From assembly GCF_001676385.1 (NCBI RefSeq), contig NZ_LYVJ01000002.1:248001-312000 (forward strand): a stretch of 64,000 nucleotides of DNA, written 5' to 3'. The position numbers and the translations under genes are program-made. Position 1 is the first letter of the stretch; the number at the start of each line of letters is the position of its first letter. Positions 1-64,000 of the stretch are shown one piece after another. This DNA comes from Stenotrophomonas maltophilia. GTDB taxonomy: Bacteria; Pseudomonadota; Gammaproteobacteria; Xanthomonadales; Xanthomonadaceae. The notes below the pieces were generated by a model that made no database searches, was not told the DNA's origin, and worked only from the letters and a program-made list of their open reading frames with translations.

Positions 1-279
1 ATGGGCCAGCAGGAAGGCAACCAGCCCCGGCAGGAACGCATCCACCGGCAGCATCAGCGCGATATCGCCCACGCACGACAGCAGCATGCCGGCCAGTATC
101 GCGCGCCGGTAGAACGGCTGCGCGGGATCACGCACCCGCCAGGCGATGGCCGCGATCAGCAGCGTGGTCGCGGGCTTGGCCAGCCAATGCAACCAGCGCC
201 CGTCGCCGTGCAGGAACGCACCGATGATGGCGAGGATCGCCATCAACAGGATCACGCCATCAAGCACGCGCGGTTTCAT
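1..279 (-). CDS. YhhN family membrane protein (lysoplasmalogenase-like), 3' end cut off by window edge
   Basis: Reading leftward from an ATG at 279, the frame stays open for 93 codons to the window edge. The protein begins MKPRVLDGVILLMAILAIIG and is made of successive hydrophobic helices, including LAKPATTLLIAAIAW and a later GDIALMLP segment. These match the YhhN family of inner-membrane proteins, whose eukaryotic member TMEM86B hydrolyses lysoplasmalogens. Bacterial function is mostly unproven. Its start overlaps the stop of the upstream M61 peptidase gene (ATGA), so the two are probably translationally coupled. Only about the first 40 percent of a usual ~210-220 residue protein is visible. 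Confidence 0.75.
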   Translation of the reverse strand, partial: MKPRVLDGVILLMAILAIIGAFLHGDGRWLHWLAKPATTLLIAAIAWRVRDPAQPFYRRAILAGMLLSCVGDIALMLPVDAFLPGLVAFLLAH

Positions 280-2159
280 CGCGCTTTCCACAGCTCCGCA
301 AGGCGATCAGGCTTGCCGGCGATACGCTCCAGCACCGGGTACTGCAGGCCACCGTGGTAGTCGATGTTCATGGTTTCGATGCGGTCGAACTGCTTCACCA
401 GCAGCACGATCGGCGCCTTGTCCTTCGCCGCCACAGCCACCGCATCCTTCAAGCGCTGGCTGCTGTACTCGCGGCCACCGACGGCAATGACCTTCATGCC
501 TGGCGCCAAGCCGGCATTGAACGCCGGGCTGTCCCAGATCACGTCGCCGACCACGCCGCTGTCGAGCACGGTCGCGCCCAGCGAGTACGCCAGCAACGCC
601 GCCTTGGCGCGCTTTTCCTGCGCCTTGTAGGCGTCGTTCGGCGTATCGCGGTAGACCAGCTTCCAGCCCGCCAGTTCCAGGCCGCCGGTCAACGAGCCGT
701 GGCCGTCCAGGCGCTCGCGCAGGAACGTCGCCCAGTCGTACGGCGCGATACCGTTCAACGTCGCCACCACGTCATCGAAGGTATAGGGATTGACGTCCCA
801 GTCACCGTTGCCGGTGCCGAAGAACGCACGCGCGAAGTCATCCAGGCTGCGCCGGTTGCCGCTCAGTTCGCGCAGCTTGCCTTCCACTTCCAGCCACAGC
901 ATCTGGCCGCCGGAGTAGTAGTCTTCGCTCATCTGGTAGTTGCGGTACGGCAACGTGCGGCGCTGGGCGATGGTCGGGTCGTTGGTGGTGTCCTGCAACG
1001 GCCGCCAGGCCAGCCCCGGGCGGCCGCGATCGTAGGTGGCAGCCACATTAGCCAGCATGTCGCGCGCCTGATCGGCCGACCACAATCCTGAGCGCGTGGC
1101 GAGCACCTGGCCCCAGAACTGGGTCTGGCCTTCGTACACCCACAGCAGGCTGTCGCCCATCGGCACGTTGAAGTTGGCCGTGGCCAGGTCAGCGCCACGA
1201 CGGTACTTGCCGTTCCAGGAGTGGGTGTACTCGTGCGGCAGCAGGTCGCGCATCCAGGCGTTGTCGTCCCACTCGGTGAAGTAATCCGGGTCGGCGCTGT
1301 TCTCGCTGGAACGGTGATGCTCCAGGCCGATGCCACCAAGACGATCGGTCAAGGCCAGCAGGAATTCATAGTGGTTGTAGTGACGCGCGCCGTAAAGCTT
1401 GTCGGCCTGCTTCACCAGCGCGCGATGTGCCTTGATCTGCGCCTCGGTGGGCTTCAGCGACTTGGCATCGTCGGCGAAGACGTTCAGGTGGACCGGCACC
1501 TTCGCCCCCGGATCGAGGTCGATGCGCTGGTAATGTTCGCCGGCAAACAGCGGTGAATCGACCAGGTGGTCGTAGGAGATCGGCTTGAACACCACCGTGT
1601 CGCCCTCGCGGCGATCGGTCTCCAGTGCGGTCGCGAACGCCCAGCCCTTGGGCAGGGTCACGCGGGCCTGCGCCTGCAGCTGGCGCGCATCGAAGCCGGC
1701 CGGGTACAGCGAATTGGCATTCCATTGCAGGTTGAGCATCTCGGGGGTCATCACCACCCGACCCTGGCTGCCACCCTGCGAAGACAGGAAATCGAAGTGG
1801 GCGACGATCTCGCTGACGCCCTCGGGCACGTCCACCTTGAACGCATAGACGTTGTACTGGTCGCGCTGCCAGGCCAGCGGCTTGCCGTTGGCGGTGACAC
1901 GCAGGCCGGCCAGTTTGTCGATCGGGCCAGTGGGTGAATGGTTGCCTGGAATCCACTGCGGGTACAGCAGGGTCATCGGACCGGGTTTGACCGGTACGGT
2001 GGCGGTCACCTTGAAGATGCGGCGAGCGAGATCGCGCGCATCCACATCGATGCGCAGCAGGCCGGGCGCCGTGGCGTTGGCCGGCGGCGAAATCTGTGCG
2101 AGCGCGGGCGTGGTTGCCAGCGCGAACAGCAACGACATCGCCAAGGCACGGGTCTTCAT
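276..2159 (-). CDS. Secreted M61 family aminopeptidase with C-terminal PDZ domain
   Basis: A 627-residue protein with a clear signal peptide (residues 1-21, ending ATTPALA). The zinc-binding motif HEYTH is at residues 309-313, in the sequence LLPHEYTHSWNGKYRRG, typical of M61 glycyl aminopeptidases. An N-terminal beta-rich domain precedes the catalytic domain, and a PDZ-like segment lies near residues 520-600 (GVVGDVIWDSPAFNAGLAPG). The family removes N-terminal residues, with a preference for Gly or Ala in the type enzyme. Location is probably periplasmic. It is the first gene of a two-gene unit with the YhhN-like gene, which overlaps its stop by four bases. Family assignment is firm; the natural substrate is unknown. 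Confidence 0.92.
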   Translation of the reverse strand: MKTRALAMSLLFALATTPALAQISPPANATAPGLLRIDVDARDLARRIFKVTATVPVKPGPMTLLYPQWIPGNHSPTGPIDKLAGLRVTANGKPLAWQRDQYNVYAFKVDVPEGVSEIVAHFDFLSSQGGSQGRVVMTPEMLNLQWNANSLYPAGFDARQLQAQARVTLPKGWAFATALETDRREGDTVVFKPISYDHLVDSPLFAGEHYQRIDLDPGAKVPVHLNVFADDAKSLKPTEAQIKAHRALVKQADKLYGARHYNHYEFLLALTDRLGGIGLEHHRSSENSADPDYFTEWDDNAWMRDLLPHEYTHSWNGKYRRGADLATANFNVPMGDSLLWVYEGQTQFWGQVLATRSGLWSADQARDMLANVAATYDRGRPGLAWRPLQDTTNDPTIAQRRTLPYRNYQMSEDYYSGGQMLWLEVEGKLRELSGNRRSLDDFARAFFGTGNGDWDVNPYTFDDVVATLNGIAPYDWATFLRERLDGHGSLTGGLELAGWKLVYRDTPNDAYKAQEKRAKAALLAYSLGATVLDSGVVGDVIWDSPAFNAGLAPGMKVIAVGGREYSSQRLKDAVAVAAKDKAPIVLLVKQFDRIETMNIDYHGGLQYPVLERIAGKPDRLAELWKAR

Positions 2160-2305
2160 CGGGCAGGTTCCAACAGCGGAGAATATTCCGATGCTAGGCC
2201 TGTGGCGTGCCGGGCCCCATGGCCAAAGGTCATGGGGCGAGCGCCCATCCGTGCATGCCAGAAAGCGTGCGAACCAAGGTTCGCACCCGCCAGAGTCAGG
2301 CCGGG

Positions 2306-3256
2306 TCAGTCGACCAGGCGCAGGCGCAATTCCTTCGGCAACGCGAACACCATCGATTCCGGTTCGCCATCCAGCTCACCCACGCCGGTGGCACCCAGCT
2401 CGGCCAGGCGCGCCAGCACGCCATCGACCAGCACCTGCGGTGCCGAGGCGCCGGCAGTCACGCCGATGTGCTGCTTGCCTTCCACCCAGGCCGGATTGAT
2501 CTCGTGCGCGCCGTCGATCAGGTATGACTCGACACCTTCACGGCGGGCCAGCTCGCTCAGGCGATTGGAGTTGGAGCTGTTCGGCGAGCCGACCACCAGC
2601 ACAAGGTCGCAGCGCCTGGCCAGGTCGCGCACGGCATCCTGGCGGTTCTGCGTGGCGTAGCAGATGTCGTCGTTCTTCGGGCCCTGCATCGCCGGGAAGC
2701 GCTCGCGCAGCGCATCGATGATGCCGCGCGTGTCGTCGACCGACAGCGTGGTCTGGGTGGTGTAGGCGACGTTGTCCGGCTGGTTGATCTGCAGCGTGGC
2801 GACCTGCTCTACATCCTCCACCAGGTAGATCTGGCCGGTCCCGGCTTCGCGGTTCCACTGGCCCATGGTGCCCTCCACCTCCGGATGACCGGCATGGCCG
2901 ATCAGCACTACGTCACGGCCGGCACGGCAGTGGCGGGCGACTTCGAAGTGGACCTTGGTCACCAGCGGGCAGGTGGCGTCGAACACCTTCAGGCCACGGC
3001 GCTCGGCTTCCTGGCGCACGGCTTGCGGCACGCCATGCGCGCTGAAGATCACTGTGTTGTTGTCGGGAACTTCGTCGAGTTCTTCGACGAAGATGGCGCC
3101 ACGCTGCTTCAGGTCGTCGACCACGAAGCGGTTATGCACCACTTCATGGCGGACATAGATGGGGGCGCCCAGCGTTTCGATCGCGCGCTTGACGATCTCG
3201 ATCGCACGATCGACACCGGCACAGAAACCACGCGGGTTGGCGAGCAGCACATCCAT
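2306..3256 (-). CDS. ispH: 4-hydroxy-3-methylbut-2-enyl diphosphate reductase (IspH/LytB)
   Basis: A 316-residue protein catalysing the last step of the MEP isoprenoid pathway: reduction of HMBPP to IPP and DMAPP on a [4Fe-4S] cluster in the cytoplasm. The three cluster cysteines are visible in [13 protein letters not shown] (residue ~12), DATCPLV (~96) and [12 protein letters not shown] (~197). The substrate-binding motifs HEVVHN, SAHGVP and [11 protein letters not shown] are all present. It lies 27 bases downstream of lspA in the leftward ribF-ileS-lspA-ispH string, the order usual in gammaproteobacteria. Full length, no anomalies seen. Confidence 0.98.
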
Positions 3257-3283
3257 CAGTTCAATCTCCCGGCAGCGACCGGC

Positions 3284-3808
3284 TTACGGCTTCGGATTGG
3301 CATTATCCGCCTTTTTGGCGGACTTGCCGTCGAACAGGCCAAACAGGGCGATGCCGATGGCACCGACCACGATGGCCGAATCAGCGATGTTGAACGAGGG
3401 CCAGGTGTAGCTGCCCACGTACCACTGGATGAAATCGACCACGTGACCGTGCACCTGGCGATCGATCACGTTGCCGATGGCGCCGCCGATGATCAGCGCA
3501 TACGGCACCGCCGCCTTCCAGTTGCCGCGGGCGGTACCGCGCAGCCACCAGGCCATGAGGCCGCTGATGGCGATCGCCAGCGCGGTGAAGAAATGCTTCT
3601 GCCAGCCACCGGCGTCGCTCAGGAAACTGAACGCGGCGCCGGTATTGTAGGTGCGGTACCAGTTCCAGAAGCCGTCGATGACCACCACCGGCTGGAATTC
3701 CGGCAGGCTCGACAAGACCCAGGCCTTGGACCACTGGTCCAGGCCGATGATGGCCGCCGACAGCAGCAGCCAGGCCAGGGCGTTCGGATGCGGGCGCGGC
3801 GCGGCCAT
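3284..3808 (-). CDS. lspA: Lipoprotein signal peptidase (signal peptidase II)
   Basis: A 174-residue inner-membrane aspartyl protease that cleaves prolipoprotein signal peptides after lipidation. Four transmembrane helices are apparent. The catalytic aspartates lie in [10 protein letters not shown] and [13 protein letters not shown], the two conserved blocks of the family. The ATG shares one base with the ileS stop (TGATG), so translation is probably coupled. The tail is lysine-rich and poorly conserved. Length is normal for the family. Confidence 0.97.
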
Positions 3809-6639
3809 CAGAACCAGCTCCGCACTTCACCGGCGCCGGTGATGTTGCTCACGCAGCGACCGCACAGCTCCGGGTGGTCGGCATTGCTGCCGACATCAGC
3901 GCGGTGGTGCCAGCAACGCACGCACTTGGCCTTGGTGGTCGGCTGCGCGCTGACGAACACCTCGTCGGTGGTTGCCGGGCGCACCTGCACGTCGCCGCTG
4001 ATGAACAGGAAACGCAGTTCATCGGCCAGCGGCTGCCAGCGCGCGGCCTGCTCCTCGCTGGCGGCAATGGTGATTTCTGCTTCCAGCGCGGCACCGATCG
4101 CGCCGTTGGCCCGCATCGGCTCGAGCACCTTTGCCACCTGCTCGCGCACGGCCAGCAGCTGGTCAAAGTCGGCGGCGTTGAGCTGGGCATCGGCCGGCAG
4201 CGGCGCCAGGCCGTCGTACCAGGTGGTGAATAGCACGTGGCCGGCATGCTCGCCCGGCAGGTAGCCCCACAGCTCGTCGGCGGTGAAGGTCAGGATCGGC
4301 GCCACCCAGCGGGTGAACGCTTCGGCGATGTGGTACATCGCACTCTGCGCCGAACGGCGACCGTGCGAATCGGTCGGCATCGTGTACAGGCGGTCCTTGG
4401 TCACGTCCAGGTACAAAGAGCCCAGGTCCACGCTGCAGAAGTTCAGCAGCAGTTGCACGATCTCGGCCATGTTGTAGCTGTCATAGGCGGCCTTGATCTT
4501 CTCCTGCAGCTCCCACGCACGATGCACGATCCAGCGGTCCAGCGCGACCATCTGGTCGAGCGGACGCAGGTGCCGGGACGGATCGAAGCCGTCCAGGTTG
4601 CCGAGCAGGAAGCGCGCGGTATTGCGCAGGCGACGGTAGGCGTCGGCGTTGCGCTTGAGGATTTCCTGCGACAGCGACATTTCGTTGCTGTAGTCGGCCG
4701 AGGCGATCCACAGGCGCAGGATATCCGCGCCCAGCTTGTTCATGATGTCCTGCGGCTCGATGCCGTTGCCCAGCGACTTGGACATCTTGCGGCCGTGCTC
4801 GTCCACGGTGAAACCATGGGTCAGGCACTGCTTGTACGGGGCGCGCTTGTCGATCGCCACACCGGTCAGCAGCGAGGACTGGAACCAGCCGCGGTGCTGG
4901 TCGGAACCTTCCAGGTACAGGTCGGCCGGCTTGCCGAAGCCTCGCGCGGCGAGCACGCCTTCATGGGTCACGCCCGAATCGAACCAGACGTCGAGGATGT
5001 CGGTGACCTTCTCGTAGTCGGCCGCTTCCGCGCCCAGCAGTTCGGCGGCATCCAGCGAGTACCACACGTCGATGCCCTCGGCTTCGACGCGGTCGGCAAC
5101 CTGCTGCATCAACTCCACCGAGCGCGGATGGATCTCGCCGGTCTGGCGGTGGGTGAACAGTGCGATCGGCACGCCCCAGGTGCGCTGGCGCGAGATGGTC
5201 CAGTCCGGGCGACCGTCAACCATGCTCTGGATGCGCGCCTTGCCCCAGGCCGGGAACCAGCCGACGGTGTCGATCGCGGCCAGCGCATCGTTGCGCAGGT
5301 TGGCCTTGTCCATCGAGATGAACCACTGCGGGGTGGCGCGGAACACCACCGGCGTCTTGTGTCGCCAGCAGTGCGGGTAGCTGTGGCGGATCGGGTGGAA
5401 CGCCAGCAGGGCGCCGTTGTCGCGCAGCACGCCGACGATGGCTTCCTGTGCCTTCCACAGGTGCTGGCCGGCCAGCACCACGTCACCGGCTGGCGGGGTC
5501 GATTCCAGGTACACGCCACGGCCGTCGATCGGGGTCACCTGGCCGGCGTTGTACTTGTCCAGCAGGCCGTACTTCTGGCTGACCACGAAGTCTTCCTGGC
5601 CATGGCCGGGGGCGGTGTGCACGGCACCGGTACCGTCCTCGTCGGAGACGTGGTCGCCATTGAGCAGCGGGATGTCGCGCTCTGGATAGAACGGGTGCGC
5701 CAGCAGCTGGTTCTCCAGCGCCGCACCGGTGGTTTCACCGTGCAGCACCACGCTCTCGACGCCGTAGCGCTGCAGCGCGCGCTCGGCCAGCGCGGCGGCC
5801 AGCACCAGCCAACGGCGCTTGCCGTTGTGCGCCGGGCCTTCGGCCAGCACGTACTGGATCTCCGCACCCAGCGACACCGCCAGCGAGGCCGGCAGCGTCC
5901 ACGGGGTGGTGGTCCAGATCGGCACGGCCACTTCGACGTCGGCCGGCACGCTCACGCCGAACGCCTGGCCGATGGCCTGCGCATCACGCGCGGCGTAGGC
6001 CACGTCGATCGCCGGCGATTCCTTCTCCTGGTATTCGATCTCGGCCTCGGCCAGCGCCGATCCACAGTCGAAGCACCAGTACACCGGCTTGGCGCCACGC
6101 ACCAGGTGGCCATTGGCCACGACCTTGGCCAGCGCGCGGATCTCGTTGGCCTCGAAGTCGAAGCTCAGCGTCTTGTACGGGTTGTCCCAGTCACCGGTCA
6201 CGCCCAAGCGCTTGAAGTCCACGCGCTGGATGTCGATCTGCTCCTCGGCGAACTCGCGGCACTTCTGCCTGAACGCCACGGCGTCAAGCTTGGTACCGAC
6301 CTTGCCCCATTTCTTCTCGACCGCGATCTCGATCGGCAGGCCGTGGCAGTCCCAGCCCGGCACGTAGGGCGCATCAAAGCCGGCCAGGTAGCGCGACTTG
6401 ACGATGATGTCCTTCAGGATCTTGTTGACTGCGTGGCCCAGGTGGATGCGGCCGTTGGCGTACGGCGGGCCGTCGTGCAGCACGAACAGCGGGCGGCCGG
6501 CAGCGTTGTCGCGCAGCTGCTGGTAGAGCCCCTGCTCTTCCCACCGCGCCAGAATGCCCGGCTCGCGCTTGGGCAGGTCGCCGCGCATCGGGAATTCGGT
6601 GGCTGGCAGGTTCAGGGTGGTCTTGTAGTCCTGGCTCAC
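3808..6639 (-). CDS. ileS: Isoleucyl-tRNA synthetase
   Basis: A 943-residue class Ia synthetase charging tRNA-Ile. The HIGH motif appears as [15 protein letters not shown] near residue 65 and KMSKS as [11 protein letters not shown] near residue 605. The editing (CP1) domain lies between them, and a C-terminal zinc-finger segment has CVRCWHH and CGRCV. The length fits the bacterial (non-eukaryote-like) form. The gene overlaps the end of ribF by four bases and the start of lspA by one, placing it in the middle of a compact operon. Confidence 0.98.
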
Positions 6640-7586
6640 GCAGTGGCTCGCAATCTATGTTCGGAAAGGAGGGCGCGCGCCTGCTCGGCGTCGCGGTGCA
6701 TCTGGTCGGTCAGGGCCGCCAGATCATTGAATTTCTCTTCGTCGCGCAGCTTGGCGACGAATTCGACTTCGATGTGTCGACCGTACAGGTCGCCCTGGAA
6801 ATCGAACAGGTGGGCTTCCAGCAGCGGCTCCACGCCCTCCACCGTCGGCCGCGTGCCGAAGCTGGACACTGATGGCCACGGCTGGTCGAACACACCGTGC
6901 ACCCAGGTCGCGTAGATGCCCGACAGCGCCGGGGTCTTCGGGAATCGCAGGTTGGCGGTGGGGAAGCCCAGCGTACGGCCCAGCTGGCGCCCACGCACCA
7001 CCCGGCCGCTGATCGCGTAGGGCCGGCCCAGCAGGTCGCCGGCACGGGCGAAATCACCCGCCTGCAGCAGCTGGCGGATGCGGGTGCTGGAAATGCGCTC
7101 GCCATGCAGGTCGACCGCCTCGATCTCGCCCGCACTGAAGCCCAGCTCGCCACCCAGCGTCTGCAGCAGGGCCAGATCACCGCGGCGACGGTTGCCGAAG
7201 CAGAACTCCGGCCCGATCCACACTTCGCGGGCAGCAAGCCGGTGCACCAGCAGCTGGCGCACGAAGGTCTCGGCTGGCATCGCCGCCATTGCCGCGTCGA
7301 AGCGCAGCAGGCCGATCGCATCGACACCGAGTTCGCGCAGGCTCTCGACCTTGCTGCGTGCCAGGGTCAGCCGCGGCGGCGGCGTGCCCTGGGCAAAGAA
7401 TTCACGCGGCAACGGTTCGAATGCCACGGCCACTGCGGCCACGCCCAGCGCACGGGCGCGGGCAACCGCGTGGCGTACCAGCGCACGGTGGCCCAGGTGG
7501 AGGCCGTCGAATGCGCCGATACAGACCACGCTTCCGTTGGGGAACAGCTCCCCGCCTTCGACGCTTCTGAACAGCCTGCTCATCAA
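6636..7586 (-). CDS. ribF: Bifunctional riboflavin kinase / FAD synthetase
   Basis: A 316-residue cytoplasmic enzyme making FMN and then FAD from riboflavin. The N-terminal adenylyltransferase domain shows [15 protein letters not shown] (the nucleotidyltransferase HxGH-type motif). The C-terminal kinase domain shows [20 protein letters not shown] with the PTAN motif. The start ([12 protein letters not shown]) could equally be the second methionine. It is the first gene of the ribF-ileS-lspA-ispH unit and its stop overlaps ileS (ATGA). The 72-base gap to murJ upstream carries no hairpin that I can see. Confidence 0.97.
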
Positions 7587-7658
7587 CTCTCGTTCCGGCC
7601 CGGTCGGGGCCGTCGCTGCAATGGTGTAACCCTGAAGTATAGCCGCCGCAGGCGCCGA

Positions 7659-9278
7659 TCAATGCCCGCGCAGGTCCCGCGGGCGGAAGCCCATGGCCAG
7701 CATCGCCAGCAGATAGGTCAGGCCACCGCTCCCCACCAGCAGGATCAGGCCGCCGATCCGGTGCCATTTGTCCATCCCAGTGAAGGCAGGCATCCAGTAC
7801 AGCAGGGCCAGCAGCACGCCGACCATGCACGCGCAGGCCACCAGCAGCCGCACCAGGTAGCTGCCCCAGCCTGGCAGGCGCTGGTAGACATTGGTCCTGC
7901 CCAGCCAGTACCACAACAGGCCGAGGTTCAGGTAACTGGACAACGCGCTGGCGATGCCCAGCGCCAGATGCAGGCCGGGCTGCTTGCCGATGGCCGTCAT
8001 CATCCCCTGCGCCTTCAGTTCGGCCGGCACCAACACCTGGTACAGCACGGCCAGCAGGACGAAGTTGAACACCATGTTGGCCACCAGCGCGGTCACGCCG
8101 GCACGCACCGGGGTCTTGGTGTCCTGGCGGGCATAGAACGCCGGCAGCACCACCTTCAGCAGGGCGAACGCCGGCAGGCCGAAGCTCAGGCCATACACCG
8201 ACAGCGCGGTCATGCGGGTGTCGAAGGCGGTGAACTGCCGGTACTGGAACAGCGTGGCGATCAATGGTTCAGCCAGCAGCACCAGGCCCAGCATGGCCGG
8301 CACCGAGATCAGCAGGGTCATGCGCAGGCCCCAGTCGAGCGAGCGCGAGAAACCCTCGCGGTCGGTGCTGACGTGGTGGCGGGCCAATGCCGGCAGGATC
8401 ACCGTGCCCAGGGCCACGCCGAACACGCCCAGCGGCAGTTCCAGGAAGCGGTCGGCCAAGGACAGCCACGACTGCGAGCCATCCGTCAGCTTGGCGGCGA
8501 TCAGGGTGTCCAGCAGCAGGTTGATCTGCGCCACCGAGGAACCGAACAGGGTCGGCACCATCAGGGTCAGCACCTTGCGCACACCCGGGTGGTTCCAGCC
8601 CCAGCGCGGCAGGGTCAGCAGATTGATGCCCTTGAGCGAGGGCAGCTGGAACAGCAGTTGCAGGATGCCGGCGGCCAGCACTGCCCAGCCCAGCGCCAGG
8701 ATCTGCTTTTCCGGGGTACCGCCAAGCTGCGGCGCCAACCACAGCGCGCCGGCGATCATGCACAGGTTGAGGATGACCGGGGTCAGCGCCGGCATCGCAA
8801 AGCGCTGGAAGCTGTTCAACGCCCCGCCGGCGAGGGCGGTGAGCGAGACGAACAGCAGGAACGGGAAGGTCAGGCGGAACAGATCGACCAGCAGGGTCTG
8901 CTTGATCGGATCGGTATCAGCACCGCTTGAGAACGCCACCGCCAGCTGGGGCGCAAAGATCAACGCCAGCGCGGTGACCACCAGCAGCGCTCCACCCAGC
9001 GTACCCGCGACGCGCGACATCAGTTCGCGCAGCTCGGCGTGGCTGCGGGTCTCCTTCACCTCGGTGAACACCGGCACGAAGGCGGTGGCGAAGGAGCCCT
9101 CGGCGAACAGGCGGCGCAGGAAATTGGGTACCCTGAACGCCACCCAGAACGCGTCGGTAACGGCATTGGTGCCGAACGTGGTGGTGATCACCTGGTCCCG
9201 GACAAGTCCGAGAACCCGCGAGACCATGGTCATGCTGCTGAACGACAGCAGGCCCCGCAACATCTTCGGTGAACTCAC
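7659..9278 (-). CDS. murJ: Lipid II flippase MurJ
   Basis: A 539-residue polytopic membrane protein of the MOP superfamily that flips the peptidoglycan precursor lipid II to the periplasm. The N-terminus MVSRVLGLVRDQVI and the stretch FRVPNFLRRLFAEGSFATAF are hallmark MurJ/MviN sequences. About 14 transmembrane helices are seen. It diverges from rpsT, as is common in gammaproteobacteria, and precedes ribF in the same direction. Full length. Confidence 0.97.
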   Translation of the reverse strand: MSSPKMLRGLLSFSSMTMVSRVLGLVRDQVITTTFGTNAVTDAFWVAFRVPNFLRRLFAEGSFATAFVPVFTEVKETRSHAELRELMSRVAGTLGGALLVVTALALIFAPQLAVAFSSGADTDPIKQTLLVDLFRLTFPFLLFVSLTALAGGALNSFQRFAMPALTPVILNLCMIAGALWLAPQLGGTPEKQILALGWAVLAAGILQLLFQLPSLKGINLLTLPRWGWNHPGVRKVLTLMVPTLFGSSVAQINLLLDTLIAAKLTDGSQSWLSLADRFLELPLGVFGVALGTVILPALARHHVSTDREGFSRSLDWGLRMTLLISVPAMLGLVLLAEPLIATLFQYRQFTAFDTRMTALSVYGLSFGLPAFALLKVVLPAFYARQDTKTPVRAGVTALVANMVFNFVLLAVLYQVLVPAELKAQGMMTAIGKQPGLHLALGIASALSSYLNLGLLWYWLGRTNVYQRLPGWGSYLVRLLVACACMVGVLLALLYWMPAFTGMDKWHRIGGLILLVGSGGLTYLLAMLAMGFRPRDLRGH

Positions 9279-9302
9279 TCAACGTCCCTCTTGACAATCG
9301 AC

Positions 9303-9331
9303 TTGACGTACATTTCCCGCGCCATCATACT
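9303..9331 (+). promoter_or_regulatory. Likely sigma-70 promoter of rpsT
   Basis: TTGACG at 9303-9308 and CATACT at 9326-9331 are separated by 17 bases, a near-consensus sigma-70 arrangement. It lies 50 bases ahead of the rpsT start in the murJ-rpsT divergent region. Prediction from sequence only. Confidence 0.6.
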
Positions 9332-9380
9332 AGCCAGCTTGCTGTTCCCATAACACCGATTTTTTCAGGAAACCACCACC

Positions 9381-9650
9381 GTGGCCAATATCAAGTCCGC
9401 CAAGAAGCGCGCCAAGCAGACCGTCGTGCGCAACGCGCGCAACGTGGCTCAGCGCTCGATGCTGCGCACCGCTGTCAAGAAAGTGATCAAGGCGCTGGAC
9501 GCCAACGATGCCGCCGGCGCCGAAGCCGCCTTCGCCGTTGCCCAGCCGATCCTGGATCGCTTCAGCGCGCGTGGCCTGATCCACAAGAACAAGGCTGCTC
9601 GCCACAAGAGCCGCCTGAACGACCGCATCAAGGCCCTCAAGGCCGCCTGA
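9381..9650 (+). CDS. rpsT: 30S ribosomal protein S20
   Basis: An 89-residue basic protein beginning [16 protein letters not shown], the conserved S20 N-terminus. It binds 16S rRNA early in 30S assembly. The start codon is GTG at 9381; the family alignment leaves no other choice. A non-ATG start is common for S20 and may relate to its translational autoregulation. It is transcribed alone, with a promoter upstream and a strong terminator 46 bases downstream. Confidence 0.98.
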
Positions 9651-9696
9651 TCCGGCGTTGCCGCCCCGCCCCCCAGGGGCTGGGCAGCAGACAAGG

Positions 9697-9719
9697 ACCC
9701 GGCCCCGGCCGGGTTTTTT
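9697..9719 (+). terminator. rpsT intrinsic terminator
   Basis: GC-rich stem CCCGGCC/GGCCGGG with a two-base loop, followed by six T residues at 9714-9719. Canonical Rho-independent terminator for rpsT. Confidence 0.85.
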
Positions 9720-9760
9720 GTTGCCCGCGATCCGGGATTGCGGCGTCGACCGGGCGATCC

Positions 9761-9805
9761 CCGGGGTCAGATCCCTTTTCTGCAGGAAAAGGGATCTGGC
9801 CCCGG
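9761..9805. repeat. GGGTCAGATCCC-family inverted repeat, copy 1
   Basis: Long hairpin whose arms read CCGGGGTCAGATCCCTTTTC and its near-perfect complement, around the loop TGCA. The same core recurs at 11809-11851, 17542-17582 and, degenerated, at 38037-38139. It lies between the rpsT and obg terminators, in non-coding DNA. Confidence 0.8.
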
Positions 9806-9835
9806 CAACAAAAAACCCGGCCGAAGCCGGGCTTT
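9806..9835 (-). terminator. obg terminator (leftward)
   Basis: Stem CCCGGC/GCCGGG flanked by an A tract on the plus strand (a T tract in the leftward transcript), 20 bases beyond the obg stop. Typical Rho-independent terminator. Confidence 0.8.
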
Positions 9836-9854
9836 TCGCGGAACCACAACGGCA

Positions 9855-11349
<1,495 letters not shown>

Positions 11350-11367
11350 GACTGCTTCTCCTGATGC

Positions 11368-11676
11368 TTAGCCGGCGATGCCGGTGATCTCGATTTCGGT
11401 GTAGTACTGACGGTGACCCTGGCGCTTCATGTGGTGCTTGCGGCGACGGAACTTGATGATCCGGACCTTGTCAGCACGACCCTGGGACAGGACCTTGGCG
11501 GTGACGGCTGCGCCCTTCAGCGCATCGCCCAGCTTCACGCCGTCGCTGTCACCCAGCATCAGGATGTTGTCGAACTTGATCTCGCTGCCGACTTCGACTT
11601 CGAGCTTTTCAATGCGGAGCTTTTCGCCCTGCGCCACGCGGTATTGCTTACCGCCGGTGACCAGTACTGCGTACAT
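11368..11676 (-). CDS. rplU: 50S ribosomal protein L21
   Basis: A 102-residue 23S rRNA-binding protein. The start chosen is the ATG at 11676, giving [20 protein letters not shown], the standard L21 N-terminus. An upstream in-frame ATG at 11757 would overlap the predicted promoter and is rejected. The C-terminal [16 protein letters not shown] is characteristic. First gene of rplU-rpmA-obg. Confidence 0.97.
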
Positions 11677-11741
11677 GACCAGGCCTTCCTCTGTAGTTAT
11701 TGTGGTCTGAGCTGCCGCCATCGAGGGCGGACAGGAGCGGA

Positions 11742-11771
11742 ATTGTACGCAGATCAATGAGCCCCGGTCAA
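11742..11771 (-). promoter_or_regulatory. Predicted rplU promoter
   Basis: Read leftward: TTGACC, an 18-base spacer, then TACAAT. This is a good sigma-70 match 66 bases ahead of the L21 start. A second TTGACT overlaps just upstream. Prediction only. Confidence 0.6.
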
Positions 11772-11808
11772 GTCAACCCCTGAACGCTGCGGGAGACCCC
11801 GGCGGAGC

Positions 11809-11851
11809 GGGGTCAGATCCCTTTTCACCCCGTGAAAAGGGATCTGACCCC
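11809..11851. repeat. GGGTCAGATCCC-family inverted repeat, copy 2
   Basis: Arms GGGGTCAGATCCCTTTTCA and its exact complement TGAAAAGGGATCTGACCCC around CCCCG. Same family as the copies at 9761 and 17542. Confidence 0.8.
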
Positions 11852-11993
11852 TGCCTGACGGCCTGTCTCACAAGGTGAGACAACCGGCTGGCATTGTCGC
11901 CCATTGCCCCCATCTGGTCACCTCGGTAGGCTGACCGATTGCCGTTCCCTGCTGGCCCGGCACCCAGCCAACGCCCCCACAACCGGATCCCCC

Positions 11994-14986
<2,993 letters not shown>

Positions 14987-14987
<1 letters not shown>

Positions 14988-15394
14988 TGAGCACTGAACA
15001 CAAGATCCTGGCCCGCATCCCGATCAGCGTGCGCTGGCGTGACATGGACAGCATGGGCCACGTCAACAACGCCAAGTACATTTCCTACCTGGAGGAAGCG
15101 CGCGTGCGCTGGATGCTGGGCGTGGAGGGCGTGTCGATGACCGACCGCATCGCACCGGTGGTGGCCGCGACCAACGTCAATTACCGGCTGCCGATCGTAT
15201 GGCCCAACGACATCCTGGTCGAGTTGTTCGTCGAGCGCCTGGGCAACAGCAGCGTGACCATCGGCCATCGCATCATCGACCAGCAGGACGAATCAAAGCT
15301 GTATTCCGACGGCAACGTGGTGGCGGTCTGGATGGATACCCAGACCGGAAAGAGCGCGCCGCTGCCGGAAGCGATCCGCAACGCCTCCAGCTGA
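14987..15394 (+). CDS. Acyl-CoA thioesterase, 4-hydroxybenzoyl-CoA thioesterase type (hotdog fold)
   Basis: A 135-residue single hotdog-fold protein. The stretch VRWRDMDSMGHVNNAKYISYLEEAR (shown in part: RDMDSMGHVNNAKY) carries the Asp and His positions of the YbgC/FadM class of acyl-CoA thioesterases. It hydrolyses acyl-CoA to free acid and CoA in the cytoplasm; the acyl chain is not predictable. Its start overlaps the uvrA stop by one base (TGATG), so it is probably translationally coupled to uvrA although functionally unrelated. Confidence 0.88.
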
Positions 15395-15404
15395 AATGCC
15401 CTGG

Positions 15405-15470
15405 CGGGTGCCGACCTTGGTCGGTACGCTTCGGCTGTAATCAGGTTGCCGGCCAGCGGCCGGCACTGCC
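15405..15470. repeat. Pair of REP-like hairpins
   Basis: GTGCCGACCTTGGTCGGTAC at 15407-15427 and GCCGGCCAGCGGCCGGC near 15449, back to back. Both match the dispersed GTAG/GGTGCCGAC-type hairpins elsewhere in the window (23163, 34264, 35683). Confidence 0.6.
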
Positions 15471-15491
15471 GACACTGTTCAAAGGATTGAC

Positions 15492-16217
15492 ATGATCCAC
15501 CAGACCGGACTGCGCGACCTGCTGCCGGGCATGGTCGCCTTCCCCACCGATGTCTTCCCTGACGACCAGGCGTGGCTCGAGCAGCACCTGCTGCCGCTGC
15601 TGAAGATCGACCTCGGGGTGCTGCGCCCGGAACTGGCCGGCCAGCTGGCCACGATGCTGTGCCCGATCGAGCCATACGAGGGCTGCATCGGCGAGGCCAC
15701 CGAAGAACACCACAACGATTTCACCGGCACCAACTGGATCGCCTTCGAACTGACCGCCGGCAACCGGATGCGTTTCCTCGGCAACCAGGGCTATTTCATC
15801 GGCGACCCGGCGCTGGACGAGGACGCGAAGGCGCACATCGCGCAGATGCGCGAGAGCTACGCCAGGGCCCGTGACTACCATGCCGCCCACGGGCGGCTCG
15901 CCTGCTACTCGCGCTATGGCAAGGGCGAGGCCAGCGAGCGCGACTACCTCGATTCGCTCGGTGGCCAGATTTCCTGCGGCAACTGGGTCGAAACGGCGGA
16001 GATCCCCGCCGCCTTTGCACTGGAATTCACCGACGCGGCCAACGACCGGCATGCACCGGATGACGCCGAGCGGGTGGTGATCACCCGCGATGGCAACACG
16101 TTCTTCGCGGTGGCCGAAGTGGCCGGCTACAACTGGTGCGCCACCGGTGCCGACGCGATCGTGATGCTGTACGAGCCGGAAAGCCGCACGGTGCTGTTCT
16201 CGTACGACTGGTCGTGA
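15492..16217 (+). CDS. Uncharacterised 241-residue cytosolic protein
   Basis: No signal peptide or transmembrane helix. It begins MIHQTGLRDLLPGMVAFPTD and is acidic, with aromatic-rich stretches such as TGTNWIAFELTAGNRM and HAAHGRLACYSRYGKGEAS. I do not recognise a family. Codon use and G+C match the neighbours, and an AAAGGA ribosome site precedes the ATG, so it looks like a real gene. It stands alone between a REP pair and a convergent copper-chaperone gene; no function can be inferred from context. Confidence 0.75.
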   Translation: MIHQTGLRDLLPGMVAFPTDVFPDDQAWLEQHLLPLLKIDLGVLRPELAGQLATMLCPIEPYEGCIGEATEEHHNDFTGTNWIAFELTAGNRMRFLGNQGYFIGDPALDEDAKAHIAQMRESYARARDYHAAHGRLACYSRYGKGEASERDYLDSLGGQISCGNWVETAEIPAAFALEFTDAANDRHAPDDAERVVITRDGNTFFAVAEVAGYNWCATGADAIVMLYEPESRTVLFSYDWS

Positions 16218-16269
16218 ACCCGCCGCGCTGCGCCCTCGCCGGGCATCGCCCGGCGCAACCGGCGGTGCA

Positions 16270-16716
16270 TCACGGGGCAGCTCTCCGCACCGCCAACGTC
16301 GCGCTCGCCTCGCCACCGCCTTCCAGCTGCAGCCGCAGCGGCACCACCTGCCCCTCCTTCAACGCACTGGTGCCGCGCATGAGCATCAGGTGCAGGCCAC
16401 CCGGCTTGAGTTCGGCCCGCGCGCCCGCTGCCAGCGGCAGGCGCTCGATCGCACGCATCCGGCTGACACCGTCGACGTTCGTGGTCTCGTGCAGCGACAC
16501 ATCGCTGAAGCGGCTGCTGGTCACCCCGATGATCGCCACCGGGGTGCGGCAGCCGTTGTGGATCACGCCGTAGCCGGCAGTCATCGGCATTCCCGGGCCC
16601 GGCGGCAGCCGCGCCCAGCCCCGCTCCACCGTGACGCAGTCCGGCTCCGCCGCCGAGGCCGATGCTGCGGCCGCACACAACGCCAACAGTACGCCGACGA
16701 ATGGTTTGGTTATCAT
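16270..16716 (-). CDS. Periplasmic copper chaperone PCu(A)C
   Basis: A 148-residue exported protein with a signal peptide (ends ASASAAE). The copper motif of the PCuAC (DUF461) family is visible as a Met in PMTAGYGV, His-Glu in SLHETTNVDGVSRM, and HLMLM near the end. Family members bind Cu(I) in the periplasm and pass it to cytochrome oxidase or other cuproproteins. I chose ATG 16716 (MITKPFVGVLLALCAAAAS), since only this start gives a signal peptide; the frame runs upstream to 17058. It diverges from the crotonase gene with a 34-base gap. Possibly related in role to the copper-linked RiPP cluster at 57.6 kb, but not adjacent. Confidence 0.9.
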   Translation of the reverse strand: MITKPFVGVLLALCAAAASASAAEPDCVTVERGWARLPPGPGMPMTAGYGVIHNGCRTPVAIIGVTSSRFSDVSLHETTNVDGVSRMRAIERLPLAAGARAELKPGGLHLMLMRGTSALKEGQVVPLRLQLEGGGEASATLAVRRAAP

Positions 16717-16750
16717 CGCCCAGGTTCCTTCTCCGCAACGAGACCGCAGC

Positions 16751-17527
16751 ATGACGACGCTGATCGAGGTGATCAACCACGGCCCCATCCGCGAGCTGCG
16801 CCTGGCGCGGCCACCGGTGAACGCGCTGGATACCGACCTGTGCCGGCAGCTGATCCATGCCATCGAGCTGGCCATGGCCGAGGACGCGCACGGCATCGTG
16901 CTGTCCGGCAGCGAGCGTGTCTTCACCGGCGGCATGGACGTGCCGCACCTGCTCTCGCATGGCGATGACAAGCACAAGCTGCTGGACACCTGGAACGCCT
17001 TCTTCGGCGCGGTACGCACCCTGGCCGAAAGCCGCATCCCGGTGGTCGCGGCGATCACCGGTCACGCCCCGGCCGGCGGCTGCGTGCTGGCCCTGTGCTG
17101 CGACTACCGGGTGATGGCGCGCAGCGCCGATCCGTCGCGCCCGTATGCCATCGGCCTGAACGAAGTACAGGTGGGCCTGATCGCACCGGAAGGCATCCAG
17201 CGCCTGCTGCGCCGGGTGGTGGGTGTGCACCGCGCCGGCGTGCTGCTGGCCACCGGTTCGCTGGTGCCGGCCGAACAGGCCCTGCAGATCGGCCTGGTCG
17301 ATGAACTGGCCGAGGGTGATCGCGTGGTGGCGCACGCGGTGGCCTGGCTGCAGAACCTGCTCAAGCAGCCGCGCCAGCCGATGCTGCTGACTCGCGCCAT
17401 TGCCCGCGCCGACCTGCACGAGGCCCTGCACCCGGACCTGATCCAGCTCGACCGCTTCGTCGAGGCCTGGTTCGCCCCGGATGCGCAGAATGCCCTGCAG
17501 GCGCTGGTCGCCCGGCTGGGCAAGTAG
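16751..17527 (+). CDS. Crotonase-fold enoyl-CoA hydratase/isomerase family protein, isomerase-like active site
   Basis: A 258-residue protein of the crotonase superfamily. The oxyanion-hole regions SERVFTGGMDVPHLL and TGHAPAGGCVLALCCDYRV are clear. In true enoyl-CoA hydratases a Glu follows the GGGC motif (GGGCELAM). Here that position is Val (AGGCVLAL), while the second catalytic Glu is kept (IGLNEVQVGL). Loss of the first Glu with retention of the second is the pattern of delta3,delta2-enoyl-CoA isomerases, so isomerase activity is more likely than hydration. Start at ATG 16751; upstream codons antisense to the copper-chaperone gene are excluded. Likely in fatty-acid metabolism with the adjacent tesB. 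Confidence 0.85.
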   Translation: MTTLIEVINHGPIRELRLARPPVNALDTDLCRQLIHAIELAMAEDAHGIVLSGSERVFTGGMDVPHLLSHGDDKHKLLDTWNAFFGAVRTLAESRIPVVAAITGHAPAGGCVLALCCDYRVMARSADPSRPYAIGLNEVQVGLIAPEGIQRLLRRVVGVHRAGVLLATGSLVPAEQALQIGLVDELAEGDRVVAHAVAWLQNLLKQPRQPMLLTRAIARADLHEALHPDLIQLDRFVEAWFAPDAQNALQALVARLGK

Positions 17528-17541
17528 TGGTCGCCCCGCCC

Positions 17542-17582
17542 GGGGTCAGATCCCTTTCGCAACGCGAAAGGGATCTGACCCC
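17542..17582. repeat. GGGTCAGATCCC-family inverted repeat, copy 3
   Basis: Perfect 19-base arms GGGGTCAGATCCCTTTCGC and complement around AAC. It lies between the crotonase stop and the -10 element ahead of tesB, so it could act as a bidirectional transcript boundary. Confidence 0.8.
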
Positions 17583-17589
17583 GGACCGG

Positions 17590-17595
17590 TATAAT
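17590..17595 (+). promoter_or_regulatory. TATAAT -10 element upstream of tesB
   Basis: Perfect TATAAT 30 bases ahead of the TTG start. No convincing -35 is seen: the expected position lies in the repeat hairpin. A very short leader is implied. Confidence 0.45.
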
Positions 17596-17625
17596 CGAGG
17601 CCTCTCCATTGCCGCGGCCGCCCCC

Positions 17626-18534
17626 TTGAACGACACGCCCGAACCCGTCGTCTCCGAGCTGATCGACCTGCTCACGCTGGAGCGGCTGGAGGACAACCTG
17701 TTCCGCGGGCAGAGCCGCGACATCGGCACCAAGTACGTGTTCGGCGGCCAGGTGCTGGGCCAGGCGCTGGCCGCGGCACAGGCCACGGTCGACAACGGCC
17801 GCCACGTGCACTCCCTGCATGCCTACTTCCTGCGCGCCGGCAACATCGACCACCCGATCGTCTACGACGTGGACCGTACCCGCGATGGCGGCAGCTTCTC
17901 GGTGCGGCGGGTCACTGCGATCCAGCACGGCAAGGTGATCTTCTTCTGCGCCGCTTCGTTCCAGCAGGCCGAGACCGGCGCCGAGCACCAGCACAAGATG
18001 CCTGAAGTGCCGCAGCCCGAAGACATCGAACCGAACCGGCCGCTGCCGGCCGAAGTGCTGGAACGCCTGCCGATCAAGGTGCAGCGCTGGCTGTCGCGCG
18101 GCGGCCCGTTCGAGTTCCGCCACGTCTACCCGCGCGACGAACTGAATCCGCCCAAGCGCCCGCCGTATCACCAGGTCTGGCTGCGCCTGAGCGAGCCGGT
18201 CGGCGATGCCCCGGAGCTGCACCAGGCGCTGCTGGCGTACGCGTCGGACTTCCACCTGCTGGGCACGGCGACCTTCCCGCACGGCATCAGCTACTACCAC
18301 CCGCACGTGCAGATGGCCTCGCTCGACCATGCGATCTGGTTCCATCGCCCGTTCCGCGCCGACGACTGGCTGCTGTATTCGCTGGACAGCCCCAGCGCAC
18401 AGGATTCGCGCGGCCTGGCGCGCGGCCAGTTCTTCACCCGCAACGGAGTGCTGGTGGCCAGCACCGCGCAGGAGGGCCTGATCCGCGTGGTTCCCGACCA
18501 GGCAGCGGCCGCCGCCGTGCCGGCCAAGGAGTGA
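17626..18534 (+). CDS. tesB: Acyl-CoA thioesterase II
   Basis: A 302-residue double-hotdog thioesterase that hydrolyses medium and long acyl-CoAs. Family blocks seen: FGGQVLGQALAAA, HSLHAYFLRAGN, RTRDGGSFSVRRVTA, SLDHAIWFHRPFRADDWLLY. The start is most likely TTG at 17626 (NDTPEPVVSELIDLLTLE follows), matching the usual TesB N-terminus. No in-frame ATG fits, and the open frame further upstream translates the repeat hairpin. Rare start codon and no strong ribosome site suggest modest expression. The next gene begins five bases after the stop. Confidence 0.93.
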   Translation: MNDTPEPVVSELIDLLTLERLEDNLFRGQSRDIGTKYVFGGQVLGQALAAAQATVDNGRHVHSLHAYFLRAGNIDHPIVYDVDRTRDGGSFSVRRVTAIQHGKVIFFCAASFQQAETGAEHQHKMPEVPQPEDIEPNRPLPAEVLERLPIKVQRWLSRGGPFEFRHVYPRDELNPPKRPPYHQVWLRLSEPVGDAPELHQALLAYASDFHLLGTATFPHGISYYHPHVQMASLDHAIWFHRPFRADDWLLYSLDSPSAQDSRGLARGQFFTRNGVLVASTAQEGLIRVVPDQAAAAAVPAKE

Positions 18535-18538
18535 CCCG

Positions 18539-19027
18539 ATGCGCCAGATCTTCAGCAGCCAGCGCGTGGAAACCGTCGAAGGCGTGGCCGAACTCCTGCG
18601 CGGGCATGGCATCGAGGTCAAGGTGACCAACGGGCGCTCGTACAAGACCCGGCGCCGCGGCCAGTTCAGCTATACCGACCTGGGCAATGCCCAGGCCTAC
18701 CCGGCAGTCTGGGTGGTGCGCGCCGATGACCAGACCCGTGCGCGCGAGATCCTGCGCGACGCACGCCTGCTCGACACCACCCGGCGCGACCATCCGACCG
18801 CCGAGTTCGCCTTCCGCGACGCGCCGCAGCAGGAGGGGAGCAGCCGCAGCTGGGCCTGGCGCATCCGCATCGCACTGCTGGTGGTGATCGCCGGCGTGGC
18901 GCTGGTGATCGGCCTGCGCCATCGCGGCCCGCCGGCCCCGCAGGCCCAGCCGCAGCAGGCACAGCCAGCACCACAGGCAGCGCCGGAAGAGGAAGAAGTG
19001 CGGGTCCGCATCCAGCCTTCGAAATGA
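18539..19027 (+). CDS. DUF2007-like protein with C-terminal membrane anchor
   Basis: A 162-residue protein. The N-terminal ~75 residues (RQIFSSQRVETVEGVAELLR, then a VVRADDQTRAREIL segment) resemble the DUF2007 fold of small putative signal-transducing proteins. A single transmembrane helix follows (IALLVVIAGVALVIGL, residues ~112-127), then a Pro/Gln/Ala-rich and Glu-rich tail. Such proteins occur as 'pathogenicity-like' proteins in xanthomonads; no biochemical role is established. Cotranscribed with tesB (five-base gap). Confidence 0.75.
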   Translation: MRQIFSSQRVETVEGVAELLRGHGIEVKVTNGRSYKTRRRGQFSYTDLGNAQAYPAVWVVRADDQTRAREILRDARLLDTTRRDHPTAEFAFRDAPQQEGSSRSWAWRIRIALLVVIAGVALVIGLRHRGPPAPQAQPQQAQPAPQAAPEEEEVRVRIQPSK

Positions 19028-19032
19028 CGCAT

Positions 19033-19114
19033 GGGTAGTGCCGGCCGCTGGCCGGCAAACCTCATGAGCCCGTCCGGCGGGCTGCGGCTGCCGGCCTGTG
19101 CCCGGCACTACCGT
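19033..19114. repeat. REP-like hairpin array
   Basis: Begins GTAGTGCCGGCCGCTGGCCGG and ends with its partner GGCACTAC, enclosing a second GTCCGGCGGGC hairpin. The GTAG head and terminal CTAC are typical of S. maltophilia GTAG-type repeats. Confidence 0.65.
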
Positions 19115-19182
19115 GCAAAAGCCGGTCACAGTTCGCTCGCGGCTCCGTCATGGGACACAATCCCAGCAGGAGAGCCGCCGCC

Positions 19183-20400
19183 ATGACGACCTTCGCCGCA
19201 TCGATCGACCGGACCCTGGAACGCGAACTGGCCGCCGCCGCCGGCGGTTGCCAGCATGCCTATGGCCGGATCGTGCTCGCCTGCCAGAACACGATCACGG
19301 CCATCGCGCTGGCCATCACCCGCGACCGCCAGGCCAGCGAGGACATCGCCCAGGAAGCCTTCGTGCGGGGCTGGCAGCAGTTGCACCAGCTGCGCAGTGC
19401 GACCAGCTTCCTGCCCTGGCTGCGGCAGATCACCCGCAACCTGGCCCGCGATTGGCTGCGCGCGCAGCGGGGCCGGCCATTGACCGGCGAAGCGGCCGAG
19501 CTCGCGATGGGCATGGCCGCCGATCCGGCCCCCGGCGTGGTGGACCGCCTGCAGCGGCTGGAGGAAGAAATGGCCGCCGAGGACATCATCTCCGCGCTGC
19601 CCGCCGGCAGCCGCGAAGTGCTTCTGCTCTACTACCGCGAAGGCCAGCGCTCGCAACAGGTGGCGCATCTGCTTGGCCTCAGCGATGCGGCGGTGCGCAA
19701 GCGCGTATCGCGCGCCCGCGCCTTGGTGCGCGACGGCCTGCTGCAGCGCTTCGGCGAGTTTTCCCGCCACAGCATGCCGAGTGCGGCGTTTGCCACCACC
19801 GTGGTGTCGATGCTGCTGGTGGCAGCACCCGGCACGGCCAGTGCTGCCATTCTGCTCGGCACCGGCGCGGGCCTCGGCGGCAGCAAGCTCGGCCTCGGCG
19901 GCGCCAGCGTTGCCGGCGGTACCGCGATGGGGTCGCTGGCGGCCACCCTGGGCCAACTGCAGCTGCTGCCAGCAGCAAGCTGGGCGGCGATCATCGGGGG
20001 TGTTGCCGGTGGCGCGGTCGGCAGTTACCTCGGCGGGCGCTTCCTGCTGTCGTATGCCGAAACCGGGGCCGAATGCGCCCGGATCCGCCGCTTCGTCCAC
20101 CTCAGCACCGGCACCAGCCTGGCCTGGTGCCTGGCCATCCTGATGACCGTGCTGCTGCAGTCGCCGCTCTGGGCGCATGTGCTGGTACTGGCAGGCGGGC
20201 TGGCGATAATCAATTACCAGTGCCTGGTGACATTGCGGCGGATCATGGCGCCGATGCTCATGCGTGATGCGACCCGGCGCGGGCATACCGGCATCAACTG
20301 GAAGTATGAAGCGATGTACGGCCTGACCGGCATGATCGCAGTGAACCTTCTTGTCATCGCTGCCGTGGCCTATACGCTGATGCGCACCGGCCGCCTGTAA
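19183..20400 (+). CDS. ECF-type RNA polymerase sigma factor fused to a C-terminal membrane domain
   Basis: A 405-residue protein. Region 2 (ITRDRQASEDIAQEAFVRGW and FLPWLRQITRNLARDWLRA) and region 4 (LPAGSREVLLLYYREGQRSQ, then a helix-turn-helix VAHLLGLSDAAVRKRVSRAR) occupy residues ~1-190. The remaining ~210 residues contain about five hydrophobic helices (from ~205 to the end), including Gly-rich IIGGVAGGAVGSYLGGRFLL. So a sigma factor appears tethered to the inner membrane, perhaps with its own regulatory domain in place of a separate anti-sigma factor. Start ATG 19183 is preceded by AGGAG. No anti-sigma gene is adjacent. Confidence 0.85.
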   Translation: MTTFAASIDRTLERELAAAAGGCQHAYGRIVLACQNTITAIALAITRDRQASEDIAQEAFVRGWQQLHQLRSATSFLPWLRQITRNLARDWLRAQRGRPLTGEAAELAMGMAADPAPGVVDRLQRLEEEMAAEDIISALPAGSREVLLLYYREGQRSQQVAHLLGLSDAAVRKRVSRARALVRDGLLQRFGEFSRHSMPSAAFATTVVSMLLVAAPGTASAAILLGTGAGLGGSKLGLGGASVAGGTAMGSLAATLGQLQLLPAASWAAIIGGVAGGAVGSYLGGRFLLSYAETGAECARIRRFVHLSTGTSLAWCLAILMTVLLQSPLWAHVLVLAGGLAIINYQCLVTLRRIMAPMLMRDATRRGHTGINWKYEAMYGLTGMIAVNLLVIAAVAYTLMRTGRL

Positions 20401-20403
20401 CGG

Positions 20404-20430
20404 ACAACGCCGGCAGTGCGCCGGCGTTGT
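20404..20430. terminator. Bidirectional hairpin between convergent genes
   Basis: Perfect 11-base stem ACAACGCCGGC/GCCGGCGTTGT with a five-base loop, between the converging sigma-factor and EF-hand genes. No strong T tract on either side. Confidence 0.65.
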
Positions 20431-20451
20431 CATCGATCACCGAACCGGCAT

Positions 20452-21012
20452 TCAGCGCTGCGCCGGCGGCACGGGATTGCCCCGCGGCCCGTCGTGGCGC
20501 GGACCACCGTGCATCGGCCCTTTGGCCGCGTCGAACTCGGCCTTGCTGAGCTGGCCGTCCCTGTTGGTATCGGCGGCAGCGAACCAGGCATCGCGATGCT
20601 GCTTCATGCGCAGTTCGCGGTCGGCCTTGTCCAGGTAACCGTCCTTGTTGAGGTCGAGCGCGTCGAAGCGCGCGACCAGGCGCGGATCGGCCTTGGCCTC
20701 CTCGCGGCTGACGCGGCCGTCCTTGTTGAGGTCCAGCTTGGCCCAGCGCTCACCGCCGTGGCCGCGACGGCCATGCTGCCAGCGCGGCATCTCATCGCGC
20801 GAGAGCTTGCCGTCCTTGTTCCTGTCCAGTTCGTCGAACTTGGCGGCCAGTCGCGGATGGGTTGCCGCCTCGCTGCGGTCGATGGCACCGTCGCCGTTGG
20901 TGTCCAGCGGAGCCGGGCGCTGCACCGGTGCGTTCGGGGTATCGGCCGCCAGCGCGACACCGGAAGCGGAGGTGCCCAGCAACAGGGCCAGCAGCAGGGG
21001 GGTACGGATCAT
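20452..21012 (-). CDS. Exported protein with five EF-hand calcium-binding loops
   Basis: A 186-residue protein with a signal peptide (ends GVALA). Five canonical EF-hand loops are visible: [48 protein letters not shown] and [12 protein letters not shown]. Each keeps Asp at 1, 3 and 5 and Gly at 6; the fourth ends in Asp rather than Glu. The protein is likely periplasmic and calcium-binding; its partner is unknown. The C-terminus is Gly/His/Pro-rich. It is transcribed convergently to the sigma-factor gene. Confidence 0.9.
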
Positions 21013-21167
21013 GGGGTCACTCCTGGGTTGGGGATTGCGTCGGGGTGATCACTTCACCCTCGGGGGACAACAACGCCCGGGGACGGCATCGGTTGACGCC
21101 ACTGCCGGTTCCGTTCATCCGGCGGACAGTCGCCGCCACTGCGACAGGCTGGGGCTATGCTGTGTGC

Positions 21168-21923
21168 ATGGCGATTCATGGCGACAGAGACGACGAACTG
21201 CGACTTTTCCAGACCGGCGAGCACCCCTGCGGGTACTGGTCGGACCGGGTGGCGCGCGACCTGGTGCTGGATCCGCATGACCGCCGCCTCGGTGGCCTGT
21301 ACCCGCTGGCACTGAGCTGGGGCTTCCGCCGCAGCGGCGACCTGGTCTACCGGCCGCACTGCGCGCATTGCCAGGCCTGCGTGGCGGTGCGCATCCCGGT
21401 GGCACGCTTTGCCCCGGATCGCAGCCAGCGCCGCTGTGCGGCCCGCAATACCGACCTGGAAGTGCGGATCACCGCCGCCACCGCCCGCGACGACCTGTTC
21501 GCGTTGTACCGTCGCTACCTCACCCACCGGCACGCCAACGGCGGCATGGACGACCACGGTCCGCACGAGTTCGAGCAGTTCCTGATCGGCAGCTGGTCGC
21601 ATACCCGCTTCATGGAAGTGCGCCTGCCCGGCCACGACGGCCAGCCCAGCCAGCTGCTGGGGGTGGCGGTGACCGACGTCACCGAACACGGCCTGTCGGC
21701 GGTCTACACCTTCTTCGACCCGGAGCACGCCGCGCGCGGGCTGGGCACCTTCGCGATCCTGCAGCAGATCGAATGGGCGCGCCGCGAGGGCCTGCCGCAC
21801 GTGTACCTGGGCTACTGGATCCGCGGCCACCAGAAGATGGACTACAAGCGCCGTTTCCATCCGCTGGAGGCCTACGACGGCCGCCGCTGGCACGATTTCG
21901 ACAACGAACTGGACGGGCGCTGA
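21168..21923 (+). CDS. bpt: Aspartate/glutamate leucyltransferase (Bpt)
   Basis: A 251-residue cytoplasmic aminoacyl-tRNA-protein transferase of the N-degron pathway. It appends Leu to proteins with N-terminal Asp or Glu and so marks them for ClpAPS. Family hallmarks: the N-terminal [13 protein letters not shown] and [14 protein letters not shown] cysteine clusters and the C-terminal [21 protein letters not shown] chose ATG 21168 ([16 protein letters not shown]); the open frame reaches back to 20862 but is antisense to the EF-hand gene there. Length matches the family (~250). Confidence 0.95.
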
Positions 21924-21960
21924 CAAACCGCTGACACCGGGCCGGGTGCAGAATAGGGCA

Positions 21961-23166
21961 ATGAACGCCAAACCCCTGATCCTCGCCCTGGCCCTGCTCT
22001 GCGGCGCCACCGCCCCCGCCTTTGCCACGTCCCCCGCGATGACTGAGAAGCCGTCCACTGCGCTGCGCCTGGCCACCTACAACACCTCGCTGTACTCCGA
22101 CGATGCCGGTGGCCTGATCAGGGAGCTGGAAGGCGACAGCGAGCACGCACGCAAGATCGCCGCCGTGCTGCAGCAGGTGCGCCCGGACCTGGTGCTGCTG
22201 AACGAGTTCGATTTCGACGATGCCCACCGCGCCGCCGACCTGTTCCAGAAGCGCTACCTGGAAGTGGCCCAACCCGGCGGCGGTGAGCCGCTGCACTTCG
22301 CCTACCGCTACCTGGCCCCGGTCAACACCGGTGTACCCAGCGGCCTGGACCTGGACAACAACGGCGTGGTCGGTGGCGAGGGCCGCAGCCGTGGCAACGA
22401 TGCCTGGGGCTACGGCCTGCACCCGGGCCAGTACGGCATGCTGGTACTGTCGCGCTACCCGATCGACGAAGCCAAGGTACGCAGCTTCCAGCTGCTGAAG
22501 TGGAGCGCGATGCCCGGTGCGATCCGCCCGGTCGATCCGCGCACCGGCAAGAGCTTCTACAACGACGCCGTGTGGTCGCAGCTGCGCCTGTCGTCGAAGT
22601 CGCATTGGGACGTGCCGGTGAAGACTCCGGCCGGCGTGGTACACGCGCTGGTCTCGCACCCGACCCCGCCGGTGTTCGATGGCCCTGAGAAGCGCAATGC
22701 CGCGCGCAACCACGACGAACTGCGCCTGTGGCAGGAATACCTGTCGGCCGGCGACAAGCCGTGGCTGTGCGATGACAAGGGCCAGTGTGGCGGCCTGGCC
22801 CAGGACGCTCGCTTCGTGATCCTCGGCGACCTCAACAACGATCCGGCGGATGGCGATGGCCGCCACGAAGCCATCGTCGAACTGATCGAGAACGCCCGCG
22901 TGCTGCGCTACCCCACCCCGCGCAGCGTCGGCGGCGAGCAGACCAGCCTGGCCTATGCGGCCAAGGGCATCGAGCGCAGGGGCGCACCGTTCCACGCCAC
23001 CGGCGATTTCGGCCCGAAGTCCGGCACCATGCGCCTGGACTACGTGCTGCCCTCGACCGGTTTCGAGTACGTGGGCAGCGGCGTCTTCTGGCCGGCCAAT
23101 GAGAGCCCCGAAGCCAGGATCGCCGATGGCAGCGACCACCACCTGGTGTGGGTGGACGTGCGGTAG
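21961..23166 (+). CDS. Exported endonuclease/exonuclease/phosphatase family hydrolase
   Basis: A 401-residue protein with a signal peptide (ends APAFA). EEP-fold motifs: ATYNTSLY (N-terminal Asn), VLLNEFDFDD (metal-binding Glu), VILGDLNNDPADGDG (DxN), and the terminal SDHHLVWVDV. This is a divalent-metal phosphoesterase in the periplasm or secreted; the substrate could be nucleic acid, a phospholipid or a sugar phosphate. The family label is sure, the substrate is not. ATG 21961 gives the cleaner signal peptide than the in-frame ATG at 21946. Confidence 0.88.
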   Translation: MNAKPLILALALLCGATAPAFATSPAMTEKPSTALRLATYNTSLYSDDAGGLIRELEGDSEHARKIAAVLQQVRPDLVLLNEFDFDDAHRAADLFQKRYLEVAQPGGGEPLHFAYRYLAPVNTGVPSGLDLDNNGVVGGEGRSRGNDAWGYGLHPGQYGMLVLSRYPIDEAKVRSFQLLKWSAMPGAIRPVDPRTGKSFYNDAVWSQLRLSSKSHWDVPVKTPAGVVHALVSHPTPPVFDGPEKRNAARNHDELRLWQEYLSAGDKPWLCDDKGQCGGLAQDARFVILGDLNNDPADGDGRHEAIVELIENARVLRYPTPRSVGGEQTSLAYAAKGIERRGAPFHATGDFGPKSGTMRLDYVLPSTGFEYVGSGVFWPANESPEARIADGSDHHLVWVDVR

Positions 23167-23262
23167 AGTCGACTGTCAGTCGACTGCACAGAAATCTGTA
23201 CCGACCAACGGTCGGTACCCACCGCAATTCGGTGGGCGACGACCGTTGGTCGTCGCTCCTTT
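23163..23262. repeat. Three-hairpin GTAG-type repeat, with terminator-like end
   Basis: Starting on the stop codon: GTAGAGTCGACTGTCAGTCG hairpin, then GTACCGACCAACGGTCGGTAC, then ACGACCGTTGGTCGT followed by a run of T at 23260-23266. The array may both end the upstream transcript and belong to the dispersed GTAG repeat family. Confidence 0.7.
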
Positions 23263-23264
23263 TT

Positions 23265-24452
23265 TTACGGGCGCAGTTCGACGCCGATGGCTTCGGCGGC
23301 ATCACGCGCGATGGCACGTGCTTCGTCGATGGTTTCCGCGCGCGCCAGGGTCACACCGACGCGGCGATGGCCGTGCACGCTGGGCTTGCCGAACAGGCGC
23401 ACGGCGGTGTCTGGCACCTGCAGCGCGGCTGCAACGTTGTTGAAATACGGCACGCCCTCGCCGTGCGCCAGCAGTGCACACGACGCCGACGGACCGCTCT
23501 GGCGGATCAGCGGGATCGGCAGGCCGAGGATGGCGCGCGCATGCAGGGCGAACTCGCTCAGTTCCTGCGAAACCAGGGTCACCAGGCCGGTGTCGTGCGG
23601 GCGCGGCGATACTTCGCTGAACCACACCTCGTCCCCCTTCACGAACAGCTCGACGCCGAACAGGCCCCAGCCACCAAGGTCGTCGGTGATTGCACGCGAG
23701 ATCTCTTCGGCACGCGCCAGTGCCGCGCTCGACATCGGCTGCGGCTGCCAGCTTTCGCGGTAATCACCATCCTTCTGCAGATGCCCGATCGGCGCACAGA
23801 ACGAGGTGCCACCGGCATGACGCACGGTCAGCAGGGTGATCTCGTAATCGAAATCAATGAAGCCCTCGACGATGCAGCGGCCGGCACCGGCGCGGCCACC
23901 GGTCTGCGCGTACTCCCAGGCTGGGGCGATGTCCGCCTCGCTGCGCAGGGTGCTCTGGCCCTTGCCCGAGGACGACATCACCGGCTTGACCACGCACGGC
24001 AGGCCGATGGCGGCCACGGCGGCACGGTACTCGGCCTCGGTATCGACGAAGCGGTAAGGCGAGGTCGGCAGTCCCAGGGTTTCGGCGGCCAGGCGGCGGA
24101 TGCCCTCGCGATCCATGGTCAGGCGCGCGGCACGCGCGGTCGGGATCACCCGCAGGCCCTGCTCCTGTTCCAGCTGGACCAGGGTCTCGGTGTGGATGGC
24201 CTCGATCTCCGGCACCACCAGGTGCGGCCGCTCCTGGGCGATCAGGGCACGCAGGGCCATCGCATCCAGCATGTCGATCACGTGCGAGCGGTGCGCGACC
24301 TGCATGGCCGGCGCATCGGCGTAGCGGTCGGCGGCGATCACCTCCACGCCCAGCCGCTGCAGTTCGATGGCCACCTCCTTGCCGAGTTCGCCCGAGCCCA
24401 GCAACAGCACCCGGGTGGCGGAGGGAGACAACGGGGTTCCAAGCGTAGCCAT
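23265..24452 (-). CDS. purT: Formate-dependent phosphoribosylglycinamide formyltransferase (PurT)
   Basis: A 395-residue ATP-grasp enzyme catalysing step 3 of purine synthesis from formate, ATP and GAR. Motifs: [49 protein letters not shown] (ATP-grasp P-loop), and [14 protein letters not shown]. Start ATG 24452 ([17 protein letters not shown]) agrees with the family length of ~393; the frame continues upstream without support. It converges on the EEP gene across a repeat array. No purR box searched successfully by eye. Confidence 0.96.
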
Positions 24453-24542
24453 GGCAGTTCCAGCAGCGATGTGAAGGCGGGAGGGCATTCTAGCTGCCTG
24501 GATGCCCCGGCCATGGCGTCCGACGAACGGCATCCATTATCT

Positions 24543-24559
24543 GATATCAATTTGATATC
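24543..24559. promoter_or_regulatory. Perfect palindrome GATATCAATTTGATATC
   Basis: 17-base perfect palindrome (8-base arms, one central base) 31-47 bases upstream of the SPFH-gene ATG, in the purT/SPFH divergent region. It is AT-rich against a GC-rich background, so selection is likely. Possible operator for the ribbon-helix-helix protein encoded two genes down, or for a GntR/PadR-type regulator. A related palindrome is at 40266. Confidence 0.6.
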
Positions 24560-24589
24560 TTAAATTCAATTCCTCAAGGACGTACCGTC

Positions 24590-25471
24590 ATGAAAGAGAA
24601 GTCGCTGTCTTCCCTCAATGGCCTCGGCACGTTGGCCGGCGCCCTGCTCGTCGCCCTCGCCGGCACCGCCCAGTTCGTGCTGGGCGCGGCCGCCAAGGCC
24701 AGCACCGGCTCCCCCAACCTGCTGCTGATGCTGCTGGGCGCGGTGCTGGTGGCCGTGAGCATCTTCGTCCTGGCCGGCCTGTACACGATCCAGCCCAACC
24801 AGGCGGCGGTGCTGAGCCTGTTCGGCAAGTACGTAGGCACCGTGAAGGACAACGGCCTGCGCTGGAACAACCCCTTCTACGCCAAGCGCCGGGTCAGCCA
24901 GCGCGTGCGCAACTTCGAGAGCGGCAAGCTGAAGGTCAACGAGCTGGACGGCAGCCCGATCGAGATCGCCGCAGTGATCGTCTGGCAGGTGGTCGATGCG
25001 TCCGAAGCGGTCTACAACGTGGACGACTACGAGAGCTTCGTGCACATCCAGTCCGAATCGGCACTGCGCGCGATGGCCACCAGCTATCCCTATGACCAGC
25101 ACGAGGACGGCCAGCTGGCCCTGCGCAGCCACGCCAGCGAGATCTCCCAGCACCTGAAGAACGAACTGGCCGAGCGCCTGGCCGACGCCGGCGTGCAGGT
25201 GCTCGACGCGCGCATCAGCCACCTCGCCTACGCCGCCGAAATCGCCCAGGCCATGCTGCAGCGCCAGCAGGCCAACGCGGTGATCGCTGCGCGCACGCGG
25301 ATCGTTGCCGGTGCGGTCGGCATGGTCGAAATGGCCCTGGCCGAACTGCAGAAGAACGGCGTGGTGCAGCTGGATGAGGAGCGCAAGGCGCACATGGTCG
25401 GCAACCTGCTGACGGTACTGTGCTCGGACCGCGGTACCCAGCCGATCGTCAATGCCGGATCGCTGTACTGA
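24590..25471 (+). CDS. SPFH (stomatin/prohibitin) domain membrane protein
   Basis: A 293-residue protein with two N-terminal hydrophobic helices (residues ~12-32 and ~43-65). They lead into an SPFH domain: [20 protein letters not shown], then [20 protein letters not shown]. An Ala/Glu-rich coiled segment with [20 protein letters not shown] follows. Family members form ring-like oligomers that organise membrane microdomains or hold proteases; the partner here is unknown. First gene of an operon with a ribbon-helix-helix protein, a small ORF and a PH-domain membrane protein. Confidence 0.9.
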
Positions 25472-25517
25472 TTCCTCTCGCAACGGGGCGCGCCACTGCG
25501 CCCCGCCAGGAGCCCCC

Positions 25518-25697
25518 ATGAGTGAGAAGAAAGCCTATCCGCTGCGCATCAACGCCGAGGTCCTGGCCGCGGCACAGCGCTGGGCTGACGACGAGCTGCG
25601 CAGCCTCAATGCGCAGATCGAATACGTACTGCGCGACGCCTTGCGCAGGGCAGGACGCCTGCCGAAACCCAAGCCATCGCCGGAGGACATGGAATGA
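25518..25697 (+). CDS. Small Arc-like ribbon-helix-helix protein
   Basis: A 59-residue protein beginning [20 protein letters not shown]; the pattern PLRI-N[14 protein letters not shown]...[17 protein letters not shown] is that of an Arc/MetJ-type ribbon-helix-helix domain. The start at 25518 has a good AGGAG seven bases ahead. It ends in a Pro/Lys-rich tail. Such small proteins often accompany SPFH genes in this group and may bind DNA or modulate the SPFH protein. Overlaps the next small ORF by four bases (ATGA). Confidence 0.8.
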
Positions 25698-25873
25698 GCA
25701 AGCGCTGGAGTTGCCAGCCACTCGAAGCCCCGCTGCCCAGGATGGACCTGCGCCGTGCCGAAGATGTCGGGGCCGGACTCGGCCGCATGCGACCGCTGGG
25801 CGCGGAGCCGGTCTCCATCACCCTCCCGGCGCCGGGATACCCGGCGATGCGGCTGTCCAGGAAGGAGGCCTGA
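25694..25873 (+). CDS. Small uncharacterised ORF (59 residues), translationally coupled
   Basis: Opens on the ATGA overlap with the ribbon-helix-helix gene and ends just before the PH-domain gene. It begins [20 protein letters not shown] and contains [20 protein letters not shown] and a basic C-terminus. No family recognised. Its last codons contain the AGGAGG that serves the downstream gene, so its translation may be coupled to that gene. The tight packing supports a real gene, but it could also be a leader ORF. Confidence 0.5.
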
Positions 25874-25876
25874 ACC

Positions 25877-26470
25877 ATGGCCATCGGCGACCCGAAACCG
25901 TTCGAACTGGCCGACAGCTCGCCACTGCGCGTGCTGTGGATCGTGCTGCCACTGATCGCCGGCCTCGTGATCTGCGTGTACGCGCAGTTGCGTGAGGCAC
26001 CGGCCACCGTCCCCTGGATCGAGCTGACCCTCTCGCCGCCGTGGTTGCGGATGGGCGGCGATGCCGCCTGGAGCCTGCTGGTGATCGCTGTGCTGGGCGT
26101 CGGGCTGGCCGCAGCCTTCTTCCGCCGCCGGGTGGAACTGGCCGGTGACGTGCTGGACGTGCGCTCGACGATGTACCGGCGGCGCGTACCGGTCGCGCAG
26201 CTGCGTCTGGACCAGGCCGAGGTGGTCGACCTCGGTCGCGACCGACGCTACGGTATCCGCGTGAAGACCAACGGCTATTCAATGCCTGGCTTCTACTCGG
26301 GCCACTTCCGCCTGCTGGGGGGCTGCAAGGGCTTCGCGCTGGTCACGGATCGAGCGCGCGTGCTGGTCCTGCCGGTCAACGATGGCAGCGCGCTGCTGCT
26401 CAGCGTGGATCGGCCGCAGGCACTGCTGGATGCGCTGCGCAAGGTGGCCGCTGCGGCGCCCCGGCAGTAA
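25877..26470 (+). CDS. Two-helix membrane protein with bacterial PH-like domain
   Basis: A 197-residue protein with transmembrane helices at ~20-38 and ~67-85, followed by a ~100-residue beta-rich domain (VELAGDVLDVRSTMYRRRVP, YGIRVKTNGYSMPGFYSGHF) resembling bacterial PH-type domains. It is preceded by an AAGGAGG ribosome site inside the upstream small ORF. Likely works with the SPFH protein at the membrane; function unproven. Confidence 0.7.
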   Translation: MAIGDPKPFELADSSPLRVLWIVLPLIAGLVICVYAQLREAPATVPWIELTLSPPWLRMGGDAAWSLLVIAVLGVGLAAAFFRRRVELAGDVLDVRSTMYRRRVPVAQLRLDQAEVVDLGRDRRYGIRVKTNGYSMPGFYSGHFRLLGGCKGFALVTDRARVLVLPVNDGSALLLSVDRPQALLDALRKVAAAAPRQ

Positions 26471-26479
26471 GCTGCGTCG

Positions 26480-27289
26480 ATGCAACGTCGCCCGATCCTG
26501 CTGATCAATACCGAGGCCATCGAACTGTGGCCGGCCGACCTGCTGCGTGCGCGCAGCAACCTGGATGCGCGCCTGCTGTCGCACGCGCGCTGGGTGCTGC
26601 GGCGCAAGCGCGATGGGCGTTACCTGGCGGCGGTGCTCGCGCATGGCGTGCACTCGCTGGTGCCACGCCTGCCGCATGAGCCCGGGGTGGAAGAAGCGTT
26701 GGCACTGCTGGAGGCACCGGCCACGCGTCCCTTCGGTGCGACCCTGGAAGATCAGTGGTTGCCACTGGCGGGCCTGCAGCATCGCCTGCAGCAGCTGGGC
26801 CTGGATGCGCACGGCTATGCCGAGGGCAGCGGCCTGCCGCTCGAGCCCGAACCCCGCCTGCTGCATTACGCCGGCCGGGATCGATTTGCCCGTCCACTCT
26901 GGTTGCGCCGGGGTGCCGCGCAGGGCTGGCGACGGATGCGCCTGCATGCAGCACGGGACGGTATTGCGCTGGACGCGATCTCCGGTTTCCGCAGCCATGC
27001 CTACCAGCTGGGCATCTTCGAACGGAAGCTGGCACGCGGGCTCAACGTGGCGGAGATACTGAGAGTCAACGCCGCGCCAGGCTTCAGCGAACATCACAGC
27101 GGACAGGCGCTGGATATCGGCACGCCGGGGGATCCGCCCGCCGAAGAATCCTTCGACGCCACCGATGCGTTTGCCTGGTTGCAGGCCCATGCCGGCGGCC
27201 ATGGCTTCCGGCTGAGCTACCCGCGCGACAACCCGCACGGGATCGTCTACGAACCGTGGCACTGGTGCTGGAAGCCAGCCAACGGCTGA
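26480..27289 (+). CDS. M15 family (VanY-type) D-alanyl-D-alanine carboxypeptidase-like protein
   Basis: A 269-residue protein. The C-terminal half holds the M15B zinc site: SGFRSHAYQ, then SEHHSGQALDIG (His205/206 and Asp212) and EPWHWCW (His261). Such enzymes trim stem peptides of peptidoglycan. There is no obvious signal peptide and the N-terminal ~150 residues are unfamiliar, so access to the periplasm is unclear. It starts nine bases after the PH-domain gene and may belong to the same operon. Confidence 0.85.
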   Translation: MQRRPILLINTEAIELWPADLLRARSNLDARLLSHARWVLRRKRDGRYLAAVLAHGVHSLVPRLPHEPGVEEALALLEAPATRPFGATLEDQWLPLAGLQHRLQQLGLDAHGYAEGSGLPLEPEPRLLHYAGRDRFARPLWLRRGAAQGWRRMRLHAARDGIALDAISGFRSHAYQLGIFERKLARGLNVAEILRVNAAPGFSEHHSGQALDIGTPGDPPAEESFDATDAFAWLQAHAGGHGFRLSYPRDNPHGIVYEPWHWCWKPANG

Positions 27290-27377
27290 GCCCCTCGTGG
27301 CGAAAGCCTGAAGCGGTCAGCGCATGGCCGCGGGATGGAACAAGAGAGCAAAGACAAAAGCGGGTCGCTTCGCTCGA

Positions 27378-27452
27378 AGCCGAGCATGGCTCGGCTCTAC
27401 AGAAGCTGCCGCGCAACGACTCCATGTAGGGCCGAGCCATGCTCGGCTGCAC
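27378..27452. repeat. Inverted pair of GCCGAGCATGGCTCGGC REP hairpins
   Basis: GCCGAGCATGGCTCGGCTCTAC at 27383-27404 is mirrored by GTAGGGCCGAGCCATGCTCGG at 27427-27447. This is the paired, head-to-head GTAG-type REP arrangement of S. maltophilia, sitting between the M15 gene and the convergent DUF423 gene. Confidence 0.75.
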
Positions 27453-27464
27453 CCCGGATTACCG

Positions 27465-27836
27465 TCACCGCCTCAATGCATTGATCGCCAGCAACACCCA
27501 TCCGGCCATCATGCTGGTGCCACCGATCGGTGCCAGCCGTGTCGGCCACTGCCACAACGCCCCGCCCGCCAGGCTGCCGGAAAACAGCAGCACCCCCAGC
27601 AGCAGCACATACAACGCCAGGTGCGCGATCGCCCCCTGTGCACGCGGCCCCAGCGCCACCAGCACCGCACCATGCGCGAACGCGTACAGCGCCGCGATGT
27701 TCAGGTGCTGCTGCGCCAGCGGATCGGCAGCCCCATGCGATGCATAGGCGGACAGGGCTATCGCCGTGGCGGCCAGCAGCGCGCCCAGGCAGGCCAACAG
27801 GGAGGGTTTACGTGCGCGGCGTTCAGGATTGAACAT
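27465..27836 (-). CDS. DUF423 family small membrane protein
   Basis: A 123-residue protein with about four transmembrane helices. The pattern LGALLAATAIALSAYASHGA, then QQHLNIAALYAFAHGAVLVAL, then GVLLFSGSLAG matches DUF423 (YwdK/YgdD). These are conserved inner-membrane proteins of unknown activity. Transcribed alone. Confidence 0.85.
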   Translation of the reverse strand: MFNPERRARKPSLLACLGALLAATAIALSAYASHGAADPLAQQHLNIAALYAFAHGAVLVALGPRAQGAIAHLALYVLLLGVLLFSGSLAGGALWQWPTRLAPIGGTSMMAGWVLLAINALRR

Positions 27837-27876
27837 GACGGCTCCTTGCGCGGCACCCGGCAGCGGGCGCGGGATG

Positions 27877-27909
27877 AAAAAAAACGCGCCGCAGGAAGCG
27901 GCGCGTTTT
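27877..27909 (-). terminator. Terminator of the SRPBCC/GyrI-like gene
   Basis: Perfect 12-base stem AAAACGCGCCGC/GCGGCGCGTTTT with a five-base loop, followed in the leftward direction by a run of T. It lies 30 bases past the stop of the gene at 27940. Confidence 0.85.
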
Positions 27910-27939
27910 CGTGTCCAGCACTACATGGGCCAGCCGGGG

Positions 27940-29013
27940 TTACTTGACGGCCCAGTAGATGTCGTAGGTACCTTCCGGGGTGAACGACTTGTCGATGCCG
28001 TCCTTCCAGGTTTCGTACGGACGGTCGATGACTTCGTTGCCGGAGGTCACCGCCCAGGCGCGCAGGCCATTACGGGCCACGTCCAGGCCCGCCATGTGGC
28101 CGGTGTACGCTGCGTGCGCCGAACGGTGCGGAGCGACGTGCACATACTTGACCGGAGCGCCGCCGTCGATCTTGACGGTCAGCTGCTCGGCGGTCGCACC
28201 TTCGGTACCCTTCTTCTTCACCGGCTGGGCGATGTCGAAGGCGTACTTCTCCTGGCCGAAATCGGTGGTGATGATGCGGAACGGACCGGCAGCTTCAAGG
28301 CCATTGGCCTCCATAACGCGCTTGATCCACTCCTGGTTGTCCTTGATCGACTTGGTGATGGTGTCCTGGCCGCGGTCGACGTTGCCGGCATTGACCACCA
28401 GCAGGTCCTCGGCCGGCACATCGACGATGGCCAGGTCGGTCAGCGGTGCTTCCGGGGTACGGTAATCAACGTTCGGAACGGTGGCGAGCATGTTCGCGAT
28501 GCGCGACAGGCCCAGCTTGATGTCGTCACCCACCTGGCGGCTGACATACAGGCCGGCGTAACGGCCGAACAGGTCAAAGCCGTACTTCACCGAGTAGTCC
28601 TGGGTGATCTTGACGTTGCGGCCGCCCTTGCCGGTCGGCTCCAGGTTGAAGGTGGTGACCTTGTCGTGGCCCTTGGTCGGGTCCTCGATGGCGATCACGA
28701 CACGCTTGTTCTCTTCGGCCTCGGTGATCTTCCACGAACCGCTGCCCAGTTCCTTGGAGGTGAAGTCGAGGGTGGCGCCAGCGCCGGAGGCCGGGCCGGA
28801 CAGCTTCAGATCAACGGCGGGATCGCGCAGTACCAGCGGGTTCCAGTCCTTGAAGCGGCGCAGGCTGCTGACCGTGTCGTACACGATCGTCATCTTGCGG
28901 TTGGTCTCGATGCTTTCGGTGATGTGACGCTCGCCCGGCAGACACACGCCAATGATGACGAACAGGCCAGCCACGATCCCCAAGGCGATCAGGAACTCGA
29001 TAATACGGGTCAT
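27940..29013 (-). CDS. Membrane-anchored SRPBCC protein with C-terminal GyrI-like domain
   Basis: A 357-residue protein with an N-terminal anchor or uncleaved signal (IIEFLIALGIVAGLFVIIGV). Residues ~30-180 look like an SRPBCC/polyketide-cyclase ligand-binding fold (KMTIVYDTVSSLRRFKDWNP, RFKDWNPLV). Residues ~190-357 resemble a GyrI/AraC effector-binding domain (GPFRIITTDF, ending TYDIYWAVK). It probably binds a hydrophobic small molecule at the periplasmic membrane face. No enzyme activity can be predicted. Single gene with its own terminator. Confidence 0.72.
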   Translation of the reverse strand: MTRIIEFLIALGIVAGLFVIIGVCLPGERHITESIETNRKMTIVYDTVSSLRRFKDWNPLVLRDPAVDLKLSGPASGAGATLDFTSKELGSGSWKITEAEENKRVVIAIEDPTKGHDKVTTFNLEPTGKGGRNVKITQDYSVKYGFDLFGRYAGLYVSRQVGDDIKLGLSRIANMLATVPNVDYRTPEAPLTDLAIVDVPAEDLLVVNAGNVDRGQDTITKSIKDNQEWIKRVMEANGLEAAGPFRIITTDFGQEKYAFDIAQPVKKKGTEGATAEQLTVKIDGGAPVKYVHVAPHRSAHAAYTGHMAGLDVARNGLRAWAVTSGNEVIDRPYETWKDGIDKSFTPEGTYDIYWAVK

Positions 29014-29246
29014 TCAGAGAGTCTCCGGGGCCGATCCCACGGCCGGGTTGATTGAAGCGAAGCGCCAATCCTAGCAGGCTTCGCGGGCATTGTTTATCGG
29101 GATTGGCGCACCGGTTTCCGTGCCGGCTGCGTATTTGTATGGACAAAGAATTCGAAGGGTACCGCATACGCCCCCCTCCATGTAGGGGCCGCCCCCGCCG
29201 CAAGCCTGAAGCGGCACTGTAACCCACTGTATATGAAAGATTTTCC

Positions 29247-29891
29247 TCACACGAGCTGGAGTTCAAATGCCTTCAGGACCGCCCGCGTGCGGTCGCGCAC
29301 GCCCAGCTTGGAGAGGATGTTGGAGACGTGGTTCTTGATGGTGCCCTCGGCCACGCCCAGCGAATTGGCGATCTCCTTGTTGGAGAAGCCGCTGGCCATC
29401 AACCGCAGGATCTCGGTCTCGCGGTCGGTCAGCGGATCCGGGCGGTCCAGGCTGACGAACTCGTTGCGCATGTGTTCCAGCCCGGACAGCAGGCGCTGGG
29501 TCACGGCCGGCTGCACCAGCGAGCCACCGTCGGCCACGGTGCGGATGGCACCGACCAGCTGCTCCAGGGTCACGTCCTTGAGCAGGTAGCCTTTGGCACC
29601 GGCCTTGAGCCCGGCCAGCACCAGCTGGTCATCGTCGAAGGTGGTGAGGATGATGGTCGGCGGCAGTTGCTCCTGGCGCGACAGCACCTGCAGCGCCTCC
29701 AGCCCGGACATCACCGGCATGCGCATGTCCATCAGCACCACGTCGGGATGCACCTGCGGTATCAGCTCGACCGCCTGGCGACCGTCGCCGGCCTCGGCCA
29801 CCACCTCGATGCCGTCATCAAGCGCCAGCAGGGAGCGGATTCCCTGCCGCACCAGGGTTTGGTCGTCAACCAGGCAGACGCGAATCATCAA
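29247..29891 (-). CDS. NarL/FixJ-family response regulator (DesR-like)
   Basis: A 214-residue regulator. The receiver domain has Asp55 (LMDMRMPVMSG) as phospho-acceptor, conserved DD at the N-terminus and Lys in GYLLKDV. The C-terminal LuxR-type helix-turn-helix shows LTDRETEILRLMASGFSNKE and VAEGTIKNHVSNILSKLGV. Its start overlaps the sensor-kinase stop (ATGA), so kinase and regulator are coupled. Target genes are unknown. Confidence 0.93.
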   Translation of the reverse strand: MMIRVCLVDDQTLVRQGIRSLLALDDGIEVVAEAGDGRQAVELIPQVHPDVVLMDMRMPVMSGLEALQVLSRQEQLPPTIILTTFDDDQLVLAGLKAGAKGYLLKDVTLEQLVGAIRTVADGGSLVQPAVTQRLLSGLEHMRNEFVSLDRPDPLTDRETEILRLMASGFSNKEIANSLGVAEGTIKNHVSNILSKLGVRDRTRAVLKAFELQLV

Positions 29892-31084
29892 CGCACTCCT
29901 TCAGGAACCTTGGTAAGGGCAGCCACCAGCACCGTTGCCGGCACCGTCGCCCGCAGCCGGAAGCCTTCGCCGGGGCGGGTCTCGATCTGCAGCTGGCCGC
30001 CACATTGTTGCAGTCGCTCGCGCATGCCGCGCAAGCCATTGCCCACATTGACCATTTCCGCACCGACACCGTCGTCACGGGCCTCCACCACTACCCGGTC
30101 GGGTGCTTCGCGGTACACCTGGATCCACAGGTGGCGCGCATCGGCGTGGCGCACCGTGTTGGTGATGATCTCCTGGGTGCAGCGCAGCAACACGTGGGCA
30201 CGCTGCGGATCTTCCACGTTCAGCGGGTCCTCGATCTGCAGCTGGATGTCCAGCGATGGCACGTTCTCGGTCAGCGGGCGCAGGGCAGCGGCCAGGTCGA
30301 TGGCGCCGGTCTCGCGCAGTTGGCTGACCACCTCGCGCACGTTGCCCAGCAACAGCTTGGCGAGGGTGTGCGAACGTTTCACGTGGTCCAGCGCCTGGCC
30401 CTCGGCCAGATGGCCGGCCACTTCCAGGTTCAGGGTCAACGCGGTCAGCTGGTGGCCCAGCAGGTCATGCAGCTCGCGCGAGATGCGGGTGCGTTCGTTG
30501 ACACGCGCACTCTCGGCCAGCAGGGCCCGGGTCGCGCGCAGTTCGGAGTTCAACCGCCGCTGTTCATCGCGGGCCTCCGTCTGCTGGCGCGCGACCAGGC
30601 TGGTCACGAAGATGAACATTGAAAAGCCGCCATACAGCAGCGACTGCATCACGGCCTCGAAGAGCGGGAAGCGCAGCAGCAGGTAGTAGACCGGTGCCAC
30701 CGCCAGCTGGCTGACCAGCAGCCACAGCACGCCCAGCCGCACCGACAGCATCCAGGGAATGACGCCCGCAGCCACCATCATCAGGATGCTGCCCAGGCCC
30801 GAACCACTGAGGAAGCTGACCCCCAGCGCCGAGACCGTCAGCAGCAACAGCAGCCCGCGGTCCAGCCAGCTGGTGTGGCTGTCGCTGCGCAGGATCCGGG
30901 TCAGCCAGTAATAGGCCGTGCCGAAGGAGAGGTAGGCCACGAACAGCAGCACCGCCCAGCCGCCGATGTCGTTGCGGCTGTGCAGGTTTTCGAACTGCGA
31001 GTACGCCAGCGGCAGGCCGACCATGACCCAGGTGAACAGGCCGGCCAGGCGGAGGACGCGTGTATGGCTGAGGGCTCCCAACAT
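29888..31084 (-). CDS. Membrane sensor histidine kinase (DesK-like, HisKA_3)
   Basis: A 398-residue kinase with about five transmembrane helices in the first ~160 residues. A coiled dimerisation helix follows, with the phospho-acceptor His206 in RISRELHDLLGHQLTAL (HisKA_3 type), then an HATPase domain (EIITNTVRHADARHLW, DDGVGAEM). The many-helix sensor without a periplasmic loop resembles DesK, which senses membrane state. The trigger here is not known. Upstream gene of the pair. Confidence 0.92.
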   Translation of the reverse strand: MLGALSHTRVLRLAGLFTWVMVGLPLAYSQFENLHSRNDIGGWAVLLFVAYLSFGTAYYWLTRILRSDSHTSWLDRGLLLLLTVSALGVSFLSGSGLGSILMMVAAGVIPWMLSVRLGVLWLLVSQLAVAPVYYLLLRFPLFEAVMQSLLYGGFSMFIFVTSLVARQQTEARDEQRRLNSELRATRALLAESARVNERTRISRELHDLLGHQLTALTLNLEVAGHLAEGQALDHVKRSHTLAKLLLGNVREVVSQLRETGAIDLAAALRPLTENVPSLDIQLQIEDPLNVEDPQRAHVLLRCTQEIITNTVRHADARHLWIQVYREAPDRVVVEARDDGVGAEMVNVGNGLRGMRERLQQCGGQLQIETRPGEGFRLRATVPATVLVAALTKVPEGVR

Positions 31085-31235
31085 GCCAGCACTCTACGGG
31101 CCTGGCCTGGGTCCTGCACTCCCACGGAAGTCATGCCTGCCCGGTCGCCTGTTCATGCCGCAGCCCACCCCGGGCATGCAATAATCGTGCGCAGGGTCCC
31201 TCGATGGACCGACCGCGTTACCCCACGGAGTCACA

Positions 31236-31832
31236 ATGTCGATTGTCATCCGCGACGTGCGCGAGCACGAGCTCGATTCCGTCCTGGCTTTGAACAACAA
31301 CGCCGGCCTGGCCATCCTCCCCCTGGATGCGGCCCGGCTGCGCCTGTTCTATGAAACCGCCGAATATTTCCGCGTCGCCGAGCGCGACGGCAACCTCGCC
31401 GGTTTCCTGATCGGCTTCGGCAGCGACAGCCAGCACGACAGCAGCAACTTCGCCTGGTTCAAGCAGCACCTGGACACCCCGTTCTTCTATATCGACCGCA
31501 TCGTGGTCGCCAGCCGCCGTCGCGGCGGCGGCGTCGGCCGTGCGTTCTATGCCGACGCGCAGAGCTTTGCCGAGCTGCGCTACCCGCAGATGACCTGCGA
31601 GGTCTTCCTCGACCATGGTGCTGATGCCGCCCTGCTCTTCCACGGCAGCTTCGGCTTCCGCGAGCTGGGCCAGAACACCATGCCGCAGGTCGATGTGCGC
31701 GCCAGCATGCTGGCCAAGGAACTGTGCAGCTATCCCTGGGTCCAGGAGACCTACGGCGGCAAGCTGCCGGATGTGGCGTGGACACGCGACCGGCAGCTGC
31801 CGGCGCAGGCACAGCGGTCGACGGGGACCTGA
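31236..31832 (+). CDS. GNAT family N-acetyltransferase
   Basis: A 198-residue protein with the GNAT core: a beta-strand FYIDRIVVASRRRGGGVGRAF containing the acetyl-CoA binding R/Q-x-x-G-x-G/A (RRRGGGVGR), then EVFLDHGADAALLFHGSFGF. It ends two bases before the GTG start of minC, so it is likely cotranscribed with the min genes. The substrate is unknown. Confidence 0.85.
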   Translation: MSIVIRDVREHELDSVLALNNNAGLAILPLDAARLRLFYETAEYFRVAERDGNLAGFLIGFGSDSQHDSSNFAWFKQHLDTPFFYIDRIVVASRRRGGGVGRAFYADAQSFAELRYPQMTCEVFLDHGADAALLFHGSFGFRELGQNTMPQVDVRASMLAKELCSYPWVQETYGGKLPDVAWTRDRQLPAQAQRSTGT

Positions 31833-31834
31833 GC

Positions 31835-32620
31835 GTGGCGGTGAATTTCGATTACGAACAGGCCGGTGAACTGAAAATCGGCCAGGTGGGCATCGCCAAC
31901 CTGCGCATCCGTACCCTTGACGTCGACCGCCTCGTGCAGGAAATGCGCGAGCGCGTGACCCGCGCGCCGAAGCTGTTCGGCCGCGCCGCTGTGATTCTCG
32001 ACTTCGGCGGCCTCAGCCAGGTGCCGGACGTGGCCACCGCGCAGGCGCTGGTCGAAGGCCTGCGCGATGCCGGCGTGCTGCCGGTGGCCCTGGCCTACGG
32101 CACCAGCGCCATCGACCTGCTTTCGCAGCAGCTCGGCCTGCCGCTGCTGGCCAAGTTCCGCGCGCAATATGAGCGTGCCGAGGCCGAGCCGGCCCCGCCG
32201 CCGGCCCCGGAACCCCGCCGTGCCGCGCGTGCCGAACCGAAGCCTGCCGCGGCCGCACCGATGGCCAGGCAGGCCGATGCGGTGGCTCCGCAACCCGGCC
32301 GCATGCAGCTGGGCAACGTACGCTCGGGCCAGCAGCTGTACGCGGAGAACTGCGACCTGACCGTAACGGCCACTGTCGGCGCCGGCGCCGAAGTCATCGC
32401 CGATGGCAGCATCCATATCTACGGCACCCTGCGCGGCCGCGCGCTGGCAGGGGCCCAGGGCAACACCGCGGCACGCATTTTCTGCCGTGATTTCCATGCG
32501 GAACTGGTGGCCATTGCCGGCCACTACAAGGTACTGGACGATGTGCCGGACAACCTGCGCGGCAAGGCCGTGCAGGTGTGGCTGGAACAGGACCAGGTCA
32601 AGATCGCTGCGCTGGACTGA
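31835..32620 (+). CDS. minC: Septum site-determining protein MinC
   Basis: A 261-residue FtsZ inhibitor. The N-terminal domain (NFDYEQAGELKIGQVGIANL) is followed by a Pro/Ala-rich linker (~110-155). The C-terminal beta-helix domain has VRSGQQLYAENCDLTVTATV, GSIHIYGTLRGRALAGAQG and a FHAELVAIAGHYKV segment, which dimerises and binds MinD. Start GTG 31835, immediately after the acetyltransferase stop; GTG 31841 is an alternative. The linker is longer than in E. coli MinC (231 residues). Confidence 0.95.
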   Translation: MAVNFDYEQAGELKIGQVGIANLRIRTLDVDRLVQEMRERVTRAPKLFGRAAVILDFGGLSQVPDVATAQALVEGLRDAGVLPVALAYGTSAIDLLSQQLGLPLLAKFRAQYERAEAEPAPPPAPEPRRAARAEPKPAAAAPMARQADAVAPQPGRMQLGNVRSGQQLYAENCDLTVTATVGAGAEVIADGSIHIYGTLRGRALAGAQGNTAARIFCRDFHAELVAIAGHYKVLDDVPDNLRGKAVQVWLEQDQVKIAALD

Positions 32621-32657
32621 CGCAGCCCCAAATCAATGCAGAACCAGGAGAAGTCCT

Positions 32658-33467
32658 TTGGCTGAAATCATCGTAGTCACCTCCGGCAAGGGCGGCGTCG
32701 GCAAGACCACTACCAGCGCGAGCCTGGCCTGCGGCCTGGCACGGCGCGGCAAGAAGGTGGCGGTGATCGACTTCGACGTCGGCCTGCGCAACCTCGACCT
32801 CATCATGGGCTGCGAACGCCGCGTGGTGTACGACTTCGTCAACGTCGTGCACGGCGAAGCCACCCTCAAGCAGGCGCTGATCAAGGACAAGCGCTTCGAG
32901 AACCTTTACGTGCTGGCGGCCTCGCAGACCCGCGACAAGGACGCGCTGACCCAGGAAGGCGTGGGCAAGGTGCTCAAGGACCTGGCCGCCGACGGCTTCG
33001 ACTTCGTGATCTGCGATTCGCCGGCCGGCATCGAGAAGGGTGCGTTCCTGGCGATGTACTTCGCCGACCGCGCCGTGGTCGTCGTGAACCCGGAAGTGTC
33101 CTCGGTGCGCGACTCCGACCGCATCATCGGCCTGCTGGATTCCAAGACCCACAAGGCCGAGTCCGGCCAGAGCGTGCCGGCGTTCCTGCTGCTGACCCGC
33201 TACAGCCCGGCCCGCGTGGAAACCGGCGAGATGCTGAGCATCGTCGACGTCGAGGAAGTGCTGGGCCTGAAGGCGATCGGCGTGATCCCGGAGTCGGGTG
33301 ACGTGCTCAACGCCTCCAACAAGGGCGAGCCGGTGATCCTGGATACCGAATCGATGGCCGGCCAGGCCTATGAGGATGCGGTCAGCCGCATCCTTGGCGA
33401 GGAGCGGCCGATGCGCTTCACCACCGTGGAGAAGAAGGGCTTCTTCAGCAAGCTGTTCGGAGGGTAA
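32658..33467 (+). CDS. minD: Septum site-determining ATPase MinD
   Basis: A 269-residue membrane-cycling ATPase that recruits MinC and oscillates with MinE. The deviant Walker [14 protein letters not shown], the [10 protein letters not shown] block and the C-terminal amphipathic membrane-targeting helix ([11 protein letters not shown]) are all present. The start is TTG at 32658 with a good AGGAG; no in-frame ATG fits the conserved [13 protein letters not shown]-terminus. Placed between minC and minE, with only two bases to minE. Confidence 0.97.
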
Positions 33468-33469
33468 GC

Positions 33470-33730
33470 ATGGGCCTGTTCGATTTCCTCAAAGCGAAGA
33501 AGACCACCGCCGAAACCGCAAAGAACCGCCTGCAGATCATCATCGCGCAGGAACGCAGCCACCGCGGTGGCCCGGACTACCTGCCGCTGCTGCAGCGCGA
33601 GCTGCTGGAAGTGATCAAGAAGTACGTGAACATCGATGTCGACGCGGTGAAGGTCGACCTGGTGAAGGATGGCCAGCACGACGTGCTGGACATCTCCGTG
33701 GCGCTGCCTGAAGGCCCGGACAAGCCCTGA
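33470..33730 (+). CDS. minE: Cell division topological specificity factor MinE
   Basis: An 86-residue MinD-activating protein. N-terminal membrane-binding start [19 protein letters not shown] and the anti-MinCD helix [16 protein letters not shown] are typical, followed by the C-terminal dimerisation domain ([20 protein letters not shown]). Last gene of minCDE; a hairpin follows. Confidence 0.97.
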
Positions 33731-33737
33731 TGCCCTG

Positions 33738-33763
33738 CCCCGCCCATGCCTGCATGGGCGGGG
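33738..33763 (+). terminator. Hairpin after minE
   Basis: Perfect 12-base stem CCCCGCCCATGC/GCATGGGCGGGG with a two-base loop, just after minE. No T tract; it overlaps the leader of the next gene and may only reduce read-through. Confidence 0.55.
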
Positions 33764-33776
33764 CTGCCCGACCCGC

Positions 33777-34259
33777 ATGAGCGATACGACAACCACCGTG
33801 GACATCACCTGCGTGGGCGACATCGCCTTCGCCGATGCGCAGCGCCTGCTCGCCGCGCATGGCCTGCGGCTGCATCACGTGGCTGCCGGCGAACCGATTC
33901 CCGGCAGCTACTGGGGCGAGCCCGAGGCCGGCATCATCGCCAGCAATGTCTACGTGCGCGACGACACCCCCGTGCACTCGATGCTGCATGAAGCCTGCCA
34001 CCTGATCGTGCTGCCGCCGGAGCGGCGTGCGCAGGTACACACGGACGCCACCGATTCGGTGGCCGAGGAAGATGCCACCTGCTACCTGCAGATCGTGCTG
34101 GCCGGGCAGTTGCCCGGCGTCGGCAGCCAGCGGTTGATGGCCGACATGGATGCCTGGGGGTATACGTACCGGCTGGGGTCCACCCAGGCGTGGTTCGAGC
34201 AGGATGCCGAGGACGCGAGAGCGTGGTTGATCGAACGCGGATTGCTGCAGGCGGCGTAA
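33777..34259 (+). CDS. Putative metal-binding protein with HEACH motif
   Basis: A 160-residue cytosolic protein. LHEACHLIVLPPE places an HExxH zinc-type motif at residues 71-75, preceded by VRDDTPVHSMLHE and followed by an acidic stretch SVAEEDATCYLQIV that could supply the third ligand. This layout suggests a small zincin-like hydrolase, but I do not recognise the family. Conservation next to minE would be worth testing. ATG 33777 chosen because upstream codons overlap minE. Confidence 0.65.
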   Translation: MSDTTTTVDITCVGDIAFADAQRLLAAHGLRLHHVAAGEPIPGSYWGEPEAGIIASNVYVRDDTPVHSMLHEACHLIVLPPERRAQVHTDATDSVAEEDATCYLQIVLAGQLPGVGSQRLMADMDAWGYTYRLGSTQAWFEQDAEDARAWLIERGLLQAA

Positions 34260-34263
34260 CCGC

Positions 34264-34398
34264 CGCTGGTGGGTGCGGACCTTGGTCCGCACCATCCACG
34301 CATGGCGTGGATCTACTGTAGAGCCGAGCCCATGCTCGGCTGCTCCTCGCTGTTACCTGCACAGATACAGATGCAGCCGAGCGCGGGCTCGGCTCTAC
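34264..34398. repeat. Composite GTAG-type REP cluster
   Basis: Four hairpins in 135 bases: GTGCGGACCTTGGTCCGCAC (34270-34289), ATCCACGCATGGCGTGGAT (34292-34310), GTAGAGCCGAGCCCATGCTC (34318 on), and the inverted GCCGAGCGCGGGCTCGGCTC (34376 on). This is the densest REP cluster in the window. Confidence 0.75.
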
Positions 34399-34428
34399 AG
34401 GATCCGCCCCCATCGCCGCGTGGGACGA

Positions 34429-35673
34429 TCACCCCTGTCCGGCCAGCGCGCGCAGGGTGATGCCGACGATGTAGGCGAGGTAGGTGCCGGTGGCATACCC
34501 CATCGTGCCCAGCAGCACGCCAACCGGGGCCAACGCCGGATGGAAGGCGGCGGCCACCACCGGGGCCGAGGCCGGACCACCGATGTTCGCCTGCGAACCG
34601 ATGGCGAAGTAGAAGAACGGCACTCTCAGCAGCTTGCCCAGGCACCACAGCAGCACGATGTGCACGGCGATCCAGACCAGGCCGAGCAGGAACAGCCATG
34701 GGCGGTCCAGCAGCGCCAGCAGGTCCATCTGCATGCCGATGCAGGCGATCAGGAAGTACAGCAGCAGCGAGCCCAGCCGCGATGCACCGGCGCCCTCCAG
34801 GGTGCGTGCGCGGGTGAAGCTCAGGCCCAGGCCGAGCGTGGTCGACAGCACCACCACCCAGACGAACGGCGCGTCCAGGCTGAACTGTGATGCCCAGCTG
34901 ACGTGCGCCTTGAACCAGGCCGCCACCGGCGCCGCAATCGCATGCGCCAGGCCCACACCGCCAAAGGCCACTGCGACGATCAGCATCAGGTCGGTCAGGC
35001 TGGCGATGCGCTCGTGCTCGGCCTGGAAGCGCGCGATGCGCTGCTTCAGTTCGTCGATGGCCGAGGTGTCAGCGCCGCTGCGCGCATCGATCCTCCCTGC
35101 ACGGCCGGCAAGGAAGATCAATGCGGCCATCCACACGTAGCCGACGCCGACGTCGACGACCGCGAACTGGCCGAAGGTCGTGGCATTGACGTCGAACACT
35201 TCGCGCATCGCCAGCATGTTCGCGCCGCCCCCGATCCAGCTGCCGGCCAGCGCGGCCATGCCGGCCCAGGTGTCGCCGGCCACGGTTTCCGGGTGCACGG
35301 CGCGCATCAGCAGGAATGCCACCACCGCGCCCAGCATGATGCTGGCCGACGCTCCGAGATACATCAGCACCAGCTTCGGGCCGAGCCGCAGGATGCCCTT
35401 GATGTCCACGGCCAGGGTCAGCAGGATCAGCGCCGCCGGCAGCAGGATGTCGCGCGCGATCGGGTTGTAGAGTTTCGTGTTCTGGCCGTCGATCAGGCCG
35501 ATGGTGTTGTAGATGCCGGGAATCAGGTAACACAGCAGCAGTGCCGGCACGAAGGTATAGAAGCGCTTCCACAGGCCCTGCTCGCGCGAGGCGGTCCAGA
35601 ACACGGCGCCGAGGGTGGCGGCGATCAAGCCGAAGACGACGATGTCGTTCTGGATCAGGGCAGTCGAAGGCAT
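34429..35673 (-). CDS. DUF819 family integral membrane protein
   Basis: A 414-residue protein with about 11 transmembrane helices. The blocks GLIDGQNTKLYNPIARDILL, GSWIGGGANMLAMREVF and AIGSQANIGGPASAPVVAAA match DUF819 (YjcL), a transporter-like family of unknown substrate. The helical arrangement suggests two inverted halves. Start ATG 35673 (MPSTALIQNDIVVFG); the open frame upstream translates a REP element. Confidence 0.85.
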   Translation of the reverse strand: MPSTALIQNDIVVFGLIAATLGAVFWTASREQGLWKRFYTFVPALLLCYLIPGIYNTIGLIDGQNTKLYNPIARDILLPAALILLTLAVDIKGILRLGPKLVLMYLGASASIMLGAVVAFLLMRAVHPETVAGDTWAGMAALAGSWIGGGANMLAMREVFDVNATTFGQFAVVDVGVGYVWMAALIFLAGRAGRIDARSGADTSAIDELKQRIARFQAEHERIASLTDLMLIVAVAFGGVGLAHAIAAPVAAWFKAHVSWASQFSLDAPFVWVVVLSTTLGLGLSFTRARTLEGAGASRLGSLLLYFLIACIGMQMDLLALLDRPWLFLLGLVWIAVHIVLLWCLGKLLRVPFFYFAIGSQANIGGPASAPVVAAAFHPALAPVGVLLGTMGYATGTYLAYIVGITLRALAGQG

Positions 35674-35682
35674 GCAGGCGCT

Positions 35683-35765
35683 CTGGTAGAGCCGGCCGCT
35701 GGCCGGCTGCTGTTGGCGGCAGATCAGGAAGGTGTGCCGACCAACGGTCGGCACCCACCGGTAAA
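35683..35765. repeat. GTAG-type REP pair
   Basis: GTAGAGCCGGCCGCTGGCCGGC at 35686 on, then GTGCCGACCAACGGTCGGCAC near 35736. Located between the DUF819 and S9 peptidase genes. Confidence 0.65.
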
Positions 35766-35813
35766 GCAGATGGTGAAACAGAAGTGCCGCCCCGGAGGGC
35801 GGCGCCGCAACCA

Positions 35814-37892
<2,079 letters not shown>

Positions 37893-38036
37893 CGGGGTCT
37901 CCGCAGGACGGCAAAAAACCGATGGTAGGGCCGCGCGGCCGGGGCTGCCAAGGCCATCGGTCATGGCCGCCCGTGGGGGTCGGCCGCGCCGCCAGAGAAT
38001 GCAAACCACGCCGTAGCGCGGTTCGTGGGGGCGCGC

Positions 38037-38139
38037 CGGGGTCGGATCCGATTGCGCAGGAATGGCTCTGACCCCAGCCCGGCCACCGGCGGCAAACCTG
38101 GAGTCAGAGCCCTTCCCTGCAGGAAGGGATCGGACCCCA
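38037..38139. repeat. Degenerate GGGTCAGATCCC-family repeats, copy 4 (two elements)
   Basis: Two imperfect hairpins: GGGGTCGGATCCGATTG paired loosely with AATGGCTCTGACCCC (38038-38075), and GAGTCAGAGCCCTTCC with GGAAGGGATCGGACCCC (38101-38138). They share the TCAGA/TCGGA-CCC cores of the copies at 9761, 11809 and 17542 but carry many substitutions. Confidence 0.6.
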
Positions 38140-38143
38140 TCCC

Positions 38144-40108
38144 TTACGCCACGGCGCGCTTGCCGGTGCGGTAGATCAGCCAACCGACCAGGAACAGCAC
38201 CACCAGGCCGATCCACTGCGCGGCCGGCAGCGAGAACGGCACGGCCAGCACATCGGCACTGCCGCTGGCCACGATCGGAATCGCAATGGCGATGCCCATC
38301 AGGGCCTCGCCGGTGATCAGGCCGGCGGCGAACAGCACGCCCGGCTTGTGCACGCGGTCGCGGCCTTCCTCGTCATCGGCGCGGACCTTGTGGAAGCGCT
38401 CGACCAGGTGCGCGATCAGGCCACCCAGGAAAATCGGCACCATCAGTTCCAACGGCAGGTAGATGCCGATGGCAGCGGCCAGCACCGGTACGCGGAAACG
38501 GGCATTGCGCGATTTCAGCCAGCTGTCCAGTGCGATGATGGCCGCGCCGATGACCGCACCGATACCGATGAAGGTCCACGGCAGCTCGCCGCCGAACAGA
38601 CCCTTGGCCACCGAGGCCATCAGGTTGGCCTGCGGGGCAGCCAGTGCGTTGGGATGCTCGGCCGTCGGTGCACCGATGCCATACGCGGTTGCCAGCAGGT
38701 TCAACACCGGCGCCATGATCAGCGCACAGGAGAACGCGCCGATGCCCAGCATCAACTGCTGCTTCCAGGGCGTGGCACCGACGATGTAGCCCGCCTTGAG
38801 GTCCTGCAGGTTGTCGCCACCGACGGCAGCGGCACAGCACACCACCGCGCCGATCATGATCGCGGCCACCGCGCCCAGCGGCGCGCCGAAGGCGCCGACC
38901 GGCTGCAGGCCGTCCTTGCCCAGCAGCACGACCAGCACGGCCGAGGCGAACAGGATGGTGGAAATGGTGATACCCGAGACCGGGTTGTTGGACGAACCGA
39001 TCAGGCCAGCCAGGTAAGCCGACACCGACACGAACAGGAAACCGGCCACGATCATGATGATCGTCATCGGGATCGACACGTGCCACTGGCCGACGATGGC
39101 CTGGTACAGGGCCAGCAGCGGCAGCACGAAGGCGACCAGGGCGACCAGCATCCACTTCATCGGCAGGTCGCGCTCGGTGTGCGCCAGCACCGGGCCACCA
39201 CTCTTGCGCGCCGCCGCGAAGCCGCTCTTGACGCCGTTGAGCAGCGACTTGCGCAGCGAGATCAGGGTCCAGATGCCGCCGATCAGCATCGCACCGACGC
39301 CAAGGTAGCGGATCTTCGCGCTCCAGATCGCGAACGCCGCATCGGTGGACGAGGCACCCGCAATGGCGCTGGCCAGGCCCGGATCGGCCTGGGTGAAGAA
39401 CGCCTGGTACAGCGGAATGGCGATGTGCCACGACAGGATCGAGCCGGACACCACCACGATGCCGACGTTCAGGCCGACGATGTAGCCCACCCCCAGCAGC
39501 GCCGGCGACAGGTTGGTGCCGATGAAGGCGGTGATCTTCGAACTGCCGACATACGCCGAGGTCGCCCAGGCATCGGGGATCAGCCGCATGCCACTGGCCG
39601 CAGCCAGCTTCACGAAGGCGCCGATCACCGCCGACAGGCCGAGGATCTTCAGGCCCGGGCCCGGGTTCTCGCCGGCCTTGAGCACTTCGGCCGCGGCCTT
39701 GCCCTCCGGGAACGGCAACGGGTCTTCGACGATCATCGAACGGCGCAGCGGCACGGAGAACAACACGCCCAGCAGGCCACCCAGGCCAGCGATGCCCAGC
39801 ACCCACCAGTACTTGAAATCCGGCCAGTAGCCCATGATCACCAGCGCCGGGATGGTGAAGATCACACCGGCAGCAATCGACGAACCGGCCGAGGCGCCAG
39901 TCTGCACGATGTTGTTTTCAAGGATGGAGCCACCGCCCAGCAGGCGCAGCACGCCCATGGAGATGACCGCGGCGGGAATGGCGGTGGCGATGGTCAGGCC
40001 TGCGAACAGGCCGAGGTAGGCGTTTGCGGCCGACAGCACCACCGCCAGCACGATGGCCAGGGCCACTGCGCGGAAGGTGAGCTGCTTGGGCGCAGCGTCG
40101 TGGTTCAT
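38144..40108 (-). CDS. OPT family oligopeptide transporter
   Basis: A 654-residue inner-membrane transporter with about 15-16 helices. Typical segments: FRAVALAIVLAVVLSAANAY (N-terminus), GASAGSSIAAGVIFTIPALV and GVPLGAVAAIMIGA-like Gly-rich helices. Members of this bacterial branch take up oligopeptides, or in some cases metal chelates. Start ATG 40108 (MNHDAAPKQLTF). Together with the neighbouring S9 and POT genes it fits peptide scavenging; the actual cargo is unproven. Confidence 0.9.
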   Translation of the reverse strand: MNHDAAPKQLTFRAVALAIVLAVVLSAANAYLGLFAGLTIATAIPAAVISMGVLRLLGGGSILENNIVQTGASAGSSIAAGVIFTIPALVIMGYWPDFKYWWVLGIAGLGGLLGVLFSVPLRRSMIVEDPLPFPEGKAAAEVLKAGENPGPGLKILGLSAVIGAFVKLAAASGMRLIPDAWATSAYVGSSKITAFIGTNLSPALLGVGYIVGLNVGIVVVSGSILSWHIAIPLYQAFFTQADPGLASAIAGASSTDAAFAIWSAKIRYLGVGAMLIGGIWTLISLRKSLLNGVKSGFAAARKSGGPVLAHTERDLPMKWMLVALVAFVLPLLALYQAIVGQWHVSIPMTIIMIVAGFLFVSVSAYLAGLIGSSNNPVSGITISTILFASAVLVVLLGKDGLQPVGAFGAPLGAVAAIMIGAVVCCAAAVGGDNLQDLKAGYIVGATPWKQQLMLGIGAFSCALIMAPVLNLLATAYGIGAPTAEHPNALAAPQANLMASVAKGLFGGELPWTFIGIGAVIGAAIIALDSWLKSRNARFRVPVLAAAIGIYLPLELMVPIFLGGLIAHLVERFHKVRADDEEGRDRVHKPGVLFAAGLITGEALMGIAIAIPIVASGSADVLAVPFSLPAAQWIGLVVLFLVGWLIYRTGKRAVA

Positions 40109-40265
40109 GGAAGCCCCTGCTGGCAAAAAATCCCTGCCACGCTAGCGTTCAGGGCAGATCAAGTCCAGCGTGCCAAAGGATGGGGGCGCGTGCGGGAGTG
40201 CACTGGGGCGCATGCGGACCGGGAACCGACCAAGGTGGCAAAGTCCGGCTGGGCACCATGCAAAT

Positions 40266-40278
40266 GATATGTTATATC
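40266..40278. promoter_or_regulatory. AT-rich palindrome GATATGTTATATC
   Basis: GATAT-GTT-ATATC palindrome in a strikingly AT-rich 30-base island, about 30 bases ahead of the acyltransferase-like gene. Resembles the palindrome at 24543, suggesting a common regulator, or it may simply be a -10 region. Confidence 0.45.
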
Positions 40279-40308
40279 TTAATATTACCCGGTTTCCTGC
40301 GCCGCCGC

Positions 40309-41457
40309 ATGCCCCCTTCCCCCTCTCCCCGCCTGGCCTCCATCGACCAGTTGCGCGGCACCGTGATGCTGTTGATGCTGCTCGACCACGTACGCGAGAC
40401 CTTTTTCCTGCAGCACCAGGTGAGTGACCCGATGGATGCGGCCACGGTCTCCCCTGCACTGTTCGCCTGCCGCCTGCTGGCCCACCTGTGTGCCCCGGTG
40501 TTCGTGCTGCTCACCGGGCTTTCGGCCTGGCTGTACGGCCAGCGCCAGGCCGACCCACGCCGGGCCACCGCCGCCTTCCTGCTCAAGCGCGGCCTGTTCC
40601 TGGTGGTGCTGGAACTGACCCTGGTGAACTTCGCCTGGACCTTCCAGATGCCGCCGGAAACGCTCTACCTGCAGGTGATCTGGGCCATCGGCCTGAGCAT
40701 GATCGCGCTGGCCGGCCTGCTGTGGCTGCCGCGTGCTGCCCTGCTGGTGCTGGCAGTAGCGGTCGTGGCCGGGCACAACCTGTTCGACAGCCTGCGCGTG
40801 GAGGGCGGCGGCCTGCTGGCGGTGCTGTGGAAGGTGCTGCACCAGCGCGACTGGATCGAGGCCGGGCCTGTCCGGCTGCGCACCTCGTATCCGCTGCTGC
40901 CATGGGTCGGGGTGATCGTGCTCGGCTACCTGATGGGGCCCTGGTTCGCCCGCGAGCGCGCCCCGGCGCAGCGCCGGCGCTGGCTGCTGTGGGCAGGCGT
41001 CGGCGCGCTGGCGCTGTTCGCACTGCTGCGGTTCGCCAACGGATACGGGGACGCGCCATGGCAGCACCAGGCGGACATCCTGCGCACCTGGATGAGCATC
41101 TTCAACGTCACCAAGTACCCGCCGTCACTGCAGTTCCTGCTGCTGACCCTCGGCCTTGGCCTGCTGCTGTTGCGCCTGTACGAATGGCCACCGCTGGCGC
41201 GTGCGCTGCAGCCGATGGCCGGGATCGGTGCGGCACCGATGTTCTTCTACCTGCTGCATCTGTATGTGCTGAAGGGCCTGTACCTGGCAGCGCTGGCGGC
41301 CTGGGGCCCGACCCACGGCGACCTGTACGCGCTGGATTCGGTGAGCGGGCTGGTGCTGGTGGCCTGTGCGCTGGCCGTGGCGCTGTACCTGCCGACGCGG
41401 GCCTTCGCGCGGTTCAAGGCACGGCGGCGTGACCTGGCGTGGTTGCGGTACCTGTGA
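40309..41457 (+). CDS. DUF1624/heparan-alpha-glucosaminide N-acetyltransferase-like membrane protein
   Basis: A 382-residue protein with about 10 transmembrane helices. The N-terminal SIDQLRGTVMLLMLLDHVRE carries the Asp and His pattern of acyltransferase-3/HGSNAT-type membrane acyltransferases (D..RG...L...DH). Such enzymes transfer acyl groups across the membrane onto sugars or lipids. The acceptor is unknown. Start ATG 40309 (MPPSPSPRLASIDQLRG); upstream extension to 40180 runs through the AT-rich regulatory island. Confidence 0.8.
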   Translation: MPPSPSPRLASIDQLRGTVMLLMLLDHVRETFFLQHQVSDPMDAATVSPALFACRLLAHLCAPVFVLLTGLSAWLYGQRQADPRRATAAFLLKRGLFLVVLELTLVNFAWTFQMPPETLYLQVIWAIGLSMIALAGLLWLPRAALLVLAVAVVAGHNLFDSLRVEGGGLLAVLWKVLHQRDWIEAGPVRLRTSYPLLPWVGVIVLGYLMGPWFARERAPAQRRRWLLWAGVGALALFALLRFANGYGDAPWQHQADILRTWMSIFNVTKYPPSLQFLLLTLGLGLLLLRLYEWPPLARALQPMAGIGAAPMFFYLLHLYVLKGLYLAALAAWGPTHGDLYALDSVSGLVLVACALAVALYLPTRAFARFKARRRDLAWLRYL

Positions 41458-41471
41458 TCGCTGGCGGCCGG

Positions 41472-41505
41472 TTGAGCGCCATCCACGCATGGCGTGGATC
41501 GACCA
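41472..41505. repeat. REP-like hairpin with ATCCACGCATGGCGTGGAT core
   Basis: Same core as the second hairpin of the cluster at 34264. Located between the acyltransferase-like gene and the POT transporter promoter. Confidence 0.6.
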
Positions 41506-41532
41506 GCGGCTGCCCGCCCCCGCACAGGGGCC

Positions 41533-41538
41533 TATAAT
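41533..41538 (+). promoter_or_regulatory. TATAAT -10 element upstream of POT transporter gene
   Basis: Perfect TATAAT 28 bases upstream of the ATG, in the context CCTATAATCGCG, the same context as the tesB element at 17590. No strong -35 is apparent. Confidence 0.45.
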
Positions 41539-41566
41539 CGCGCCCTTTCCGCTGTCCCCGCCGTCG

Positions 41567-43321
41567 ATGACTGCTGCCGCTCCTGCTTCCGACGACTTCC
41601 TGGGCCATCCCAAGGGCGTCTACGTCTGCTTCTTCACCGAAATGTGGGAGCGCTTCTCCTTCTACGGCATGAAGGCGCTGCTGCTGCTGTACCTCACCAA
41701 GTACCACCTGTTCGGCGACAAGGCCGGCCTGGACCTGCTCGGCGCCTACGGCGGCCTGGTGTACTGCATCCCCGTGTTCGGCGGCATGCTGGCCGACCGC
41801 TGGCTGGGCATGCGCCGGGCGGTGCTGTTCGGCGGCATCCTGCTGGTGCTCGGACACCTCGGCATGGCCTTCGAGGGCCACGCGGCATACCGGGTCAACG
41901 GCGAAGTGGTGCGCGACACCTCGGCGCTGGCGGTGACCTACCTGTCGCTGGCGCTGATCATCATGGGTGTCGGCTTCCTGAAGCCGAACATCTCCACCAT
42001 CGTCGGCAAGCTGTACGCCAAGGACGACCCGCGCCGCGACTCGGGCTTCTCGCTGTTCTACGCAGGCATCAACCTCGGTGCATTGTTCTCTTCGCTGGTC
42101 TGCGGCTTCCTCGGCGAGGCCTATGGCTGGAAGTACGGTTTTGGCGCGGCCGGCATCGGCATGCTGGCCGGCCTGGCGATGTTCCTGTGGGGCCAGAAAT
42201 ACCTGCAGGGCCACGCCGAGCCGCCGCAGCCGGCAGCGCTGAAACAGAAGGTGCTGGGCCTGCCGCGCGAATGGCTGATCTACCTGTGCGCGGTGCTCGG
42301 TGTGCTGCCGGTCGCCTGGCTGATGTGGGCCGCCGGCAATGGCGCGTTCGCGCTGGGCGGTGAAATCAGCCTGGCACTGATGCTGATGCTGGTGGTGCTG
42401 GGTGGCGTGCTGCTCTGGTTCGCCTGGTTCACGGGTACGCAGTGCACGCCGGTGCAGCGCCAGCAGATGATCGCGCTGATGGTGCTGATCTTCCTGGCAC
42501 TGGTGTTCTTCACGATGTATGAGCAGTCCTACGGTTCGTGGGTGACCTTCACCGACCGCCTGCTGACCAAGGACATCGTGCCATCTCTGGTGATCACTGG
42601 CGGCACTCCGCTGCCGTGGTCGATCCTCTCGCTGCTGCTGGCACCGCTGGGTTTCGTGGTCAGCGCACGCCTGTCCGAACGGCGCCCGGGTTCCGCCGCG
42701 CCGCGCACCTTCTTCGCCGTGATCATTGCCCTGATGCTGGTGCTGCTGGTGCGCGACTGCCTGGTGATTCCGCAGACCGCCGGTTCGCTGACCTACCTCG
42801 GCGGCCTGTTCCTGGTGCTGCTGGCACCGGCTTTCGCCGCGTTGTGGACCTGGATGGACCGTCGCGGCTGGGAACCGGGCAAGCCGGTGAAGTCGGCCTG
42901 GGGCCTGGTGATCAGTGCGCTGTCGTTCGTGCCGTTGGCGCTGGCCGCGCAGCAGGTTGCTGCCACCGGCGAGATGGCCAGCGTGTGGTGGCTGGTGCTG
43001 GCCTATTTCCTGCTGGCCAGCGGCGAGATGTGCCTGTCACCGGTCGGGCTGTCGGCAGTCACCCAGTTGGCGGTACCGCGGGTGATGAGCCTGATGATGG
43101 GCACCTGGTTCCTGGCCACCGCGTTCTCGGAAACGTTGGCGGCACTGTTCGGCAAGCTGGCCGCGATCGAGGTGCCGGAAGGCGGATCGCTGGACAGGGT
43201 GGCGGCCGCCGGTGCCTATGCGCACCTGTTCTGGCTGCTGATGTGGATCGGCCTGGGCTGTGCCCTGGCGGCCTTCGTCGCCGCGCCGCTGCTGAAGCGG
43301 ATGATGCACGGGGTGAAGTAG
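41567..43321 (+). CDS. POT/PTR family proton-dependent oligopeptide transporter
   Basis: A 584-residue MFS transporter with about 14 helices. The POT signature FFTEMWERFSFYGMKALL (ExxER-like EMWER) and GGMLADRWLGMRRAV are present, plus FSLFYAGINLGAL. It imports di- and tripeptides with protons. Start ATG 41567 fits the -10 element and avoids a spurious upstream extension. Adjacent to an S9 peptidase and downstream of the OPT/S9 genes. Confidence 0.93.
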   Translation: MTAAAPASDDFLGHPKGVYVCFFTEMWERFSFYGMKALLLLYLTKYHLFGDKAGLDLLGAYGGLVYCIPVFGGMLADRWLGMRRAVLFGGILLVLGHLGMAFEGHAAYRVNGEVVRDTSALAVTYLSLALIIMGVGFLKPNISTIVGKLYAKDDPRRDSGFSLFYAGINLGALFSSLVCGFLGEAYGWKYGFGAAGIGMLAGLAMFLWGQKYLQGHAEPPQPAALKQKVLGLPREWLIYLCAVLGVLPVAWLMWAAGNGAFALGGEISLALMLMLVVLGGVLLWFAWFTGTQCTPVQRQQMIALMVLIFLALVFFTMYEQSYGSWVTFTDRLLTKDIVPSLVITGGTPLPWSILSLLLAPLGFVVSARLSERRPGSAAPRTFFAVIIALMLVLLVRDCLVIPQTAGSLTYLGGLFLVLLAPAFAALWTWMDRRGWEPGKPVKSAWGLVISALSFVPLALAAQQVAATGEMASVWWLVLAYFLLASGEMCLSPVGLSAVTQLAVPRVMSLMMGTWFLATAFSETLAALFGKLAAIEVPEGGSLDRVAAAGAYAHLFWLLMWIGLGCALAAFVAAPLLKRMMHGVK

Positions 43322-43339
43322 GTCCGCGCGGGCCGGAAG

Positions 43340-43368
43340 GCGGCGGCGGATCGATCATCCGCCGCCGC
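43340..43368. terminator. Bidirectional hairpin between convergent POT and S9 genes
   Basis: CGGCGGCGGAT/ATCCGCCGCCG stem between the converging stops at 43321 and 43374. No T tract, but the position and strength suggest a transcription boundary. Confidence 0.6.
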
Positions 43369-43373
43369 CCGTG

Positions 43374-45350
43374 TCAGGGCGCCTTGTCCATGACAGGAGT
43401 TGCGCGGGTGGCGGTCTTTCCACCCAGGCTGCGGGAAAGGAAGGCCAGCAGCCTGCTGTAGTACTCCTGCTTATGCTCGGGCCGGTAGAAGCCGTGCCCC
43501 TCGGTGCGGTAATACAGGCTCTCCACCGGCGAGCCGGCGTTCTTCAATGCGGCCTCCATCCGCTCGGTGTGCTTGATCGGCGCACGCGTGTCTTCGCCGC
43601 CGGCAGCAAGGAAGACCGGTACCTTCACCTGTGCAGCCAGGCTCACTGGCGAGCGGCCAGCGAGGGTCTTCGGATCGCCGACCCACTCGTGCTGCCAGGT
43701 CAGGGCCGAATCACTCAGGTCACCGCTGAACATCAACGGCAGGTCGTACACGCCTACATAACCGGCCGCACACTGGTACAGCCCAGGCTCGCGGATGGCG
43801 CCCATCATCGCCGCGTAGGCCCCGTAACTGGCGCCATAGATGCAGATGCGGTTGCGGTCGGCGATGCCATCTGCAATGGCCCAGCGCGTGGCATCGGTGA
43901 CATCGTCCTGCATGGCCGCGCCCCACTGCTTCGCGCCGGCCTGGGTGAAGGCGCGCCCGTAGTTGGCCGATCCCCGGAAGTTGACCTGCAGCACCGCATA
44001 CCCTGCCGCCGCCAGCATCTGCGCTTCGCTGTCGTAACTGCCTTCGTCGAATACGCCGATGGGCCCGCCATGCGGCAGCACCACCAGCGGCAGGTTGCGG
44101 CCATCGCTGCCGTGGGGCACGGTGAGGAAGCCATGCAGCGGCAGGCCGTCACGTGCCTTCACCGAGAACGGGCGCACGCTCGCGGCCAGCTTCGGATCGA
44201 TCCATTCGCTACGGCTGAGCAGGTGCTCCGCGGTCCTGGCCCGGGTATCGAACAGGTAGAAATCCCCGGGATTGCTGCCGGACCAGACCTGCACGACCAC
44301 CTTGGCGCCATCGCGGGTGCTGGAGGTGATGAACACCGGACCGCCGAACGCCGCTTCAAGGCTGCGGTATTGGCGCGCCTCCGCCCCCTTCTCGTCGAAG
44401 AACCGCGTGCGCGGCACGTCGCCGACATAGAGCGCGCCCACCGGTACACGGGTGCCTGGGCGGAAGATGATCGCGTAGGGGTCGACCACGCCGTCACGCA
44501 GCACCTCGCGGCGCTCGCCGGTCTGCGGGTTCCAGCTGACGATGGCGTCAGGCCCGCTGTCCTGCTGGACCTGCAGGTAGGCCAGCGAGCCATCCTCGGA
44601 GAAGCCGAGCGCACTTTCGACCCTGTGGCTGAGCGATTCGTCATTGACCAGCGACCACTGCGCATTGGCCCCGGCACGGTAATACAGCTTGTTGACGTTG
44701 TCCGAGGCTGCACCGTGCGCGAACCGCACTTCGCCCTGCAGGTCGGTGGTGAAATCCGCCCGCTGCACCGGCGAGCCGGAGATGCGCACACGGCGCCCGC
44801 TGACCACATCAAGCCGTTCGACCCGGGTGTAAGGGTCTTCGGCAAACGGCCATACCGCGATCAGCACGTTGCGGTCATCGGCGGGCAGTTCATCGGTGAG
44901 GAACGCCGCCACAGCTTCCACCTTCTTCGGCTGGATGCGCGTGCCCAGCCCGCGTCCCTGCACGCGGTAACCCACCAGCAGCTCGCCGCCCTTGCCGTCG
45001 ACATTGACGCCGTAGAGTTCACCGGTCGGTTGCGGCGTATCGAGTGTGCCCAGCTTTTCGGCCAGGCCGACCAGCAACCGCTCGTTGCTCACCCATTGAA
45101 ACGAATCTGCGTGGTTTCTCGACGGCGGGCGCAGTACTCCCGCCGGCCTGCGATCGGACGTGCGCAGGATGACCAGCGCGGTGGAATCCTCCAGCGGCAC
45201 CGTACCGGCGATGTAATCGCCGTCAGGCGAGATCTTGATATCGGAAAACGCCTCCGGTTTCAGGTACTTGCCCAGATCCACCTCGCCGGTACCCGCCGAC
45301 GCCCCCCCCACCACCGCGCACAACAGCGCGGCGAACAGTGTCCTTCGCAT
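43374..45350 (-). CDS. Exported S9 family prolyl oligopeptidase-type peptidase (second copy)
   Basis: A 658-residue protein with a signal peptide (ends GGASA). Propeller N-terminus and a C-terminal peptidase domain: HGGPIGVFDEG (oxyanion), nucleophile Ser508 in GASYGAYAAM, Asp in AGGEDTRAP, and His in RTEGHGFYRPE. It is clearly diverged from the S9 protein at 35814, so the two are paralogues of different subfamilies rather than a recent duplication. ATG 45350 chosen for the signal peptide. Confidence 0.92.
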   Translation of the reverse strand: MRRTLFAALLCAVVGGASAGTGEVDLGKYLKPEAFSDIKISPDGDYIAGTVPLEDSTALVILRTSDRRPAGVLRPPSRNHADSFQWVSNERLLVGLAEKLGTLDTPQPTGELYGVNVDGKGGELLVGYRVQGRGLGTRIQPKKVEAVAAFLTDELPADDRNVLIAVWPFAEDPYTRVERLDVVSGRRVRISGSPVQRADFTTDLQGEVRFAHGAASDNVNKLYYRAGANAQWSLVNDESLSHRVESALGFSEDGSLAYLQVQQDSGPDAIVSWNPQTGERREVLRDGVVDPYAIIFRPGTRVPVGALYVGDVPRTRFFDEKGAEARQYRSLEAAFGGPVFITSSTRDGAKVVVQVWSGSNPGDFYLFDTRARTAEHLLSRSEWIDPKLAASVRPFSVKARDGLPLHGFLTVPHGSDGRNLPLVVLPHGGPIGVFDEGSYDSEAQMLAAAGYAVLQVNFRGSANYGRAFTQAGAKQWGAAMQDDVTDATRWAIADGIADRNRICIYGASYGAYAAMMGAIREPGLYQCAAGYVGVYDLPLMFSGDLSDSALTWQHEWVGDPKTLAGRSPVSLAAQVKVPVFLAAGGEDTRAPIKHTERMEAALKNAGSPVESLYYRTEGHGFYRPEHKQEYYSRLLAFLSRSLGGKTATRATPVMDKAP

Positions 45351-45428
45351 CCTTCCCCCTCTCTGCCCGGACACCCTGTCCAGGTTGGCCGATTCTAGGC
45401 GCGCGCGCGGCCCGCACACCAGCGGGCG

Positions 45429-45463
45429 AAAAAAGCGACGGCACCGTTGCCGGTGCCGTCGCT
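45429..45463 (-). terminator. argO-like gene terminator (leftward)
   Basis: Perfect 13-base stem AGCGACGGCACCG/CGGTGCCGTCGCT with TTGC loop; leftward it is followed by six T. It ends the leftward exporter transcript 55 bases beyond its stop. Confidence 0.85.
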
Positions 45464-45518
45464 ACCACTACCTTGGAGAGAGAGTCAGGACGTGGGTTCG
45501 GGGGGGCGTGCGCCGGGG

Positions 45519-46154
45519 TCAGTGGACCCCGCGCACGGCCAACGTCAGGGCCAGGATGCTGAGGATCACGGCGATGCTGCCGTCCAGCACGCGCCAGGTG
45601 CTGGGCTTGGTGAACAGGGGTGCCAGCAGGCGGGCACCGAGGCCCTGCGCGGTCAGCCACAGGCAACTGGCGGTGACCACACCGGCCGCGAAGGCCATGC
45701 GCGCGTTGCCGAAATTCTCGGCGATCGAGCCGATCACCATCATGTCCAGCCAGAAATGCGGATTGATCAGCGAAAAGCCGACCGCCGCCATCAGCACCGC
45801 ACGACGGCTGCCGTCATCGCTGTCGGCGTCGCCCATGCCGCCGCCCCCGGCGATCGCCCGGCGCGCCGACTTCATCGCGTACCAGGCCAGGAACGCCACG
45901 CCGGTCCAAAGCACGGCGCTGGTCAGCCATGGCAGGGCCGAGGTGAGCGTGCGCAGGCCGGCCACGCTGGCAAAGATGAAGATCGCGTCGATGGCGGCAC
46001 AGGTGGCCACCACCGGCACGATGTGCTTGCGCAGGATGCCCTGGCGCAGGATGAAGGCGCTCTGGGCGCCGACCACGGCGAACAGGCCGATGCCGGTAGC
46101 TGCACCAGAGAACCAGGCACCGAGGCCGGTGCTGGCGGAGATGACCGAGAACAT
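45519..46154 (-). CDS. argO: LysE/ArgO family amino-acid exporter
   Basis: A 211-residue membrane protein with six helices. N-terminal GLFAVVGAQSAFILRQGILR is the ArgO/LysE hallmark, followed by AVGFSLINPHFWLDMMVIGS. Exports arginine or lysine (or toxic analogues such as canavanine). It is divergent from a LysR regulator of the ArgP type, the same arrangement as argO-argP in enterobacteria, so arginine/lysine-responsive control is likely. Start ATG 46154; the codons before it are in the divergent regulatory gap. Confidence 0.92.
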   Translation of the reverse strand: MFSVISASTGLGAWFSGAATGIGLFAVVGAQSAFILRQGILRKHIVPVVATCAAIDAIFIFASVAGLRTLTSALPWLTSAVLWTGVAFLAWYAMKSARRAIAGGGGMGDADSDDGSRRAVLMAAVGFSLINPHFWLDMMVIGSIAENFGNARMAFAAGVVTASCLWLTAQGLGARLLAPLFTKPSTWRVLDGSIAVILSILALTLAVRGVH

Positions 46155-46293
46155 GGGATTCACTGCCTTGTCTTGCTTGGGGGGGACGGTGCCTCGCAAA
46201 GGCGGACAGCACCGGAACGGGCGCCATTGTCGCGTCGCAACATGGAAAAGACGAGCTAAACTTCCTAAACCAACATTAGCGGAGCTTAATACG
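46155..46293. promoter_or_regulatory. argO/argP-like divergent control region
   Basis: The 139-base gap between the divergent exporter and regulator genes contains GCTAAACTTCCTAAACCAAC and CATTAGCGGAGCTTAAT. It is locally AT-rich, with T-N11-A type spacings expected of a LysR binding region. Exact operator not determined. Confidence 0.5.
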
Positions 46294-47199
46294 ATGCGTA
46301 TCGATCATGCCCAGCTGCGCGCCCTGGCTGCGGTGATCCGCGAAGGCAGCTTCGATCGCGCCGCGCAGTCGCTGAATGTCACGCCCTCCGCCATCTCGCA
46401 GCGGGTCAAGGCGCTGGAGGACCGGGTCGGGCGACTGCTGGTCAAGCGCGGCACGCCGGCCACCGCCACCGCCGAAGGCCAGGTGCTGGTGCAGCTGGCC
46501 GAACAGACCGCCCTGCTCGAACACGATGCGCTGCACCGGATGGGCCTGGCCGACGAGGACCTTCCCCAGGCCAGCATCCCGGTGGCGGTGAACCACGACA
46601 GCCTGGAAACCTGGTTCCCGCAGGCGGCCTACCAGTTCGCACAGACCACCGGCACCACCCTGGACCTGCGCGTGGAAGACCAGGACCACACCGTGGAGCT
46701 GCTGCGCCAGGGCACGGTGCTGGGCGCGGTGACCACGCTGGATGAGCCAGTCCAGGGTTGCCAGATCCATGCGCTGGGCAGCATCCGCTACGCGGCGACC
46801 TGCACGCCCGGGTTCCGCGAGCGCCACTTCGCCAAGGGCGTGACCGCGCAGGCGCTGGCCCAGGCGCCGGTACTGGTGTTCAACCGCAAGGACGAAATGC
46901 AGTCTCGCTTTGCCCGGCGCATGGCCGGGGACGACCTGCCCAGCACCGCGCCGACCTGGTGGATTCCCTCCACCCGTGCGTTCGTGCAGGCCAACCTGGG
47001 CGGCATGGGCTGGACCATGAACCCGTTGCCGCTGGTCAAGCGCCACCTGGACGCGGGCCGCCTGGTCTACGTGCGGCAGCGCGCGTGGGAAGACGTGCCG
47101 CTGTACTGGCAGCACTGGAAGGGCGACGTGCAGACCATGGCCCTGCTGACCCGGGCAGTGCTGGATGCCTCCTCGGCGCTGGTGCGTCGCAGGCGCTGA
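46294..47199 (+). CDS. argP: LysR-type regulator ArgP
   Basis: A 301-residue LysR-type protein. The N-terminal helix-turn-helix HAQLRALAAVIREGSFDRAA and LNVTPSAISQRVKALEDRVG match ArgP/LysG closely. The effector domain contains ESPV-like AVNHDSLETWFPQAAYQFAQ and a C-terminal DVPLYWQHW. In relatives it binds Arg or Lys and activates argO/lysE. Context (divergent exporter) supports this assignment. ATG 46294. Confidence 0.92.
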   Translation: MRIDHAQLRALAAVIREGSFDRAAQSLNVTPSAISQRVKALEDRVGRLLVKRGTPATATAEGQVLVQLAEQTALLEHDALHRMGLADEDLPQASIPVAVNHDSLETWFPQAAYQFAQTTGTTLDLRVEDQDHTVELLRQGTVLGAVTTLDEPVQGCQIHALGSIRYAATCTPGFRERHFAKGVTAQALAQAPVLVFNRKDEMQSRFARRMAGDDLPSTAPTWWIPSTRAFVQANLGGMGWTMNPLPLVKRHLDAGRLVYVRQRAWEDVPLYWQHWKGDVQTMALLTRAVLDASSALVRRRR

Positions 47200-47212
47200 C
47201 GCTGGCCAGCCA

Positions 47213-47295
47213 AAAGGGGACGGAGGGGATTAAGTCGCTTCTGCCGTGCAGGTCGTATTGGCCTTATACGACTTAATCCCCTCCGTCCCTTTTTT
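47213..47295. repeat. Long inverted repeat after argP, terminator-like
   Basis: 21-base perfect arms GGGACGGAGGGGATTAAGTCG (47217-47237) and complement CGACTTAATCCCCTCCGTCC (47269-47289) around a 31-base loop, followed by T residues 47289-47295. It could end argP transcription. The large AT-containing arm is unlike the GTAG hairpins and may be its own repeat family. Confidence 0.7.
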
Positions 47296-47368
47296 CTCCG
47301 CGTGACCGGGGTCCGTTCCGGGTCGCCCGGTTGTGCCAGCATCGGAGCATCCGACACGGAGCGCCGCG

Positions 47369-47953
47369 ATGCAGACCGATCCGTTGTTCCTGCACATCCG
47401 GGTGGTGATGGGCATCATCCTTGGCCTGTCGATCACCACCGTGCTCAAGGGCCTGGCACAGATCATCGAGCATCCCCGGCGCCGCGGCTGCTCGGCCCTG
47501 CACCTGGGCTGGGTGGCGTGGACGCTGATATCGCTGGTGACCTTCTGGTGGTGGGAATTCCGCCTCATCGAGGTGCACCGCTGGACGTTTGAAACCTACC
47601 TGTTCGTGATCGTCTACTGCGCGACCTGGTTCCTGCTGTGCGCGCTGCTGTTTCCCGACGACCTGCGCGAATACGGCAGCTACGGGAACTACCTGATGCA
47701 ACGGCGGCGCTGGATCTTCAGCGTGATTGCTGCGCTGACCCTGCTTGACCTGGTCGATACCGCCATCAAGGGCAGCAGCCGCTGGAAGCTGCTGGGAACC
47801 GCGTACCCATTGCATGCCGCGCTGATGCTGGCGGTGGCCGTGCTCGGCTGGCGGCTGCGCAGCCGCCGCGCACAGCTGCGCCTGGTGCTGGCAACGCTGG
47901 CCTACCAGATCGGCTACTTCGCCGTGGAGTACTTCACCGTCGGCAGTGACTGA
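47369..47953 (+). CDS. Uncharacterised integral membrane protein
   Basis: A 194-residue protein with about five transmembrane helices: HIRVVMGIILGLSITTVL, GWVAWTLISLVTFWWWEF, LFVIVYCATWFLLCALLF, IFSVIAALTLLDLVDTAI and an AALMLAVAVLGW segment. It is rich in Trp in the first half. I do not recognise the family. Single gene; ATG 47369 chosen as upstream codons run into the repeat. Confidence 0.7.
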   Translation: MQTDPLFLHIRVVMGIILGLSITTVLKGLAQIIEHPRRRGCSALHLGWVAWTLISLVTFWWWEFRLIEVHRWTFETYLFVIVYCATWFLLCALLFPDDLREYGSYGNYLMQRRRWIFSVIAALTLLDLVDTAIKGSSRWKLLGTAYPLHAALMLAVAVLGWRLRSRRAQLRLVLATLAYQIGYFAVEYFTVGSD

Positions 47954-48210
47954 CCCGGCTGCCTGCACTCCCGGGAAACGCCTTCGCCGCCACGCGGCCG
48001 GGCGGCATCGGCATCCGCAGGGACGGCAGCGTCGCCGGGCATGGCCTGGCGCTACGGTAGAGGGCCGCCGGCCGGATGCTGCGTTGCACCAAAACCGGAC
48101 CGGATCCGGTTAAAATCGCGTCGGGATGCTGCAAGGCGTTGTTTCTTCACGCCCTTTCCCTGCCCCACGCGCATCCTGACCCCTTCCCCTCCGCCAACGA
48201 TCCCGCCCCC

Positions 48211-49911
48211 ATGAAGAAATTTGGCAAGGCTCTTCTCGCCCTGCTCGTGCTGCTGTTGCTGGCCGCCGCGCTGTTCCTGTACTGGCCGCTGACCCAGCGC
48301 TCGGTGCCCGCCGCCAGCAACGACAAGCCCGTCGATGTGGTGCTGGTCGGCGCCGGCATCATGAGCATCACCCTGGCCACCTACCTGCAGGAACTGCAGC
48401 CGGACTGGAACATCCAGGTCTACGAACGCCTCGACGGCGTCGCCGGTGAAAGCTCCGACGGCTGGAACAACGCCGGCACCGGCCACTCGGCGTTCGCCGA
48501 ACTCAACTACACCCCGGAGCTGCCCGACGGCAGCATCGAGACCAAGCGTGCGGTCGGCATCGCCGAATCGTTCGAGGTCTCGCGCCAGTTCTGGTCGCAC
48601 CAGGTGAAGCAGGGCCGGCTGAGCCAGCCCAGCGACTTCATCAACCCGACGCCGCACATGAGCTTCGTCTGGGGCGATGACAACATCGCCTACCTGCACA
48701 AGCGCCAGCAGGCCCTGGTGAAGAACCCGCTGTTCTACGGCATGCAGTACTCCGAGGACCCGGCACAGATCAGGCAGTGGGCACCGCTGCTGATGGAAGG
48801 CCGTGACCCGAAGCAGAGGGTCGCCGCAACGTGGATGCCCCTGGGCACCGACGTCAACTTCGGCGTGATCACCCGCCAGCTGACCGCCGGCCTGCAGCGC
48901 AGCCCGAACTTCAGCCTGCACCTGAACCATGAAGTGACCGCGCTGCGGCAGAACGCTGACAAGAGCTGGAACGTGACGGTGAAGGACCTCAAGGCCGGCA
49001 CCGAGACCACCACCCACACGCGCTTCGTATTCATCGGTGCCGGCGGCGCCGCACTGAAGCTGCTGCAGATGTCCGGCATTCCGGAATCGAAGGACTACGC
49101 CGGCTTCCCGGTCGGCGGCCAGTTCCTCGCCTTCCAGGGCCAGGACGTGACCTCTCGCCATGGCGTGAAAGCCTACGGCATGGCCGAGACCGGTTCGCCG
49201 CCGATGTCCGTGCCGCACCTGGACGCACGCAAGCTGGACGGCAAGCCGGTGGTGCTGTTCGGGCCGTTCGCGCTGTACAGCACCAAGTTCCTCAAGCACG
49301 GCTCGTGGTGGGATCTGTACTCCTCGGTCACCCACAACAACGTTGGCCCGATGCTGGAAGTGGGCAAGGACAACCTCGACCTGGTGCAGTACCTGATGGG
49401 CCAGGCGCGCCTGGACGATGCCGATCGCCAGGCCGAACTGGTGAAGTACTTCCCCAACGCCAAGCCGGGCGACTGGAAGCTCATCACCGCCGGCCAGCGC
49501 GTGCAGATCATCAAGCGTGACCCCCTGAAGGGCCCGGTGTTGCAGTTCGGCACCGAGATCGTGACCGACAGGGACCACACCATTGCCGCCCTGCTCGGTG
49601 CCTCGCCGGGCGCGTCGACCTCGCCGCCGATCATGTTGGACCTGATGGCCAAGGCCTTCCCGGAGCAGATGAAGGGCGGCTGGGAAGCCCGCCTGCGCGA
49701 GATCGTGCCGTCGTACGGGCGCAAGCTCAACGACAGCGCCGCGCTGGTCAACGAGATCCGTTCGATGACCAGCCAGGCGCTGCATCTGCCCTACCTGGAA
49801 GTGCCGGTGGATGCGAACGCAGCATCGCCCACGCCGGCTGTGGTACCGGCAGTGGTTCCGGCACCGGCCAAGGAAAAGCGCAACGCCAATGAGGAACTGC
49901 AGGCGCTGTAA
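48211..49911 (+). CDS. mqo: Malate:quinone oxidoreductase with N-terminal membrane anchor
   Basis: A 566-residue FAD enzyme oxidising malate to oxaloacetate and passing electrons to quinone. Motifs: [20 protein letters not shown] (FAD dinucleotide fold), [18 protein letters not shown] and [20 protein letters not shown]. An N-terminal hydrophobic helix ([19 protein letters not shown], ~6-24) is not found in many Mqo proteins, which are peripheral, so this one may be anchored or exported. The C-terminal ~40 residues are Pro/Val/Ala-rich. A TAAAAT -10-like element is at 48109. Followed by a hairpin terminator. Confidence 0.94.
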
Positions 49912-49939
49912 GCCCGCACATTCCTTCCGATGCAGGCGG

Positions 49940-49961
49940 ACGGCCACCTTCGGGTGGCCGT
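49940..49961 (+). terminator. mqo hairpin terminator
   Basis: ACGGCCACC/GGTGGCCGT stem with a TTCG tetraloop, 29 bases after mqo. Stable hairpin; only a weak T run follows. Confidence 0.7.
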
Positions 49962-49984
49962 TCGCGTTTGGGCCACTCCCTGCT

Positions 49985-50048
49985 GTAGAGCCGAGCCCAT
50001 GCTCGGCTACGGCAAAAAAGCAGCCGAGCATGGCTCGGCTCCACAGAA
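49985..50048. repeat. Inverted GTAG-type REP pair
   Basis: GTAGAGCCGAGCCCATGCTCGG faces GCCGAGCATGGCTCGGCTCC across AAAAAAG. Head-to-head arrangement typical of S. maltophilia REP pairs. Confidence 0.75.
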
Positions 50049-50100
50049 AGCGATGCCCCGTGCCGGAAACCCTGCGCCCAATGACAAGAATTGTAATGTT

Positions 50101-50119
50101 GTTAAGAATTATTTACATT
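50101..50119 (+). promoter_or_regulatory. Fur-like box upstream of TonB receptor
   Basis: GTTAAGAATTATTTACATT aligns with the AATGAGAATNATTNNCATT form of the Fur box at 15 or more of 19 positions. It lies in an AT-rich island 118-136 bases upstream of the receptor ATG. Iron-repressed expression is therefore likely. Prediction by eye. Confidence 0.6.
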
Positions 50120-50236
50120 TGCACCCCGCGCAGTGACCGCGCTTTTCAGCAGACGGACCTGACCGTGCCCGAAGCCGCCGCCCGGGTGCCGGACGACTGT
50201 TGCCGCCCTTCCCCGCCTCCACGCTTCGAGCCCACC

Positions 50237-52429
50237 ATGTCCCCGAACTTCCACAACCGCCTGCCCCGCCGCGCGCTGCTACCGGCCGCCCTGCTTTCGT
50301 CGCTGGCCCTGCTGGCCCCCTCCAGCGCGTTCGCCGCCGCCGACGGCGCTGCCGACGCCAAGACGCTGGATCGGATCAGCGTGCGCGCCGAACAGTCGGC
50401 ACCGCCGGCCAGCACCACGCGCCTGCCGATCACCCTGCAGGAGACCCCGCAGTCGGCCACCGCGATCAGCCTGCAGCGGCTGCAGGACGAATCGCTGTTC
50501 AGCATCAACGACGTGATGCGCAACGTGACCGGCGTCAGCGTGTCCTTCTATGACACGCAGCGCCCGCTGTACTACGCGCGCGGCTTCGTCATCACCGACT
50601 TCCAGGTCGACGGCATTCCCACCTACAGCGGCTCGACCAACCAGGAGTACGACACCGCCTTCTACGACCGCATCGAAGTGATCCGCGGTGCCAACGGCCT
50701 GCTCAGCGGCGCGGGTGTGCCGTCGGCCACGGTCAACCTGCTGCGCAAGCGACCGGGCAAGGAATTCGACGCGTCGTTCTCGGTGAGCGCCGGCAGTTGG
50801 GACTACCGCCGCATGGAAGCCGACGTGACCGCACCGCTGACCGATGACGGCCGCTTCCGCAGCCGCGTGGTCGCCGCCTACACCGATCGTGGGCTGTACT
50901 ACGACCGCTACGACGAGAACAAGATGGCCGGCATGGCGGTGCTGGAAGGTGATGTCACCGACAGTACCACGGTCACCGTCGGCTACCAGACCCAGGACAA
51001 CAACCCGATGGGCTCCACGTGGGGCACCGTGCCGTTCTTCGACAGCCAGGGCAACTTCGCGCACCTGCCGCGCTCGACCAACCTGTCGCCGGAATGGAGC
51101 TACTGGAAGCGCGAGAGCAACACCGCCTTCGCCAACCTGGAACAGCGATTCGGCGACCACTGGCTGTTGAAGGTCAATACCGCCTACACCCGCGGCAACG
51201 TGCAGAACGTGCGCCTGTACGGCACCGGCAACCCCGACCCGGTGACCGGCTCGGGCATTTTCCTGCGCGCCGCCGCGGGTGATTCCAAGGACACCCGCCG
51301 CAATGTCGATGCCTACCTGACCGGCAGCTTCCCGCTGTTCGGCCGCGACCACGACCTCACCATCGGCGCGCAATGGTCGGACCTGGAAGGCACCACGAAT
51401 ACCGTGGCGCTGAACTTCCCGGGCGACTGGGCAACCTGCGGGCGTGAACGCTGCTACTACATCCCCAACGTGTACTCCTGGAACGGCGACATTTCCGAGG
51501 TCACCTACCAGCGCACCGGCGCACGCCGCGTAGCCAAGACCACGCAAAGCGGCGTCTATCTGGCCACCCGCCTGCGCCTGGCCGATCCGTTGTCGCTGAT
51601 CGCCGGTGCGCGCCTGAGCCGCTGGGAAACCCTCACCCGCTCCTACAACGCCGCCGGCGCCTATACCGGCACCAGCGGTGCGTACAAGGTGAGCGATGAA
51701 GTCACTCCGTACGTGGGCCTGGTCTACGAGATCACCCCGAACGTGTCGGCCTATGCCAGCTACACCGAGATCTTCAATCCGCAGAACTACAAGGACCGCA
51801 ACGAGAACCTGCTGGCGCCGGTGCAGGGTTCGAACCTGGAGGCGGGCATCAAGACGCAGTGGTTCGACGGCCGCCTGACCGCCAATGCCGCCGTGTTCGA
51901 GGCCAAGCAGGACAACTATGCAGTGCGTGACATGGGCGTGCCGGAAGGTTCGCTCAGCGACGGCACGTCGGCCTACATCGGCGTCAACGGCACCAAGGCG
52001 CGTGGCTGGGAGATGGACGTCAACGGCGAGATCCTGCCGGGCTGGACGGTCAATGCCGGCTACACCCACGTCAAGGTGACCCGCGCGGCCACCGACCTGC
52101 TGTACGCCAACCCGCCCGAGGACCTGCTGCAGCTCAACACCCAGCTGCAGCTGCGCGGCGCGCTGCAGCGACTGAGCATTGGCGGTGGCGTGCAGTGGCA
52201 GAGCAAGGTGCAGGGCTACAACATCGCCTACCCCCTCGGCGGCACCGTGACGGTGAACCAGCCCGCCTATTCGCTGGTGCAGTTCAACGCCAACTACCGC
52301 ATCAACGACAACTGGACCGCAACCCTGAGCGTGCGCAACGCGCTGGACAAGACCTACTGGGCGAACCTGGACTACAACAACTACGGCGAACCGCGCTTCG
52401 TCGCAGCCAGCCTGCGGTGGACGTTCTGA
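50237..52429 (+). CDS. TonB-dependent ferric-siderophore receptor
   Basis: A 730-residue outer-membrane protein with a signal peptide (ends PSSAFA). A plug domain has ETPQSATAISLQRLQDESLF and YYARGFVITDFQVDGIP, followed by a 22-strand barrel with a C-terminal VRNALDKTYWANLDYNNYGE and terminal Phe. No N-terminal signalling (secretin/TonB short) domain is seen, so it is not a transducer. The profile fits FhuE/FpvA-like hydroxamate receptors; ligand uncertain. ATG 50237 gives a signal peptide; a 5' shadow extension exists. A Fur box precedes it. Confidence 0.92.
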   Translation: MSPNFHNRLPRRALLPAALLSSLALLAPSSAFAAADGAADAKTLDRISVRAEQSAPPASTTRLPITLQETPQSATAISLQRLQDESLFSINDVMRNVTGVSVSFYDTQRPLYYARGFVITDFQVDGIPTYSGSTNQEYDTAFYDRIEVIRGANGLLSGAGVPSATVNLLRKRPGKEFDASFSVSAGSWDYRRMEADVTAPLTDDGRFRSRVVAAYTDRGLYYDRYDENKMAGMAVLEGDVTDSTTVTVGYQTQDNNPMGSTWGTVPFFDSQGNFAHLPRSTNLSPEWSYWKRESNTAFANLEQRFGDHWLLKVNTAYTRGNVQNVRLYGTGNPDPVTGSGIFLRAAAGDSKDTRRNVDAYLTGSFPLFGRDHDLTIGAQWSDLEGTTNTVALNFPGDWATCGRERCYYIPNVYSWNGDISEVTYQRTGARRVAKTTQSGVYLATRLRLADPLSLIAGARLSRWETLTRSYNAAGAYTGTSGAYKVSDEVTPYVGLVYEITPNVSAYASYTEIFNPQNYKDRNENLLAPVQGSNLEAGIKTQWFDGRLTANAAVFEAKQDNYAVRDMGVPEGSLSDGTSAYIGVNGTKARGWEMDVNGEILPGWTVNAGYTHVKVTRAATDLLYANPPEDLLQLNTQLQLRGALQRLSIGGGVQWQSKVQGYNIAYPLGGTVTVNQPAYSLVQFNANYRINDNWTATLSVRNALDKTYWANLDYNNYGEPRFVAASLRWTF

Positions 52430-52664
52430 GGCATTGATCCGCCTCCGGCGGGTGCCGGACGGGATTCCATCCCGCCTGCTCCCGGGGAGCGCCGGCGGGC
52501 AGAGGCGGCCGTGGCATGCATCCAGCCGCTGGTGGGGCACCCGCACCCCGGGTCCGTGTTGCGGCATTGGCCCTGCCTGTCATGAAGATGGGACAATGCA
52601 GGGCGCGCCGGCCTGCTCCCAGGCCGCCGGTGTCCCCCGCACCACACGGAAGAAGAACAACAAC

Positions 52665-53612
52665 ATGCTGAAAGTCATTTTCGATACCGACCCGGGCGTC
52701 GACGACGCCCTGGCGCTGCTGTACCTGCACAAGCATCCGCAGATCGACCTGATCGGCGTGACCACCACCTTCGGCAATGCCTCGGTGGAGTCGACCACCC
52801 ACAACGCCCTCTTCCTGAAGCAGGCCTGGGGCTTTGCCGCCCCGATCGCGCGCGGCGCCGCCGGCCCGCTGCAGCCGGAAGCCACCCCCGAAGCCTGGCC
52901 GGTGCATATCCATGGCCATAACGGCCTGGGCAACTACCCGGTGCCGGAGCATCTGGACGCCGCCGCCGATGCACGTCCGGCCCACCAGCTGATCATCGAT
53001 CTGGTCCGTGCCCACCCGGGCGAAGTGACCCTGGTCGCCGTCGGCCGCATGACCAACCTGGCGCTGGCCCTGCAGCAGGCTCCGGACATCGCCGGCCTGG
53101 TGCGTGGCGTGGTGATCATGGGAGGCGCCTTCCACGTCAACGGCAACATCACCCCGGCCGCCGAGGCCAACATCTGGGGCGATGCCGAAGCCGCCGATCG
53201 GGTGTTCACCGCGCAGTGGCCGGTCACCGCCATCGGCCTGGACGTGACCACCCGCGTGGAGATGGACCGCGATGGCCTGGATACGCTGGCCGCGATCGGC
53301 GGTGCCGATGCCGAGCTGGTGCGCGCACTGTCGCAGGATTACGTGGACTTCTACCTGCAGGCCGGGCACAAGGGCATGGTCGTGCATGACTGCTGTGCCT
53401 GCATCGCGCTGACCCGGCCGGAACTGTTCCAGTTCGAGCGCGCCAGCGTGCGCGTGGCCACTGACGGCCTCGCCCGTGGCATGACCATTCCCAAGCCGGA
53501 AGGCCTGGCCTTCGGCCCCAGCGTATGGGATGGCCACGTGCAGCAATCCATCGCCATCGGCGTGGACGCGGCTGCGGTACTGGCCGACATCGCGCAGACC
53601 CTGAAGGTCTGA
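52665..53612 (+). CDS. rihA: Pyrimidine/purine nucleoside hydrolase
   Basis: A 315-residue inosine/uridine-preferring nucleoside hydrolase. The calcium-binding aspartate cluster IFDTDPGVDDALALLYL and the GVTTTFGNAS block are diagnostic. The third conserved block, GGAFHVNGNITPAAEANIWG, is present. It splits ribonucleosides into base and ribose in salvage. The exact Rih type (A, B or C) is not decidable by eye; the symbol is indicative. ATG 52665 follows an AAGAA-rich leader; upstream open frame is not supported. Confidence 0.88.
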   Translation: MLKVIFDTDPGVDDALALLYLHKHPQIDLIGVTTTFGNASVESTTHNALFLKQAWGFAAPIARGAAGPLQPEATPEAWPVHIHGHNGLGNYPVPEHLDAAADARPAHQLIIDLVRAHPGEVTLVAVGRMTNLALALQQAPDIAGLVRGVVIMGGAFHVNGNITPAAEANIWGDAEAADRVFTAQWPVTAIGLDVTTRVEMDRDGLDTLAAIGGADAELVRALSQDYVDFYLQAGHKGMVVHDCCACIALTRPELFQFERASVRVATDGLARGMTIPKPEGLAFGPSVWDGHVQQSIAIGVDAAAVLADIAQTLKV

Positions 53613-53629
53613 CTGCCTGGCCTGCGGTC

Positions 53630-53652
53630 CTGCCCGGGATCAACCCGGGCAG
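53630..53652 (+). terminator. Hairpin after nucleoside hydrolase gene
   Basis: Perfect nine-base stem CTGCCCGGG/CCCGGGCAG with five-base loop, 18 bases after the stop. No T tract. Confidence 0.55.
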
Positions 53653-53814
53653 CGTCAACGGCTCCTGCGGGGCGGCCCCCCCCATCCGGCCGACCGTGCT
53701 TGTCCGAACACGCGATCAGGCTCACCTGCACCGGCACAGCCCGCGCCAGGAATGGAACGTGCCCTGCGCGCAGGCCGCTGCAACCCGGTCGCACCCTCTT
53801 CGCCGCGCAGGAAG

Positions 53815-55158
53815 TCAGCCCCCTTTGGCAACGGCAGGGGGTTCCGCCCCCGGCAACTGCAATACTGCCCGCAGGCCACCGCCTTCGCGGTTGTGCAGCT
53901 GCAGCGAGCCTCCCAGCGACTGCGCCAGCTGGACGGCGATGGCCAGCCCCAGGCCGGTGCCTCCGGTATCGCGGTTGCGCGAACCTTCCAGCCTGTGGAA
54001 CGGAGCCAGCACGGCCTGCAGCTGGTCCTCGGGAATGCCCGGGCCACGATCGGAAACGCTGATCCATGCCTTGCCGGCCTGATCGCGCCCGGCAGCGACC
54101 TCGGCCGAACCGGCATAGCGCAGCGCGTTGTCGATCAGGTTGCCCACCACGCGCCGCAGGGGCTGCGGCCAGGTCCGCACGATCATTCCCTGCGCGGCGC
54201 CACCACTGACCGGCTTGCCCATGTCCTCATAGTCACCGACCACACTGGCCAGGAACGCCGCCAGGTCCATCGATACCGGCACGCCACTGGCCACATGGCT
54301 GCTGCGCGCATAGGCCACGCCTTCGCGCACCAGCTGCCCGAGGTGGTCCAGGTCCGCCAGCAGGCGCTGCTGGGTGTTGTCTTCCGGCAGGCTCTCCACC
54401 CGCAGCTTCATGCGCGTGATGGGCGTCTGCAGGTCATGCGAGATCGCGGCCAGGATCTGCAGGCGCTCACTGACGTGGCCGCGGATGCGTGCCTGCAGTG
54501 CATTGAGCGCGGCCGCCGCCCTCCCCACCTCCGCCGGACCATCTTCGGGCAGTGCGGGGCCCTCGCTGCCAGGCTGCAGGTGCTCCACCGCGCGCGACAG
54601 CTGCTTCAAGGGGCGCAATGCCAACCGCACCGCCAGCCAGGCGCACCCCAGCAGCAGCGCCAGCTGCACCAGCAGCACGACGGGAAGCCAGCGCGCCAGC
54701 GGCAGGCCGGACGGGGTGACTTCGATGGTCAGCGGCGTACCGTCATGCAGGCGCAGTTCGACCTCGAACCGCTCAGGCAGGCGCGCCAGCTGGCGCGCCT
54801 GCAGCGGATAGCGATGCTGCAGGCTGTCGTCGATGATGGCGGTGACCTGGCGTGCACGGTCGGTCTCCAGCGCAGGACCGGCCAGCGCCGGGCGCAACAG
54901 ATAACGGTAGGTACGCCGCTCCAGCCGCGGAATCCAGGCCTCGCGCTGGTCCGCCGGCAGGTGCTCGAGCAGCGCGACACTGACGGCGACGTCCTCATCC
55001 AGGTTGCGCAGCATCATGCTGCGGGTGGACTGGTAGCGCTCGAAGAACAACAGCCCGAACGACAGGGCGTGGGCCAGCGCCAATCCCCCCAGCAGCAGCA
55101 GCAGCAGGCGCGCCGACAACGTGCGCGGCCACCACGGAAGCCATGCGCCGCCGGTCAT
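53815..55158 (-). CDS. Sensor histidine kinase of the OmpR-type two-component pair
   Basis: A 447-residue kinase with an N-terminal helix (LSARLLLLLLGGLALAHALS), a ~130-residue periplasmic sensor region, and a second helix (~155-180). Then come HAMP, HisKA with His241 in AAISHDLQTPITRM, and HATPase (NLIDNALRYA, DRGPGIP, GGTGLGLAI). Its ATG overlaps the response-regulator stop (ATGA). It is the last gene of a leftward hydrolase-redoxin-regulator-kinase string facing the RiPP cluster. The stimulus is unknown; copper or redox stress is a guess from context. Confidence 0.93.
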   Translation of the reverse strand: MTGGAWLPWWPRTLSARLLLLLLGGLALAHALSFGLLFFERYQSTRSMMLRNLDEDVAVSVALLEHLPADQREAWIPRLERRTYRYLLRPALAGPALETDRARQVTAIIDDSLQHRYPLQARQLARLPERFEVELRLHDGTPLTIEVTPSGLPLARWLPVVLLVQLALLLGCAWLAVRLALRPLKQLSRAVEHLQPGSEGPALPEDGPAEVGRAAAALNALQARIRGHVSERLQILAAISHDLQTPITRMKLRVESLPEDNTQQRLLADLDHLGQLVREGVAYARSSHVASGVPVSMDLAAFLASVVGDYEDMGKPVSGGAAQGMIVRTWPQPLRRVVGNLIDNALRYAGSAEVAAGRDQAGKAWISVSDRGPGIPEDQLQAVLAPFHRLEGSRNRDTGGTGLGLAIAVQLAQSLGGSLQLHNREGGGLRAVLQLPGAEPPAVAKGG

Positions 55159-55895
55159 TCGTCCGGCCCCAGCAAGCGTACCGGCACACTGAACACATAG
55201 CCTTCGCTGCGTACGGTCTTGATGTAGATCGGTTCACGCGCGTCGTCGCCCAGGCGCTGCCGCACGCGGCTGACCAGCAGGTCGATCGAGCGGTCGAACA
55301 GCTCCGCATCGCGGCCCTGGGTGAGGCTGAGCAGCTGGTCGCGGCTGAGCACGCGGTTGGCGTGGTCAAGGAACACGCGGAGCAGGCGGAACTCGGCGCC
55401 GCTCAGCGGGTGGGCGGTGTCCTGGGCATCCAGCAGATGGCGTGCAGTGGTGTCCAGGCGCCAGTCGCCGAACGCCAGCTGGCGGCCGGCCTCGCTCACC
55501 TGCAGGTTCGGCGGCAGCATCTGCGTGCGCCGGATCACCGCGTTGATGCGCGCCAGCAGCTCGCGCGAGGAAAAGGGCTTGGTCACGTAGTCGTCCGCCC
55601 CCATCTCCAGGCCGATGATGCGATCGGTCTCATCATCGCGGGCCGTCAGCAGCACCACCGGCACCGCCCGATGCTTGCCGGCACGCAGGTTGCGGCACAG
55701 GCTCAGGCCATCCTCGCCCGGCATCATCACGTCCAGCACCACCAGGTCCACCGCATGCGTGTCCAGCAGCGTACGCATCGCCCGGCCACCGTCGGCCTGG
55801 CTCACGCGCAGGCCGTTGCGCTGCAGGTAGTCGGCCAGCATCTGGCGGATCTCGCTGTCATCGTCGACGACAAGGATGTGCGGTACGTGGTTCAT
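55155..55895 (-). CDS. OmpR-family response regulator
   Basis: A 246-residue regulator: receiver domain with phospho-acceptor Asp55 (VVLDVMMPGEDG) and Lys in DYVTKPFSSRE. The C-terminal winged helix contains LSGAEFRLLRVFLDHANRVL and FDRSIDLLVSRVRQRLG. Start taken at ATG 55895 (MNHVPHILVVDDD); ATG 55922 would add nine residues. OmpR-type winged helices bind tandem direct repeats with ~10-11-bp spacing, which matches the three TGTA repeats at 57367-57477. That makes it the prime candidate controller of both divergent blocks. Confidence 0.94.
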   Translation of the reverse strand: MNHVPHILVVDDDSEIRQMLADYLQRNGLRVSQADGGRAMRTLLDTHAVDLVVLDVMMPGEDGLSLCRNLRAGKHRAVPVVLLTARDDETDRIIGLEMGADDYVTKPFSSRELLARINAVIRRTQMLPPNLQVSEAGRQLAFGDWRLDTTARHLLDAQDTAHPLSGAEFRLLRVFLDHANRVLSRDQLLSLTQGRDAELFDRSIDLLVSRVRQRLGDDAREPIYIKTVRSEGYVFSVPVRLLGPDE

Positions 55896-55952
55896 CGCGT
55901 TCTCGATGGAGGCAAGGGACAAGGCCGCGCGGCGCGGCCATGGTAGCGCGGC

Positions 55953-56495
55953 TCAGGGGCTGGCCAGCAGGCGCTGGATCTCGCTTTCGGTACGTGCATA
56001 GTCGCCCTCGCCGTAATGGCGGTAGGCCACCCGTCCGTGCCGGTCGAGCAGGTACAGCGCCGGCCAGAAGCGGTTGCCCCAGGCGTTCCAGATCCGGTAC
56101 TGGTTGTCCTGCACCACCGGCCAGGTGACATCCAATCGTGCGATGGCCTTGCGCACGTTGCCGGGCAGCCCTTCATAGGCGAACTCCGGCGTATGCACGC
56201 CGATCACCTTCAGGCCCCGTGCCGCGTAGCGCTCGTTCCACCGATGAACGTAAGGCGCCACGTTGAGGCAGTTGCTGCAGCTGTAGGTCCAGAACTCCAC
56301 CAGCACCACCTGGCCGCGCAGTTGCTGCAACGCAATCGGTGGGCTGTTGTGCCAGGGCCCCCCGCCTTCGAATCCCATCGCGGGCGCGTCGACCGGCTGT
56401 GCACTGGCGTTCGCGCTGGGCCAGGCCAGCAACACTGCCGCGCCGCCCAGCAGGCCCAGCAGCAGCGGCAGCGCATAAGCACGAAGCGCGGCCAC
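55953..56495 (-). CDS. Exported thioredoxin-fold (TlpA/redoxin-type) protein
   Basis: A 180-residue protein with an N-terminal signal or anchor (LLLGLLGGAAVLLAWPSANA). The thioredoxin fold carries Cys73 and Cys76 in EFWTYSCSNCLNVAPYVHRW (CSNC motif), resembling the C-terminal domain of DipZ and TlpA-like proteins. Periplasmic disulphide exchange is probable. It starts three bases after the hydrolase gene and is cotranscribed with the two-component genes. In this context it could keep the cysteines of the RiPP precursor reduced, or protect against copper-driven oxidation; this is inference. Confidence 0.85.
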   Translation of the reverse strand: MAALRAYALPLLLGLLGGAAVLLAWPSANASAQPVDAPAMGFEGGGPWHNSPPIALQQLRGQVVLVEFWTYSCSNCLNVAPYVHRWNERYAARGLKVIGVHTPEFAYEGLPGNVRKAIARLDVTWPVVQDNQYRIWNAWGNRFWPALYLLDRHGRVAYRHYGEGDYARTESEIQRLLASP

Positions 56496-56498
56496 TGC

Positions 56499-57293
56499 TC
56501 AGCCCCCCTGCTCGGCCAGCGGCAGCTCCGCCGGCTTCACGCCCGCCGCCTCCAGGATGCTGTCGGCCACCTGCGCCGGATGCGAAAGCAACGACACGTG
56601 GCTGCTGCCGATCGACTGCAGCTGCGCGCCAATGCGGCGCGCCGTGGCGGCCTGCAACTGTGGCGACAACATGCGATCGTCGCGGCTGAGCACATACCAG
56701 CTCGGCTTGCTGCGCCATGCAGCGCTGGTGACCTTCTCACCGAGGGCCGACGCCTTCAACGGCACTTGCGTGCTGTACAGCAACGCAGCCGACTTCTTCA
56801 TCACATCCGGCGCGAAGTCCCGGGCGATGGACTCGGCCGGCAATGTCAGGTAGCCGTCCTTCTCCTGCAGGCGGGCCAGGCCCGGGCTGGCCGGAAAACC
56901 TTCGCCCTGCTGCGCCGACGACTGGCCGGCATCCGGTGCGAACGCGGCCACGTATACCAGCGCCTGCACCTTAGGGTCGTTGCCCGCCTCGGTGATGACC
57001 GTGCCACCCCAGCTATGGCCGACCAGCACCACCTTGCCGGGCGCGGCGGCGATGGCGCGACGGGTGGCGGCTACGTCGTCGGCCAGCGAAGTGAGCGGAT
57101 TCTGCACCGCCACCGCCGGCAGCTTCCAGTCATGCAGGGTGCTGATGACCTTGTTCCAGCTGGAGCCGTCGGCGAAGGCGCCGTGCACGAGGATCACCGT
57201 GGGCGGCGCGTCGGCCACGGCCTGCGCCGCGAAGGCGGGAGAAGCAGCGCCGGCAGCGACGAGAGCGGCGACAAGCAACGAGGTACGGATCAT
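56499..57293 (-). CDS. Exported alpha/beta hydrolase
   Basis: A 264-residue protein with a signal peptide (ends SPAFAA). Motifs: [18 protein letters not shown] (oxyanion), the nucleophile elbow GHSWGG with Ser94, and a late His in [10 protein letters not shown]. Family members of this length include plant-type esterase/hydroxynitrile lyase-like hydrolases and haloperoxidase-like enzymes. The substrate is unknown. First gene of the leftward block that diverges from the RiPP genes. ATG 57293 chosen: only this start yields the signal peptide. Confidence 0.85.
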
Positions 57294-57366
57294 GGGTGGC
57301 ACTCCGGGTTGGGAGTGGCCATTTCCGCTTGTGGGTGTATCGCTGCTGTTTCTCCGCCACGCGAAG

Positions 57367-57477
57367 TTGTACCGGAATGTACGGCGCGGCGGGGTTCCTA
57401 CAGTTCGATACATTCGCCCGCCGGGCATCGCCCACGGGACGCTGCCCACGGCGGCTTTGTATCCGACTGTACCGAAC
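57367..57477. promoter_or_regulatory. Three TGTA tandem-repeat sites, likely response-regulator operators
   Basis: Site A: TTGTACCGGAATGTACGG (57367-57384), TGTAC repeated with exact 10-bp period. Site B, minus strand: CGAATGTATCGAACTGTAGG (57395-57414), TGTA repeated with 10-bp period. Site C: TTTGTATCCGACTGTACCG (57456-57474), again a 10-bp period. Consensus TGTAYC-N4-TGTA(C/G). Three matching direct repeats in one divergent promoter, next to an OmpR-type regulator gene, strongly suggest its binding sites. Confidence 0.75.
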
Positions 57478-57510
57478 CCCGCCTGCACCACAGTCGCTGA
57501 CAAAACCCCG

Positions 57511-57529
57511 GGCAACGGCACACGTTGCC
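57511..57529. promoter_or_regulatory. Inverted repeat GGCAACG/CGTTGCC upstream of doxX gene
   Basis: Seven-base arms with spacer GCACA, 57 bases ahead of the DoxX ATG. Could be an operator or a leader hairpin; role unknown. Confidence 0.4.
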
Positions 57530-57585
57530 GATACCTGCATCGCCTGCAATGGCCCCCATCGACCACTGGCCCGCAGGACACCACC

Positions 57586-58230
57586 ATGATCAGCACCGCC
57601 TCTTCCATGTATACCCCCCGCCTGGACGCCGTCGGCCGCTGGCTCTCGCCATTGGCATTGCGCACCCTGCTGGCCTGGGAGTTCTTTGAATCCGGCCGCG
57701 AGAAGCTGGGCGGCCAGAACTGGTTCGCCGACCTGGAAGGTCGCTTCCCGTTCCCATTCTCCGCCCTGCCCGCGTCGCTGAACTGGCAGCTGGCCACCTG
57801 GCTGGAACTGGTGGGGGCGGTGATGCTGCTGGTGGGCCTGGCCACGCGCTCGGTCGCTTACATCTTCTGGGTCCTCACCATCGTCGCCATCGCCGCCGTG
57901 CACTGGCCCGACCAGTGGAACAGCCTCGGCGAACTCTGGCAGGGCTACGCAATCACCGACCAGGGCTACGGCAACTTCAAGCTGCCGCTGCTGTTCCTGG
58001 CCATGCTCCTGCCGCTGATCCTCAATGGCGGCGGCGCACTCAGCCTGGACCGCCTGCTGGCCGGCCCGCAGCGTGCCGAGGCCGGCAACGACGGCCTCGG
58101 CTGGGGCGTGAGCCTGATCGCTCTGCTGTTGCCGGTTGCCGCGCTGCTGCCTGGCATCGGCTTGGGCGGCGCCCTGCTCGGCGGTGCACTGCTGCTGGGC
58201 CACGCGCTGCGCCGTCGTCGCACCACCTGA
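57586..58230 (+). CDS. DoxX family membrane protein of the MNIO RiPP cluster
   Basis: A 214-residue inner-membrane protein with about five helices. The N-terminus ([20 protein letters not shown]) and the second-helix [20 protein letters not shown] match DoxX. DoxX-type proteins recur in MNIO RiPP clusters (HvfD position) and may handle electrons or the mature product, though no activity is proven. First gene of the rightward block; ATG 57586 ([18 protein letters not shown]). The precursor gene follows 100 bases on. Confidence 0.88.
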
Positions 58231-58329
58231 TCCGCTTCGCCCCTTCCCGCGCTTCTTCCCTTCGTTTCCGTCGCCTTCAAGCGGCGTCCATCCCGCACGC
58301 CTGGCGTGCCATTCCAAGGAGTCATCACC

Positions 58330-58806
58330 ATGTCCGTCTCGACCAAGAACCCCCCCTCCTCCCGCCTGCCGCGCATCGGTGCCATCGGCATCGCCCTGGC
58401 CAGTGGCCTGCTGCTGGCCGGACAGGCCGCAGCGATCCAGCCGCTGGCGATCAGCGCCGTAGCCACGAGCGCCACCGCCGAAGGCAAGTGCGGTGAAGGC
58501 AAGTGCGGGGCCAACAAGACCGCTACCCGCAAGCCCGCCGGCAAGGCCCAGGTGGCCGAAGGCCAGTGCGGCGAAGGCAAGTGTGGTGACGCTTCGTTCG
58601 CCCGCACCGACCGCGACCATGACGGCAAGGTCTCGCGTGCCGAATTCAACGCCGTAGCCGCCGCACGTGCCGCCGAATTCGACCGCATCGACACCGACCA
58701 TGACGGCTACATCACCGAGCAGGAAGCACACGACTACCTGCGCAGCGTCTACACCGCCAACGGCAAGCCGATGCCGAAGGGCCTGTTCTCCCGCGTTGCC
58801 GACTGA
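58330..58806 (+). CDS. Exported RiPP precursor: two EGKCG cysteine modules fused to two EF-hands
   Basis: A 158-residue protein. Signal peptide 1-35 ([16 protein letters not shown]). Module 1 [10 protein letters not shown] at 51-60 and module 2 [10 protein letters not shown] at 77-86 carry all four cysteines of the protein (54, 59, 80, 85). Two EF-hand loops follow, [12 protein letters not shown] (94-105) and [12 protein letters not shown] (121-132). EGKCG cysteines in Hvf/bufferin-type precursors are converted by DUF692 enzymes into copper-binding heterocycles. A core-plus-EF-hand fusion points to combined copper and calcium binding. ATG 58330 has AAGGAG eight bases ahead; the in-frame 58306 ATG does not. 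Confidence 0.88.
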
Positions 58807-58818
58807 GCGACCGCCCCC

Positions 58819-58841
58819 GGCGCCGCCTTGGCGGCGGCGCC
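58819..58841 (+). terminator. Hairpin between precursor and MNIO genes
   Basis: GGCGCCGCC/GGCGGCGCC stem with five-base loop just after the precursor stop and before the MNIO ribosome site. No T tract. It may act as a leaky terminator or as a 3' stabiliser, giving more precursor mRNA than enzyme mRNA. Confidence 0.5.
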
Positions 58842-58861
58842 CTCTTCCTGGAGCATCCGCC

Positions 58862-59707
58862 ATGTCCCTGCCCCTCCCGCCTGACAGCGCCGGCCTCGGC
58901 CTCCGCCGCGGCCTGATCGACGAGCTGCTCACGATGCCGGCGAAGGCCGTCGACTTCCTCGAGTGTTCGCCGGACAACTGGATCGGTGTCGGTGGCGCAC
59001 ACGGCGCCGCGCTGCGCCAGCTGAGCGAGCGCCACCGCCTGACCTGCCACGGCCTGTCGCTGTCGCTGGGCGGCCCGGATCCACTGGACCGCACGCTGCT
59101 GGAACAGACCCGCGCCTTCCTCGACCTGCACCAGGTACAGCTGTACAGCGAGCACCTGAGCTACTGCGCCGCCGGTGGCCATGTCTACGACCTGCTGCCG
59201 CTGCCGTTCACCGCCGAGGCGGTGCGCCATGTCGCCGGCCGCATCGCGCAGGTGCAGGATGCGCTGGGCCGCCGCATCGCCGTGGAGAACATTTCGTACT
59301 ACGCGGTTGCCGGCGCGGAGATGAGCGAGATCGAGTTCATCAACGCCGTGCTCGACGAAGCCGACTGCGACCTGCTGCTGGACGTCAACAATGTCTTCGT
59401 CAATGCCTGCAACAACGGCTACGACGCCTTCGAGTTCCTGGCCCGCGTCCCGGCCCAGCGCGTCGCCTCGCTGCACGTGGCCGGGCATTTCGACGAGGAC
59501 GACGGCTTCAAGATCGACACCCACGGCGCACCGGTGAAAGGCGTGGTCTGGGCACTGCTGCGCGAGGCCTACGCCCGGGTGGGTGTGCGCCCGACCCTGC
59601 TGGAGCGTGACTTCAACTTCCCGCCATTGGCCGAACTGCTGGCCGAGGTCGGGCAGATCCGCCAGGCGCAGGCCGACGTGCTGCTGCCCGAGGTGGCCCA
59701 TGGTTGA
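58862..59707 (+). CDS. DUF692 multinuclear non-heme iron oxidase (MNIO), RiPP maturase
   Basis: A 281-residue TIM-barrel enzyme of the DUF692 family (MbnB, TglH, HvfB and BufB relatives). Putative iron ligands are conserved: His63 ([10 protein letters not shown]), Glu97-His98 (SEHLSY), Glu142-Asn143 (VENISYY), Asp174 and Asn177 ([10 protein letters not shown]), His205/209 (LHVAGH), Asp219/His221 (IDTHG) and Glu248/Asp250 (LLERDFNFP). It should oxidatively modify the cysteines of the adjacent precursor. ATG 58862 has a GGAG site. Its last eight bases overlap the DUF2063 gene. Confidence 0.93.
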
Positions 59708-60479
59708 GTCACTGGCCACACTGCAACGGCGCTGGGCCGACCATGTCCGCGATCCGTCGCGGCCGGCGCCCGCTGGAATCGATGAGCGGCGCCTGGCGGT
59801 CTATCGCCGCCTGTGCATCGACAGCCTGGACAGCCTGCTCGCCGGCAGCCTGCCGCGCCTGCAGGAACAGCTGGGAGCCCCGCGCTGGCGCGACGTGGTC
59901 GAGCGCTACTACGCGTGCCATGCCTGCCATACGCCGCTGTTCCCGCAGATCGCCGGTGAGTTCGCCGGCTGGCTGGCGCTGCAGGAGCAGATCGCGCTGC
60001 CGGGCTGGGCGGCCGAGCTGGCGCACTACGAAAGCACGCAGCAGGCCCTGTACATCCAGGCACCCGCCACCTGCCCGCCCCTGCAACGCGCACCGGCAGC
60101 CGGTGACCTGCTGGCCGTGTCGGCGCAAGTGCGCGTGCTGGGCTACCAGTGGCCGGTACACGAGGACGTCGTCCTGGACGGTGTCCGCGCCGCTACGCCC
60201 ACGCTGCTGCTGATGCGGCGCCTGCCGGATTTCAGCCTGCAGGTCGACGCATTGGCCCCGCTGGCCTATTCGCTGCTTTCGGCTTTCGGCGATGACGGCA
60301 TGCGCGTGGACCACGCCCTCCAGGCCCTGGCCGACGCGCATGGCGTGGCGGCTGTTGAACTCCGGACCGCGTGCGCACCGCTGCTCGCGCAGATGTGCTC
60401 GGCCGGTGTGCTGGTGCCGGTGTGGGATCGCCGGCCAGACGCCGGCCCTGCCCGAACTTCTCCTTCATCGAGGGCCTGA
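59700..60479 (+). CDS. DUF2063 partner protein of the MNIO (BufC/HvfC type)
   Basis: A 259-residue protein. The N-terminal domain ([54 protein letters not shown]) matches DUF2063, the obligate partner of DUF692 enzymes in Hvf and bufferin systems. It is thought to present the precursor to the enzyme. The C-terminal half (~100-259) is more variable. Start overlaps the MNIO stop by eight bases, so the pair is made together. Confidence 0.9.
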
Positions 60480-60481
60480 CC

Positions 60482-61120
60482 ATGACGACTTCCATTCCTT
60501 CCTTCCTGCACGGGTGGCGCTTGTTCGTTGCCCTCGCCGTGATGCTGATGGCGTTCGCGCTGGCAGCCTTCGCCCTGCAACCCGACGTGGTCGAAGGCAG
60601 CCGTGCGGCGATCCGGGTCACCGCACGCACATCGTTCCTGCTGTTCCTGGTGGCGTTCACGGCGTCGTCGTTCGCCAGCCTGCTGCCCGGGCCATTCACT
60701 CGATTCCTGCTCCGCGAACGCCGCATCGTCGGCCTTTCCTTCGCGTTCTCGCACCTGCTGCATGCAATCGCGATCACAACCTTCGGCATCCTCAACCCGG
60801 CGTTCTGGCCGGCGCGCTCCGCGTTGGCCAATGCGCCGGGCACGGTCGGTTACATCGCCATCCTGGCACTGGCGATCACCTCGCACCGAGGCATTGCGCG
60901 GCGCATGGGGCCGACGGCATGGCGTCGCCTGCACGTGACCGGTATGTGGATCATCGCGGCGGTATTCACCTATTCGTACTTCAAGCGCGTGCCGGGCAAC
61001 TTCTGGTATGCGGTTCCCTCTGCACTGCTGTTCACCGCCTTCGTGGTGCGCTGGATCGCCAAGCGCGCGCAGTCGCTGCGCCGCAGCGCCCACGTCCGTC
61101 CTTCCCTGCCGGCGGCCTGA
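60482..61120 (+). CDS. Ferric-reductase-like transmembrane protein
   Basis: A 212-residue membrane protein with about six helices. Helix patterns with paired histidines (FSHLLHAIAIT and RLHVTGMWIIAAV) resemble the heme-ligating core of ferric-reductase-like/MsrQ-type proteins. No flavin or NAD domain is fused. It starts two bases after the DUF2063 stop and so belongs to the RiPP block. It could reduce Cu(II) to Cu(I) or feed electrons to the periplasm; this role is inferred. Confidence 0.78.
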   Translation: MTTSIPSFLHGWRLFVALAVMLMAFALAAFALQPDVVEGSRAAIRVTARTSFLLFLVAFTASSFASLLPGPFTRFLLRERRIVGLSFAFSHLLHAIAITTFGILNPAFWPARSALANAPGTVGYIAILALAITSHRGIARRMGPTAWRRLHVTGMWIIAAVFTYSYFKRVPGNFWYAVPSALLFTAFVVRWIAKRAQSLRRSAHVRPSLPAA

Positions 61121-61144
61121 CCGCCCTCCCACCGGAGTATCCAC

Positions 61145-61879
61145 ATGACTGCATCCTCTCCCCGTCGCCGTGCACTGGTCATCGGCGGTTCCCGCGGCAT
61201 CGGCGCGGCCATCGCGCAACGCTTGGCCGCCGAAGGCCACGACGTTGCACTTACCCATGTCTCGCGCCCCGATGGGGCCGAGGCCCAGCTTGATGCCATC
61301 CGTGCGCAGGGTGGCCGTGCCGTGGCCTTCCAGGCCGACAGCAGTGATGCCAGTGCGTTGCAGGAGGCCGTGGCCGCCGCCGCGCAGGCCTTCGATGGAC
61401 TGGATGTACTGGTGATCAACGCCGGCCTGTACCGGCACACCCCGATCACCAGCGTGGACCTGGCCACGCTCGACCAGTTGCTGGCAGTCAACGTCCGCGG
61501 CGTGGTACTGGCAATCCAGGCCGCCCTGCCGCATCTGTCCGCCGGCGGCCGCATCATCACGATCGGCAGCAACACTGCGGTGCGTACCGGTTCACCGGGC
61601 AGCAGCCTGTACGCGATGAGCAAGGCAGCCGTGGCCGCACTGGTGCGTGAACTGGCGCTGGAGCTGTCCCCGCGTGGCATCACCATCAACAACCTGCAGC
61701 CCGGCCCGACCGCGACCGACATCACCGCCGGGCTGGATGAAGTGCTGGCCGCGCGGGTACCGCTGGGCCGCATCGCCCAGCCCGCCGAGATCGCGTCACT
61801 GGCCGCTTGGGTGGCTGGGCCGGAGGCCGGCTACATGACCGGCAGCAGCCTGACCATCGACGGAGGTTTCGTCCTCTGA
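61145..61879 (+). CDS. Short-chain dehydrogenase/reductase
   Basis: A 244-residue SDR enzyme. Cofactor motif VIGGSRGIGAAIAQRLA, INAGLY (NAG), active-site Ser in TIGSNTAVRTGSPGSSLYAM and Tyr/Lys in LYAMSKAAV. C-terminal GSSLTIDGGFVL is classical FabG-like. It lies 24 bases after the ferric-reductase-like gene, likely cotranscribed. It is not a regular component of known MNIO clusters, so either it supports a local redox function or it is a passenger. Confidence 0.9.
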   Translation: MTASSPRRRALVIGGSRGIGAAIAQRLAAEGHDVALTHVSRPDGAEAQLDAIRAQGGRAVAFQADSSDASALQEAVAAAAQAFDGLDVLVINAGLYRHTPITSVDLATLDQLLAVNVRGVVLAIQAALPHLSAGGRIITIGSNTAVRTGSPGSSLYAMSKAAVAALVRELALELSPRGITINNLQPGPTATDITAGLDEVLAARVPLGRIAQPAEIASLAAWVAGPEAGYMTGSSLTIDGGFVL

Positions 61880-62056
61880 GCCGTGGCCGGCTTCCGGCAG
61901 CGCCGGGCCATGCCCGCCGCACCTCCTGCCTCGCCCGCATCGAGATGTGTCCCCGGCGGCTCCCACCGCCGGTGTCCCCTCTGCGCAGGTATCCACCGCC
62001 AGCGGCACCGGATGCCCCGGGGACCAGCTCCTGTGCCTGCGGGGTGCCGGCAACGC

Positions 62057-62284
62057 TCATTCGTCTGCATCTACGGCATGCGGATCGTAGACCAGCAGGT
62101 CACCCGGCTGGCAGTCCAGGTACTCGCAGATCCGCGCCAGGGTGTCGAAGCGCACGCCACGCACGCGCCCGGACTTGAGCAGCGACAGGTTCGACTCGGT
62201 GATGCCTACGTGCTGCGCCAGCTCGCGCGAGCGCACCTTGCGCAGCGCCAGCATGACGTCGAGGCGGATGACGATGCTTCCCAT
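62057..62284 (-). CDS. Small XRE-family transcriptional regulator
   Basis: A 75-residue Cro/C1-type helix-turn-helix protein: LALRKVRSRELAQHVGITES and then LSLLKSGRVRGVRFDTLARI, the YozG/YoaS-associated type. ATG 62284 chosen; the open frame begins further upstream, in the DUF2975 coding end, without support. It starts eight bases after the DUF2975 stop, forming the usual DUF2975-XRE pair, and probably represses the shared promoter. Confidence 0.88.
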   Translation of the reverse strand: MGSIVIRLDVMLALRKVRSRELAQHVGITESNLSLLKSGRVRGVRFDTLARICEYLDCQPGDLLVYDPHAVDADE

Positions 62285-62291
62285 CGGCGCC

Positions 62292-62810
62292 TCAGATGAT
62301 CGAATGGTGATCGTCCTCGTACCGCGCAGCGGCATCGAGGAAGCGGGCCACCAGCCACAACACCAGCATCACCAGCACGGCCAGCAGGTCGGCACCCTCG
62401 ATGGACAGACGCAGACGGCCGTCCGCACGGGCCGACAGCAGCGCCGCCAGCCCCGGCGCCAGCACGCCATTGACCAGCACAGCCAACAACAGCAAGCCGC
62501 CAAAACGCTCGAAGCGGCGGCTGCCCTGCAGCGGGAACAGGCGCTCAACGCTGACCTGCCCCAGCAGCCGCGCCAGCTGCCACAAGGCCGCGGCCACCAG
62601 GGCGCCCTGCAGCACCGCGATCGCAGCGGCCCAGGCCAGGGGCAGGCCACCGGCATCCATTTCCGCGCGCAACGGTCCACTGCCGCCCAGCCAGGCATCG
62701 GCAACGGCCGCCACGGTCATCAGCGGCGCCAGCACGACGCCCGCCCATGCCACCCAACGCAGCCGCCGCGCGGCTCGGACGAGCCGTCTTGATTTTTCTT
62801 CTTCACGCAT
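62292..62810 (-). CDS. DUF2975 family membrane protein
   Basis: A 172-residue protein with about four helices (WVAWAGVVLAPLMTVAAVAD, LAWAAAIAVLQGALVAAALW, LLLLAVLVNGVLAPGLAALL, ADLLAVLVMLVLWLVARFLD). DUF2975 proteins are often encoded beside a small XRE regulator and may sense or gate its action. The ATG lies six bases from the palindrome at 62816. Function unknown. Confidence 0.82.
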   Translation of the reverse strand: MREEEKSRRLVRAARRLRWVAWAGVVLAPLMTVAAVADAWLGGSGPLRAEMDAGGLPLAWAAAIAVLQGALVAAALWQLARLLGQVSVERLFPLQGSRRFERFGGLLLLAVLVNGVLAPGLAALLSARADGRLRLSIEGADLLAVLVMLVLWLVARFLDAAARYEDDHHSII

Positions 62811-62815
62811 AGTAA

Positions 62816-62832
62816 TTTCTGTTTTACAGAAA
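62816..62832. promoter_or_regulatory. Palindrome TTTCTGT-TTT-ACAGAAA, probable XRE operator
   Basis: Perfect seven-base arms with a three-base centre in the 50-base gap between divergent DUF2975/XRE genes and the aspartyl-protease gene. It overlaps the likely ribosome-binding/-10 area of the leftward genes. Best candidate for the binding site of the XRE protein. Confidence 0.6.
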
Positions 62833-62860
62833 GTTTTTATTCATTCACAGGATACTCCGG

Positions 62861-64000
62861 ATGATCTCACATTCCAAGCAGCGGCACACCCGCGCCGTGT
62901 TGATACCCGCGCTGTGCATGCTGTTGTCCCTTCCGGCCTGGGCCGGACCGCTCTCCGCCGACGACGCCCGGCAACGACTACGCGATGCAGCTGACGGCGA
63001 CCTTGCGGCACTGGCTGAAGACTCGACCGCGCTGCCCGCGCCGTGGCCACTGCTGGCGCAGGCACGGTTGGCAGCCACACAGTTGCGCGAGCGGCAGGCG
63101 ATCAGCCTCGCCGAGGCCTTCATCGCCCAGCGTGGCGAGACCACGTGCGATGCCGTGCTGGCGCAGCGGGTCATCGCCGATGCCGCCTTTGCTTCGGCCG
63201 ACTACGCACGTGCCGCACGTGCAGCGCAGGCCGCCCTGGAACCCGCTGCACAATGCGGCGTCGACCGCGACGCGGTGGAAGGCAACCAGATCCTGGCGAC
63301 ACTGGCCGCGGCGCTGGCAAGCGCACCGTCGCAGCGGGTACAGCAGTTCACGCCCGCATCCGCTGCGTTCATGCGCGACAAGGTCGGCCTGCCGCGCACG
63401 TCCGTCCTCATCAATGGCCACGTGCAGGAGTCGGTGCTGGATACCGGCGCCAACCTGTCGGTGGTGTCGGCAAGCGCCGCGCAGCGGCTTGGCCTGGAGA
63501 TCCGCGGCGCCGCCACGGTCGGCAGTTCCAGCCGGCGCGCCGTCGCCACTCGCGTCGCCGTCGCCGACCGCCTGCAGCTGGCCGGGCTGGACCTCCGCAA
63601 TGTGGTGTTCCTGGTTCTGGACGATGCGCAACTGGACATGCCGGTGCCCGGTGGTTACCGCATCGACGCAATCATCGGCTTTCCGGTGCTGCGCGCGATG
63701 GGGCGCATCCGTTTCGGCCGCGATGGCACGCTGCTGCCGCAACCGGGTGCCGGTACAGCCGATCTGCCCCGCAACCTCGCGCTGGCAGGCAGCGACCTGT
63801 ACGTCGCTGCACGCATCGACGGTATCGCGGTGCCGTTGCATCTGGACAGCGGCGCCAGCCGTTCGAACCTGTCGGCGCATTTCGCTCGCGCCCACCCGCA
63901 GGTAGTGAAGGACCTGCCGGTCACGCGCCAGCGGATGGCCGGTGCCGGCGGCAGCAGCGAGCGCGCGGTCGCGCAGTGGCCGCAGGCTGCGGTACAGATC
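62861..64000 (+). CDS. Exported retropepsin-like aspartyl protease family protein, truncated by window edge
   Basis: Open from ATG 62861 to the last base, 380 codons so far, no stop. A signal peptide (residues ~10-28, ends LSLPAWA) and an Ala-rich helical region precede two aspartyl-protease-type motifs: DTGANLSVVS at Asp194 and DSGASRSNLS at Asp329. The spacing and the ILINGHVQESVLDTGA context match clan AA (retropepsin-like) secreted bacterial proteins. Two motifs in one chain suggest an internal duplication. The gene runs divergently from the DUF2975/XRE pair across a 50-base gap with the palindrome. Its C-terminus is off the right edge. Confidence 0.8.
   Translation, partial: MISHSKQRHTRAVLIPALCMLLSLPAWAGPLSADDARQRLRDAADGDLAALAEDSTALPAPWPLLAQARLAATQLRERQAISLAEAFIAQRGETTCDAVLAQRVIADAAFASADYARAARAAQAALEPAAQCGVDRDAVEGNQILATLAAALASAPSQRVQQFTPASAAFMRDKVGLPRTSVLINGHVQESVLDTGANLSVVSASAAQRLGLEIRGAATVGSSSRRAVATRVAVADRLQLAGLDLRNVVFLVLDDAQLDMPVPGGYRIDAIIGFPVLRAMGRIRFGRDGTLLPQPGAGTADLPRNLALAGSDLYVAARIDGIAVPLHLDSGASRSNLSAHFARAHPQVVKDLPVTRQRMAGAGGSSERAVAQWPQAAVQI

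Follow-up and report, generated by a model that had tools for sequence, protein, structure and literature searches.

The locus described here, in a 64,000-nucleotide stretch of Stenotrophomonas maltophilia DNA (the window; contig NZ_LYVJ01000002.1, positions 248,001 to 312,000), is probably the Stenotrophomonas version of PA4101–PA4107 (bfmRS/efhP), that is, a BfmRS-controlled locus for a Sec-exported thiooxazole metallophore of the captophorin type (Hvf/Buf_EGKCG), whose EF-hand pair would fold with periplasmic Ca2+. The identity of the genes, the conservation of both operons, the regulatory boxes, the co-occurrence of cores and MNIO, the EF-hand sequences and the predicted fold come from the present analysis; the chemistry, the binding of Cu(I) and Ca2+ and the control by BfmR would carry over from homologues, and the order of export and folding, the role of the redox genes and the signal sensed by the kinase are what we infer. 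The gene cluster adds a further example to a type already described, and is not the distinct new variant of the family that an earlier note on this DNA had proposed. We rejected the novelty of the fusion because EF-hand-fused EGKCG precursors are already in print as a named type (Antoine et al. 2025, PMC12452194), of which EfhP is an example, and Stenotrophomonas homologues of EfhP had already been counted (Kayastha et al. 2022).

Pfam and NCBIfam searches confirmed, in the order claimed and all on the + strand, the four genes that the earlier note had placed at 57586–60479 (DoxX, precursor, DUF692 or MNIO, DUF2063). This span is correct for the four genes and too short for the locus, since an MsrQ-like gene, the last of the operon, and a divergent operon (53815–57293) belong to it as well.

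57586..58230, + strand: DoxX/HvfX family membrane protein (PF07681, E 2.4e-18; NCBIfam HvfX 137.4 bits, cut-off 80)
58330..58806, + strand: EfhP-type RiPP precursor, 158 amino acids, with EGKCG cores and an EF-hand pair (Pfam, NCBIfam)
58862..59707, + strand: MNIO maturase, HvfB type (PF05114, E 6.2e-102; NCBIfam HvfB 409.8 bits, cut-off 360)
59700..60479, + strand: DUF2063/HvfC partner, PME1 type (DUF2063, E 1.6e-17, and NGO1945_C; NCBIfam HvfC 179.8 bits, cut-off 142)
60482..61120, + strand: MsrQ-like/ferric-reductase-like membrane protein, counterpart of PA4103 (PF01794, E 6e-9, above cut-off)

The cluster can indeed be assigned to the Hvf kind of MNIO-type RiPP systems, as the NCBIfam HvfX, HvfB, HvfC and KCGExKCG_twice models were all matched above their cut-offs (the last by the precursor, 38.8 bits, cut-off 19.5) and the MNIO carries FonB-type residues. 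An HvfB-type MNIO, a PME1/DUF2063 partner adjoining it and tandem Lys-Cys 5-mers in a precursor encoded upstream of it are the marks of captophorin, or Buf_EGKCG (Hvf), clusters. The full-length HvfA model was not reached by the precursor (29.7 bits, cut-off 95), nor the BufB model by the MNIO (270.2 bits, cut-off 310), nor the NCBIfam MsrQ cut-off by the product of the last gene; a gene 54% identical to the latter adjoins DoxX in locus L260, which reproduces the printed layout of PA4103 (ferric-reductase-like), PA4104 (DoxX), PA4105 (DUF2063) and PA4106 (DUF692) (PMC4918941). The DUF2063 protein matches PDB entry 3dee (E 9e-4).

The precursor had been described as an exported 158-residue protein with two tandem EGKCG modules, four cysteines and two EF-hands, which stands except for one motif: three are EGKCG and the third is EGQCG. 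Its only cysteines are C54, C59, C80 and C85.

58330..58434, + strand: predicted Sec signal peptide, residues 1–35 (A-x-A site after residue 35, by eye)
58480..58509, + strand: core module 1, residues 51–60 (C54, C59; sequence)
58558..58587, + strand: core module 2, residues 77–86 (C80, C85; sequence)
58609..58644, + strand: EF-hand loop 1, residues 94–105 (Pfam, predicted fold, alignment)
58690..58725, + strand: EF-hand loop 2, residues 121–132 (Pfam, predicted fold, alignment)

A signal peptide is also predicted in print for EfhP. The two canonical EF-hands lie C-terminal to the cores, as is typical of EfhP-type precursors, and both loops have oxygen ligands at positions 1, 3, 5, 9 and 12. 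EF-hand_6 (E 4.9e-10), EF-hand_1, EF-hand_5 and EF-hand_7 scored above the Pfam cut-offs and EF-hand_8 below. The AlphaFold2 model consists of a low-confidence arm followed by a confident EF pair, and in a Foldseek comparison with the PDB most of its top matches were EF-hand or calmodulin-type chains, with no match at E <= 0.001. Two other bufferin classes were rejected: Buf1, because the precursor has no DUF2282 match in Pfam at E <= 1, and Buf2, which was judged by cysteine count only, because that class has 6 or 12 cysteines and the precursor four.

The MNIO carries R15, R16, D250 and F251, the counterparts of R15, R16, D249 and F250 in FonB, which have been linked to the use of Lys-Cys (EGKCG) substrates (Gadgil et al. 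2026, PMC13097082); this Arg-Arg and Asp-Phe combination is the one expected of a captophorin enzyme. R15 and R16 (122/122 each) and D250 (123/123) are invariant in the EGKCG-associated MNIOs compared. FonBC is active on two tandem EGKCG repeats and inactive on one (Gadgil et al. 2026); the precursor has two tandem pairs of the sort needed by FonBC, one of them with EGQCG, and a Gln at this position is absent among the FonA variants described in the available part of that paper. The MNIO falls in the clade of Pseudomonas EfhP-type operons. The MNIO tree comprises 104 of 123 rows, those with an identity of 95% or more having been removed. A branch with SH-aLRT 94 sets apart 54 of the 104, namely all 51 labelled type A (EF-hands after the cores), 2 of type B (EF-hands between cores) and L189, labelled noEF because our loop regex missed the second loop of L037/L189 (Gly at position 3).

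The operon that diverges from these genes encodes the candidate regulators, and the region between the two operons holds two BfmR-type boxes.

53815..55158, − strand: sensor histidine kinase, BfmS-like (NCBIfam EnvZ/RstB-type matches under cut-off)
55155..55895, − strand: OmpR-family response regulator, BfmR-like (OmpR/RstA-type matches under cut-off)
55953..56495, − strand: thioredoxin-like (TlpA/ResA-type) protein with a CxxC motif (ResA model E 2.8e-15, under cut-off)
56499..57293, − strand: alpha/beta hydrolase, first gene of the divergent operon (weak alpha/beta-hydrolase matches, all under cut-off)
57399..57412, + strand: BfmR-type box TACAGTTCGATACA (exact TACAGTNNGATACA site)
57458..57471, − strand: second BfmR-type box, inverted, TACAGTCGGATACA (exact site; conserved footprint)

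In loci of Pseudomonas, Lysobacter, Steroidobacter and Rheinheimera, kinases 49–59% identical to the one encoded here stand next to BfmR-like regulators. With a query that started at 55889 instead of 55895, two residues inside the gene, the best match to the regulator was 72–80% identical in 19 of the 22 genomes searched (23 of 80 named loci were chosen, and L139 was dropped) and 73% in the EfhP-like locus L260. Outside Stenotrophomonas, 19 of the 22 genomes have such a regulator and 3 are without it; linkage between regulator and EF precursor could be demonstrated in only 10 of the 19 (a 40-base overlap test also paired L214 with L091, a match disregarded as a short shared stretch). The thioredoxin-like and hydrolase genes were both present in the divergent operon of 10/10 fetched loci. 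The published BfmR motif is TACAA-N3-GATACA. Exact TACAGTNNGATACA sites occur only twice in the 4.12 Mb genome, as the inverted pair in the shared intergenic region, against 0.06 expected from base composition; the pair is present in 19 of the 20 genomes with the same locus type versus 2 of the 41 others, and predicted boxes in this upstream position are what marks the BfmRS regulon. The related locus L189 has kept the divergent operon, and the search pattern found no box there. In P. aeruginosa, binding and activation by BfmR have been shown in print, with efhP as the gene most strongly activated; by analogy, the BfmRS-like two-component regulator most likely switches the operon on.

The last core Cys lies 9 residues before loop 1 in 82/82 type-A precursors and 6 (23/35), 9 (6/35) or 11–23 residues (6/35) before it in type B; these counts were obtained with the loop regex, which accepts only loops that begin with Asp and carry an acid at position 12 and is thus no test of the conservation of those residues, and which wrongly set L151, with cores on both sides of its EF-hands, as type C. 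It is possible, if doubtful, that the EF-hand pair works as a switch operated by calcium: it would be unfolded in the cytosol, for the enzyme and Sec to handle, and folded in the periplasm, where it would keep the last modified Cys at a distance of 9 residues from the first Ca2+ ligand and so couple calcium to the binding of Cu(I). On that view BfmRS would sense copper or thiol stress, and its activation in isolates from chronic cystic fibrosis would be a defence against copper. The fixed distance alone would be weak evidence of such coupling, because the type-A precursors share common descent, CGD after the core was part of one of the two search patterns, and type B varies.

We regard as unlikely the opposite view, in which the product is a pure copper captophorin and its EF-hands a mere aid to stability or export, with no regulatory Ca2+ role. 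This view draws on a paralogous operon of the same genome (G000:C2:46197), which has kept core, MNIO, DUF2063 and DoxX without EF-hands, on the 18 of 25 core-bearing loci among those listed (L063–L090) that are without EF-hands, 10 of them with an MNIO in the fetched stretch, and on the position of the EF-hands after the cores or between them, which shows that their exact place is not essential. However, the profile alignment of 137 core-bearing proteins spanning both loops shows no exception at Asp1 of either loop or at Glu12 of loop 1, and a single one, which looks like an alignment shift, at Glu12 of loop 2 (present in 136); ballast would not need such near-invariance. Some points weigh against the preferred reading: among Pseudomonas homologues with no MNIO close by, many retain a single tandem core pair and one (L138) has a loop 1 shorter by a residue, and 14 of the 137 precursors lack Gly6 in that loop, so that Ca2+ binding may not be universal.

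By using the MNIO as a query, we found it at 87% identity or more in 20 of 61 Stenotrophomonas genomes, all 20 of which carry an EF-hand precursor with four or five cores, which indicates that the gene set is not due to chance. Named records of the genus include an S. maltophilia locus (L091), with a precursor 93% identical, and an S. tumulicola locus (L092). An EGxCG precursor is present in 28 of 30 MNIO-anchored loci of the genus, and contig ends truncate the remaining 2. A core-less precursor homologue beside an MNIO, which the earlier note had named as the contrary case, was not encountered in the loci examined: the precursor searches fetched three EF-hand proteins without cores (L077, L080 and L089), with no MNIO in the fetched stretch. 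Cores and MNIO are both present in 50 and both absent in 9 of the 61 Stenotrophomonas genomes, the 2 discordant cases lying at contig ends; in Pseudomonas, a core occurs in 51 of 96 genomes with MNIO and in 0 of 23 without (Fisher 4.9e-7, in tests that ignore phylogeny). Precursors without a nearby MNIO were traced from 33 of 36 such loci, leaving out L120 (second locus of the L118 species), L169 and L170, and 32/32 genomes have an MNIO elsewhere, the match in the genome of L129 being a fragment at a contig end; in L100, L116 and L129 fewer than 250 bases follow the precursor, and a neighbouring MNIO is possible there.

These figures bear on an explanation that we hold to be improbable, in which the protein would be an EfhP-like calcium sensor that works through its EF-hand pair, with cysteines that stay unmodified and serve, for instance, to sense iron or redox state, in line with what has been proposed for EfhP. 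EfhP phenotypes are indeed Ca2+-dependent, the purified protein without signal peptide binds Ca2+ (at 13.7 uM) with a rearrangement that changes its shape, and iron sensing via its four EGKCG repeats was suggested in the 2024 EfhP paper. However, the EfhP under study had been produced in E. coli, with no enzyme pair mentioned in the available part of the source, no tandem core was found in MNIO-less genomes of the two genera sampled, bar one case at a contig end, and an unmodified sensor would not need the MNIO that 32/32 traced genomes have elsewhere. Lanthanide-binding, lanmodulin-like EF-hands are very improbable and were rejected: lanmodulin is among the few PDB and NCBIfam matches of the precursor, but these are weak (PDB E 1.2e-4; NCBIfam LanM 20.9 bits, cut-off 135), lanmodulin loops have Pro at position 2, Asp at position 9 and a spacing other than 27 whereas the precursor loops have neither residue and start 27 residues apart, and EfhP is Ca2+-selective by report.

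Under the preferred reading, a BfmRS-controlled metallophore, an envelope signal would activate the BfmRS-like system, and the regulator, bound to the two inverted boxes, would drive both divergent operons. In the cytosol, MNIO and DUF2063 would convert the four cysteines of the two tandem modules into 5-thiooxazoles (about −4 Da each, −16 Da in total), as their homologues do. The protein would be exported by Sec while still unfolded, after which, in the Ca2+-rich periplasm, the EF-hand pair would fold and the flexible thiol-bearing arm bind Cu(I), by analogy with EfhP and captophorins. The DoxX, MsrQ-like and thioredoxin-like proteins would plausibly hold copper and thiols reduced.

Work on Pseudomonas has already linked EfhP to BfmRS, and work on RiPPs has linked it to MNIO RiPPs; the Stenotrophomonas locus, which unites all parts in one divergent operon pair with a private box pair, closes the triangle of EfhP, BfmRS and MNIO RiPP. 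In the open PMC literature searched, we found no statement that the strongest BfmRS target is an MNIO metallophore operon, no paper for BfmR with DUF692 (as one word) or for DUF692 with Stenotrophomonas and copper and, among the matches listed, none joining BfmR to MNIO, bufferin, captophorin or oxazolin; PMC4918941 has PA4106 as 'DUF 692' next to bfmRS, with no RiPP reading in the part available. Papers on BfmRS and copper, among the matches listed, are by title mostly on Acinetobacter or reviews, and the literature on PA4106 and copper added nothing further. If our reading is correct, the published calcium measurements on EfhP used a protein without its natural modification, and the role of BfmRS in chronic infection becomes a copper question.

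Four known systems come closest to the locus (further sources cited, in part: PMC9132961, PMC4053335, PMC11559002, PMC8025907, PMC4148453). The paralogous EGKCG operon mentioned above (G000:C2:46197; L172) shares a precursor with EGKCG motifs, six in number, an MNIO 66% identical, DUF2063 and DoxX, and differs by the absence of EF-hands and by having DoxX last. The captophorins fontiphorin, oxazolin (HvfA) and gonophorin have EGKCG repeats, an MNIO with Arg-Arg and Asp-Phe and a PME1 partner (Gadgil et al. 2026), in a paper whose main text is without the words EF-hand and calcium. In the type of Antoine et al. (2025), a predicted TM helix or signal is followed by a short EGKCG domain and, at the C-terminus, by two EF-hand_5 domains; its BGC consists of MNIO, DUF2063 and DoxX, with a ferric-reductase gene in small numbers, and the available part of the paper gives no defining difference from our locus; we met no mention there of cores on both sides of the EF-hands, and the words two-component, histidine kinase and BfmR are absent from its main text. 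PA4101–PA4107 shares the EGKCG cores (four repeats in P. aeruginosa EfhP), two EF-hands with loops nearly identical to those of the Stenotrophomonas precursor (a comparison that includes DSDHDGFISEAE), the DUF692/MNIO and DUF2063 neighbours, DoxX, a ferric-reductase-like gene, a BfmRS-type system and BfmR-type boxes. Unlike that region, the Stenotrophomonas locus has a single biosynthetic operon with DoxX first and the MsrQ-like gene last, a regulator placed in the divergent operon with the hydrolase and thioredoxin-like genes, and both boxes in one shared intergenic region.

In the window, four genes lie in a row on the forward strand, each matching an NCBIfam model above its cut-off, which bears out the cluster that the earlier note had proposed and makes its assignment to the Hvf kind of MNIO RiPP systems near certain:

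57586-58230, + strand: DoxX protein (HvfX)
58330-58806, + strand: precursor, 158 aa (KCGExKCG_twice)
58862-59707, + strand: MNIO (HvfB)
59700-60479, + strand: DUF2063 protein (HvfC)
downstream of the DUF2063 gene: MsrQ-like membrane protein (PF01794 over cut-off; NCBIfam MsrQ below cut-off)
upstream, - strand: alpha/beta hydrolase, thioredoxin-like protein, OmpR-family regulator and sensor kinase
57399-57412 and 57458-57471, between the divergent operons (intergenic region 57294-57585): inverted pair of TACAGTNNGATACA

The N-terminus of the precursor is Sec-like as judged by eye. Its four cysteines in two tandem core modules and its two canonical EF-hand loops are as first described, but the motifs are not all EGKCG: one is EGQCG, and it is kept in all 20 Stenotrophomonas precursors of this locus type. 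A QPLAQGYMLAA-like segment between signal peptide and first core (region of residues 36-50) is kept in many relatives of the precursor and decayed in the window's Stenotrophomonas clade; the DUF2063 partner possibly recognizes the precursor there.

Among 118 distinct EF-type precursors, 82 have all cores (two to eight) before the EF pair, as in the window (type A), and 35, plus one protein misplaced by the regular expression, have cores on both sides of it (type B). The distance from the last core cysteine to the first Ca2+ ligand is 9 residues in 82/82 type A proteins; the type B values are 6 (23 proteins), 9 (six) and 11-23 (six). Type B topology (L024, L054-L064, L066, L072, L074-L076, L142-L151, L153-L164) is not mentioned in the portion of Antoine et al. 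2025 (PMC12452194) that was consulted. The MNIO tree (104 rows) contains a split (SH-aLRT 94) with 51/51 type A loci on one side, together with two type B loci and L189; the window and Pseudomonas EfhP-type operons belong to that side. Across 137 core-bearing proteins that cover both loops in a profile alignment, three residues are invariant (Asp1 and Glu12 in loop 1, Asp1 in loop 2), whereas Glu12 in loop 2 occurs in 136 and Gly6 in loop 1 in 123; loop 1 of L138 is shorter by one residue. AlphaFold2 (25 rows) modeled the EF pair of the window's precursor with confidence (residues about 90-150), gave residues 13-84 a pLDDT below 50, and confined the first EF helix to residues 88-93, immediately C-terminal to the core. 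The best Foldseek matches of this model in the PDB were mostly EF-hand and calmodulin-type chains, none of them at E <= 0.001.

Tandem cores go together with the MNIO enzyme in both genera examined. A window-like MNIO is encoded by 51/61 Stenotrophomonas genomes, and tandem core and MNIO are both present in 50, both absent from nine and discordant in two, which are contig-end cases. The MNIO is at least 87% identical to the window's in 20 of the 61, the next best reaching only 71%, and in all 20 the precursor carries EF-hands and four or five cores. MNIO loci whose neighboring precursor lacks cysteine modules, the case named beforehand as speaking against the assignment, were not encountered: an EGxCG precursor was found at 28 of 30 MNIO-anchored loci and the other two, L025 and L026, are cut by contig ends, the genome of L025 showing a core pattern 45 bases before the MNIO. 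The window's own genome has a second operon (G000:C2:46197), whose six-motif precursor is devoid of EF-hands. In the Pseudomonas set, defined as the genus of the P. mucoides genome (n = 119), MNIO was found in 96 genomes and the tandem core in 51, and the latter is absent from all 23 MNIO-less genomes, three of them assigned by elimination (Fisher 4.9e-7, phylogeny not corrected).

The stretch examined showed no MNIO at 36 precursor loci, of which 33 (31 EF-type, two without recognizable EF-hands) were traced to 32 genomes; all 32 have an MNIO match elsewhere, one of them only as a contig-end fragment (background, 96/119 in the Pseudomonas set). Three of the 33 stop shortly past the precursor and may still have a neighboring MNIO. 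In the window's family, five genomes (G104, G251, G276, G097, G136) combine a complete operon with a separate precursor lacking a nearby MNIO. MNIO-distant EF-hand/EGKCG precursors occur at L173, L175, L177, L179, L180 and at Pseudomonas loci among L098-L134, many of the latter reduced to one tandem pair. L168, from a record titled Bacillus subtilis SK7B5, holds an EGKCG operon resembling those of Stenotrophomonas and is probably a contaminating contig; EF-type operons resembling those of Pseudomonas also sit in records assigned to other genera, L095 (Pantoea sp. Cy-639) and L126 (Paucimonas MAG), through transfer, mislabelling or contamination.

The divergent gene set is the same at 10/10 loci examined, nine in Stenotrophomonas and one in another genus of the family, and footprinting of the intergenic region revealed conserved blocks before DoxX. 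The 4.12 Mb genome has two exact copies of TACAGTNNGATACA, both in this region, for 0.06 expected from base composition. The box occurs in 19 of the 20 Stenotrophomonas genomes of this locus type, with two sites in 18, and in 2/41 others. These two are G012 (L191) and G034 (L192), genomes with no MNIO detected, and in each the one exact box is next to a more distant regulator and kinase (56-57% and 41-43% identity). The box agrees with the P. aeruginosa BfmR consensus TACAA-N3-GATACA, as given in PMC8025907. Among 22 chosen genomes outside Stenotrophomonas, 19 encode a regulator 72-80% identical to the window's, linked to the EF precursor in ten (nine on the DNA of the precursor locus, one about 12 kb off), with no linkage seen in nine; the other three, with type B precursors, gave no regulator at E <= 1e-60.

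In the PDB, the sequence of the window's MNIO comes closest to 3bww (E 1e-70), followed by TglH and MbnB; the DUF2063 protein matches 3dee (E 9e-4). Arg15-Arg16 and Asp250-Phe251 of the MNIO are counterparts of Arg15, Arg16, Asp249 and Phe250 of FonB, the MNIO of the fontiphorin system. Arg15, Arg16 and Asp250 are invariant among the 123 EGKCG-associated MNIOs compared, as are several His, Glu, Asp and Asn positions, presumably the metal ligands. FonBC, an EGKCG-type pair, is reported to generate 5-thiooxazoles, each site losing 4 H; it modifies two tandem repeats but leaves a single one unchanged, accepts A, R or T in place of Lys and is severely impaired by F and E there, and its product binds copper (Gadgil et al. 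2026, PMC13097082). Thiooxazole chemistry is, by homology, likely at the window's precursor, and copper is the probable physiological metal.

The most likely mechanism as a whole would combine BfmRS-type control, a thiooxazole metallophore and an EF pair that may fold with Ca2+. A BfmRS-type signal would induce both divergent operons; thiooxazoles would be installed in the cytosol, and the modified precursor exported by Sec, its EF pair folding in a Ca2+-dependent manner after export and its flexible arm binding Cu(I), with reducing power supplied by the DoxX, MsrQ-like and thioredoxin-like proteins. Folding after export fits the Ca2+ affinity of EfhP, described as 13.7 uM for protein from E. 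coli without signal peptide (no enzyme pair being mentioned in the part consulted), because this value is far higher than free Ca2+ in the cytosol and lower than that in the periplasm.

The EF-hand fusion is not the new variant that the earlier note had taken it for, because such chimaeras, EfhP and Stenotrophomonas homologs are already in print. EGKCG precursors are described as repeat proteins or chimaeras with two C-terminal EF-hand_5 domains, and EfhP, for which Ca2+ may play a part, is cited among the chimaeras (PMC12452194); efhP shares an operon with genes for DUF692 and DUF2063 proteins (Sarkisova et al. 2014, PMC4053335), its product has four EGKCG repeats with iron sensing suggested (2024, PMC11559002), and Stenotrophomonas accounts for 12% of almost 800 EfhP homologs (Kayastha et al. 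2022, PMC9132961). In G834, a genome whose precursor equals the published EfhP loops at 23/24 positions, precursor, MNIO and DUF2063 genes are followed on the opposite strand by DoxX, MsrQ-like, kinase and regulator genes; boxes precede the MsrQ-like gene and the regulator, and the region before the precursor has GATACA half-sites only. The P. aeruginosa locus comprises PA4103 (ferric-reductase-like), PA4104 (DoxX), PA4105 (DUF2063) and PA4106 (DUF692) (PMC4918941), and PA4103-PA4107 rise more than 10-fold upon bfmS deletion (PMC4148453). The efhP-PA4106-PA4105 promoter ranks in the top three BfmR sites by strength, and of all genes efhP is the one most activated by BfmR (PMC8025907). No statement tying BfmRS to MNIO RiPPs was found in the open PMC literature searched, and this connection is what the present analysis adds.
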